The notes under the pieces are model-generated. The model had not been told where the DNA came from. It saw nothing but the letters and a program-made list of their open reading frames with translations, and made no database searches. From positions 1-35,983 of the IMG/VR virus record IMGVR_UViG_3300005471_000036: a DNA stretch of 35,983 nucleotides. The stretch is one strand, 5' to 3'. Of this stretch, positions 1 to 35,983 are shown piece by piece. How positions within the stretch are numbered: the first letter of the stretch is position 1; the number at the start of each line of letters is the position of its first letter. Both the position numbers and the translations under genes were made by a program. The DNA is from a virus.

Positions 1-345
1 TCGCTTGTCACGGCGCTGGCGAACATCCCGCGCGTCAGCGGTCGTCCGGTGTTCGTCTACCAGAACTACGGAGACATGATGTGGCTGTGGGGAGAGACGA
101 TCAAGCGCGCGAAGATCCAGCGCCTGACGCCGCACTGCTGCCGCCATGGCTTCGCTACCGAGCTGCTGCGGGCTGGCGTCGATGTCGTCACGGTCGCCTG
201 GCTGGGAGGATGGAGTTCGCCGGCTGAGGTGTTCAAGACCTACGGGCACGCACTCAAAGACCGGACGCTTACGAACGTCCTGGCTGGCACAAAATTGACA
301 CAGCCGATCGAGGAAGTGGTGAAAGCGTTGGAAAATACTGCATAA
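1..345 (+). CDS. int: Tyrosine-recombinase phage integrase, C-terminal part (5' end outside window)
   Basis: The reading frame is open from base 1, so the gene starts before the window; about 114 residues are visible. They hold the catalytic half of a tyrosine recombinase: the HxxRH box (TPHCCRHGFAT, about bases 130-160), a LGGWSS segment where many family members have LGHSS (Trp in place of the third His, an accepted variant), and the Tyr nucleophile in TYGHA near base 241. Such enzymes recombine attP with attB to insert or excise the phage. The C-terminus (GTKLTQP) is encoded by one copy of a 22-bp repeat that recurs in the next gene. The arm-binding and core-binding domains cannot be seen. 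Confidence 0.9.
   Translation, partial: SLVTALANIPRVSGRPVFVYQNYGDMMWLWGETIKRAKIQRLTPHCCRHGFATELLRAGVDVVTVAWLGGWSSPAEVFKTYGHALKDRTLTNVLAGTKLTQPIEEVVKALENTA
284..305 (+). repeat. 22-bp direct repeat, copy 1 (in integrase 3' end)
   Basis: Bases 284-305 are identical to 489-510, starting CTGGCACAAAA and ending TTGACACAGCC. In both places the frame reads GTKLTQP. The copies lie 205 bp apart in different genes. This could be a small duplication, an integrase arm-binding site or a control sequence; each copy contains a perfect TTGACA, but I see no good -10 box at 17 bp. Confidence 0.85.
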
Positions 346-430
346 TTTGACTTAACCAGCTTCCCACTGTTTGAACAGGGTTAAAATCGGTAGGCTCGAA
401 ATTCCCCTTATTTGCAGGAGCTTTAGGAAA

Positions 431-709
431 ATGAGCGATCTGGAAAACGACCAAACTGCCGTGAACGATCAGCGAACTCAGGCCGACTCTGGCACAAAAT
501 TGACACAGCCCCGTTCCGCCTTTGATCTGGAGGACGCGCGCCGCAACCTGATCGCCATGCGCGTCCGGTTCGGCGCCAACACGCCCAAGGGGCACGCCTG
601 CTCGAACCTCATTGAGCAGGTCAAGAACATGGCCGGCGCGACCGGAGATCAGAAGGCCAGCCTGCACAAGTCCATCAGCAAGTCGATCGCGAAACTTAAC
701 GCCGCATAG
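431..709 (+). CDS. Small phage protein of unknown function
   Basis: 92 residues from ATG 431, chosen because AGGAG (416-420) lies 10 bases upstream; a TTG at 371 in the same frame has no better ribosome site. The protein is hydrophilic and largely helical at its end (SLHKSISKSIAKLNAA), without a signal peptide or membrane segment. Near residue 20 it holds the GTKLTQP peptide shared with the integrase C-terminus through the 22-bp repeat. It is the first of a run of closely spaced plus-strand genes leading to rtcB. No family recognised. Confidence 0.65.
   Translation: MSDLENDQTAVNDQRTQADSGTKLTQPRSAFDLEDARRNLIAMRVRFGANTPKGHACSNLIEQVKNMAGATGDQKASLHKSISKSIAKLNAA
489..510 (+). repeat. 22-bp direct repeat, copy 2 (in the 431-709 gene)
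   Basis: Exact copy of 284-305; see that entry. It lies inside the coding frame of the following gene and is translated in the same frame as in the integrase. Confidence 0.85.
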
Positions 710-727
710 GGCGGCAGGAGGATGACG

Positions 728-1090
728 ATGGAGAGCGTTGAGCAACTTCAAAAAATAGCCGGCGAGGCCCAGGACAAGCTCTGGCAAATACAAGCCAACG
801 AGCGCCGTAAGGCCAACGGTTCTAAGGTCGGGAAGACCTTCCGAACGAGGAACAGCTATTCGTGCCCCGAGAAGCCTTCGGACTATTGGTGGCTTTGGGC
901 CAAGGTGACGCGGATGGACGACGGCGGAATGCTCTACGCCACCACGTTCCAAGTGGATAGGTACGGCTCGATCGACATTAAGCGCGATCAGTGCATCCAC
1001 CACGCGCAATGCTACACCCAATGCCCCGCGGCCGAGTTCAACCGGGCTTGGAAGGCCCTGCTGAGGTTGGTCAACAGCACTCTTCAGTAG
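728..1090 (+). CDS. Hypothetical phage protein with Cys/His residues
   Basis: 120 residues from ATG 728. Another ATG at 722 touches the AGGAGG at 716-721, whereas 728 lies six bases beyond it, a normal spacing. The N-terminus looks helical (MESVEQLQKIAGEAQDKLWQ). The middle is aromatic-rich (YWWLWAKVTRMDDGGMLYAT), and near the end a C-x4-HH-x2-C-x3-C cluster (DQCIHHAQCYTQC) might bind metal or form disulphides. No family recognised. Part of the plus-strand run before rtcB. Confidence 0.65.
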   Translation: MESVEQLQKIAGEAQDKLWQIQANERRKANGSKVGKTFRTRNSYSCPEKPSDYWWLWAKVTRMDDGGMLYATTFQVDRYGSIDIKRDQCIHHAQCYTQCPAAEFNRAWKALLRLVNSTLQ

Positions 1091-1108
1091 GCACAGGGAG
1101 ACTGCGGC

Positions 1109-1435
1109 ATGGGTTGCTTACCAGAATTCAAGGCGGGACGCGCGGAGGTCTGCACGATCGACCGCGTTACTGACCAAGGCGCCGGCCAAGAATATTTCGT
1201 CCGCCTGCCGGATGGCTATTTGCTGGCCTGCGGAAGCTACAAGGGAGCCGACAAGCGCGCTGATGCCATCGCCGGCCTCGTCAACGTCGTGATGCGCTGG
1301 GAGGGCGCTTGGCCGCCGATAGGCGTCATGGAAGCGGTTGTCGAGAACAACCTGATAGATGTGCTTCGAGATCGCATGGCCCGAGGCGAGCCGGTTCCTG
1401 ACCTCACCTTCCATGTCTCGAATGGAGAGCGCTGA
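1109..1435 (+). CDS. Hypothetical protein
   Basis: 108 residues; ATG 1109 follows GGGAG (1096-1100) at good spacing. Soluble, mixed alpha/beta composition, with a patch reading EYFVRLPDGYLLACGSYKG and a C-terminal helix before PDLTFHVSNGER. No motif or family recognised. The next gene follows seven bases after the stop codon, so they are probably co-transcribed. Confidence 0.6.
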   Translation: MGCLPEFKAGRAEVCTIDRVTDQGAGQEYFVRLPDGYLLACGSYKGADKRADAIAGLVNVVMRWEGAWPPIGVMEAVVENNLIDVLRDRMARGEPVPDLTFHVSNGER

Positions 1436-1441
1436 ACCCAG

Positions 1442-1819
1442 ATGCGCGTGATCCGTCGAAAGGGTTTCGGAGCAAGGGTCGAGGTGGCAGGAACGCCGCC
1501 CGATAGAAAGCGCCCCACGTTGCCTGCCGCGGCAATTGAGGAGATCAGCCGCACGCTAGAAGAACCGGCCGCGGTGATACTTGCGAGGCTACTTGAGCGC
1601 CGCATAGGGCGTGGTGGCGGGTTGCGCGACCCTCGCCCCGGCTTCTCACGGGATCGCTACCACACGTTCGCAGTCGATAGGTATGTCGAGGGCTGGATAA
1701 AGAAACAAGCGGATGAGCGCGGCCTTGCCCGCGGGGCGTTCATCGGAATGCTTCTAGAAGCTGCAACAGAAATGACCGCCGACGATCTTGATGATCTGCT
1801 GGCGGGTGACCGATCCTGA
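1442..1819 (+). CDS. Hypothetical protein, possibly ribbon-helix-helix-like
   Basis: 125 residues. The first 30 are basic and Pro-rich. The stretch at about residues 76-108 (TFAVDRYVEGWIKKQADERG and the LARGAFIGMLLEA that follows) has the strand-helix-turn-helix rhythm of ribbon-helix-helix DNA-binding proteins; this is inferred from pattern only. The acidic tail MTADDLDDLLAGD ends 20 bases before rtcB, so both probably share a transcript and this protein might regulate it. Confidence 0.55.
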   Translation: MRVIRRKGFGARVEVAGTPPDRKRPTLPAAAIEEISRTLEEPAAVILARLLERRIGRGGGLRDPRPGFSRDRYHTFAVDRYVEGWIKKQADERGLARGAFIGMLLEAATEMTADDLDDLLAGDRS

Positions 1820-1839
1820 CCGAATATCGAGGAACCCCC

Positions 1840-3183
1840 ATGCGAACAGACCCTTACCAGGCCCGCGCCCGTGAGCTTTGCCTTGCTGCCGGCATAGAGC
1901 CTGACAGCCGTATCGGCGAGGGCCGCGGACAGCCTGCGTGGTGCACGTTCCGGGATGAGGCAAGGAAAGAGCACGTCGCGGCGGAACAGGCATCAGTTGC
2001 CGCGGAGATGGCGGCAAACACTATCGCGCCACAGGCCCCGGAATATCAGAACAGCCCGCTAAAGGTCTTTGGCGACCACGACGGGAACACACTTGCCCAG
2101 ATGCGCAATTGCATGTCGATAGGCAACGCCGTGGCCGGCGTGATCTGCGCTGACGGTCATCTTGGCTATGCGCAGCCAGTCGGCGGTGTAATTGCCTATG
2201 AGGGCCAGATCAGCATTTCCGGGGTCGGCTTTGACATCGGTTGCGGCAATATGGCCGTGCGCCTGGATACTCCGTTCGCCGACATTCAGCCCCGTCTTGG
2301 CGAGATTATCAAGGACGTGCACAAGGTCATTTCGTTCGGCGTCGGGCGGACCAATGACGAGCGTGTCGAGCATGAGCTATTCGACGATTCGGATGCTTGG
2401 CGGGAGGCCGACCGCGAGGATTATCGCCAGAAGGCCGTGACCCAGCTCGGCACCGTAGGATCAGGCAACCATTACGTTGACCTGATGCGCGACGAGTCCG
2501 GCTTTGTCTGGATAGGCGTGCACTTCGGTTCGCGCGGCCTGGGGCATTCTAGCGCGACCAAATACCTCAAGGCGGCCGGCGGCAAGGACGGCATGAACGT
2601 CCCGCCCGCCGTGATCGACGAGGATTCCGAGATCGGCCGCCGCTACATTGCCGCCATGGAATTGGCGGGGCGATACTCCTACGCCGGCCGAGAATGGGTC
2701 GTGGAGCGCGTCCGCAAGATCATCGGCGGCAGCGTGACGGATATGGTGCACAACCATCATAACTACGCCTGGCGCGAGAACCACGGCGGGAAAGACCTGT
2801 GGGTTGTCCGCAAGGGCGCCACGCCTGCCTTCCCCGGCCAGCGAGGTTTCGTTGGCGGCTCGATGGGCGATGACGCTGTGATTATCGAGGGCGTCGATAG
2901 CGAGGAAGCGAAGGCGTCGCTCTATTCGACCATTCACGGCGCTGGCCGGCTGTTTGGCCGCAAGGAGGCCAAGCGTCGTTTTGACCGCAAGACGATGGAC
3001 GGCTGGTTGCAAGACCGCGGCGTCACGCTAATCGGCGGCGATCTGGACGAAAGCCCGATGGCATACAGGCGCCTGCCTGACGTGCTGGCGCATCATTCGG
3101 GGTCGACTAAGGTTCTGCATACGCTGCGGCCGTTCGCCGTCGCTATGGCGGGAGAAAACGAGTTTGACCCGTTCAAGGATTAA
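1840..3183 (+). CDS. rtcB: RtcB-type RNA-splicing ligase (3'-phosphate/5'-OH RNA ligase)
   Basis: 447 residues; GAGGA before ATG 1840. RtcB joins RNA ends carrying 2',3'-cyclic or 3'-phosphate to 5'-OH ends, using GTP and Mn(II), and repairs cleaved tRNAs. The family signatures are present: DGHLGY (105-110), GFDIGCGN (metal Cys135), GTVGSGNH (Asn210, metal His211), VHFGSRGLG (metal His228), MVHNHH (metal His304), RKGAT...GGSMG (324-343), HGAGR (guanylylated nucleophile His366) and DESPMAYR (403-410). All expected catalytic and metal residues are kept, so it should be active. Residues 1-65 (PYQARARELCLAAGIEPD..., AWCTFRDEARKEH) are an extension absent from ordinary RtcB and resemble small alphaproteobacterial phage proteins. 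The stop codon directly abuts a tRNA gene. I see no RtcA or archease. Confidence 0.95.
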   Translation: MRTDPYQARARELCLAAGIEPDSRIGEGRGQPAWCTFRDEARKEHVAAEQASVAAEMAANTIAPQAPEYQNSPLKVFGDHDGNTLAQMRNCMSIGNAVAGVICADGHLGYAQPVGGVIAYEGQISISGVGFDIGCGNMAVRLDTPFADIQPRLGEIIKDVHKVISFGVGRTNDERVEHELFDDSDAWREADREDYRQKAVTQLGTVGSGNHYVDLMRDESGFVWIGVHFGSRGLGHSSATKYLKAAGGKDGMNVPPAVIDEDSEIGRRYIAAMELAGRYSYAGREWVVERVRKIIGGSVTDMVHNHHNYAWRENHGGKDLWVVRKGATPAFPGQRGFVGGSMGDDAVIIEGVDSEEAKASLYSTIHGAGRLFGRKEAKRRFDRKTMDGWLQDRGVTLIGGDLDESPMAYRRLPDVLAHHSGSTKVLHTLRPFAVAMAGENEFDPFKD

Positions 3184-3260
3184 CTGTGTGTGGCGCAGTC
3201 CGGTAGCGCACATGATTTGGAATCATGGGGTCGCAGGTTCGAATCCTGCCACACAGACCA
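3184..3260 (+). tRNA. tRNA-Pro (UGG), phage-borne
   Basis: 77-nt cloverleaf, every arm paired: acceptor CTGTGTG/CACACAG, D-stem GCGC/GCGC, anticodon stem CATGA/TCATG with loop TTTGGAA (anticodon TGG at 3218-3220), T-arm GCAGG-TTCGAAT-CCTGC, discriminator A and an encoded CCA. C1:G72 with A73 are the identity elements of bacterial tRNA-Pro. Nucleotide 1 is the base after the rtcB TAA (3181-3183), so the tRNA is probably cut by RNase P out of the rtcB transcript. It has no intron. Confidence 0.95.
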
Positions 3261-3288
3261 CTTACACGCTCTTGAGCAGGGATTGACC

Positions 3289-3621
3289 ATGATAGACTTG
3301 AATGAAATTGCTAAGCACTGCGAGGAAGCCGCTGGCCCCGATCGCTCCATCGATGGCATGATAGCGATTGCCGTGGGTGCCACGATGCCAGACGATCCTG
3401 CCGGCTGGCCGCCTAGGTACACCGCATCGATCGACGCCGCGCTGACGCTGGTGCCGAAGGGCTTTGCAAGTGCAGTTGGCACGATGGCCTTTGAAGGGTC
3501 CCTCTCTAAGCCTTGGGGTTGCTATTGGGAGCCGAACGGCACGCCGCACACTTTTGAAGCCGCAACACCGGCCCTTGCCCTTTGCGCCGCCGCACTACGC
3601 GCCGCGCCCGCTCAGTCGTAA
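3289..3621 (+). CDS. Small phage protein, ABA-sandwich-like
   Basis: 110 residues from ATG 3289; an in-frame start at 3190 would lie within the tRNA and is rejected. The sequence has a pattern common to small tailed-phage proteins: an N-terminal helix (NEIAKHCEEAAGPDRSIDGM), then YTASIDAALTLVP, a short central beta region, and the C-terminal ATPALALCAAALRA helix. This resembles the phage ABA-sandwich family; its function is unknown. It follows the tRNA by 28 bases and is probably read from the same transcript. Confidence 0.75.
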   Translation: MIDLNEIAKHCEEAAGPDRSIDGMIAIAVGATMPDDPAGWPPRYTASIDAALTLVPKGFASAVGTMAFEGSLSKPWGCYWEPNGTPHTFEAATPALALCAAALRAAPAQS

Positions 3622-3634
3622 ACAGGCACAGCTA

Positions 3635-3814
3635 ATGCTCGCACAGATAAAATCACCCTACTTCACTGCCGGACTCGTCTTGGTTGAAGATATCGTGACG
3701 GAAGCGGCCCCGATCCTGAAGTTCATGATCGGATGGGGACGGGCTGGCGTGCGAGGTTACTGTCGGGGCCATGGCTGGGAAGTTAAAATCGTTCAACAGC
3801 AACCGCAGTCCTAA
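3635..3814 (+). CDS. Small conserved phage protein
   Basis: 59 residues from ATG 3635. The pattern SPYFTAGLVLVEDIVTEAAP followed by ILKFMIGWGRAGVRGYCRGHGW is one I recognise from small genes in alphaproteobacterial prophages; no function is known. A longer in-frame ORF starting at 3464 overlaps the previous gene and is not supported. Starts 13 bases after the preceding stop codon. Confidence 0.7.
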   Translation: MLAQIKSPYFTAGLVLVEDIVTEAAPILKFMIGWGRAGVRGYCRGHGWEVKIVQQQPQS

Positions 3815-3829
3815 GCGAACATCGGGGCC

Positions 3830-4138
3830 ATGCGCGCAATAGACAGGACGACAAAACTATTTGTGGCCTCAGTGAAGGAGGCGCTGCCGAATACGGGCAT
3901 CCAAGTGCAGCGATCGACCGCCGCTCATGGCCGCTCCAATTACGTCTACATCATCCTAGGTGGAGGCCGGCGCAGCCTGAAGGTTCGCATCTCGGACCAC
4001 GCAGTGGGGATGCGAAGGGCTCTCTATGGCCAAGAGGACTTGTTTGTCCACCATCTCGCAAAGCCGTCGAGCTGGGCGGTTTGGGTCAGCCGATTGCCGC
4101 AGTTCCTCACTGCTGGCCAATCTGCGCACGACTCCTGA
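3830..4138 (+). CDS. Hypothetical phage protein
   Basis: 102 residues, last gene of the plus-strand left block. The core RSNYVYIILGGGRRSLKVRI with SDHAVGMRRALYGQ and AKPSSWAVWVSRL resembles small phage proteins of Hyphomicrobiales prophages; function unknown. The ribosome site is weak (GGGGCC before ATG). The terminator just downstream at 4142-4175 belongs mainly to the opposing late operon. Confidence 0.65.
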   Translation: MRAIDRTTKLFVASVKEALPNTGIQVQRSTAAHGRSNYVYIILGGGRRSLKVRISDHAVGMRRALYGQEDLFVHHLAKPSSWAVWVSRLPQFLTAGQSAHDS

Positions 4139-4141
4139 AAC

Positions 4142-4175
4142 AAAAAAAGCCCGACCACCTTTCGGCAGCCGGGCT
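4142..4175 (-). terminator. Rho-independent terminator ending the leftward late operon
   Basis: On the minus strand AGCCCG (4175-4170) pairs with CGGGCT (4153-4148), with inner pairing in the loop, and is followed by a run of seven T. It lies between convergent blocks: the late/lysis operon (last gene 4260) and the plus-strand rtcB block (last gene ends 4138). On the plus strand the hairpin lacks a T run. Confidence 0.8.
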
Positions 4176-4259
4176 CAAGTCTGGGAGGGCGCTAAACAGC
4201 GCAGTCCTACCGAGCAAGGAAACGGGAGCCCGGTAGTTTGAACGGCTACTCAGCCGAAT

Positions 4260-4427
4260 TCAATTGAACCACCACGCAAGCCAGAGGACAGCAACGCCAA
4301 TCCAGGCAATGATGATCGATCCGAGGCCGAAGAACTCCCCCTGTGACGACCGCATTCCATTGGCGAACAGAACAACAGCGGTCCAGAGGACAGCCAAGGC
4401 GGTTCCGAGGCCGGCGAAGATGATCAC
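4260..4427 (-). CDS. Small two-helix membrane protein (GTG start)
   Basis: 55 residues. The start is GTG 4427, set by AAGGAG eight bases upstream; its GTGA overlaps the stop of the previous gene. Two hydrophobic helices: about residues 3-23 (IFAGLGTALAVLWTAVVLFA) and 35-54 (GLGSIIIAWIGVAVLWLAWW), joined by a short polar loop. Last gene of the lysis/late operon. A holin- or moron-like membrane role is possible; no family recognised. Confidence 0.7.
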   Translation of the reverse strand: MIIFAGLGTALAVLWTAVVLFANGMRSSQGEFFGLGSIIIAWIGVAVLWLAWWFN

Positions 4428-4708
4428 CGTATCCACTCCTTCGCCCTCGGATTACAAGGGTCAGGTTTCCCGGCTTCGTAAGCCTCGCTCATGGCTTGAT
4501 ATCGGCCGGCGCCCTTGCACTGCTCTTTCCATTGCTTCAGCCTGTGGCGGTCCAGATAGGCTTTGGAGTACGTTCCAAAGACAGGATTTGGTCCGGGGTG
4601 ATAATCCGCCCGCGCCATTCGTCCCGTGGTCCATATTGCTATCAGGATGACGGCGACGAACGTCAGGATTGGCCAGACTTTGGCGGCCTGCGCAGGTGAC
4701 TTAAACAT
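4424..4708 (-). CDS. Small single-pass membrane protein
   Basis: 94 residues from ATG 4708, overlapping the preceding stop codon by eight bases. One transmembrane helix (about residues 11-29, VWPILTFVAVILIAIWTTG) is followed by a polar, basic domain with two Cys (EQCKGAG, PDPCNP), which might form a periplasmic disulphide. A longer in-frame start at 4738 is possible but lies inside the previous gene. Position and topology suggest a lysis accessory such as a spanin component, but no lipobox is visible; function unknown. Confidence 0.6.
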   Translation of the reverse strand: MFKSPAQAAKVWPILTFVAVILIAIWTTGRMARADYHPGPNPVFGTYSKAYLDRHRLKQWKEQCKGAGRYQAMSEAYEAGKPDPCNPRAKEWIR

Positions 4709-4868
4709 GGATGACGAAGCCGAAAACTTTCCAACCAATCAGAAACAGCAGAACGAACAACAGCAAATCCGCTCCCCAGCCGAACCCTCCAGCGTTCCAT
4801 GGGCGACCCCACCCCCAGCCGAAAAGCCAGAGGATCATCAACAGCCAGAATATGAAACCGATCGACAT
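4701..4868 (-). CDS. Small Trp-rich membrane protein
   Basis: 55 residues from ATG 4868 with AAGGAG about seven bases upstream. Topology: hydrophobic helix 4-18 (GFIFWLLMILWLFGWGW), short polar Gly/Trp loop (RPWNAGGFGWG), second helix 34-53 (LLLFVLLFLIGWKVFGFVI). Similar small two-helix proteins occur in Hyphomicrobiales phages near the endolysin; a holin or antiholin role is possible but not shown. Starts three bases after the previous stop codon. Confidence 0.7.
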   Translation of the reverse strand: MSIGFIFWLLMILWLFGWGWGRPWNAGGFGWGADLLLFVLLFLIGWKVFGFVIHV

Positions 4869-4870
4869 AG

Positions 4871-5050
4871 CTAGTCTCCTTCTTCAATTGTAATGCGATA
4901 CGATTTGCCCCGCGCGAAGGCCTCGCGGTCCTTCAGCACGTTCATGAAAATCTGTTCCTCGGGGAAGTTCGGAGACTTCTGCCAGGTGATGGTGACCTTG
5001 ACCAATCTTCCGAATGGCACGGCGGCCTGACATTGAGCTTTAACGAACAT
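4871..5050 (-). CDS. Small soluble hypothetical protein
   Basis: 59 residues from ATG 5050 to TAG 4871-4873; overlaps the 3' end of the upstream gene by 11 bases. Predicted mostly beta with a helix: FGRLVKVTITWQKSPNFPEE, then QIFMNVLKDREAFARG and SYRITIEEGD. No membrane segment and no recognised family. It sits among membrane-protein genes of the lysis block, so it may be translationally coupled to them. Confidence 0.65.
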   Translation of the reverse strand: MFVKAQCQAAVPFGRLVKVTITWQKSPNFPEEQIFMNVLKDREAFARGKSYRITIEEGD

Positions 5051-5504
5051 GTCCGGGCCGCTTGCGAAGCGCGACGAACACCAGAATGGATGTCATCGCG
5101 AGCCCGAGTATCACAGTGATGGCCTGCCAGAGCTGGGCAGAGCCTTCAGCACGGCTCACGATTTGGACAATGCGGGCTTCAAGGTCGGAGACCTTGGCTT
5201 CCACTCCCTTGATCCGGACATCTACTTCAGCGCGCGGCGCCAGCGTGCCTTGCTGATCTTTCAGCGTGGCGCGAAACTCGTTGACACTATCGAACCGCTT
5301 CTCGGCTGCGCTCTCGGCCTTTGCCACCGCTTCCTTTGCGGCGGCAAGGGCTGCGGCGACGGCCTTTTCCTGAGCGTCAAAACGCTGGTTGTTCGCAGTC
5401 GATCGCTCGTTGAGGATAGAGAGCAATTCCCGCGGCGTGGGGTCTGCGGCCTGACCAAACGCCGGACTCGCGACAAGCGTGAAGATTACCAGCCAGAATT
5501 TCAT
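5040..5504 (-). CDS. Exported coiled-coil membrane protein of the lysis region
   Basis: 154 residues from ATG 5504. An alternative start, ATG 5531, overlaps the upstream stop codon and adds nine residues. It has a signal peptide (MKFWLVIFTLVASPAFG, likely cut before QAADP), then an Ala/Glu-rich coiled coil (about residues 30-115, with AEKRFDSVNEFRATLKDQQG and EAKVSDLEARI), and a C-terminal transmembrane helix (ITVILGLAMTSILVFVAL) with a basic tail. A periplasm-spanning rod anchored at the inner membrane fits a lysis accessory or inner-membrane spanin-like role; that is inference. The type is frequent beside phage endolysins in this order. Confidence 0.7.
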   Translation of the reverse strand: MKFWLVIFTLVASPAFGQAADPTPRELLSILNERSTANNQRFDAQEKAVAAALAAAKEAVAKAESAAEKRFDSVNEFRATLKDQQGTLAPRAEVDVRIKGVEAKVSDLEARIVQIVSRAEGSAQLWQAITVILGLAMTSILVFVALRKRPGHVR

Positions 5505-5530
5505 GATGCCCCCGTAGGGGCGATGCCCCA

Positions 5531-5860
5531 TTACCTCGTTGTCTTGTTGCTGCGTTCCCGAAGATCCTGCGCAGTCAGCAGGGCCTTGATATCGATGATG
5601 CCGGCCTTGACGCCTTCCAGCTTTTCTTCCACGCGTGTCAGCCGTTCGCCTTGGCTCGCGGATTGCGGACCGGCGGCAGCGCTTGCCTTCTCGAGGATTT
5701 CGATCCTGGAATCCGCCTTTGAGGCCCACCAAGCCGCTGTCAGGGCCTGCCCCGAGAACAGCAAAATGAGCGTCACGATCAGGGCAATCGGAACTTTCTT
5801 GTCCCAATGCCAGCTTGCATAGCTTTGATCGATAACGGTTTCTGGCCTTCGCTTCGTCAT
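5531..5860 (-). CDS. Single-pass membrane protein with coiled coil
   Basis: 109 residues from ATG 5860; an earlier in-frame start at 5941 adds unrelated sequence. One transmembrane helix at about residues 21-45 (KKVPIALIVTLILLFSGQAL), then a helical coiled-coil region (SRIEILEKASAAAGPQ, ERLTRVEEKLEGVKAGI, DIKALLTAQDLRERS). This N-in/C-out architecture is common for spanin-type or holin-associated proteins, though I cannot assign it. Its stop codon overlaps the alternative ATG of the next gene (TAATG). Confidence 0.7.
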   Translation of the reverse strand: MTKRRPETVIDQSYASWHWDKKVPIALIVTLILLFSGQALTAAWWASKADSRIEILEKASAAAGPQSASQGERLTRVEEKLEGVKAGIIDIKALLTAQDLRERSNKTTR

Positions 5861-6000
5861 TGCGGGTTCCGTCACTGAAATATGCGCGACGGAGGATAGA
5901 AACCTGTGATTGAATGTCGGGTAGCTTTCATTGGAAATCACCTTTTCCGGTGGGAGTCAGGTCCGGCTTGCCGGTTCGTGCCAGCAAGTCGGGCCGCCTG

Positions 6001-6153
6001 TTACTTCCTCAGTGCGTCCGCCTTGGCGTGGAGTTTCGCGGACAGTGCATTGGCGCCAATGACGAGCTTCTGAATGTCATCCTTGTAAAACCAGATCAGT
6101 GCACCACCGGCCGCGAAGCAGGCAATGTCTCCGAGAATAACGAGCAAGGTCAT
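6001..6153 (-). CDS. Very small membrane protein
   Basis: 50 residues. ATG 6153 overlaps the stop of the preceding gene (ATGA), so it is translationally coupled. One hydrophobic helix (TLLVILGDIACFAAGGALIW, residues 2-21) followed by an amphipathic helix (KLVIGANALSAKLHAKADAL). Probably a holin-associated peptide; no family recognised. About 140 bases without a convincing gene separate it from the next gene. Confidence 0.65.
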   Translation of the reverse strand: MTLLVILGDIACFAAGGALIWFYKDDIQKLVIGANALSAKLHAKADALRK

Positions 6154-6647
6154 TTTGTAGTTCCCTTCTGTGTTACCGCGAGTGTCGCCGCCATACGCTG
6201 GTTGCCGCGCATCATCATGCGGTCACCGAACCAGAAGCCCATGATCGCGCCGAAGATGCCGGCGGTTTCATCGCTCCAGAGCAACTTCACGAGTTGTCCG
6301 AGGTCATAACCGCTGTTCACCGCGTAGATAAAAAGTCCGGCTTCTAAAAGAATCCACATATGGAAGAATACCAAGGTGATGTAGGGGCGCACAAATATGG
6401 CCAGCGCGTCCACAAAACGGTTGCCACTAAGGCCGCTTGCAAAAGCATAAATATGGTCTGCCTGTCGAATATCAGCCTGAGCATTTGCAAGATCAATCTG
6501 TAACGCGCCGCCTTCCTTAGCAGCCTGTAACTGGAGCTGGGCCATGGCAAGAGCATGGGCGTTGGTCTCCTTCAGACTGAGCCATTGCATGAGAGCCGGC
6601 GCAAATCCGGCTAGTGCTCCAAGTACCGCGATGATTCCGGTGATCAT
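6150..6647 (-). CDS. Holin-like membrane protein (3-TM type)
   Basis: 165 residues. ATG 6647 overlaps the stop codon of the previous gene (ATGA), which decides the start over the in-frame ATG 6713. Hydrophobic segments: about 3-19 (TGIIAVLGALAGFAPAL), 88-110 (YITLVFFHMWILLEAGLFIY) and 130-147 (GIFGAIMGFWFGDRMM), with an amphipathic Ala/Gln-rich helix between the first two. The layout resembles the three-helix holins of gene-transfer agents and related phages. Holins permeabilise the inner membrane to release endolysin. Directly follows another holin-like gene. Confidence 0.65.
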   Translation of the reverse strand: MITGIIAVLGALAGFAPALMQWLSLKETNAHALAMAQLQLQAAKEGGALQIDLANAQADIRQADHIYAFASGLSGNRFVDALAIFVRPYITLVFFHMWILLEAGLFIYAVNSGYDLGQLVKLLWSDETAGIFGAIMGFWFGDRMMMRGNQRMAATLAVTQKGTTK

Positions 6648-6886
6648 GATTTCTTCGCCATATCCTGGATCGTTTCGTCCTTTGCGGTCGATGACGACGA
6701 CGAGCCAATCCAATAACTGACAACAGAAGTAAAGTTTGTTGCCAGCGTGCCGAGCAAGATCGACAGAATTTCAGGAACGGCAGAGCCACTTATTTTTTGA
6801 GTGAGATAGAGAAGTGTAATGCCGACAAACCCCATGACGACGACCGTTGAAACAATTACCCTGCCCCAATTGCTAATCCCCACCAT
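6644..6886 (-). CDS. Putative holin, two membrane helices
   Basis: 80 residues; ATG 6886 directly follows the endolysin TGA. Two hydrophobic helices (VIVSTVVVMGFVGITLLYL, residues 10-28, and VPEILSILLGTLATNFTSVV, residues 37-56), then a Ser-rich and charged tail (SSSSSTAKDETIQDMAKKS). Small size, topology and position beside the endolysin make it a good holin candidate; it is translationally coupled to the next membrane gene. Confidence 0.65.
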   Translation of the reverse strand: MVGISNWGRVIVSTVVVMGFVGITLLYLTQKISGSAVPEILSILLGTLATNFTSVVSYWIGSSSSSTAKDETIQDMAKKS

Positions 6887-7801
6887 TCAATGAACCTTTG
6901 GTTTGAAGAGATCGACGACGCGACCCCAGAAGGTCGGGGCGAGATTAGCGCGTGCTTTGGAGCCCGGAGGCGGCAGGATGATTTCCGGCGGCACGGGCAT
7001 GGTTGCCAGCGTCTTGCCTTCCTTCAATGCCGCTTCGATAGCTGCGAGCGTGGCGGGGCCGACAAGGCCATCTACGACAAGCCCGCGCTCCAACTGGAAA
7101 GACCGAACTGCGTTGCGTGTTGCGGGACCGACCGAGCCATCAACCACCAGAGGCGGCTTGGCGCCCAGCTTGTTCAGCGAGGTTTGCAACCATGCGCCGT
7201 CCCTGATATCGACGGGCGGCGGGGGTAGTATCGGACCCTTGGCGTCACCAAACTTGATCGATGGGTCAAGCACCATCATGGCAAGGATCAGGCCCGCACA
7301 TCCCGGCTGGGTATCGATCGCATCGGGATCGTAAGCGCCATCCCTGATGTACTTGCCGGAACTATATTGATTGGTGCCCGCCCAAACGTAGGGTGATGGT
7401 CTGCCGCGCTTGTAATAACCGAGGCCGTTATATTCCTCCAACCTCGTGAGCGTCCCGGCGTCCGACCAATCCTTGTTCCTTGCCAGCCACGGACCACAAC
7501 TCACCAAAGCGTCAATGGCGGCTTCTTCCCAGCTATTGAACGGCCCTCGCCCCGCCGGCACATGTACCGAAACCCGGTTCCACGGATCGCCTTGAGCAAG
7601 TGACCCGCCCCAGCTCTGCGAACTCTCCCGCATGTGGATTACGGCAATGACGAACCAGGGAACGCCGGTCTTGGACTCCACCGCCTGATAGCGCGCCTTT
7701 GCTGCCACAAGCCGCTTTGCGGTTGCCGTTACGTCACGGGTGACCTTGGCGGCATTCCAGCGTTTCGCATTCGCTGCCTTTAACGGCGCGGTATCGACCA
7801 T
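6887..7801 (-). CDS. Endolysin: lysozyme-like domain plus peptidoglycan-binding domain
   Basis: 304 residues from ATG 7801; an upstream in-frame extension to 7948 is antisense to the forward ORF island and is rejected. Residues 40-180 match a lysozyme-like domain common in Bradyrhizobium-type prophages: HMRESS (candidate catalytic Glu59), LAQGDPW, VHVPAGRGPF, LEEYNGLGYY, SPYVWAGTNQY and GAYDPDAIDTQPGCAG. Residues 200-258 are a peptidoglycan-binding type 1 domain (VVDGSVGPATRNAVRSFQ...GLVVDGLVGPATLAAI). It would cleave the cell wall at lysis. No signal peptide is seen, so export depends on the neighbouring holins. First gene of the lysis block. Confidence 0.9.
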   Translation of the reverse strand: MVDTAPLKAANAKRWNAAKVTRDVTATAKRLVAAKARYQAVESKTGVPWFVIAVIHMRESSQSWGGSLAQGDPWNRVSVHVPAGRGPFNSWEEAAIDALVSCGPWLARNKDWSDAGTLTRLEEYNGLGYYKRGRPSPYVWAGTNQYSSGKYIRDGAYDPDAIDTQPGCAGLILAMMVLDPSIKFGDAKGPILPPPPVDIRDGAWLQTSLNKLGAKPPLVVDGSVGPATRNAVRSFQLERGLVVDGLVGPATLAAIEAALKEGKTLATMPVPPEIILPPPGSKARANLAPTFWGRVVDLFKPKVH

Positions 7802-7812
7802 GTTCTGTTCTC

Positions 7813-7841
7813 TTGTTGGAGAGGGGTTGGAGTGGTAGAAA
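7813..7841 (+). promoter_or_regulatory. Possible promoter for the forward small-ORF island
   Basis: TTGTTG (7813-7818), 17-bp spacer, TAGAAA (7836-7841), followed by GGGAGG and the ATG at 7871. A modest match to a sigma-70 promoter; it lies in the leader of the divergent endolysin gene. Confidence 0.3.
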
Positions 7842-7870
7842 GCTCGCCTGTTACGGGAGGGAAAACCCCC

Positions 7871-7993
7871 ATGATCGCAAGGCGGGATGTCTGGCTGGTC
7901 GGCTCGGTTAGTCTGATAGCGTTCCTGGTGGCGCTGGCGCTTTCTCAATGGTCGCCGTGCGCTCTCAACGGAATATTCATGCGATGGTGCTGA
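7871..7993 (+). CDS. Tiny membrane protein, first ORF of a forward island
   Basis: 40 residues. ATG 7871 follows GGGAGG (7855-7860) at about ten bases. One transmembrane helix (VWLVGSVSLIAFLVALALSQ, residues 7-26) after a basic N-terminus (MIARRD), then a short tail with two Cys. It runs opposite to the surrounding late genes and overlaps the next ORF. Could be a lysis regulator or a gene expressed in the lysogen; no family recognised. Confidence 0.5.
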   Translation: MIARRDVWLVGSVSLIAFLVALALSQWSPCALNGIFMRWC

Positions 7994-8097
7994 GTGACCG
8001 GCTTTATGCCGGCATCATCGTTGCGATAGCTTCCGGCGCTGCTATTCTGGCGGTTGGCCTGTTCGTTCGTGACCTGATGTCCGGCGCGTTCGGATGA
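7984..8097 (+). CDS. Tiny membrane protein, second ORF of the forward island
   Basis: 37 residues. ATG 7984 lies inside the end of the previous ORF, suggesting coupling. One hydrophobic helix (AGIIVAIASGAAILAVGLFV, residues 9-28) flanked by charged residues. Its stop overlaps the ATG of a further mini-ORF. No clear ribosome site of its own. Confidence 0.4.
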   Translation: MVLSDRLYAGIIVAIASGAAILAVGLFVRDLMSGAFG

Positions 8098-8162
8098 AGC
8101 CATTACCGCTGGGCGCGCTCCTTGTCGGATTGATCGTCGGCTTCCATCTGACCGCGGTCTAA
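8094..8162 (+). CDS. Very short hydrophobic ORF (22 codons)
   Basis: ATG 8094 overlaps the stop of the previous ORF (ATGA). The peptide is nearly all hydrophobic (GALLVGLIVGFHLTAV). It could be a membrane peptide, a leader for the next gene, or chance; kept because of the overlapping start/stop chain. Confidence 0.25.
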   Translation: MKPLPLGALLVGLIVGFHLTAV

Positions 8163-8178
8163 TATTCGGAGAAACTCA

Positions 8179-8424
8179 ATGCGATTTCTACTGGCGCTGG
8201 TCGCAAGCCCACTGATGTACGTCGCCCTTTGGCTGCAAATGCGCGGTCAAAAGCTGATGACCGCAAGCGAAGTGCTGCGGCTGTTCGATGGTATGCCGCC
8301 GCAAGAGGTGTTCGATCTTTTCCGGAAATTGCCGACGAGTGCGACTAGAGAACAGCTCATACAAGCTTTACGAGAAATCGCCAACCGTAACGCGATGGGT
8401 GCCACGTTTGCGTCACGCACCTAA
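8179..8424 (+). CDS. Small hypothetical protein, last ORF of the forward island
   Basis: 81 residues; GGAG before ATG 8179 at about eight bases. The hydrophobic N-terminus (MRFLLALVASPLMYVALWLQ) could be a signal anchor. The rest is a soluble helical segment (ASEVLRLFDGMPPQEVFDLF, then ATREQLIQALREIANR). Its 3' end overlaps the convergent gene 8413-8817 by 12 bases. Unknown function. Confidence 0.55.
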   Translation: MRFLLALVASPLMYVALWLQMRGQKLMTASEVLRLFDGMPPQEVFDLFRKLPTSATREQLIQALREIANRNAMGATFASRT

Positions 8425-8817
8425 GGCGAGAGCCGCAGCCGCATTGCGCGCCGCGATATTGGCGTGAGACGCCACAAGTTCCGCTATCGTGGAATCCCGC
8501 AAAGCAATTGTTTGGTTTGCTTCTTCCAATGCGGACTTAGCCTCCGCTAGCACACTTTGGACCTGCACAAGCTCCCGACGCGTTGCCGCGATCGTATCGG
8601 TCATTTCATGGATCTGCTGCAAGAGGTCAGCATGCGGCAGGATATGAGCGATTTCCTCCGGTTTGATGTTCTCCTGATCGCCCGTGGCGCGCGGTGCAAT
8701 CTCGGCACCGTCCTCCATGATGGCGAACGTGGTTTGTTTCCACGCGTGAGTTGGTTCACCGTTGCTATCAATCGAGATCGTAACGAGCGTCTGAACAGGC
8801 ATTCTCTCAATGGTCAT
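8413..8817 (-). CDS. Coiled-coil protein downstream of the tailspike
   Basis: 134 residues; AAGGAAG before ATG 8817. The N-terminal half is a small beta-type segment (VQTLVTISIDSNGEPTHAWK). The second half is a long Ala/Glu helix (ADLLQQIHEMTDTIAATRRE and on to EEANQTIALRDSTIAELV), probably a coiled coil that trimerises. Directly after the tailspike gene, so a fibre chaperone or minor tail protein is plausible, but I do not recognise the family. Confidence 0.7.
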   Translation of the reverse strand: MTIERMPVQTLVTISIDSNGEPTHAWKQTTFAIMEDGAEIAPRATGDQENIKPEEIAHILPHADLLQQIHEMTDTIAATRRELVQVQSVLAEAKSALEEANQTIALRDSTIAELVASHANIAARNAAAALALGA

Positions 8818-8829
8818 TTTTCGTCTTCC

Positions 8830-11436
8830 TTAGTTTGAGCTTTCCAAAATCCATCGACTGTCAGTCGCGTCATAGCTAAAGGTGGCCGCTGAAGTTGCCG
8901 TAGCGCGGAGCACGACATTGCCGCCAGTCAGGGTTTTGATACGGTTGCCTGCGGTTGAGGAAGCGTCCTCGTTGACGATCGTCATGGTCTGCGCGACCGT
9001 GTTGTAGATGGTGAGGCGCTGACCTTCGACGCCGCCGGTAAATCCACCCGCGCTGAATGCGCCGGTCGGACCAGTCAGCCGCACGATCGCATTCGCTGGA
9101 ATAGCGATATCGGAATTGAGACCATTAACGACTGCCTTGGTGCCGCGGATCGTGATCAGCTTGCCGGCGATACTGGCGAGGCCACCAGCATAAATGTTTT
9201 CGGTTAATCCAAGGCTGGTCGCCGTTATAGATGCGGCTGTCGTAGATGTTCCAGCAAGGCCAGAGCCGAATGCAACGGAATCGTTCGTTCGATTTAGTTT
9301 TATCGTCCTGATCGCAGTGCCCGGATTGTAATATTCCAGGTCGGAGCTTGTGCCGGAGCCTTCGATCGCGGACACATGCCCAAAGAACCACGAGTCGGTG
9401 CCAAGGTTCTTGGTGAACAGCATCAGCGCGCCCTGCGCTGCCGCATTCGCACCATTGATATTTATGCGGCCGTTAAGCGCGCCAGTACCGCCGGGCCCAA
9501 CAGTGACGGTGCTTCCATCGGCGCCAAGAGATGCAACACTCGTCACACTGAGATTGGCAAGGACGGGCGTCCCGGCGGCCATCACGAATTGCGAACCCGT
9601 GCCGGTTTGCGATGCTACCGCCGTAGCATTACCGACTGAAGTAATCGGGCCGGTCAGGTTGGCATTGGTGGCGTCATTACCATTCAGCTTCTGAATGGCC
9701 TGTAAAATAGTATCCGTCGCCGCAACCGTTCCGGCTCCCGAGGTGTATCCGGTCAGCACCTTGGCAATCACCGCTGAATTTGTCAGGGTGACAGCAACAG
9801 CGCCTGCGCTGGTCGTCGCCTCTCCGGTCAATGCGGGCATTTGAGATGCCGCCACGCTGCCGGAAATATCGGTGAACGCAGGCTGTGCCCAAGCCGGGTT
9901 GTTCGAAGTGCCGGAGTTTTTCAGGAACTGGCTTGCGCTTGCCGACTTGGCGAGGGCCGATATGACGCCGGCCACCGATCCATACCAGAGATCGCCTTGA
10001 ACGATGGCAGGCAGAGACGCGGCACCTCCAAAGAGAACATCGCCGGCAAATCGAACCGTTCGGTCCGCGTCGATCACACCCAAGGTGAGATTGCGCCCTG
10101 CCGTGAGGTTTTCGACGTTGCGCAGCGTCAGATCAAACGCGCCTGACCCGACTGAGCGAATGCCGAGCCCGGTTAATGCTGTAGCTGTGCCGCCAACAAC
10201 ATTTGGCGCTGCCAGTTTTGCCGTCGCAATACCGTCCGGCCGAATGACGCTGGTTTCCGTTCCCGCGTCCGTGAAGGCCGTCAGAATCTGCGGATACCAG
10301 AACGCATTGCCGGTCGCGCCCGACTGCACGGACATCGACTGATATTTGCCAGAGATGAAAAGATTGCGGCTGCCGGATAGAAACTGTCCGCTCGTGGTGC
10401 CAGCGCCTGAGCAGCCAATAAAGGTATTGTGATCGCCTAGGATCAACCAGTCCTGTTGCGTCCCATTAACCTCAACATCAATACCGATAAATGTATTCCG
10501 GCTACAGCCGGCACTCAGGCCAATGCCGCCTGCAAGACAACTCTCAACCACTCCACCATTGAACAGATTGCCAATGCAGGAAACTAGAGAAACGCCTACT
10601 GTAGACGACGCGACATTGCCGACAAACTCAACCATCATGTGATCGAACATGCAGGCCGCGAGAGATGTAGCGCGAATGCCGTACAGCGGGACAGTCGTAA
10701 AGGTGCCGCTTACGTTGGTCGTAATATGAACATCGAATTTGGTTTCAACGGCGCTGGCACCGACGATGCCGGTATCCTGGCAGAGCAGAATAGCATTCGT
10801 GGCGTTCTTGCCGGCGATCTTCATTTCGCCGAAATGCCAGTTGTCCACCAGAACTAGATTCGTGGTATTGGCGTTGCCTTCAAGCAGGAAACGATTTGGT
10901 CCGCCAAAGACACCGCCGGCCGCACCTTGCGAGGCGGGATAATTTCCAATGCCGTTGAAACTGACACCGACGCCGGTCCCGGTATGCTTGATCGTGACAT
11001 TGGCCCCGAGCGCGAGAACCCTGAATTTTTCATACCCAAGCTCAAGCGTTGAACCAATGCAGTACGTTCCATCAGGGAAGCCAAGGGATTTCCCCGCCGC
11101 TCTTGCGGCAGTGACCGCGATGACTATTTTTGCGTAATCATTAGTCGAGCCATCTCCGGTGACACCAAAATCCTTGACGCTGAGAATCTGCTTGTCCTTG
11201 TCATTAAAGGAATAAGGAACCGCACCAGTTCCGTCTTGCAGAAAATTGATCGGAGAATACAGCGGGTCAAACGACTCCGTTAACGCATCAACATCAAGGC
11301 TGAACTCATAGTTGCCGCCCGTCCTATCAATCAGGATGGGGCTATCAGCGCTTACGCTCGCCGGAAACTTCGGCAACACTTTCAGCTTGAGCGTTGGCCG
11401 CTTCTGGATTTTGACCTTGATCGTTGGAACGGTCAT
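8830..11436 (-). CDS. Tailspike/tail fibre with pectate-lyase-type beta-helix
   Basis: 868 residues. Residues about 85-125 (VKDFGVTGDGSTNDY ... AARAAGKSLGFPDGTYCI) are the hallmark entry motif of pectate-lyase-3 tailspikes, followed to about residue 380 by Gly/Asn-rich turns typical of a right-handed beta-helix (NTFIGIDVEVNGTQ, NTFIGCSGAGTTSG). The middle has fibre-type segments, including AATDTILQAIQKLNGN near 580-600, and the C-terminal 250 residues are Gly/Ser/Thr-rich beta sequence. Such proteins bind and often cut surface polysaccharide, setting host range. The modular make-up suggests past recombination. Its ATG overlaps the stop of the preceding gene. Confidence 0.85.
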   Translation of the reverse strand: MTVPTIKVKIQKRPTLKLKVLPKFPASVSADSPILIDRTGGNYEFSLDVDALTESFDPLYSPINFLQDGTGAVPYSFNDKDKQILSVKDFGVTGDGSTNDYAKIVIAVTAARAAGKSLGFPDGTYCIGSTLELGYEKFRVLALGANVTIKHTGTGVGVSFNGIGNYPASQGAAGGVFGGPNRFLLEGNANTTNLVLVDNWHFGEMKIAGKNATNAILLCQDTGIVGASAVETKFDVHITTNVSGTFTTVPLYGIRATSLAACMFDHMMVEFVGNVASSTVGVSLVSCIGNLFNGGVVESCLAGGIGLSAGCSRNTFIGIDVEVNGTQQDWLILGDHNTFIGCSGAGTTSGQFLSGSRNLFISGKYQSMSVQSGATGNAFWYPQILTAFTDAGTETSVIRPDGIATAKLAAPNVVGGTATALTGLGIRSVGSGAFDLTLRNVENLTAGRNLTLGVIDADRTVRFAGDVLFGGAASLPAIVQGDLWYGSVAGVISALAKSASASQFLKNSGTSNNPAWAQPAFTDISGSVAASQMPALTGEATTSAGAVAVTLTNSAVIAKVLTGYTSGAGTVAATDTILQAIQKLNGNDATNANLTGPITSVGNATAVASQTGTGSQFVMAAGTPVLANLSVTSVASLGADGSTVTVGPGGTGALNGRININGANAAAQGALMLFTKNLGTDSWFFGHVSAIEGSGTSSDLEYYNPGTAIRTIKLNRTNDSVAFGSGLAGTSTTAASITATSLGLTENIYAGGLASIAGKLITIRGTKAVVNGLNSDIAIPANAIVRLTGPTGAFSAGGFTGGVEGQRLTIYNTVAQTMTIVNEDASSTAGNRIKTLTGGNVVLRATATSAATFSYDATDSRWILESSN

Positions 11437-11768
11437 AGCGAGGCCACCCCGTCATAGATCGTCACGGTACCGGACAGGATTTGGTTGGTCTCATCGTTCA
11501 GCCGGTAGATCATGCCGATCTTGTAGGAGCCCGGACAAACAGCGTTCATGTCTTCATCATCAAACAGCACCGATAGTGTTGTGGTTGAAATGGTAATGCC
11601 GTCGTCAACTGTCGCTGAAAGCACTTCGCAGCCATTCTGGTCCTTGACCATGAACGCGACTTCAGACCCCGTGAAGTCGATGGCATCGCCCGTCTCGGCA
11701 TCGGTTGCCGTCACGTCGAAGGCCCAATCGGCTGCGTTGGATTGGTCAAACGATGTTGAGAATGCCAT
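11433..11768 (-). CDS. Small beta-rich tail protein
   Basis: 111 residues, between the collar-type fibre and the tailspike, with an ATGA overlap to the latter. The sequence (WAFDVTATDAETGDAIDFTG, VAFMVKDQNGCEVLSATVDD, CPGSYKIGMIYRL, ILSGTVTIYDGVASL) reads as an immunoglobulin- or BppU-like beta-sandwich, as often seen in small proteins that link fibres to the tail. Function inferred from position. Confidence 0.7.
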   Translation of the reverse strand: MAFSTSFDQSNAADWAFDVTATDAETGDAIDFTGSEVAFMVKDQNGCEVLSATVDDGITISTTTLSVLFDDEDMNAVCPGSYKIGMIYRLNDETNQILSGTVTIYDGVASL

Positions 11769-11771
11769 GTG

Positions 11772-12728
11772 CTACAACTTGATGTAGACGGTTGCGAGCA
11801 TCATCGGAGACGCAACAGCAACTGGCATGCTAGTGCCGCCTTGTGCCGTTCCCGTCAGCGTTCCGGTGGAGGTGACCGCTCCCATGGTAATGGTAGCGCC
11901 AGGGGGGAAAACACCCTGCGCACCTCCCGGCACACTCGCCGAGTCGATGCTACCGGAGTTGGAAACGAACCTGTTGGTTGTCGAAGTCACAGAAACTGAA
12001 CCCGCAGGCGTGTACGGCGGAAGATTGCCGGTAACGAGTACCTTGCTTTCCGCGCCGCCCGCCGCACCAAGAGCGGTTGCCGCCGTACCGAAATACGTTG
12101 CCGTTAACCGCCCCGCTGCGCTGTTGCCCATGTCGTCGAGCGCCGCAAGCGCGCGGCCTCGCCAATCAGGAAGGGCAATGTTCTTGTTCGCTACCCAATC
12201 TGCGTTGGCTGATGCGCCCCGCCCGGTCGAAACCGACAGATTGGCATCCTCCGTCCAAAGGTATTCAAACAGCGTCTGACAATCCGAGTTTGCTCGCTCG
12301 CTGGCACTGGATGTGGCGCTGCCGATCGTGCGCCCATTTGCTCTGACAAAGCCCGTGAGCGCGCCCGTGCCGTACCGGACCTTGAGATCACCAGTCGCGA
12401 GGATTGTCGTCGCATCGACCGAGGGAGCTGCGCCAACGCCCGCTGTAGGCCCCATGACAAGGACATAATCGGCCGCGCGCTGGGTTACGCCATCGGCGTT
12501 TGCCAGCCGATATTTGATGTAGCCGTCGGCAAAGAACAGTTGTTCGACATTGCCGCCCGAATCCAGGGTCATGGGATTCGGCCACGGGATGGTCAGGCTG
12601 ATGTCCTGATAGGCGTTCTGCGGCGTGGTGGTGCCGGCCTCATAAAAGTAGAGCAGTCCCCCGTCCAGCGGTTCATGGCTGGTTTTGTCGAACTGCTGTG
12701 TTAGACTGAGCGAAATTGAACCGGCCAT
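11772..12728 (-). CDS. Tail fibre with phage tail-collar domain
   Basis: 318 residues; AGGAG six bases before ATG 12728. Residues 1-100 (LSLTQQFDKTSHEPLDGGLL, YFYEAGTTTPQNAYQD, ADGYIKYRLANADG) form the N-terminal fibre part seen in many phages. From about 120 a tail-collar domain follows: LTGFVRANGRTIGSA, SDCQTLFEYLW, LPDWRGRALAALDDMG, and the Gly-rich end LVTGNLPPYTPAGSVSV. Collar domains sit at the tip of fibres and help receptor contact. With the tailspike this gives the phage two adhesin-type proteins. Confidence 0.85.
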   Translation of the reverse strand: MAGSISLSLTQQFDKTSHEPLDGGLLYFYEAGTTTPQNAYQDISLTIPWPNPMTLDSGGNVEQLFFADGYIKYRLANADGVTQRAADYVLVMGPTAGVGAAPSVDATTILATGDLKVRYGTGALTGFVRANGRTIGSATSSASERANSDCQTLFEYLWTEDANLSVSTGRGASANADWVANKNIALPDWRGRALAALDDMGNSAAGRLTATYFGTAATALGAAGGAESKVLVTGNLPPYTPAGSVSVTSTTNRFVSNSGSIDSASVPGGAQGVFPPGATITMGAVTSTGTLTGTAQGGTSMPVAVASPMMLATVYIKL

Positions 12729-12745
12729 TGAGGCTCCTGAACGTC

Positions 12746-12768
12746 AAAACCCGCCGGCTAGGGCGGGT
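12746..12768 (-). terminator. Probable terminator between virion block and tail-fibre genes
   Basis: On the minus strand ACCCGCC (12768-12762) pairs with GGCGGGT (12755-12749) across a six-base loop, followed by TTTT. It stands between the 689-residue ejection-type gene (ends 12913) and the collar-fibre gene (starts 12728), so it may lower fibre expression. The T run is short. Confidence 0.5.
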
Positions 12769-12780
12769 CTGGAGTGCTAG

Positions 12781-13074
12781 ATGCATAAGTTGGGTTGGAT
12801 GTTGTTTCAGGCTGCGGTTGCCGCGCCCGTCTATTACTTCTGCGCTGTTACTCTGGAGGGGCAAGGACTGGCCCCTGCCATGGTTGCGATGCTCGCCGCC
12901 CTTCTGGCGACCTTATTTGTTGGCTGGCTTCTCGACTGGACGCGACGCTTCCGAGTACGTCACAAGGCGCACAGCCAGATCAGCCGCCCGCCCCCCATCC
13001 CTTGGAGCGCGAGCGATAGCCCGCAGCATCCCCACCGAATTAGGGTCCGTCAGGATCGTCGCAAGCTGACCTAG
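12781..13074 (+). CDS. Small forward membrane protein inside the late operon
   Basis: 97 residues; TGGAG six bases before ATG 12781. Two hydrophobic helices (LGWMLFQAAVAAPVYYFCAV, residues 4-23, and PAMVAMLAALLATLFVGWLL, residues 32-51), then a basic Pro-rich tail. The last 162 bases are antisense to the 12913-14982 gene and look less natural. I keep the call because helices and ribosome site agree. Runs against the late operon. Confidence 0.5.
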   Translation: MHKLGWMLFQAAVAAPVYYFCAVTLEGQGLAPAMVAMLAALLATLFVGWLLDWTRRFRVRHKAHSQISRPPPIPWSASDSPQHPHRIRVRQDRRKLT

Positions 13075-14982
13075 ATTGCTGCCAAGCTTCCATTGATCGT
13101 ATTTGTCAGCCAGCGGCTTGAGAAAGCCCAAGGGATTTGACGCAACCTTGGCGCCGTCACGCACTAAGCCGCCAGCGCCCTGAGATTTGTTTATCTCTAC
13201 ATTGTAAGCCGTTCGCGAGCCGATGCCCTGCCGCGTCCCCGTAGCCTCCATAACCTCTAGAAGGCGATTGAAGCCCCGCCATCGCTCGGCGCCATGAGGC
13301 AGCGCCTCAATGGCGGCTTGGAGGTTTTCACGCTGCTGAGAGTTGCCTGAGATGGCCTTGGCAAACTTCGCCCCGCTGGCTTGATTTGGTCCGGTTTGCA
13401 GATCGCGCGCCGCTTCGTTGAATGTGCTTTCAGCGTGGGCGCGGACCAGATCCCTGGCCGCCCGCTCATTGCGATGAGCGAGGGCCGAAACAGTGGTGGA
13501 GATTTCCTGTTGACTGTTCGGCAGTGGGTTCTTTGGAAATAGCGCATCAATCGCGTTTTTTGTCGTGGTATCACGGCCCGCAATCTTGCCGATCGGTCCA
13601 TCAAGTAACGGCTGCAAGTATCGATCACGCGCAAAACTTTCGACGCCCAGCGCTGTTGCATAGTCAGGTGAGGCCGTCTGTCCAATTCGCCGGGCAGCTT
13701 CAGCATCCCGCGAGATACCCGCCGCGCGCTGTTGATTACCCTGAATGTTGATCGGACTTCGCTCTGCCCGCGCTGCTTGATCCAGTTGCTTCTTTACTTC
13801 ATTCAGGAACCCAACGCTGTCATCCGGCAGATGACCAACGTATCGGTTCAATTGTGGATCATTGCGCACAGCATCGCGCGCCTGCGGATAGCCCGGCAAG
13901 GCTTCAACCTGACGCATTTCTGCCGGCGTCAGCCGAACACCCTCTGCGTTCCTATAGAACGGCTCCGCAGTGCGGTTTATGGCGCCTCGAACATCATCGA
14001 TCGTGCCTTCAGCGGCCCTGCCGACAGCCGGCCCAACAGCAGACGGTGCCTGATTAACCGGCGCGATATTGCCCAGCTCTTGCCGAACCGCACCTTGAAC
14101 CGCTTGCGGACGATCGCCAAAAAATGCCCCCATCTGTCCTTCGGTCTGGGGCGAGGCTTCAAGATGGCGCATCATGTTGGTGAGAACGGGACGACCGGCT
14201 ACCTGACTGAGTGCTTCGGGCCACGCCAATTGAACGCCGCGCTGTGCTGCATCCTGCATTAAGCGATCGGCCTGAATAACCATCGGCTCAGTGATGCCTT
14301 CCGGCAACTGATTTGCAATAGACCGCGATGCGCTGCCCGGACGGGACGCCAGCGCCTGAATGCCGCCACCAGCCAAGGCGCCAAGGAAACGCGCAACGGG
14401 TTCGGCTTGAGTACCCTTTGTAAGTTGGCCGGCCGTTTCGCTGGTAACGGCCGGGACAAGCACCCGAGCCCCGCGCGCTATAACACCACCTGGGCCACCG
14501 ACCGCCGCCGGCAAAAACTCGCCAGCGGTCTGTGCATATTCGCCAGCAACAGTCTTTGGCTTGTAAAATTCTCCGGTTGCGCCCTCGATCTTGCCTTGGA
14601 TATCCTTGGAACTAGGAGCATTCGCAAGGATCGCTCCTGGGGCGGTAAGCCCCGCGCCTTGCTCAACCAGCTTCTTGAACTCAGCCACCTTCTCAGGGGC
14701 AATGCCAAGCTTGCTTGCCGCGAAGTCTACGCCATGCGAAAGCAGTTCGCGAACGTCGCCTGCGGCACCAACCGTTCCGATGCCGCCCTTTACAACACCG
14801 ATGCCCGCCGACTTTGCAACATCCTCGGCAATACCAGCGGCTTCCGGCCTTGGGGGCTGCGTCGTGCTGCTCTTGAACGATGCCGCAATTTCATCAACAG
14901 TCGAGTTTTGCTGATCGGGTGGAAGCTTCAGAAAGCTGTCGTCTACCTTGACCTTGCGGCCTTCGATGTTGAGCGTTGCCAC
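12913..14982 (-). CDS. Large ejection-type internal virion protein
   Basis: 689 residues, GTG start at 14982 overlapping the previous stop (TAGTG). The N-terminus (MATLNIEGRKVKVDDSFLKL, PPDQQNSTVDEIAASF) matches the opening of many internal virion or DNA-ejection proteins in podoviruses. Residues 55-200 are Gly/Ala-rich with weakly amphipathic helices (AGIGVVKGGIGTVGAAGDV, LTAPGAILANAP, AAVGGPGGVIARGARVLVPA), compatible with membrane insertion; the rest is helical and soluble. Its position (third of three after gp10- and gp26-position genes) corresponds to P22 gp16/gp20. It would travel in the capsid and help DNA cross the envelope. Confidence 0.75.
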   Translation of the reverse strand: MATLNIEGRKVKVDDSFLKLPPDQQNSTVDEIAASFKSSTTQPPRPEAAGIAEDVAKSAGIGVVKGGIGTVGAAGDVRELLSHGVDFAASKLGIAPEKVAEFKKLVEQGAGLTAPGAILANAPSSKDIQGKIEGATGEFYKPKTVAGEYAQTAGEFLPAAVGGPGGVIARGARVLVPAVTSETAGQLTKGTQAEPVARFLGALAGGGIQALASRPGSASRSIANQLPEGITEPMVIQADRLMQDAAQRGVQLAWPEALSQVAGRPVLTNMMRHLEASPQTEGQMGAFFGDRPQAVQGAVRQELGNIAPVNQAPSAVGPAVGRAAEGTIDDVRGAINRTAEPFYRNAEGVRLTPAEMRQVEALPGYPQARDAVRNDPQLNRYVGHLPDDSVGFLNEVKKQLDQAARAERSPINIQGNQQRAAGISRDAEAARRIGQTASPDYATALGVESFARDRYLQPLLDGPIGKIAGRDTTTKNAIDALFPKNPLPNSQQEISTTVSALAHRNERAARDLVRAHAESTFNEAARDLQTGPNQASGAKFAKAISGNSQQRENLQAAIEALPHGAERWRGFNRLLEVMEATGTRQGIGSRTAYNVEINKSQGAGGLVRDGAKVASNPLGFLKPLADKYDQWKLGSNLGQLATILTDPNSVGMLRAIARAPRDGGRAADLAVRLVTYSEASRPVEKPANK

Positions 14983-15926
14983 TATTCAACCGTCCATGTC
15001 ACGCCGGTTGAGGTGCGGTTTCCGCTAGACGACTGAGGCACCGCGCCGCCGGGGAATAGCGGATTCTTGTCGGACCATTCAGCAAGCGCCTGGTCGAAAC
15101 CCGCGTCAATCCGCCCGCCGTGCGCCTTAGCGTAATCGCGAGCCATTTTGGCGACCTCTTGCTTGCGCTGCTCGATCTTACGGCCATAAGTGATAATCTG
15201 ACGGTTGCCATCCGGAGTGTTTGCAATGTTCGGCACTGTCCCCTGAATGAATTGCCTGTCAGCATTCGACACGCCAGAACCAAGCGAACCAAGATTATCC
15301 ACAACGGATTTCTGGCTGACTTTTTGGAACAATTCATTCGCGGAAGCCGCTCCTTCCGGTAAAAATCCGGACGATACACCCGCCTGCTTGAGTTTGGTCG
15401 CAAACTCGCCGCCAATGCCAGAATAGAAGCTCGGATCGTGAGTTAGCTTTTCCATCACATTGAGATTGTTTATTGCCCCAACTGAATCTCTTGCCGCCTT
15501 GTTGAACCCAACAAAGGTTTCGCCGTAGTCTTTGCCAACAGCCTTATCGAATTCCTTCTCGCCGGACTCAATCTTGGTTGAGACGTTGGTACGAGACGCG
15601 CCAGCCTCCGCAAGCTGCTTTTTGAAGTCCAAAAATGGCAACGCCTTATCGCCAGCCTGACGACGATAGAGGTTATATGCCTGAAGATCGGCAGAACTTT
15701 CCGGCGCAAGCGATTTCTGGATGGCCGCGACTTTTGCGGCACCTTCAAGATCGCCCAACGAAGCAAGACTACCTATGGCCCTTTGATAACCATCCGGGCC
15801 ACCCTGTCCGAGATTGGCGAGAGAAAGCGCATCTCGGCGCGCAGCGTCTTGCTGCCCCTGCTTCCAAATCTGCGGCAGTTGCCCCAGCGATGAAAAATCA
15901 ACCTGCGGAACGGTCAATTCAGCCAT
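14982..15926 (-). CDS. Virion protein, ejection-type (P22 gp7/gp20 position)
   Basis: 314 residues. N-terminal VPQVDFSSLGQLPQIWKQGQ and DAARRDALSLANLGQGGPDG resemble helical N-termini of phage internal proteins; the middle (FDKAVGKDYGETFVGFNKAA to NNLNVMEKL) and end (REIEQ-type KIEQRKQEVAKMARDYAKAH) are helical and charged, the tail low-complexity. No catalytic motif. Assignment is from gene order between two other ejection-type genes. Confidence 0.65.
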   Translation of the reverse strand: MAELTVPQVDFSSLGQLPQIWKQGQQDAARRDALSLANLGQGGPDGYQRAIGSLASLGDLEGAAKVAAIQKSLAPESSADLQAYNLYRRQAGDKALPFLDFKKQLAEAGASRTNVSTKIESGEKEFDKAVGKDYGETFVGFNKAARDSVGAINNLNVMEKLTHDPSFYSGIGGEFATKLKQAGVSSGFLPEGAASANELFQKVSQKSVVDNLGSLGSGVSNADRQFIQGTVPNIANTPDGNRQIITYGRKIEQRKQEVAKMARDYAKAHGGRIDAGFDQALAEWSDKNPLFPGGAVPQSSSGNRTSTGVTWTVE

Positions 15927-15930
15927 GCGA

Positions 15931-16662
15931 TTAAGCCCGTGGCATCGTATTGTAAGGATTGGTCATCGTTTGCCCGCCGCCACCGAAGCCGCCCAGCAGC
16001 GACGTTCCGCCTGTAGCCGCGCCCACGCCGAGCTTCGCCAGATTAAGCCCGAGGCCCCACAAATTGCCCGAGCCGGCCATCTGGGCATTCGCGGCCTGTG
16101 TGTTCTGGCTGTTGATGCCGTTCGTGGTGTTCTGGTCGAGCCCGACGATGCTGTTGGCCGTGTTCGTATAGACAGGAGCCTTTGCGGCTTCCGCTCCAGC
16201 CTGACCGCCCACCGCGGAAAGCTCCGGATTGATGAGGCCACTCAGTTTCGTTTGCCAGTTGCCATATTCCTGGTTGGCCATGTTGCCGGCGCGATCGGAC
16301 AATGCCGCAAGCGTATTGCCGCCAACGTCACCACCCCTTGCAGCCGAGCTGCGGGCTATTCCATCAAGCGATTCATCGACGGCATAACGATAGCCCGGCC
16401 CCGCCTGAAACGCACCCGTTGCCCGCGTATTGCCTTCAGGACCGTTCACGCCGAGACTGTCGAGATAGAGCCCCGTTCCGGCGCCGTACTTCTGAGACAA
16501 CGGCGCGTAATATCCGCCCGCGGTCGTCAGCGCCCCGAGCGCGTCAGTCTGGCCCTGCTGAAGCGTGTTCGTCCCGCTGGCTCGAAGCGCATTGAGCCGT
16601 GCTGTGTTTTGATCCGCAGCGTCCCGCGCGGGAGCGCCAGTGAACACGTCAAAAAGTCCCAT
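15931..16662 (-). CDS. Virion protein, small ejection-type (P22 gp7/gp14 position)
   Basis: 243 residues, opening MGLFDVFTGAPARDAADQNT, which I recognise as the start of a small virion protein common in Bradyrhizobium-type podoviruses. Gly/Ala/Asn-rich repeats (GGYYAPLSQKYGAGTGLYLD, SLGVNGPEGNTRATGAFQAG, ANQEYGNWQTKLSGL) and a glycine-rich hydrophobic C-terminus (LGVGAATGGTSLLGGFGGGG) fit a protein that inserts into membranes during DNA ejection. Function inferred from composition and synteny. Confidence 0.7.
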   Translation of the reverse strand: MGLFDVFTGAPARDAADQNTARLNALRASGTNTLQQGQTDALGALTTAGGYYAPLSQKYGAGTGLYLDSLGVNGPEGNTRATGAFQAGPGYRYAVDESLDGIARSSAARGGDVGGNTLAALSDRAGNMANQEYGNWQTKLSGLINPELSAVGGQAGAEAAKAPVYTNTANSIVGLDQNTTNGINSQNTQAANAQMAGSGNLWGLGLNLAKLGVGAATGGTSLLGGFGGGGQTMTNPYNTMPRA

Positions 16663-16672
16663 GTCTTAATCC

Positions 16673-17266
16673 TTAAGCCAGCCGAACAGCGGTGATGTGG
16701 CTGTCCTTGGAGTTTCCGGTTTGGTTGAACAGAATCTTGCCGCTGGTAGAGTCCGGATCACGGCAACTGATCTTCAGGTCGCCGGCAGGGCTTGTAATGA
16801 TGCCTGACAGCGAAACTGCCGTGCCGCGAGTGAGGTTATTGGAATGCCCAGAGCCGGATGCAATGACCGTCGTGCCATCCCATAATTTGCAGTAGATCGC
16901 AGCCGTGCCGGCCGCGTCGATCACGGTCACAGTCCCGGTCACAAACCACGTTCCGGTCGTACCCTGTGAAATGCTGGGCCCGGTGAAGTAATTTGCCGCA
17001 TTGTCCAGCGCGACATCGGAACCCAGAGCGGCGCTGGTGCTTGTCAGGCCAATACGAAGGTCCAGAGTTGATCTGGAGAGGCCGTAACTGATAGTGAACG
17101 CACCGGTCGTGCCGTCGATGGATTCAACAGTCGCAGCAGCGGCCGGAATATCCGAAAGCGGCTGAAGCGTCTCAAGGAACTTAAATTTGTCGTACCACTC
17201 CTTGACCACCTGATTTCGGTCGTCAACCAAGGCATGGCTGATCGGAGGAAGGATGATCTTGGTCAT
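16673..17266 (-). CDS. Virion protein in the tail-needle (gp26) position
   Basis: 197 residues; its ATG overlaps the gp10-like stop (ATGA). N-terminal 35 residues are helical (SHALVDDRNQVVKEWYDKFK), the remaining 150 a Thr/Ser/Gly-rich beta domain (GAFTISYGLSRSTLDLRIGL, GTWFVTGTVTVIDAAGTAAI, YCKLWDGTTVIASGSG). In P22 the gene after gp10 is the tail needle gp26; some relatives have a beta-rich knob on the needle. No long coiled coil is visible here, so needle identity is uncertain. Confidence 0.6.
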   Translation of the reverse strand: MTKIILPPISHALVDDRNQVVKEWYDKFKFLETLQPLSDIPAAAATVESIDGTTGAFTISYGLSRSTLDLRIGLTSTSAALGSDVALDNAANYFTGPSISQGTTGTWFVTGTVTVIDAAGTAAIYCKLWDGTTVIASGSGHSNNLTRGTAVSLSGIITSPAGDLKISCRDPDSTSGKILFNQTGNSKDSHITAVRLA

Positions 17267-18672
17267 GCGGCTCGGGGCTCGCCCGTCATCTCTCCGCCCA
17301 TCAAACCGAAATGCGGCGGGTCAGACATGGCGACCTTCCAGATGTATCCTTGCCGCCCGCATGCCTTGATCTGGTTGATGCGAACGCGGGTTTTGCCAAG
17401 CGACTGTGCCCCGAGTTTGCGAATGCGCGGGATCGAGAATGTCTGTCCGCCATCGGTCGAATAAGAGAGTTCAACCGAAGGATCTGTTTCGATCGGCTCT
17501 GTTCCTGCGGCCTCGCCAACCCCCATGGAAAAGTCAAAGAACGCAGAGCCGCCGCGGGCCCTATGAGGGAAGTCCTGCAAGGGCGCAGACCAAACCTCGC
17601 AAATCAACGGATCATCTATTTCGGTGCTGGCCGTGCTTGTGATCTGTTGCACGTTTCCGGTTTGGGAATCGCCGCATAGCCACTTTCCAAAAGCGTAATA
17701 GGTCTGCGTGATGCGGCTGTTATCAAGCAGGTAGCTTCGGCGTTGATGCCACTTGCCGTTGTTCAGGTTGAGTACCCACGTCCAGTCAGGACAAGTGATT
17801 TGAATGAACGCATGGCCACGGGAGATATAGGAACACATCTCCAGCGTCGTCTTGTCGGAAACGGCCTCGATCAGAGCGTCAAGATCGGGCGGGGAAACCT
17901 TTGAGGGCGTATAACCATCAAGCCGATAGACCGCGTTGTCATCGCCGATGATGTGCAGGCTCTTGGAAAAATTGCTTTCATGCCCGGTGACGCAATACGG
18001 CCCGGCAATTCCTCGGGGGATCACATCAACCCGCGACAATGGAAACGGCGAAGTCGCGGCATCCGCATAAACACCTGTTGCCTTGTTTCCAAGGGCATAG
18101 AACCGGCCACCCCAGGTTACGCCCCTCAGTAACCCGCCGGATTCCTGATCGGTCGTGAACGACAGTGCGCTGACAGTAACAGCGTTAAGGCCCGTCGCCC
18201 AAATCTGTCCGCTGCCGGTCGTGAAGATCAAATAACCATCAAGAGCCGTCACCGAATTGACCGCCGGTAGATCGGCATCAAACCCACTCGTTACCGCAGA
18301 CGGCGTGAACGTCGCTATGTTGCCGTCAGGATCGACAAATACCTTGTCCGGCGTGGCTGCATTGTTGCGGGCGAAGAAGCCCTTCTTGGTGCCAGTGAGG
18401 TTACCTACGTTGGTAGTAGCACCACCCGATGAGGTCCATTTCTCCAACTTGCCGCTAAAGGCGGCGTACAGCGTGCCGGAAACCTCGATCAGGCCACGGC
18501 AACCCGTTCGGGCGGTTGTGCCGAAGTTCACCAGTCCCGGCGACCGATGCCGGACGGCTGTAGCCCTTGCGCCCTCGCCAAGAGGTTCGGCATAGCAATT
18601 ATACAGCCGTCCCGCACCTTCCGACGCCCTCAATCCCGGTGAGTGAGACAAAGGAAAGACGATCTTGGGCAT
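17263..18672 (-). CDS. P22 gp10-like packaged-DNA stabilisation / tail hub protein
   Basis: 469 residues, the usual length for P22 gp10. Typical features: RLYNCYAEPLGEGARA near 22, the opening of a beta-propeller-like repeat (RHRSPGLVNFGTTARTGCRG, EVSGTLYAAFSGKLEKW), FTTGSGQIWATGL, and TWVLNLNNGKWHQRRSYL near 300. gp10 plugs the portal-gp4 channel so packaged DNA stays in and forms the tail hub. It follows the HNH gene with a one-base TGATG overlap. Fold and order make the assignment good; direct identity to P22 looks low. Confidence 0.75.
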   Translation of the reverse strand: MPKIVFPLSHSPGLRASEGAGRLYNCYAEPLGEGARATAVRHRSPGLVNFGTTARTGCRGLIEVSGTLYAAFSGKLEKWTSSGGATTNVGNLTGTKKGFFARNNAATPDKVFVDPDGNIATFTPSAVTSGFDADLPAVNSVTALDGYLIFTTGSGQIWATGLNAVTVSALSFTTDQESGGLLRGVTWGGRFYALGNKATGVYADAATSPFPLSRVDVIPRGIAGPYCVTGHESNFSKSLHIIGDDNAVYRLDGYTPSKVSPPDLDALIEAVSDKTTLEMCSYISRGHAFIQITCPDWTWVLNLNNGKWHQRRSYLLDNSRITQTYYAFGKWLCGDSQTGNVQQITSTASTEIDDPLICEVWSAPLQDFPHRARGGSAFFDFSMGVGEAAGTEPIETDPSVELSYSTDGGQTFSIPRIRKLGAQSLGKTRVRINQIKACGRQGYIWKVAMSDPPHFGLMGGEMTGEPRAA

Positions 18673-19190
18673 CAGACAACAACGCCAATTTCGCCGCGAG
18701 CCTTAATTGCGGCATCGCGGTAAGCATTGTGTGCGGCTAATGGGTCAGCAAAATAACCAAGATGGACAGCGCGCCCCTCGTTGCTTATTGAGGCCTGCCA
18801 CTTATCCATTGATTTAGCGAATGAAACGCCTTTGTAGCCGCTAGTGTTTCGCGATGTGACACCGACATTCCAAGCGTTCTCGCAACAAGAGATTTGGCGC
18901 AAATTATCGATCCGGTCATCGGTCTTTATGCGATTGGCATGATCTAAGAAAGATTCCGGCCACTCACCAAAAGTATAGAACCATGCAAGACGGCTCGCTT
19001 TATATAACTCGCCGTCAATGCGGATTATGCGATACCCGCGCTTATTAATTGTGCCGGCAACACTTCCAGCCACAGCCTTTGGGGATGCTGTAATTCTCCA
19101 AAGGAACAGGCCCGTGATCGGATCGTATTGGAGCGCTTCTATAAGTCGCTCATGAGTTAATGGCCGATCATTCCTAATTGCTGCCATCAA
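18672..19190 (-). CDS. HNH homing endonuclease with AP2 DNA-binding domain
   Basis: 172 residues. Residues 20-107 are a phage-type HNH nuclease: LFLWRITASP, RGYRIIRIDGELYKASRLAW, then DHANRIKTDDRIDNLRQIS with Asp83-His84, Asn97 and Asn105 as likely active-site residues. Residues 117-163 (SGYKGVSFAKSMDKWQASIS ... LGYFADPLAAHNAYRDAA) are an AP2-like DNA-binding domain. Such free-standing enzymes cut intron-less alleles and spread themselves; no virion role is expected. It sits between the gp4-like and gp10-like genes with start/stop overlaps on both sides (ATGA and TGATG), so it does not break the operon. Confidence 0.9.
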   Translation of the reverse strand: MMAAIRNDRPLTHERLIEALQYDPITGLFLWRITASPKAVAGSVAGTINKRGYRIIRIDGELYKASRLAWFYTFGEWPESFLDHANRIKTDDRIDNLRQISCCENAWNVGVTSRNTSGYKGVSFAKSMDKWQASISNEGRAVHLGYFADPLAAHNAYRDAAIKARGEIGVVV

Positions 19191-19534
19191 TAAAACTCTG
19201 TCTTGAGCGTTTCAAAACTTGGCTTGGCCGTCGTCAGCCGGCGCAGGGTTTTTTCGTCCTGCATCTTGGCGTCTTCATTGATCGGCGAGCCGAAGTCAGG
19301 CCCGGCGATGTTGGCGAGCAGCCTTGCCAGCGGCAGGAAGTATTGGTTCTCGATCGCCTCATCGTCCTGTATATAGACGATGCCATCGGCCGATAGCTGG
19401 GCCAGCAACGGATCAAGCAAGCCGTCGAACGTGTCCTGATCTTCAGCGGCCAGCGTTTCGCCGGGCTCGATGATGCCAAGATCCTTTGCCGCCCGCTCGA
19501 TCAATTGCGAGCGGGTTTTGGTGATGTCAACCAT
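19187..19534 (-). CDS. P22 gp4-like tail accessory factor (portal-tail adaptor)
   Basis: 115 residues. Helical pattern ITKTRSQLIERAAKDLGIIE, then FDGLLDPLLAQLSADGIVYI, and NQYFLPLARLLANIAGPDFG resembles gp4/gp6-type adaptor proteins that bind the portal after packaging. Shorter than P22 gp4 (about 166 residues). Its place between capsid/decoration genes and the gp10-like gene agrees with P22 order, with the endonuclease inserted directly after it. Confidence 0.65.
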   Translation of the reverse strand: MVDITKTRSQLIERAAKDLGIIEPGETLAAEDQDTFDGLLDPLLAQLSADGIVYIQDDEAIENQYFLPLARLLANIAGPDFGSPINEDAKMQDEKTLRRLTTAKPSFETLKTEFY

Positions 19535-19537
19535 GGC

Positions 19538-20008
19538 CTAGAAAGCCGCAGTGACCGTTACGCTGGAGCTGAGCGGAATCCAGCGCATGATGTGCCGCCA
19601 TGTCGTTGTCGTGGTATCGGCGCCGCCGATGACCAGCTTGAGAATGCCAGCCGGAATGATGACACTGCCGCCGGTCGAAGTGGTCGGGCCCTGGAGCGCC
19701 ACGCCGTTCGCGGCGATGACCGGAGCCGTGGTAAGTGCGGTAAAGTCGCAGTTCACGATGCCGCCAGGCGCAACCGAGGCCGTCGAAACGGATGCGCCCG
19801 TGATGGTGGTTGCGGAACCCAGCGTGCCATCAGCCGACCACTGGATGGTCGAAGCCGCCGAATCCGAATCCACGACGTTCTCGGAAAGCAAGTCCGTGAT
19901 CCGAATGAAGCCGCCGGCAATCGTAAACACCGTCATGCCGTTGGTGAGAATGCTGGCGCCGGTTACGGTAACGCCCGCAAGACCGTCGAAGCCTGTGATA
20001 TTGACCAT
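19538..20008 (-). CDS. Beta-rich virion protein, unknown
   Basis: 156 residues, Thr/Ser/Gly/Ala-rich and predicted nearly all beta (GVTVTGASILTNGMTVFTIA, IQWSADGTLGSATTITGASV, GSVIIPAGILKLVIGG). One of three such small genes between coat protein and gp4-like gene; these may be decoration or head-completion proteins. No motif identifies it. Confidence 0.6.
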   Translation of the reverse strand: MVNITGFDGLAGVTVTGASILTNGMTVFTIAGGFIRITDLLSENVVDSDSAASTIQWSADGTLGSATTITGASVSTASVAPGGIVNCDFTALTTAPVIAANGVALQGPTTSTGGSVIIPAGILKLVIGGADTTTTTWRHIMRWIPLSSSVTVTAAF

Positions 20009-20020
20009 TGGAATTGCTCC

Positions 20021-20428
20021 TTATCGGTCGTTGTCGGGGATGTACAAGAGGATGACGGTGACAGCGCCGGCAGATGCCGCCGTGCCCGTCTGTGCGTATT
20101 TGATGAACAGCGGTGTGTCGACGGTCACCTTGTAGCCCTTGGCTGCAAAGGTCTCCGTCGTATCCACTTCAAGTTCGTTGATATCGGTTGCGCCGAGAAT
20201 GGCGGACGCATCCGCGGCCGTCCCGACCGTCAGAACATTGGTCGTGGCAGCGTTGAAGGCTTCCGTGATCTTGACGATCATGTCGATGACGATTGCGCCG
20301 GCCGGAAGCGTTCCGAGAGGAACCTTACCCGCCGTGCCGATGTTCACGGTGTCGTAGGCAACAGATGCGCGCATATACGGCACCTGCTGTGTAAGAACGC
20401 CCCGAGGGGCAACGGCATTGTTTCCCAT
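20021..20428 (-). CDS. Beta-rich virion protein, possible decoration protein
   Basis: 135 residues. Sequence such as YDTVNIGTAGKVPLGTLPAG, AIVIDMIVKITEAFNAATTN and DTPLFIKYAQTGTAASAG shows a beta-sandwich-like protein. It is preceded by a terminator (20454-20483), so it may be made in lower amounts than the gene before it. Function is guessed from position among head genes. Confidence 0.6.
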   Translation of the reverse strand: MGNNAVAPRGVLTQQVPYMRASVAYDTVNIGTAGKVPLGTLPAGAIVIDMIVKITEAFNAATTNVLTVGTAADASAILGATDINELEVDTTETFAAKGYKVTVDTPLFIKYAQTGTAASAGAVTVILLYIPDNDR

Positions 20429-20453
20429 AGGGGGATGTCCTTTGCTGAAAATG

Positions 20454-20483
20454 AAAAATGGGCGGCAGGTTTCCCCGCCGCCC
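20454..20483 (-). terminator. Terminator between head genes
   Basis: On the minus strand GGGCGGC (20483-20477) pairs with GCCGCCC (20466-20460), followed by ATTTTTCATTTT. Placed just after the gene downstream of the major capsid protein, it may trim transcript levels beyond that point. Confidence 0.75.
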
Positions 20484-20491
20484 GTGAGCCG

Positions 20492-20956
20492 TTACGGCAC
20501 GTAGAAGTAGACGACGAGCGTTGACGTGCCCGTACCACCGGTTGCAGCGTCGGTCACGATCGTGCCCTGAAGCACGGTTTCCGCGCCGAAGGTCTGCGGG
20601 CCGTCCGTCAGGATTTTGCCCTGAAGCGGAAACCACATGCCGGCCGCCCCGAGATGCACGCTCACGTCACCCGTGATGGTGCCGAGATTGCCGAGCCCGT
20701 CATCGTCTGCGGAGTCAACACCATTGGCTGCCCAGCCGATGTCAATGTCAAACTCCTCGGTGCCGTTGGTATCGAGGTCATCGCCACCCCACCAGCCACC
20801 GACGATCACCGCGCCCTTGGGAACGCGGCAGTATTCGATGATGGTGGCGGCGGCGAGGTTGGAAGCGTGCTCATAAGTGCCATGAGCAACGCGGAGGATG
20901 CCGGTTCCGGGGACCGGATAGCCCGTGGCTGCGTTAGTCGTGCGAACAGTAGCCAT
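20492..20956 (-). CDS. Head protein downstream of the capsid gene
   Basis: 154 residues, beta-rich with several Asp/Gly turns (GAVIVGGWWGGDDLDTNGTE, EFDIDIGWAANGVDSADDDG, LQGKILTDGPQTFGAETVLQ). It starts 14 bases after the capsid gene and ends right before a strong terminator, as for a protein needed in high copy; a capsid decoration or stabilising protein is therefore likely. Confidence 0.65.
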   Translation of the reverse strand: MATVRTTNAATGYPVPGTGILRVAHGTYEHASNLAAATIIEYCRVPKGAVIVGGWWGGDDLDTNGTEEFDIDIGWAANGVDSADDDGLGNLGTITGDVSVHLGAAGMWFPLQGKILTDGPQTFGAETVLQGTIVTDAATGGTGTSTLVVYFYVP

Positions 20957-20970
20957 GTGATGTGCTCCTG

Positions 20971-22071
20971 TTAGTTGACGGTCGCGAAGTAGCCGGTGAC
21001 GACGCCGTGATCCTTCAGATCAGCCGTGTCAGTCGTGCCGCTTCCGAACTTCATCTTCTCGATGCCGTAGATGGCCTCGATCGCAACGCCGCGCTTGTCG
21101 CCGTAGTCGAAGGTCTGCTCCTTCGAGGTCCAGCGCTTGGCGTAGGCCGCACCGACTGCCTGAGCGCCGCAGAGGAAGGCGCAGCCGACTTCGGTGGTCG
21201 CGCTGTCACCGACGTTGGTGAACGGCGTGGCCAGCTCGTCGTACATCTCGGGGATTTCCTTGATGATCATGCCGTCCCAGAGAAGATCGCCGCCCTTGAA
21301 CAGGCGGTTGTTTTCCAGTTCAAGGCGGACCTCGCGTTCGGCCTGGACGATGGGCGATGAGGACTCGTTCTTGAGGTCTCGGAACAGCCGGGGATCGAGA
21401 TACAACAGATAGTAGTGTCGGCCGTTCGCCTCGGAGCGGATGGGGCGAATGTGCGGGGATGCAGTGACCCGCGCCATGTACTTCATCTTGGAGATGGCGG
21501 CCGCCGTGATCTTGTCGGCCGACGTGTCCAGCAAGGCCAGATCGGAACTGTGATCGGTACCTCCGGACGCGGCGGCACCGAACAAGACGCGATCGACGTT
21601 ATCGACCAGCCACGCATCCTTCTGGGCTTCCGAGGCCGTGTCGTAGCGAACGCCGTTGATGGACGCGAGGCCCTGAATGATCAGTTTCTCGGTGTCCTTC
21701 ATCGACCAGTCCTTGAGGACGGACTTGCCGGCTTCGCGGAGGCCGATCGCAGAGAACTGCTCGTCAATCTCGGCAACGCGCACGCCGTTGCGGCGCTTGG
21801 TCACCGCGACCTCGAACGAGCGGGACGACATGTCCTCTTCGTTGCCTTCCAGCACGTTGCGGCCGGTGATGGCGTTCTGGGTCAGCTTGTTGACGAGCGC
21901 AAAATTGATGCGGTCGCCGGGCTTCTTGGAGAGGTTTTCCTTGACCTGGATAACGTTGGACTCGTTCGTCCCCATTTCGCCGGAAAAGCGGTTTTCGGTC
22001 AGGTATTCGGTGAAGTACTTGTCGTCCCACTGCTCGACAGTGAGGCCGGCGCTAACGCGAGTGTCAGCCAT
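20971..22071 (-). CDS. Major capsid (coat) protein
   Basis: 366 residues; AGGA nine bases before ATG 22071. Features: LTVEQWDDKYFTEYLTENRF, NVIQVKENLSKKPGDRINFA, NVLEGNEEDMSSRSFEVAVT, GRHYYLLYLDPRLFRDLKNE, FLCGAQAVGAAYAKRW and a final VTGYFATVN. These match the N4-gp56/DUF4043 capsid families, which have the HK97 fold. Lies after the portal and scaffold genes and before the small head proteins, as expected. Confidence 0.85.
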   Translation of the reverse strand: MADTRVSAGLTVEQWDDKYFTEYLTENRFSGEMGTNESNVIQVKENLSKKPGDRINFALVNKLTQNAITGRNVLEGNEEDMSSRSFEVAVTKRRNGVRVAEIDEQFSAIGLREAGKSVLKDWSMKDTEKLIIQGLASINGVRYDTASEAQKDAWLVDNVDRVLFGAAASGGTDHSSDLALLDTSADKITAAAISKMKYMARVTASPHIRPIRSEANGRHYYLLYLDPRLFRDLKNESSSPIVQAEREVRLELENNRLFKGGDLLWDGMIIKEIPEMYDELATPFTNVGDSATTEVGCAFLCGAQAVGAAYAKRWTSKEQTFDYGDKRGVAIEAIYGIEKMKFGSGTTDTADLKDHGVVTGYFATVN

Positions 22072-22109
22072 GGTAGATTGTCCTTTCGGACATCAGCATC
22101 CGGCGGCCA

Positions 22110-22916
22110 TCATCCAGACGGCACGGTTCGGTTGAAGATGTCTTGTAGCGATGAAGGCCCGGACCATGCCGGGCCACTTCTGGCGCCGACATTGCGAGCG
22201 CCTGCGAGGTTGGAGGGCATGACCGGAGCGCGCTGCTGCGCTTGAGCGGCAGGCTGTTGTTCGCCCGGCGCAATGCCGTGTTTGGCGAGGATTTCGGCTT
22301 CGACCTTGGCGCGAAATGCCACGGGGTCATCGCCGATCTCGGCTTGCGCCAACTGGCGCTTGTGCCACTGCACAGCCGCCGCATAGCGGTTGGGGCTGCT
22401 TACGACCTTCTGGTAGTCGGCAGGATCGAGCTTCTGGCTTTGCAGGGCGCTGATAAACGCCTGCTCGGCTTCGCTCACCGTCTCGGGGGTAAAGCGCGTT
22501 TCCGCGTTGTCCCTTGCGATGGCGAGGAGCGTCTGATTGATCTGATCGAATTGCGGAGAGACGGACTGCATGACTTCATGCCGTGTCGCCTTCGCCGGGT
22601 CTTCGAAGAAATCAGGCGCCTGTGCTTGCTCAACCTTCGGAACCGGAACGCGCTGCAAAAGCTCGGTGACCTGACGCTGAAGCGTCTCGTTCGATCGCCG
22701 AAAATCCGCAACCTCTTCCGTGTAACGCTTGACCTTCTGCTTCTCGGCATGAAGGGCTTCATGCGGAACCATCTTTGTCCCACGTTCGCCTTCCTGCTCC
22801 GTCGCTTCAGTCTGTTCCTGCTGGCTTTCGCCTTCAGCAACCTGCGTTACGGTTTCCTGCTCGTCTGTCGCGGGCGCGGTTGTGCTCCCCGACAGGATGT
22901 TATCCAGATCGGCCAT
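22110..22916 (-). CDS. Scaffolding protein
   Basis: 268 residues. Acidic, Gln/Glu-rich N-terminus (DEQETVTQVAEGESQQEQTE), central coiled coil (HAEKQKVKRYTEEVADFRRS, NETLQRQVTELLQRV), helical middle, low-complexity C-terminus (GEQQPAAQAQQRAPVMPSNL). Composition and position between portal and coat match P22 gp8-type scaffolds that guide capsid assembly and then leave. Confidence 0.8.
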   Translation of the reverse strand: MADLDNILSGSTTAPATDEQETVTQVAEGESQQEQTEATEQEGERGTKMVPHEALHAEKQKVKRYTEEVADFRRSNETLQRQVTELLQRVPVPKVEQAQAPDFFEDPAKATRHEVMQSVSPQFDQINQTLLAIARDNAETRFTPETVSEAEQAFISALQSQKLDPADYQKVVSSPNRYAAAVQWHKRQLAQAEIGDDPVAFRAKVEAEILAKHGIAPGEQQPAAQAQQRAPVMPSNLAGARNVGARSGPAWSGPSSLQDIFNRTVPSG

Positions 22917-23025
22917 AGTGGTTCCTAGTTTTTGTGCATAGACACAGACGCCCGCAGATCGGCGACATCACATGTTTAACGAGACTGTTCTCGGACGCCC
23001 GTTTAGGTCGGCGATACCTATTCCT

Positions 23026-25146
23026 TTAAGCTGAGACCGGCTTTCTTGCGGCCTGCTTCGCTTTGATCTTGCGGTCCTCGGCGGCGTTTTCCGCGCTCTG
23101 ATGGAAATTGGCTTCCGCCAGACTGGCTTCGTGCTCGGCCTTGGCCGGCGCCAGCAGGGCTTCAGTTTCAAGTTTATGCGCCGCAGCGGTCTTTTGATGA
23201 GCAGCCGCTTTCTTGTCCATGATCTCGGCAACCGCCTGCGCAATCCTGATCTCCAGCGGCAATTCTTCCTCTTGCGGAGCTTGTGGATTGGCTTGATCGG
23301 GCATTCCCGCAGCATGGGCATTGGCGAGGTTTAGAGCCGCCTTGGATTCGCGCTCCCTGACCTCGGCTACAGCGCCCGCCTTCTGGATTTGCTTGGCCTC
23401 CTGCGCCTCCGGATTGGACTGAGCGGCCTGCTGCGCCTTGTCCATCTCATCAAGGATCTTGTCCTTGTCCTTCAAGTTCGGCGCGGCGCGCATGATGGCC
23501 CGGAACGGCAGCTCATTGTTGGTGTCAAACTTCTTCAGTTCAACCAAAGCCTGGAACTGCTCGAGAGCCGGTGTGATGCCATCGGGCGAAGCGTCAATGA
23601 TGATGTCGCAATCCAGCTCGGCGACGTTGGCAACCACGCCCGCGATCTTCTGTGCGGCTTCCGGGTTCTGCTGCATCAGCATCTGAACCTGCTGGGGATC
23701 GACGTTCATCCCAACCCATTTGACGTTGCGCTCGTCGTCGGTAATCCTGATCCACTTCTCCGCGGTCCAGAACTGGCGTATCCGGTTCCAGATTGCCCGG
23801 AATACCCGCTTGTCCATGTGGCGAAGCTGGTCCATCAGATCGCCGATTTGCGTCATGCCGCCCTGCTGGGAAGCGATGATTGCCTTGCCCGAGGCGGCAT
23901 TTGATCCGCCGGTCTTGTCGCCCATCTCGGTAGCGTTCGGGCCCTTCAGGTCGATCGAGTTCTTGGCCTCCTGCAACAGTTTGAAATGGCCTTCCGCCAG
24001 ATCGGTTCGGGTTTCGCTGATGATCTTCGGCCCGTGCGGATTAGACAGCGCACCGGGGTTGACCTTCATCGTTCCGTCAGGACGGGCCTTCTGCCGGCGG
24101 TATTCCTCGATGTCGTCAACCGCGCCCTCCTCATATGTCGTTTGATGGACATTGAGCAAATGCAGCGATTTGGACAGGCGCTTGTTGATCGCATCCTGGA
24201 GCGAGATCATTTCCCGCACGAGGCCGTAGGTTTCGTTGTCCCTGTTCTTATAGGCCGCCTGAAAGATCAGTTCGCAGTCCGAACCGCCCTTATCGTCCTT
24301 GTAGGGCGACGGGCCAGCCTTGAGGATGCCGCCCTTGGTGTACTCGGCAAAATACCATTCGTCGTTGCGCTTGACCCAGATTTGACAGATGCGAACGCGC
24401 TTTCGTGCCTTGTCCGCCCACAGGCTGAACTTCGGCTTGTCATCATAGGTCTGCGACGGAGCGCTGCTCAGCGTAGTGTCGAGAATGTCCTTGGCGTCAG
24501 AATTGTCCTTGTATTCGTTCAACGCATCGTCATAGTCCTTCCAGACGACAAGGCCGATATATGAGGCGTCCGAATAGTCCAGCTCGCTCGAATGTGGATC
24601 AGCAAACATCCGATCCCAGGCCACGCGCTGGATACAGATATCCATTTCCTGCGGCGGGGTCATTGCCGAGGAACCCATCATGCCCTGCATATCCATGGGC
24701 TTCTGGTATTTCGACGGCGCTACATAAACCCGGATGCCGCCCGAACCTTCAACCAGCATGTTGCGCCACACGCCAGAGCGCTTGGAGGCGTAGTCCTCTG
24801 AATCCGAGACGTAGCGAAGCCCCTGCGTTGCGCCGTCCGCGTCCGTCTCGTGCTTGGGTGTGCGAGGCAGCGCCTTCGGGTCGATCCGCTGTTGCTTCTC
24901 AAACCCGACGAGGTAATCGACCTTGGTCTTGATCCGGTTGTCGATCGACGGCGGCTGGCCTCGCTTCTTGAGCGTCGCCAGTTCATCCGCGGTCAGTTGA
25001 ATGTTGTCGACGTAATCCCGGTCACGTTCGGATAGTTCTCGGGCTTCAAAGGAGGAGTCCTCGCTTTCCTCGAACATGCGGACGAGTGCGCCAACGTCAA
25101 GCAGACCGTCGTCTTCGTCCTCCTGCTCTTTGCGCTGTGGGATCAT
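23026..25146 (-). CDS. P22-type portal protein
   Basis: 706 residues (P22 gp1 has 725). Motifs seen: RDRDYVDNIQLTADELATLK, RGQPPSIDNRIKTKVDYLVG, GSGGIRVYVAPSKYQKPMD, DICIQRVAWDRMFADPHSSE, SDASYIGLVVWKDYDDALN, REMISLQDAINKRLSKSLHL and NVHQTTYEEGAVDDIEEYR. The C-terminal ~150 residues are an Ala/Gln/Lys-rich helix (long barrel) as in P22. It forms the dodecameric channel for DNA packaging and ejection. About 110 bases with no gene lie between it and the scaffold gene. Confidence 0.85.
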   Translation of the reverse strand: MIPQRKEQEDEDDGLLDVGALVRMFEESEDSSFEARELSERDRDYVDNIQLTADELATLKKRGQPPSIDNRIKTKVDYLVGFEKQQRIDPKALPRTPKHETDADGATQGLRYVSDSEDYASKRSGVWRNMLVEGSGGIRVYVAPSKYQKPMDMQGMMGSSAMTPPQEMDICIQRVAWDRMFADPHSSELDYSDASYIGLVVWKDYDDALNEYKDNSDAKDILDTTLSSAPSQTYDDKPKFSLWADKARKRVRICQIWVKRNDEWYFAEYTKGGILKAGPSPYKDDKGGSDCELIFQAAYKNRDNETYGLVREMISLQDAINKRLSKSLHLLNVHQTTYEEGAVDDIEEYRRQKARPDGTMKVNPGALSNPHGPKIISETRTDLAEGHFKLLQEAKNSIDLKGPNATEMGDKTGGSNAASGKAIIASQQGGMTQIGDLMDQLRHMDKRVFRAIWNRIRQFWTAEKWIRITDDERNVKWVGMNVDPQQVQMLMQQNPEAAQKIAGVVANVAELDCDIIIDASPDGITPALEQFQALVELKKFDTNNELPFRAIMRAAPNLKDKDKILDEMDKAQQAAQSNPEAQEAKQIQKAGAVAEVRERESKAALNLANAHAAGMPDQANPQAPQEEELPLEIRIAQAVAEIMDKKAAAHQKTAAAHKLETEALLAPAKAEHEASLAEANFHQSAENAAEDRKIKAKQAARKPVSA

Positions 25147-25153
25147 GTTAGCC

Positions 25154-25181
25154 TTGAGATTCCGGAGTAATTTGATAAGAT
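25154..25181 (+). promoter_or_regulatory. Probable forward promoter for a leaderless small gene
   Basis: TTGAGA (25154-25159, five of six consensus -35 bases), 16-bp spacer, TAAGAT (25176-25181). A transcript starting seven bases beyond the -10 would begin at the ATG of the forward ORF at 25188. It lies on the opposite strand to the late operon, overlapping the portal leader. Confidence 0.4.
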
Positions 25182-25187
25182 GAGCGC

Positions 25188-25370
25188 ATGAAACCAGTCA
25201 TCCATGAATTCAAGATAGACAGCGACGGAGAGCCGCTTAACGGCGGTTACAAACTTGGCGTGCTCCCAAAAGGGATGACGATTTGGACGTATCACACGAG
25301 CTTCGTGAACGGCGTTCCGACCGTTACAATCATCGGTGTCGAAACCGTGCCTAAGCCGTCTTCCAACTAG
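25188..25370 (+). CDS. Small forward protein in the portal-terminase junction
   Basis: 60 residues: MKPVIHEFKIDSDGEPLNGG, then YKLGVLPKGMTIWTYHTSF and VNGVPTVTIIGVETVPKPSSN, a compact beta-looking protein. No ribosome site, but a promoter-like sequence is placed so that transcription would start at the ATG. It overlaps the convergent large terminase by 20 bases. A minus-strand ORF over the same space is much less protein-like. Function unknown. Confidence 0.45.
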   Translation: MKPVIHEFKIDSDGEPLNGGYKLGVLPKGMTIWTYHTSFVNGVPTVTIIGVETVPKPSSN

Positions 25371-26826
25371 CCGAGGTGTCTTCTTCTTTGTCCCAACGGT
25401 CGCGGCGAACCGGCGCAACGGGCTTCGCTTTCACGCCGCTCTGCATCTGGTCGATGAGTTGACCAACGAGACCAAGCGCATCAACTTGATCGTCGTGTTT
25501 ACCTGCTGGAAAGCTGAGGAGTTCAGCTCGTAAATCGGGGTAAAACGCGGCGTTGACTGGGACATATAGTCCTTCAAGCGCCATCCTTCCGCGGATTGAC
25601 TGAGCACGTACAGCCTTGTCGCCTCGGGTCGGGAACTGTTCTCGTGAGACATAAGCCTTGCGCTCCCGCTGCCGTTTATCAAGGAACGGCCCAACGCCTG
25701 ACCTGATCTGGCCCTGCTCTTCCGCCCAGCCCATGGGCTTCCATTGCTTCACGAGATCGCAGAAGGCTTCAATCCACTCGTCACTGGCGGTTTGCTTGCG
25801 CCAGAGATCGAGGAGATACATTCGTCCTTCAGGATCGATCCCGACAACGGCGTGGACGGTGTAGTCTCCTCCGTCAGCGGTGACAGCGTAATCAGATCCG
25901 CCATAGACCCGCAGCGTATCGAGTGACGGGACTTTTTCATAAGGCTTGAGCCAATCTGCTTTGAAGTAGTCGCCCTCTTCAGGCGCCGGCCGCTGCTGGT
26001 AAAGCGCGGACCAGAACCTGGCCTGCGAGTTCTTCCTGATGCGCTCCAGAGCTTCCAGCGGATAGGCGTCAGGCCAAAGCGCGGAGCCGTCCTCCTTGAT
26101 CGCCGGTAACTCGACAACCTCCCAGCGATCGCCGCCGGCCGCCTGCTGGGCCAGCAAACGCCCGCAAAGGTCATCCTCGTGCATTCGATGGTTGATGACG
26201 ACAATCGAGCCGCCCGGCATCAATCGGTTGTAGGCCGTGCCCGTGTACCAATCCCAGACATTCTTGCGCGTCAGTTCCGAGAGCGCATCCGCCATAGACG
26301 CATAAGGATCATCTATAAGAATACTGTCGCCGCCGCGTCCAAGAACCGAGCCACCAATGCCGAGCGAATAGTAAATTCCTCCCGCCGAAGTGTGCCATTT
26401 GCCCTTGGCCTGGCTGTCCTCTGCAAGGCGAGTGTCAAAGATCGCCCGATATTCAGGCCCCGCTATGGTGTTCCTGACAGCGCGGCCAAAGTCGCTTGCC
26501 AGCCCTTCCGTTGCTGATACCGACAAGAACTGCTTGTGCGGCTGGCGACCCAGAAACCATGCCGGCAACCGGATCGAGGCCAATTCTGACTTGCCATGCC
26601 GTGGCGGAACCAGCAGCATCAGCCGGTCAATCTCACCCCGCTCTACCCGCTCCAACTGGCCTGCAATGATCCTGTGATGCTCGGCCGTGCGATACCGCGG
26701 AAACGTGTACTCAGTGAACGCTATCAGGTTTTCCGCCGCGTCCGTCCTTCTCAGCAGCTCCCGTGCGATCTGACGTGGCGTCACGGAGGAAGGCGACCAG
26801 TTCGGCTCTTGTCCAGTCTGTCGCAT
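25351..26826 (-). CDS. Terminase large subunit
   Basis: 491 residues from ATG 26826 (a TTG at 26841 is possible). ATPase domain: Walker A PPRHGKSE at about 74-81, Walker B SILIDDP near 169-174 followed by a coupling motif, and GTAYNRLMPGGSIVVINHRM. Nuclease domain: Asp of GGSDYAVT near 312, with KHDDQVDALG near 443-452, as in TerL nuclease folds. It cuts and pumps DNA into the prohead via the portal. The start lies deep in the small terminase gene, so the genes overlap by 116 bases. Confidence 0.92.
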   Translation of the reverse strand: MRQTGQEPNWSPSSVTPRQIARELLRRTDAAENLIAFTEYTFPRYRTAEHHRIIAGQLERVERGEIDRLMLLVPPRHGKSELASIRLPAWFLGRQPHKQFLSVSATEGLASDFGRAVRNTIAGPEYRAIFDTRLAEDSQAKGKWHTSAGGIYYSLGIGGSVLGRGGDSILIDDPYASMADALSELTRKNVWDWYTGTAYNRLMPGGSIVVINHRMHEDDLCGRLLAQQAAGGDRWEVVELPAIKEDGSALWPDAYPLEALERIRKNSQARFWSALYQQRPAPEEGDYFKADWLKPYEKVPSLDTLRVYGGSDYAVTADGGDYTVHAVVGIDPEGRMYLLDLWRKQTASDEWIEAFCDLVKQWKPMGWAEEQGQIRSGVGPFLDKRQRERKAYVSREQFPTRGDKAVRAQSIRGRMALEGLYVPVNAAFYPDLRAELLSFPAGKHDDQVDALGLVGQLIDQMQSGVKAKPVAPVRRDRWDKEEDTSASWKTA

Positions 26827-27076
26827 CACGCTTGTCGTCAATGGTCACCGTCGATTCCTGCGCGGGCTTGCCATCGAGACGGTCGGCAATGGAGTTGATC
26901 GCCGGAAGGGCAGCCAGTTCAGCCTTCTGCGCCAAGACGATCAGGTTCTTGGCAATGGCTCGAAGCGCCTTGTGATCGTCTCCTGCCGCAGCCAGTTCCA
27001 TACGCAGAGCATCCGCAAACGGCTTCTCGCTCTTGCGCCCTTTCGGGTTGCCTGATTTGCCCTTTTCAAACGGCAT
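26711..27076 (-). CDS. DUF5681-type protein, putative small terminase subunit
   Basis: 121 residues from ATG 27076; the longer in-frame ORF upstream is not protein-like. N-terminus MPFEKGKSGNPKGRKSEKPF is the DUF5681 signature (GxSGNPxGR), frequent just before TerL in alphaproteobacterial phages. Helical middle (ADALRMELAAAGDDHKALRA, LAALPAINSIADRLDGKPAQ) and tail DWTRAELVAFLRDATSD. The small terminase recognises the packaging site. Identity rests on signature and position. Confidence 0.7.
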   Translation of the reverse strand: MPFEKGKSGNPKGRKSEKPFADALRMELAAAGDDHKALRAIAKNLIVLAQKAELAALPAINSIADRLDGKPAQESTVTIDDKRDATDWTRAELVAFLRDATSDRTGAAEKDGRGGKPDSVH

Positions 27077-27104
27077 TGCTGGCAACGTTAAGTAATTTGG
27101 GCAA

Positions 27105-27479
27105 CTATGAAACCTTCGCCTTGTCCCCAGGCAGAGGACGACCGAGTTCCTTGGCCCGTCGCGCCTGAGCTTCAGCAGCAAGCCTTTGCGATTCGGCGAC
27201 TGCCTTGTTGTGGGTTTCCGGGTCTTGGATGGCTGCGACGTGGTGCAGGATTTGGTCCGCTGCCGTCTCAACGCCGGGCTGGGTTTTCTGCATGTGACGC
27301 GCTATTTCGGCGATGTGGGCAACGTGATCGTCCTTGGATTCGAACTTGGGCACGAAATTGGCGGGCTTCTCTTCAGCCTTTGGCGCCACCTTCGGTGCGT
27401 CCGGCTTGTCAGGAACGGGCGGCGTCCTCACAACAGGAACCTTGTCTTCTTCCTTCTCGATCGCGTGGGGAGTTTTCAT
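27105..27479 (-). CDS. Hypothetical Pro/Lys-rich protein
   Basis: 124 residues from ATG 27479, with AAGGAA about eight bases upstream. N-terminal half is low-complexity, Pro/Lys/Val-rich and probably disordered (VPVVRTPPVPDKPDAPKVAP). The second half is helical (DDHVAHIAEIARHMQKTQPG, KAVAESQRLAAEAQARRAKE). No family recognised. Sits just before the packaging genes. Confidence 0.65.
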   Translation of the reverse strand: MKTPHAIEKEEDKVPVVRTPPVPDKPDAPKVAPKAEEKPANFVPKFESKDDHVAHIAEIARHMQKTQPGVETAADQILHHVAAIQDPETHNKAVAESQRLAAEAQARRAKELGRPLPGDKAKVS

Positions 27480-27525
27480 GTTGGTATTTCCTTGGGTTGT
27501 GTGATGCACAACGCCCCAAATTGGA

Positions 27526-27699
27526 CTAAACCGTTTCCGAAAAAATAGGATGCGTTCGGGTGTAATCGATTATTGGAACGCATTCGTACTCCGAATAGAT
27601 GCACTTCCCGTCGATCAAATCTTCCTGCGTCTTGCGGTCCAGCACGAACCAGAATTTGCAAGCCTGCCTTAGGATTTCCGACTTGGCTTCACGACTCAT
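27526..27699 (-). CDS. Small hypothetical protein
   Basis: 57 residues: MSREAKSEILRQACKFWFVL, then DRKTQEDLIDGKCIYSEYEC and VPIIDYTRTHPIFSETV. An N-terminal helix is followed by a mixed region with three Cys in all. The ribosome site is weak. No family recognised. A 17-codon ORF before it (27752 down to 27702) may be a leader or chance. Confidence 0.55.
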   Translation of the reverse strand: MSREAKSEILRQACKFWFVLDRKTQEDLIDGKCIYSEYECVPIIDYTRTHPIFSETV

Positions 27700-27816
27700 T
27701 GTCACGCCGGTTCTTTCGTCTGGTTCACGTATTCGGCCGTGGAATTGTTATTCATGGACAATTACCGGCTGTGAGGAGGCTGGACCTGTTCGGTTATTGT
27801 TGACTACCAATGCGGC

Positions 27817-27893
27817 TGGTTGCAGGGGCGGGATTTGAACCCGCGACCTCTTGGTTATGAGCCAAGCGAGCTACCGGACTGCTCCACCCTACT
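27817..27893 (-). tRNA. tRNA-Met (CAU), initiator-like, phage-borne
   Basis: 77 nt on the minus strand. D-stem GAGC/GCTC, anticodon stem CTTGG/CCAAG with loop CTCATAA (anticodon at 27859-27857), T-arm GCGGG-TTCAAAT-CCCGC, CCA encoded. Initiator marks: no pair at positions 1:72 (A with A), a purine-pyrimidine A11:U24, and a D-loop/T-arm close to E. coli tRNA-fMet. Two of the three G:C pairs of the anticodon stem are kept; 29:41 is U:A. Tight fit to an initiator; elongator-Met or tRNA-Ile2 (lysidine) are alternatives, less likely because of the 1:72 mismatch. Confidence 0.9.
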
Positions 27894-27916
27894 AAACCCA
27901 TCTCGTGATCCGACAG

Positions 27917-28174
27917 TCAGCATGCCGCACGTCGCTTGCGCTCATAGCCAAGAGCATCCCAGAACGCTTTTGCAGCAGCGTCCGGGGTATAGCCCTCGCC
28001 ATACACGATCTCGCCGTCTGGCTTGATGGTGACCAGCGTCTTGCCGCTAAAAATTATAGCAACCGATGTCGGCGCACTCGGCGTTTCGAATTTGATGTAG
28101 TGACCATCGGTGATCAGCGGATGCGGCCCAAGATTGCCTCGCCAATCTCCTGCTCCCCATATAGTTTCGCTCAT
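27917..28174 (-). CDS. Small conserved phage protein
   Basis: 85 residues: TDGHYIKFETPSAPTSVAII, KTLVTIKPDGEIVYGEGYTP, DAAAKAFWDALGYERKRRAAC. The motif IKPDGEIVYGEGYTPDAAAK-FW recurs in small phage genes of this bacterial order; no function known. Starts four bases after the previous stop codon, ends just before the tRNA. Confidence 0.7.
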   Translation of the reverse strand: MSETIWGAGDWRGNLGPHPLITDGHYIKFETPSAPTSVAIIFSGKTLVTIKPDGEIVYGEGYTPDAAAKAFWDALGYERKRRAAC

Positions 28175-28178
28175 CGCC

Positions 28179-28340
28179 TCATTCTCCGTTGTCAGATAAC
28201 CGAACAGGTTTTTCCTCCGCAGAGGAGGTAGTTGTCCCCAAAACGTCCTTCATGGTTTCAGCGGCCGTGATCTCAATGGGAATGATTGATGCCCTGCGCT
28301 TGGTGGAGCGGGGGATGAATTGGATGATATCGGCTGACAT
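28179..28340 (-). CDS. Small phage protein (MSADIIQFIPR type)
   Basis: 53 residues; TTGGAG seven bases before ATG 28340, preferred to an in-frame start at 28397 inside the terminator. The opening MSADIIQFIPRSTKRRASII is one I recognise from many Hyphomicrobiales prophages, next to late-gene regulators; the rest is short and polar. Unknown function. Confidence 0.65.
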   Translation of the reverse strand: MSADIIQFIPRSTKRRASIIPIEITAAETMKDVLGTTTSSAEEKPVRLSDNGE

Positions 28341-28357
28341 GCTGATGCTCCAAAAGC

Positions 28358-28388
28358 AAAACCCGCCTGCGGATTTTCTCCGGGCGGG
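28358..28388 (-). terminator. Terminator between early/regulatory and late genes
   Basis: On the minus strand CCCGCC (28388-28383) pairs with GGCGGG (28367-28362), followed by TTTT-GC-TTTT. It comes after the 28437-29048 gene, where transcription from the early operon would pass to late genes, so it could be a control point. Confidence 0.65.
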
Positions 28389-28436
28389 GCAAATCACTTG
28401 CGATCTTGCCCATAAGGGGGTGATTTGCTGGACCAG

Positions 28437-29048
28437 TCAAGCCCCCACTTTCCTTGAATGCACAGCCGTTGCAAAACCGTAGATAACCGAGAGCCGGTCA
28501 AGACACTCCCGGAAACGCGTCCCGAAATATTTCTCCCAGCGCTCCCCGCTCAATCCGCGGCGTTGCCCGACCTGGGCCATGGTCATGCCGTGGATTAGAA
28601 CATCGTGGCAGAGCGCGGAGCCGTCCGAGCCCAATTCCCGCTCACAACGATTCAGGCGCAGCACAGCCTTGCGCTGGCCTTCCGTGAAAGGTTCTGGAAT
28701 GCGCCCGCCGTCTACCGCTTCCTTGGTCGGATCGATCGCCTGTGGGCCACGTTCCGCCCTTTCCCAATCGGCCTGAAAAGCGCGGCCACCCTGGTACTGC
28801 GCTTCCTCGATCTGCCGGCGCGAGTGAAGGTTTGCCAATGGGTCATTGCGGGTATTGCGCGAAACCACGATTTTGTCGCCGGGGTCGAGCCCCATTGGAT
28901 CTTCTACTTCCATCGGAACTGCGTGGGCCGCTTGAATATCGGTTGACCTGCGATCATGCACGGCTGCGGCATAGGCAGGATTTGGTTTCCCGTGCTTGGT
29001 GGCCTTGATGCCGGTCCTTCGGATGTTGGTCATTGCTGCCCCGTGCAT
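28437..29048 (-). CDS. Probable HTH regulator, late-gene control candidate
   Basis: 203 residues from ATG 29048 (ATG 29033 also possible). Helical and basic; the middle RRQIEEAQYQGGRAFQADWE and IDPTKEAVDGG occurs in many Bradyrhizobium-type prophages, and the C-terminal part HDVLIHGMTMAQVGQRRGLS-GERWEKYFGTRFRECLDRL looks like a helix-turn-helix. It is the last gene of the replication operon, followed by a terminator and then packaging genes. In lambda that place is held by antiterminator Q. The role is inferred. Confidence 0.6.
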   Translation of the reverse strand: MHGAAMTNIRRTGIKATKHGKPNPAYAAAVHDRRSTDIQAAHAVPMEVEDPMGLDPGDKIVVSRNTRNDPLANLHSRRQIEEAQYQGGRAFQADWERAERGPQAIDPTKEAVDGGRIPEPFTEGQRKAVLRLNRCERELGSDGSALCHDVLIHGMTMAQVGQRRGLSGERWEKYFGTRFRECLDRLSVIYGFATAVHSRKVGA

Positions 29049-29049
29049 T

Positions 29050-29229
29050 TCATTTGCCTTCCGCCGTGTAGCCCTTCACAAAGGCCGTGATCTTGGTTCG
29101 GCTGCGGCCTACGCTCTTGCGAGCCGTTCGAATGATCTTCCGGGAAACTCCCAGCTTCTTCGCCAGATACGCCACTTCATGGGTTTCTGAGCTGACCAGC
29201 TTGGGGTCCATTTTATGTTTCTTGGGCAT
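29050..29229 (-). CDS. DUF3606-like small protein
   Basis: 59 residues: MPKKHKMDPKLVSSETHEVA, YLAKKLGVSRKIIRTARKSV, GRSRTKITAFVKGYTAEGK. The pattern (D-x2-x-VS-x2-E-x2-EV-x-YLAKK-GVS ... VG-SR) matches DUF3606, a small helical domain common in alphaproteobacteria, possibly DNA-binding. The basic charge supports nucleic-acid binding. Confidence 0.65.
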   Translation of the reverse strand: MPKKHKMDPKLVSSETHEVAYLAKKLGVSRKIIRTARKSVGRSRTKITAFVKGYTAEGK

Positions 29230-29434
29230 TGGATTCCTCGCTGGTGGATTTGGAGTGATAGTTCTTCAGCCACTCACGCGATTTTTCGAGACGGGCGAGA
29301 TAGCTGGATTTTCTGCTCGGCTCCCTCAAGCCGGAAACTGGCGCCCTTGGCTCACAAACGGATTGCTCCGAATGGCTTAACGGACTTTCACCGAGGGGAT
29401 TTCTTACCGTGCCGTCTGAGGGGTCGCGGATCAT
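29213..29434 (-). CDS. Small hydrophilic hypothetical protein
   Basis: 73 residues, Ser/Pro/Glu-rich (NPLGESPLSHSEQSVCEPRA) with a basic helix SYLARLEKSREWLKNYHSKS. Its ATG overlaps the stop codon of the replisome organiser (ATGA) and its end overlaps the DUF3606-like start by 17 bases. Coupling supports the call; function unknown. Confidence 0.5.
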   Translation of the reverse strand: MIRDPSDGTVRNPLGESPLSHSEQSVCEPRAPVSGLREPSRKSSYLARLEKSREWLKNYHSKSTSEESNAQET

Positions 29435-30234
29435 GAATCCATCCTCCGGACACTGGGAACAGCAATTCCGTGTTTGGCGAGGATTTCAGGAGGGCATTTG
29501 CATCCCGTCATTCCAGGTTCTGGACCGGCATAGCGAGACCAAACACCGGTTTTCTTGAACATCTCCGCAACTTTATCCATGTCGATCTTGGCACTGGCCT
29601 CCGCTCGCTCTGATGGTGTTTCCTGCCGGCTCGCGTGCTTCTCAGCCAAGATATCATCAAAATAATTTAAGGTCGCAACGGCGGTCCCTCTGGCTAAAAC
29701 CTCTCTCACTGCATCCACGATCATCGTTGAGGAATACCCCTTGGAAAGCCAAACAGAGGTTCTTTCAAGGTTTGGTGTTCGAGATGGCCCGAATGCTTCG
29801 GCAAGGTCAGTGCGAAGAACCTTTTCCAAATTTGATACAGCGGGCCGCGCCTCTGCTCTGCTCTGCTCTGTATTCTGCTTCTGCTCTGGGGGCGTTTCAG
29901 AAACGGTGGATGAAACGTTTCGTTTTGTTTCTCTGAAACGTTTCACTCTCTCTGTTGAAACGTCCGACTTATACTGACGGCCGTTCCAGTTGTGCGGTGC
30001 GAAGCCCGTTTCGGTCTTATCCAGCAGATTGGCCTTTACAAGCGTCGCAATAATTTCGGTAGCCTTAACTGTGGTCATGCGAAGCTGAATTGCGATGTCG
30101 TCAAGCGCCGGCAATACACCATCGTTCTTGGAGGCTACACAAAGCATGGCGATCCAGTGCCAGCGCATCGCCTCTGGCAACTTCAGTATCTTCGGATCGT
30201 TGATTGTGTCGTCGTATAGCCTCAGCCAGCGCAT
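29431..30234 (-). CDS. Phage replisome organiser / replication initiator-like protein
   Basis: 267 residues from ATG 30234, whose TGATG overlap with the GapR-like gene rules out the TTG three bases earlier. Residues 1-95 ([60 protein letters not shown]) match the winged-helix N-terminus of phage replisome organisers (lambda O / DnaD-like). A Gln/Glu/Ser linker follows, then a helical C-terminal part (LSKGYSSTMIVDAVREVLAR) likely to contact a helicase loader. Two Cys near the end (TGCKCPP). The origin may lie inside the gene, as in lambda, but I see no clear iterons. Confidence 0.7.
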   Translation of the reverse strand: MRWLRLYDDTINDPKILKLPEAMRWHWIAMLCVASKNDGVLPALDDIAIQLRMTTVKATEIIATLVKANLLDKTETGFAPHNWNGRQYKSDVSTERVKRFRETKRNVSSTVSETPPEQKQNTEQSRAEARPAVSNLEKVLRTDLAEAFGPSRTPNLERTSVWLSKGYSSTMIVDAVREVLARGTAVATLNYFDDILAEKHASRQETPSERAEASAKIDMDKVAEMFKKTGVWSRYAGPEPGMTGCKCPPEILAKHGIAVPSVRRMDS

Positions 30235-30515
30235 CAAATCATTCCGAGCGCATGCATGTAGGTTTCCAGGATCGTCTCGGCTTCCTGCCGCTCGTTGGCG
30301 TCCTGCTTCCGGAGTCGGATGATCGTTCGCAGCGCCTTCACGTCATAGCCGCTGCCTTTTGCCTCGGCATAAATGTCCTTGATGTCGTCGGCGATAGTCT
30401 TTTTCTCTTCCTCCATTCGCTCAATGCGTTCGACGATGGAACGGATTTGGTCCTTGGCCAGACGTGGGGCTGGCTGTTCGGTCTGGGTGTTATGTCCCGC
30501 TTGCGGCTCGCTCAT
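30234..30515 (-). CDS. GapR-like nucleoid protein (DUF2312)
   Basis: 93 residues. Residues 20-92 closely follow the DUF2312 consensus: [70 protein letters not shown]. GapR in Caulobacter is an alpha-helical clamp that binds overtwisted DNA ahead of replication forks and stimulates type II topoisomerases. A phage copy beside a replication gene could aid phage forks or displace the host protein. Overlaps its neighbours on both sides. Confidence 0.9.
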
Positions 30516-30762
30516 GATTTGCGCTCTCGGGTTGGAGGTCGGGAACGCGGTGGATTACACAGGTATCAAGGAAGTTCTGTAATGTGGCGTTGAGGTCGAG
30601 CGCTGGCCGCGGTCTCACCATTGGGCAGTCGCATAACCATTCCATGCAAACCGACCACTGACCGTGATGGGTGCCCTCCAAGATGGGTGTGGCAATCCAT
30701 CCGGATTGGAGCCAGTGGGGGACGTGCTCATGGCGAACAAAATGGAAGGTGCGATCGGTCAT
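30490..30762 (-). CDS. Small hypothetical protein with Cys/His/Trp pattern
   Basis: 90 residues from ATG 30762 (ATGA overlap with the methyltransferase stop, AGGA upstream). Core: [40 protein letters not shown] and CPMVRP. Trp, His and Cys spacing suggests a compact fold, perhaps metal-binding. Similar proteins occur in phages of this order; function unknown. Confidence 0.65.
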
Positions 30763-31529
30763 AGAAATGCATCCTGCTTTGCGGGCTTGGGAGGGGCTAT
30801 GAACATGTCGGGCTGTGCAATGGCGGCTGATATTCTCCGACATGAGAGGTCGAACCATTGAGGGCTCTTTTCAATGCCGACAAACCGACGCCCTAGCTTG
30901 ACGGCAGCAACGCCAGTGGTGCCAGATCCACAGAACGGGTCGCAAATCAATTGTCCGGCCTGCGTGAAGTCCAGAATGATTTCGGCCATCAACGGCAGCG
31001 GCTTTTCCGTAGGATGCTCTCCCTGCCTTTCCTTGTTGACACAATGCGTATAGACGCCGCGCTTTCCACCCGAGTTCCAAGCTGCAAAGCCCTTGCCCGC
31101 CCAAGCGGTTACAAAGCATTCCGCGCCCTGAGCTGGCCCTTGCCCATTGAGTTGTGGGGTAGAGTCCGGCTTTACCCACACGCAGGCGCGCTTGTACTTG
31201 ATGGGTGATGCATTGATGGCATCCGCCCACTTAGCAACACCCTCAACAGTGCAGAAGGTAATTAGCCAGCCATTGCAAGCACCCGCAGCCACACCGACAA
31301 ACGAATCTCGGATGTCGTCAATGGGCGCAAAATCCAATCCCTTCAACTCAGCAACGCCATCGTTTCGATGCTTTCGGCCGGTAAGATTGTTCTTCGACAA
31401 ATGCAGCGAAGCCTCATAGGGAGGGTCCGAAATAATATGATCCGCCGCCTCGAGCGTTGGCATGACATCGAGGCAATCGCCCAGTATCAAGCGAACGCCT
31501 TCGGCTAGGATTTCTTCCCGAAAGGTCAT
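30759..31529 (-). CDS. Orphan DNA methyltransferase (N6-adenine or N4-cytosine)
   Basis: 256 residues. Motif IV DPPY at 35-38 near the N-terminus, then a target-recognition region, HPTEKP at 172-177, and motif I DPFCGSGTT at 197-205, followed by GRRFVGIEKS. Catalytic motif before the SAM motif is the beta-class order, the class that includes CcrM. No restriction gene is nearby, so it may shield phage DNA from host restriction or alter methylation-dependent control. Target sequence unknown. ATGA overlaps with both neighbours. Confidence 0.9.
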   Translation of the reverse strand: MTFREEILAEGVRLILGDCLDVMPTLEAADHIISDPPYEASLHLSKNNLTGRKHRNDGVAELKGLDFAPIDDIRDSFVGVAAGACNGWLITFCTVEGVAKWADAINASPIKYKRACVWVKPDSTPQLNGQGPAQGAECFVTAWAGKGFAAWNSGGKRGVYTHCVNKERQGEHPTEKPLPLMAEIILDFTQAGQLICDPFCGSGTTGVAAVKLGRRFVGIEKSPQWFDLSCRRISAAIAQPDMFIAPPKPAKQDAFL

Positions 31530-31714
31530 GCCGCGCGGTTCTCTTTTTTCAGTTGCTTCAGCATTTTGCCGTCAAGCAATGACTGCAATTCGTTCCTGCG
31601 AACCGAGAACGGCTTCTCAGCCTTGAGCAGGCTCCGCAAAAAAGCGATCTGATGATGAAGCGGGAGGGGCTTAAGCCTCGCAACAATCACATGAATGGGC
31701 GTTGCCTTGCTCAT
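31526..31714 (-). CDS. Small basic hypothetical protein
   Basis: 62 residues: [58 protein letters not shown]. Helical and basic, no membrane segment. ATGA overlaps with the DnaA-IV and methyltransferase genes show translational coupling. No function recognised. Confidence 0.6.
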
Positions 31715-32223
31715 GCCAGCGCTTCCTTGATTTTGTCGATGCGCGCGGCAAGTTCTTCGTCGGTGAGGACGAGCTTTTCGATCTTGCGGATTCCGGATAT
31801 TGCGGTTGAGTGATCGCGACCGCCGAAGCGTCTCGCGATTTCAGGAAGCGAGCGGTCTGTCAGTTTCTTGGCGAGGTAGTAGCCAACCTGGCGAGGGCGA
31901 ACGACATCCTGGGTGCGCCGGGCAGATAGCATATCAAACCTGGAAACCTTGTACTCACGCGCCACGGCCCGTTGAATGTCTTCGATCCTCACACGAGCGG
32001 GCGGAATTTCCGGCGTGCTGAAGATTAGATCGTGGAACCACATTTGATTCCAGCATGGCGGGTTAGGAATGATTGGCGTGACCTCAACGGATGGCTCCGG
32101 TGCCTCGACGCCGGCATGATTGAGCCGCAGCGCTTGAAGTAAATTCGCACTGCAAACAGCGTTTTGCTTGCGGATTGCGCGCTCAAGATCATCAACGTCT
32201 GACTTCAAAGCTGGCCTACCCAT
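31711..32223 (-). CDS. DnaA domain IV protein (no ATPase domain)
   Basis: 170 residues. Residues 78-165 are DnaA domain IV, the DnaA-box-binding helix-turn-helix: [60 protein letters not shown], with the GGRDHST signature at 134-140. The AAA+ domain III is missing; residues 1-77 are unrelated and partly Pro-rich. It could bind DnaA boxes on phage or host DNA without forming an initiation complex, so acting as a regulator or a competitor of host DnaA. Similar truncated proteins occur in alphaproteobacterial phages. Confidence 0.88.
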
Positions 32224-32242
32224 TTCGTCTTACTCCTACTGG

Positions 32243-32548
32243 TTACGAGACTTTGCGCAAAAACAGCGGCGGCGGATCACGGTAGGCTTCCTCGTAAGCC
32301 GTGATTTCCTCAGCGACGCCCAGTGCTTCCTGCGAGATCGTGCCGGGACGAACGCGGGCCTCGGCGCAGAGCATCTTGGCGAAAAGGAAAATCTCCGCGA
32401 CATTGCTGATGTCGCTGCCGAGATTATCGGTATGAGTAGCCGCCGCGTCGATCACTGGGGCTGGAGGCGCCGACGCGACGGCTGTATCCGCAACGAATGG
32501 GAAGGACGCCGCGGAATCTGAAAGGAACGGGTTCGGCAAAGGTGTCAT
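32243..32548 (-). CDS. Hypothetical protein
   Basis: 101 residues from ATG 32548, with GAGGGAA six bases upstream; an earlier in-frame ATG (32566) lacks one. N-terminal half Ala/Pro/Ser-rich and probably disordered (SFPFVADTAVASAPPAPVID); second half helical (ISNVAEIFLFAKMLCAEARV, SQEALGVAEEITAYEEAYRD). No family recognised. Confidence 0.6.
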   Translation of the reverse strand: MTPLPNPFLSDSAASFPFVADTAVASAPPAPVIDAAATHTDNLGSDISNVAEIFLFAKMLCAEARVRPGTISQEALGVAEEITAYEEAYRDPPPLFLRKVS

Positions 32549-32578
32549 CGCGATTCCCTCAGCCAAGGTGCGATAGCT

Positions 32579-32914
32579 TCAGCCAGATCGGCGAACCGAT
32601 TGCCGCATGTGATCAACAGTCGGGCGATGAAAGTCCGGGTCCGTCTGAACGAGTAGACTTTCAAGTCGCGCGAGGCGAAGCCGAAGTTCCGATAGCTCAT
32701 TGCGCGTATCCAATCTGTTTTTTCGTTCCAGCGCTTCGCTGATACGCGCGACTTCAGCGGGCTCAATACGACGAGCGCGCCGGTACCAAATTTCGTAACA
32801 CCGTGAGTAAGAAAGCCCCGCCAAACGGGCGGTTCTTTCAATAACCGTAGGGACGACTTTTTCGTCATCACCATGCGGCTTTGAAAGCTCGCGAAGCTGC
32901 CCCGCTGCATCCAT
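32579..32914 (-). CDS. Putative DNA-binding protein with HTH-like and coiled-coil parts
   Basis: 111 residues from ATG 32914, preceded by GAGGGGAG at seven bases. N-terminal segment VVPTVIERTARLAGLSYSRC-YEIWYRRARRIEP resembles a helix-turn-helix; the C-terminal half is a Leu/Arg coiled coil (ELSELRLRLARLESLLVQTD). Similar proteins recur next to cro in prophages of this order. Two palindromes lie just upstream, so its expression may be controlled there. An overlapping ORF in another frame (32545-32985) is rejected. Confidence 0.65.
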   Translation of the reverse strand: MDAAGQLRELSKPHGDDEKVVPTVIERTARLAGLSYSRCYEIWYRRARRIEPAEVARISEALERKNRLDTRNELSELRLRLARLESLLVQTDPDFHRPTVDHMRQSVRRSG

Positions 32915-32915
32915 C

Positions 32916-33245
32916 TCACTCTCCCCTCACAATGGAATTGTGAGCGCTCACAATGGCGCCGTGGCCTGTTCCAAACATGGAACAAGCAGGGGCGGCCGAA
33001 ATGTCAGATGACGATTCCTGGATCAAGCTGGAAGCAGCGACACGAAATGCGCTCGCGTTCCTGCGATCAAGAACGGCGCCGGCCGCGGCTGACTTGGGGG
33101 CAACAGCAGCCGGCGCGCTCACCTCGGGAGAGGAAAAATCCGAGGGAGCTAAAACCACCGAAAGAAAATGCTCAGCGCATAGCAGCGCGTCAAAGCAGTT
33201 GAATGCGGCTGGGGCTTTGCAGAAACAGCAGCGGATCTGAGTCAT
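32916..33245 (-). CDS. Small Cys-rich protein, possible zinc-binding
   Basis: 109 residues; ATGA overlap with the Cro-like gene. Residues 5-26 (RCCFCKAPAAFNCFDALLCA-EH) have a Cys/His set (C-x2-C...C...C-x2-H) suggestive of a zinc knuckle. The remaining part is Ala/Ser-rich and looks non-globular; its last codons are laid over two palindromes (32936-32954 and 32967-32984). A plus-strand ORF (32953-33240) covers the same bases but has no support. Confidence 0.55.
   Translation of the reverse strand: MTQIRCCFCKAPAAFNCFDALLCAEHFLSVVLAPSDFSSPEVSAPAAVAPKSAAAGAVLDRRNASAFRVAASSLIQESSSDISAAPACSMFGTGHGAIVSAHNSIVRGE
32936..32954. promoter_or_regulatory. Perfect 18-bp palindrome matching the ideal lac operator
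   Basis: ATTGTGAGCGCTCACAAT (32937-32954), with an A before it, is a perfect palindrome. It equals 19 of 20 bases of the symmetric lac operator AATTGTGAGCGCTCACAATT. A further ATTGTGAG half-site lies next to it on the minus strand (about 32926-32934). Position: last codons of one gene, about 20 bases before the start of the next. Confidence 0.6.
32967..32984. promoter_or_regulatory. Second operator-like inverted repeat
   Basis: TGTTCCA-AACA-TGGAACA, 7-bp arms, perfect, 12 bases from the lac-operator-like palindrome. The two together suggest a protein-binding region inside the early leftward operon. Confidence 0.5.
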
Positions 33246-33478
33246 GCCGCGCGCTCCGGCTCGGCTGGCTGCTTCATGCCCCAGAGCGAGGCTGGCGCCG
33301 TCTTGCCGATCGCGCGAAGTGCGTCCGTGATCACGACATATGTGTTTGATGGGAAGCTATTGGCCTTGCGCCACATTGAAAGCGTGCTCGGCTTGGCGCC
33401 CGTGAGATCGCCAACGCCTTGGTTGCCCCCAAGGGCTTCCATAACTTCAGAAAACGTGTCGAGATTTTCGAGGCTCAT
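33242..33478 (-). CDS. cro: Cro-like repressor
   Basis: 78 residues, first gene of the leftward early operon. Helix-turn-helix near residues 18-45: GGNQGVGDLTGAKPSTLSMW-RKANSFPSNTYVVITDALRA, followed by APASLWGM. This pattern is typical of Cro-type regulators in Hyphomicrobiales prophages. Divergent from the CI-like gene; operator-like sites start 14 bases upstream of its ATG. It probably lowers expression of the repressor and of early genes. Confidence 0.8.
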   Translation of the reverse strand: MSLENLDTFSEVMEALGGNQGVGDLTGAKPSTLSMWRKANSFPSNTYVVITDALRAIGKTAPASLWGMKQPAEPERAA

Positions 33479-33491
33479 GCCCCATGCTTAA

Positions 33492-33546
33492 TTCAAATTC
33501 CTTGAACTTACAAGCGCCAAATAGCTTTGCTGCCAAAAAATTTGAA
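33492..33546. promoter_or_regulatory. Operator region between cro and cI
   Basis: Site 1: TTCAA-ATTCC-TTGAA (33492-33506), perfect 5-5-5 inverted repeat. Site 2: GCCAA-AAAAT-TTGAA (33532-33546), one good half. A weaker copy lies at 33516-33530. Close variants recur at 34206-34250 ahead of the right early operon. Such repetition is expected for CI/Cro operators. Confidence 0.6.
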
Positions 33547-33559
33547 CTTGAGGCATTAT
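33530..33559 (+). promoter_or_regulatory. Possible promoter for the CI-like gene
   Basis: CTGCCA (33530-33535), 18-bp spacer, CATTAT (33554-33559). A transcript would start at about 33566-33568, where the ATG lies, suggesting a leaderless message as for lambda cI from PRM. Operator site 2 sits in the spacer. Confidence 0.35.
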
Positions 33560-33567
33560 CCCGTTCC

Positions 33568-33903
33568 ATGGTGGAACCAGAAACTGGCGGGCGATTTGCC
33601 CCAACTGCGATTAGAATGAGGGCAGTACGGCGGGCCTCCGCCTATCCAGCTCGGCAGGATTTTGCCAACTTTCTTGGAATCACGGTTTCCCGCCTCTCGA
33701 ACATCGAGAATGGTTTCCCGATCTCTCGGGATGTTCAAGATCGCGTGATAGCAAAGATGCCCTGGGTGAGCCGGTCATGGCTGGTAGACGGCGACGAGGC
33801 CAGTCTAACGGGCACAGCGCTTCAGCGATTGGCGCCACTGGTGGCTGAGGAAAGCGACACTACTACACGGCGATCGCGCTCCAGAGGCTCCGCAGCCCGT
33901 TGA
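33568..33903 (+). CDS. CI-like XRE-family repressor
   Basis: 111 residues from ATG 33568. The frame extends to 33484, but that would place the operators inside the gene and leave only five bases to the cro start. Residues 16-70 form an XRE helix-turn-helix: MRAVRRASAYPARQDFANFL, GITVSRLSNIENGFPISRDV, QDRVIAKMPWVSRSWLVDGD. No peptidase or dimerisation domain is present, so it is not a LexA-like, RecA-cleavable repressor. Its last 82 bases overlap the convergent 33822-34031 gene. Likely the lysogeny repressor. Confidence 0.75.
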   Translation: MVEPETGGRFAPTAIRMRAVRRASAYPARQDFANFLGITVSRLSNIENGFPISRDVQDRVIAKMPWVSRSWLVDGDEASLTGTALQRLAPLVAEESDTTTRRSRSRGSAAR

Positions 33904-34031
33904 GGGCCGGCGAGAAAGCCGTTCACCAGTTCCTTGGCGAGATTTAAGACGAGCAGGGCATCTTCGAGAGATTCGGGTAGAGCCGCAGCGATTTGGATGG
34001 CCTGCCGCCTGTGCCAAGCTTCTGGTACCAT
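33822..34031 (-). CDS. Small helical protein, convergent with and overlapping cI
   Basis: 69 residues; GGGGAGG seven bases before ATG 34031. The core RRQAIQIAAALPESLEDALL-VLNLAKELVNGFLAGP is a helical pattern seen in small prophage proteins of this order. The C-terminal 27 residues are antisense to the repressor gene. Antisense transcription could affect repressor levels. Confidence 0.6.
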   Translation of the reverse strand: MVPEAWHRRQAIQIAAALPESLEDALLVLNLAKELVNGFLAGPQRAAEPLERDRRVVVSLSSATSGANR

Positions 34032-34107
34032 AATCTAACCTCCCCAACGTCTTGATTTTGTTGTCATTGTGGCTTTTCTGCCTCTTGATCTGGGGCTGTT
34101 TTATGTC

Positions 34108-34120
34108 TGGTAGCGTACCA
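34108..34120. promoter_or_regulatory. Short inverted repeat in the immunity region
   Basis: TGGTA-GCG-TACCA, upstream of the leftward 33822-34031 gene. The flanks ATGTC and GACAT also mirror each other, off-centre. Could be a regulator site; nothing else supports it. Confidence 0.35.
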
Positions 34121-34205
34121 TACGACATGCAACTGTCACGAATAAATTTCATGTTATGTTCACGGTGACGGGCTTAGGAACATCCGGGCTGTCGGACAAA
34201 ATAAT

Positions 34206-34250
34206 TCCAAATAAATTGAAAATAGCGCTTGCGGTTTCAAATTTCTTGAA
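34206..34250. promoter_or_regulatory. Second operator pair, before the right early operon
   Basis: TCCAA-ATAAA-TTGAA (34206-34220) and TTCAA-ATTTC-TTGAA (34236-34250, perfect inverted repeat), centres 30 bp apart, about three helical turns. The second matches the cro/cI site in 14 of 15 bases. The 250-base gap between 34031 and 34283 holds no gene and must contain divergent promoters; a weak pair TTGCGG (34229) and TAGTGT (34252) would place the operator in the spacer. Confidence 0.65.
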
Positions 34251-34282
34251 TTAGTGTGCTCCTATCAGAACGGAGCAAGCCA

Positions 34283-34477
34283 ATGACCAAAGCAGAGCAA
34301 ATCTTCCTCACCCGCATGGTCCCCCACATGCTCGCCGGCAAATCCCTTGAGGAAGCCGGTCGCGCCGTTCTCGCCGATGACGAACGCATTTGGCTGGCGG
34401 CCACTGAGAATTCGAAAACCGGACAGGCAATCCGCGACGCGATTTGCGAGCGCGTACACGCCAACCTCGCCGCCTAA
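34283..34477 (+). CDS. Small hypothetical protein, first gene of the right early operon
   Basis: 64 residues from ATG 34283 (GGAGC seven bases upstream). Helical: MTKAEQIFLTRMVPHMLAGK, SLEEAGRAVLADDERIWLAA, GQAIRDAICERVHANLAA. Directly downstream of the operator pair. No function recognised. Confidence 0.65.
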   Translation: MTKAEQIFLTRMVPHMLAGKSLEEAGRAVLADDERIWLAATENSKTGQAIRDAICERVHANLAA

Positions 34478-34501
34478 CGATTCCAATCAGGGGAGAGAAC
34501 A

Positions 34502-34726
34502 ATGGATCAAGGAAACGCCACGGGCTCCCGCTCAGCGGAGATAGTCACCCCGGCACCTGAGTTCGGCGACATCTTCGACAAGCTCGCGGCCGACATCAAG
34601 AAGTCCGTCATCGGCACCTGCGCCAAGGTCGCGGAAATCCATCGCATCAGGAACGTCGATAACGAATACCAGCGCGGCTACAACGCCGCCGCTTTCGACA
34701 TCGCCGCGAAAATCCGGGAGCTTTGA
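34502..34726 (+). CDS. Small hypothetical protein
   Basis: 74 residues; GGGGAGAG before ATG 34502. Mostly helical: PEFGDIFDKLAADIKKSVIG, TCAKVAEIHRIRNVDNEYQR, GYNAAAFDIAAKIREL. Part of a tight plus-strand operon; function unknown. Confidence 0.65.
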   Translation: MDQGNATGSRSAEIVTPAPEFGDIFDKLAADIKKSVIGTCAKVAEIHRIRNVDNEYQRGYNAAAFDIAAKIREL

Positions 34727-34728
34727 AA

Positions 34729-34953
34729 ATGACCAACCCGCTCTACTTCATCGAAACCCAATCCCCCCGCATTCGCGGCCCGTGGTTTACCGAGGTCGAC
34801 CGGGACACCAATTCCCGCGCCGCCGTGATTGATCTTATCCGCACTGGCGAAGTCGATCCGGTCAAGGTTCTGGAGATCGATGAAGATGCCGGTTCATGTC
34901 GTGACGTGACGGAAGAGATCGTCGCGGAAGCGATGGATATGGAGGTCGCGTGA
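34729..34953 (+). CDS. Small hypothetical protein
   Basis: 74 residues from ATG 34729, set by GGGAG at eight bases (a TTG at 34723 in frame is inferior). PLYFIETQSPRIRGPWFTEV, DRDTNSRAAVIDLIRTGEVD, acidic C-terminus (VTEEIVAEAMDMEVA). No motif recognised. Its TGA overlaps the next ATG. Confidence 0.65.
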   Translation: MTNPLYFIETQSPRIRGPWFTEVDRDTNSRAAVIDLIRTGEVDPVKVLEIDEDAGSCRDVTEEIVAEAMDMEVA

Positions 34954-35141
34954 TGGCCTTCAAGACAATCGAGATCATCAGCCAGCGCAAAACGCAAATC
35001 GGCGAAGTGGCTGTGACGTTCACTGTCGGCCGCATCCATCGCCCGCGCAAGTGCGAAGAATGCGGCGTCAATCCCGCTGATACGCCGTCCCGTCTCTGCG
35101 TCGGCTGCGATGCTTACCGCGAACACACGGGGGCGTTCTGA
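34953..35141 (+). CDS. Small zinc-ribbon-like protein
   Basis: 62 residues; ATG 34953 in a TGATG overlap. Two CxxC pairs, CEEC and CVGC, 14 residues apart (RKCEECGVNPADTPSRLCVG-CDAYREH), fit a zinc ribbon or knuckle for nucleic-acid or protein binding. The N-terminal half is beta (IEIISQRKTQIGEVAVTFTV). Just upstream of recombination genes. Confidence 0.65.
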   Translation: MAFKTIEIISQRKTQIGEVAVTFTVGRIHRPRKCEECGVNPADTPSRLCVGCDAYREHTGAF

Positions 35142-35515
35142 TGACCTCACAGCAGTTCGCCGACGTTTTATTGGCTCAGTGGCAATTGTTGTGGCCGCTT
35201 AGTCCGGCAGAACGCATCAAGCGGATTGATGAAGTCCGGCAGGATTACGAGTTCGAAAATGTGTTGCAACGCGTGGAGATGGAAATGAGCGAAAACGGCG
35301 AACCTCTCACCCCTCGGGAAGAAGCAGAATTGCGCGCGGAGCTAACAATCCGCGATGCGTGGCTTGCCGTTACCGCAGCCTGCAACATGCACAAAGACCC
35401 GATTTCCCGGCCGTTCGTCGAACGTCAATTCGATGACTTGATGAGCATGAGGACGAAGCTCGACTTCCTTTGTGCTGCCATCGATGTCTCACGCGAAAAG
35501 CGGAGTGCTGCGTGA
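35141..35515 (+). CDS. Hypothetical protein, recombination operon
   Basis: 124 residues; TGATG overlap with the preceding gene and the same with the Rad52-like gene after it. Highly helical and acidic (SQQFADVLLAQWQLLWPLSP, EMEMSENGEPLTPREEAELR, FVERQFDDLMSMRTKLDFLC). The coupling suggests it works with the annealing protein, but I do not recognise it. Confidence 0.65.
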   Translation: MTSQQFADVLLAQWQLLWPLSPAERIKRIDEVRQDYEFENVLQRVEMEMSENGEPLTPREEAELRAELTIRDAWLAVTAACNMHKDPISRPFVERQFDDLMSMRTKLDFLCAAIDVSREKRSAA

Positions 35516-35983
35516 TGGCTGATACCGCGCAAGAGCTTTACGACGAACTGAGCCAGCCCTTTCCCATCGAATACATCGAATGGCGTATCGGCTCGACCAA
35601 CGGCGAAAAAACCAAGGGCCTCGCCCTCTGCTACGTCGATGCCCGCGCCGTGATGGACCGCCTTGATACCGCCTGCGGGCCTGACGGTTGGCAGAACAAT
35701 TACATTATCGCCGGTCCCCTCGCCGTCTGCAACATCGGCATTCGAATGCCGTCCGGAGAGTGGGTGTGGAAATCGGACGGTGCTGGCGCTTCCGACGTAG
35801 AGGCCGAAAAGGGGATGCTCTCCGACGCTCTCAAGCGCGCAGCAGTTCGCTGGGGTGTCGGCCGCTATCTCTATGACCTCAAATCCCCATGGGTCGAACT
35901 GGAACCCATGGGCCGGTCGCACAAGATCAAGGAAGCGGAGCGCAAGAAGCTGGAGCAGCTTCACGAGGACTTCGCGCAGAAGT
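35515..35983 (+). CDS. Rad52/Rad22-type single-strand annealing protein (3' end outside window)
   Basis: At least 156 residues, running off the right edge. Residues 40-130 carry the Rad52/Rad22 family core: YVDARAVMDRLDTACGPDGW-QNNY, VCNIGIRMPSGEWVWKSDGA, and the diagnostic EAEKGMLSDALKRAAVRWGV-GRYLYDL (97-122). Phage members anneal complementary single strands like Red-beta/Sak, usually beside a nuclease or SSB gene. Here it is in the right early operon; any partner would be outside the window. Confidence 0.88.
   Translation, partial: MADTAQELYDELSQPFPIEYIEWRIGSTNGEKTKGLALCYVDARAVMDRLDTACGPDGWQNNYIIAGPLAVCNIGIRMPSGEWVWKSDGAGASDVEAEKGMLSDALKRAAVRWGVGRYLYDLKSPWVELEPMGRSHKIKEAERKKLEQLHEDFAQK

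Follow-up and report, generated by a model that had tools for sequence, protein, structure and literature searches.

The virus record studied here, a linear stretch of 35,983 bp that was analysed over its whole length (the window), carries a gene of the RtcB RNA ligase family that runs directly into a complete tRNA-Pro(UGG) gene, and our analysis of viral rtcB loci revealed that the pairing of rtcB with tRNA-Pro goes beyond chance. Judging from the boundaries of DNA homology, the two genes look like a portable cassette that was moved as a unit between phage backgrounds, and the linked tRNA-Pro is strongly biased towards A at position 37. We consider the chances about even that phages possessing this two-gene portable cassette use it for counter-defence, repairing and replacing proline tRNA broken by a host nuclease during infection.

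The rtcB gene and its neighbourhood

The genes of the window include those of terminase, portal, major head, tail, endolysin, replication and methyltransferase proteins (PHROG); the features around rtcB are listed in Table 1. ARAGORN and Rfam agree on the complete tRNA-Pro(UGG) at 3184-3260 and, as rtcB ends at 3183, the spacer between the two genes is 0 nt, exactly as the original prediction had it. Co-transcription of the pair, also proposed there, is plausible: both genes lie on the same strand (as do all genes from 371 to 4138, on the + strand), no convincing + strand terminator was found between them, and separate promoters, named at that time as evidence against the proposal, did not emerge from a sequence scan, in which the stretch from 346 to 4138 yielded nothing resembling a promoter. 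The sole promoter-like match (319-346) is no better than those that shuffled sequences yield. A strong terminator-like hairpin at 4147-4176 is read on the - strand and would end opposing genes.

Table 1. Features of the window in the region of rtcB and tRNA-Pro
Feature	Coordinates	Strand	Evidence
Tyrosine integrase, C-terminal part, start missing at the window edge	1..345	+	PF00589 1.3e-10, PHROG 1
Four small ORFs 5' of rtcB, same direction	371-709, 722-1090, 1109-1435, 1442-1819	+	no function assigned
rtcB, predicted RNA 3'-phosphate (cyclic phosphate)/5'-OH ligase, subfamily with the C-terminus VAMAG...DPFKD	1840..3183	+	PF01139, PHROG 1075, predicted fold
tRNA-Pro(UGG), CCA encoded, anticodon loop UUUGGAA (A37), C1:G72, A73	3184..3260	+	ARAGORN, Rfam tRNA 70.4 bits
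Putative portable cassette, the stretch homologous to locus L012, up to the tRNA 3' end	1840..3264	+	blastn
Two small ORFs 3' of tRNA-Pro	3289-3621, 3830-4138	+	no family match (Pfam, PHROG)

The four ORFs within 371..1819 gave no Pfam, NCBIfam or PHROG matches and have no counterparts among the other rtcB loci collected. As to other tRNAs, the second one of the window is tRNA-Met(CAU) at 27817-27893 on the - strand (Rfam, 61 bits); it has an unpaired A1:A72, an initiator-like mismatch, yet lacks the three G-C pairs of the initiator anticodon stem.

The rtcB ORF (447 aa, ATG...GAT TAA) matches Pfam PF01139 with E=2.5e-65 and PHROG 1075 with E=1.2e-72, and the predicted fold of its product matches solved RtcB structures (Foldseek; 1uc2/4dwq, 1e-26 to 1e-25). 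By domain and fold the protein is a member of the RtcB family with predicted ligation activity; it does not belong to the PrfH-associated RtcB2 group (TIGR03073), whose NCBIfam cut-off (271.8) is far above the 86 bits that it scored. Genes of this family are widespread in phages, being present in 649 of 50,697 phage records. The claim that all catalytic residues are intact was confirmed only in part. In the alignment, D132/C135, N210/H211, H228, H307 and H366 of the window protein correspond to D95/C98, N202/H203, H234, H329 and H404 of the Pyrococcus enzyme, and the metal and guanylylation residues are invariant across 31 aligned relatives; however, the conserved C-terminal lysine (Pyrococcus K480) is replaced by Met436. 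M436 is likewise invariant in the 31 aligned relatives, all of which end in VAMAG...DPxKD, and the divergent phage RtcBs of loci L285 and L438 retain VKG/IKG at the lysine site. As aligned, the window RtcB thus belongs to a subfamily in which a single active-site position is changed, and due to this replacement its ligase activity is not assured. Another lysine, K446, which might take the place of the lost one, sits in its new C-terminal tail, which has low confidence in the structure model.

Among the matches listed, the same subfamily (about 80% identity) occurs in many Bradyrhizobium species (L044-L107). In four of these loci (L052, L057, L080 and L107) a tRNA-Cys(GCA) lies 23-24 nt downstream of rtcB, and in L050, where rtcB is embedded in a long array of tRNA genes, an A37 tRNA-Pro(CGG) precedes it by about 30 bp.

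Recurrence and probable mobility of the pair

Viral rtcB loci were retrieved from IMG/VR, the queries representing three RtcB families, and all of the loci were searched for tRNA genes with ARAGORN; the non-redundant set comprises 172 loci, and the counts cover the matches listed. The cellular rtcB loci, from GTDB genomes, are likewise the matches listed, and no frequencies for cellular genomes are derivable from them. Two scans, seeded with two-sequence alignments, contributed few loci. Five loci first met via their tRNA-Pro (the window, L439, L442, L453 and L458) were dropped in the corrected figures, which may still retain some ascertainment bias, since relatives of seeds found by tRNA-Pro were also collected. 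Most loci are metagenomic contigs with uncertain hosts, and the "host" genomes mentioned below represent the order and phylum of the Bradyrhizobium relatives and not an established host of this phage.

The search for rtcB near tRNA genes that the original prediction had suggested bore out the association. Proline tRNAs make up 20 of the 34 tRNAs within 150 bp of viral rtcB and 7 of the 122 lying more than 1 kb away; without the five ascertained loci the proportions are 17/30 and 7/122 (Fisher 1.5e-9). The nearest tRNA within 300 bp of rtcB is tRNA-Pro in 20 of 31 cases among the 172 loci (17/27 after correction), as is the only tRNA in 18 of the 25 single-tRNA rtcB loci (14/21). These counts are not fully corrected for relatedness, and a test on the RtcB tree shows no clustering: when the 24 Pro-linked genes are mapped onto a tree of 170 viral RtcBs, 22 changes are required, which is within the range for shuffled labels (20-24). 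The pairing therefore looks repeatedly gained and lost and not inherited from one ancestor. Close relatives without the tRNA, which had been considered as possible grounds for rejecting the cassette, do exist (e.g., L004 and L031, with 84% and 81% identity, respectively), but on the tree their presence looks like the same frequent gain and loss.

Pairs of this kind occur in divergent families of RtcB, and the tRNA may lie upstream or downstream of rtcB and on the same or the opposite strand. Among 24 linked tRNA-Pro genes, 13 are downstream and 7 upstream on the same strand, and the inverted ones are downstream in two cases and upstream in two. With the tRNA upstream in 9/24 and on the opposite strand in 4/24, neither co-transcription nor the control of rtcB mRNA ends by RNase P, suggested initially, can be the general logic of the arrangement. 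L006 shares the 0-nt spacing of the window; in L012 the two genes overlap (gap -4), with the stop codon inside the tRNA, and short gaps separate them in L003 (+4), L008 (+7) and L178 (+7); in L010 the tRNA-Pro abuts rtcB in antisense. In the latter locus (7345-7574) the inverted tRNA-Pro is followed by a tRNA-like sequence at 7501-7574 (Rfam, 48.5 bits), which was missed by ARAGORN.

In 16 of the 17 cultured phage records checked, no tRNA-Pro adjoins rtcB; the only one that has it is Tunturiibacter phage Tunturi_5, and there the tRNA is of the CGG, G37 type. This cultured jumbo phage (L561) contains, at 4236-4400, two unannotated tRNA-Pro(CGG) genes directly 3' of rtcB, the first of them 47-48 nt past the rtcB stop and with G37. 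Conversely, 113 of 119 viral loci with A37 tRNA-Pro are without RtcB, and such tRNAs also occur without it in T5-like and jumbo phages, so each of the two genes can stand alone.

For the window-type rtcB, DNA homology between phages begins at or inside rtcB and ends at the tRNA 3' end. In blastn comparisons with the window it extends over 1840-3264 in L012, 1840-3243 in L002, 1932-3261 in L003 and 1939-3261 in L006. None of the other rtcB loci has relatives of the ORFs that directly flank the pair; weak matches, in a few loci, were confined to the integrase, the endolysin and one large ORF of the window. In L002 (89% identity) the tRNA-Pro breaks off in the T loop (GGTTCGAA), after position 7344, and is followed by unrelated DNA; this truncated copy is a recombination scar or an inactivated gene.

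Base 37 and the integrity of the linked tRNA-Pro

The window tRNA-Pro has a cloverleaf, the UGG anticodon, C1:G72, A73 and an encoded CCA, and it deviates at position 37, where A stands in place of the G that is the TrmD (m1G37) site. The same holds for most of its counterparts: the A37:G37 ratio in rtcB-linked tRNA-Pro(UGG) is 19:3, against 13:68 in other viral tRNA-Pro(UGG) (80 loci listed), the latter set coming from a scan in which neither rtcB nor base 37 was taken into account and the former consisting of linked tRNAs that fit the same pattern. Without the ascertained loci the ratio for linked tRNAs is 15:2 (p=2e-8), and the A37 excess is significant in every tRNA-count class, that is, in loci with few or many tRNAs. 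Within 1 kb of rtcB, linked tRNA-Pro comprise 22 A37 and 3 G37 genes with the UGG anticodon and 6 A37 and no G37 genes with CGG. Viewed from the side of the tRNA, when viral loci were collected by their A37 tRNA-Pro irrespective of rtcB, 6 of 119 contained this gene, in all six cases within about 300 bp, and among 124 loci with G37 tRNA-Pro only one did, at a distance of 451 bp.

In host-order genomes the G37 pattern of tRNA-Pro(UGG) was found in 37 of 41; the A37 pattern was found in none of the 399 sampled genomes of the phylum and in two of the 150 of the order. In 31 linked tRNA-Pro the determinants of charging, C1:G72 and A73, are preserved (L129 being read with a partial CCA), although the median identity of the linked tRNAs is only 67%. 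The linked tRNA-Pro thus give the impression of tRNAs that can be charged and that bear a single selected change.

Of the two order genomes with A37 tRNA-Pro, one carries this gene in an RNA-repair island (L588; G080:C9, 4545-10465), which comprises Ro60 (Rsr), YrlA, the A37 tRNA-Pro(UGG), a second tRNA-like gene, another YrlA, RtcB and two RlaP proteins. We regard the island as an independent hint that A37 tRNA-Pro is connected with RNA repair; it also leaves room for a scaffold or signalling role of the tRNA. A link of the phage pair to Y RNA and Ro60 was rejected, since no YrlA was detected in the 17 phage rtcB loci scanned and it was met only in this cellular island.

Possible functions and known systems

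As the recurrent pair appears to move as a unit, a joint role of rtcB and tRNA-Pro is likely. The repair-and-replace cassette against anticodon nucleases, initially proposed for the window, survives in a modified form: the pair is recurrent and appears to be mobile, and A37 strengthens the replacement half of the idea, but the nucleases named as attackers (PrrC, RloC and colicin E5) are unsuited. PrrC cuts tRNA-Lys, colicin E5 cuts the tRNAs for Tyr, His, Asn and Asp, and we know of no cleavage of tRNA-Pro by any of the three, so the attacker must be another enzyme. The proposed course of events is as follows. A hypothetical host ribonuclease, the cleavage by which would depend on G37 or methyl-G37, would break proline tRNA at infection and leave 2',3'-cyclic-phosphate and 5'-OH ends, such as metal-independent ribonucleases produce. 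RtcB, which joins 2',3'-cyclic-phosphate or 3'-phosphate ends to 5'-OH ends (PMC7824862), would reseal the broken host tRNA-Pro, and the phage A37 tRNA-Pro could act as a cleavage-resistant replacement, still chargeable by prolyl-tRNA synthetase. Against this reading stand the Met436 replacement in this RtcB subfamily, the many phages that have RtcB without tRNA-Pro or A37 tRNA-Pro without RtcB, as well as the Bradyrhizobium chromosomes with the same RtcB subfamily, which, among the matches listed, are mostly without an adjoining tRNA-Pro.

More tentatively, and with less than even confidence, we suppose that Alphaproteobacteria and other hosts may carry an undiscovered phage-defence ribonuclease which would recognize tRNA-Pro(UGG) via (methyl-)G37 and generate cyclic-phosphate/5'-OH ends; the RtcB/A37 pairing would then be its evolutionary footprint, with the tRNA showing both the target and the escape position. 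To our knowledge, no bacterial nuclease with a tRNA-Pro target and cyclic-phosphate/5'-OH chemistry has been described, and none of this profile was found in the literature searched; target-activated Cas13a leaves tRNA-Pro unaffected (PMC11042736). A nuclease specific for all G36-G37 (TrmD) tRNAs may be considered as well, being suggested by Leu(UAG) and Arg(CCG) among the second partners; however, such cases are too few, and phage tRNA-Leu(UAG) commonly has A37 even without RtcB.

Other explanations do not require a nuclease. The tRNA gene might be a recombination handle, its conserved T loop and 3' end being used for the swapping of cargo like rtcB and its coding function being secondary. 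tRNA genes are common points of exchange and integration, and both the stop of homology exactly at the tRNA 3' end and the truncation inside the T loop in L002 would fit; however, any tRNA would do for this purpose, yet Pro with A37 dominates, the tRNA is often upstream or inverted, and its charging determinants are retained, and we consider such a role rather unlikely. Somewhat fainter in our estimation is the prospect that the tRNA or its halves control rtcB expression or recruit the repair enzyme. In Salmonella, cyclic-phosphate tRNA halves activate RtcR, and 5' tRNA halves switch on the rtcBA operon (PMC7790460); moreover, the single alphaproteobacterial island described above unites Ro60, Y RNAs, A37 tRNA-Pro and RtcB. 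Nevertheless, the varying positions and orientations of the tRNA, the lack of Y RNA in all 17 phage loci scanned and that of RtcR beside the window genes speak against a regulatory or scaffold function.

It is also improbable, in our view, that the A37 tRNA-Pro serves merely for translation of proline codons bypassing methylation by TrmD, the rtcB link reflecting common cargo of RNA metabolism. In tRNAs that read codons beginning with C (except CAN), m1G37 is formed at position 37 (PMC13191261), and phage tRNA-Leu(UAG), another TrmD-type tRNA, has A37 in 65 of 87 cases (in loci selected for tRNA-Pro), so phages may have lost G37 more widely. This explanation, however, leaves the proximity to rtcB unaccounted for, and there is no clear codon-supply signal, because CCA, CCG and CCT together make up about 78% of proline codons in the window and in Bradyrhizobium ORFs alike. 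Finally, despite the integrase C-terminus about 1.5 kb upstream of the window rtcB and another one downstream of the L012 tRNA, it is very improbable that tRNA-Pro is an attP/attL copy of a host tRNA with rtcB as adjoining cargo, since an att core must match the host tRNA in its 3' part and the phage acceptor strand (CACACAGACCA) is unlike the host ones (...CCCCGACCA or CTCCGACCA) in all 37 matched host-order genomes, A37 also differs, and phage genes lie on both flanks of the tRNA.

To return to the counter-defence cassette, its component ideas, namely the repair of cut tRNA by a phage ligase and the escape through changes in the anticodon loop, are already known. For the RtcB/tRNA-Pro pair and the A37 signature no earlier report was found in a search that left subscription papers and recent preprints mostly outside, so their novelty is not proven. 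The pairing singles out proline tRNA as a candidate substrate of RtcB and position 37 as a candidate site of escape, both directly testable, and offers a way towards the putative attacking nuclease; the identity of a neighbouring tRNA may, moreover, hint at the target of an anti-defence ligase.

A close functional parallel is provided by phage T4, whose ligase, according to work cited in PMC10264068, reseals the tRNA cut by PrrC. There, too, a phage RNA ligase undoes host anticodon cleavage (Pnkp/Rnl1 against PrrC), and T4 also has a tRNA-Pro; however, the T4 system consists of a kinase and an ATP-dependent ligase acting on tRNA-Lys, in contrast to RtcB and the linked A37 tRNA-Pro of the window, and the T4 tRNA-Pro has G37 and does not adjoin the ligase gene. 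RtcB of cluster K mycobacteriophages was said to "likely" protect the phage from tRNA cleavage (PMC8527509); the tRNA reported for them is Trp, not Pro, and the record of mycobacteriophage Ximenita has no tRNA near rtcB. The bacterial rtcBA and Rsr-YrlA operons (PMC7790460) resemble the phage pair in coupling RtcB to tRNA damage, and in the cellular island L588 an A37 tRNA-Pro accompanies rtcB as in the window, being located there between the Y RNAs and rtcB; unlike these operons, the phage loci scanned have no detected Y RNA, and there is no Rsr, RtcA or RtcR beside the window rtcB. As for phage tRNAs, they were proposed to evade tRNA-cutting defences via anticodon-loop changes (PMC10264068) and act against retrons (PMC11555353). 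The main texts of these two papers name neither tRNA-Pro nor RtcB, and the former does not deal with position 37. An altered anticodon loop could resist cleavage in those systems and in the window alike; in the window, unlike in them, the tRNA travels with a repair ligase.
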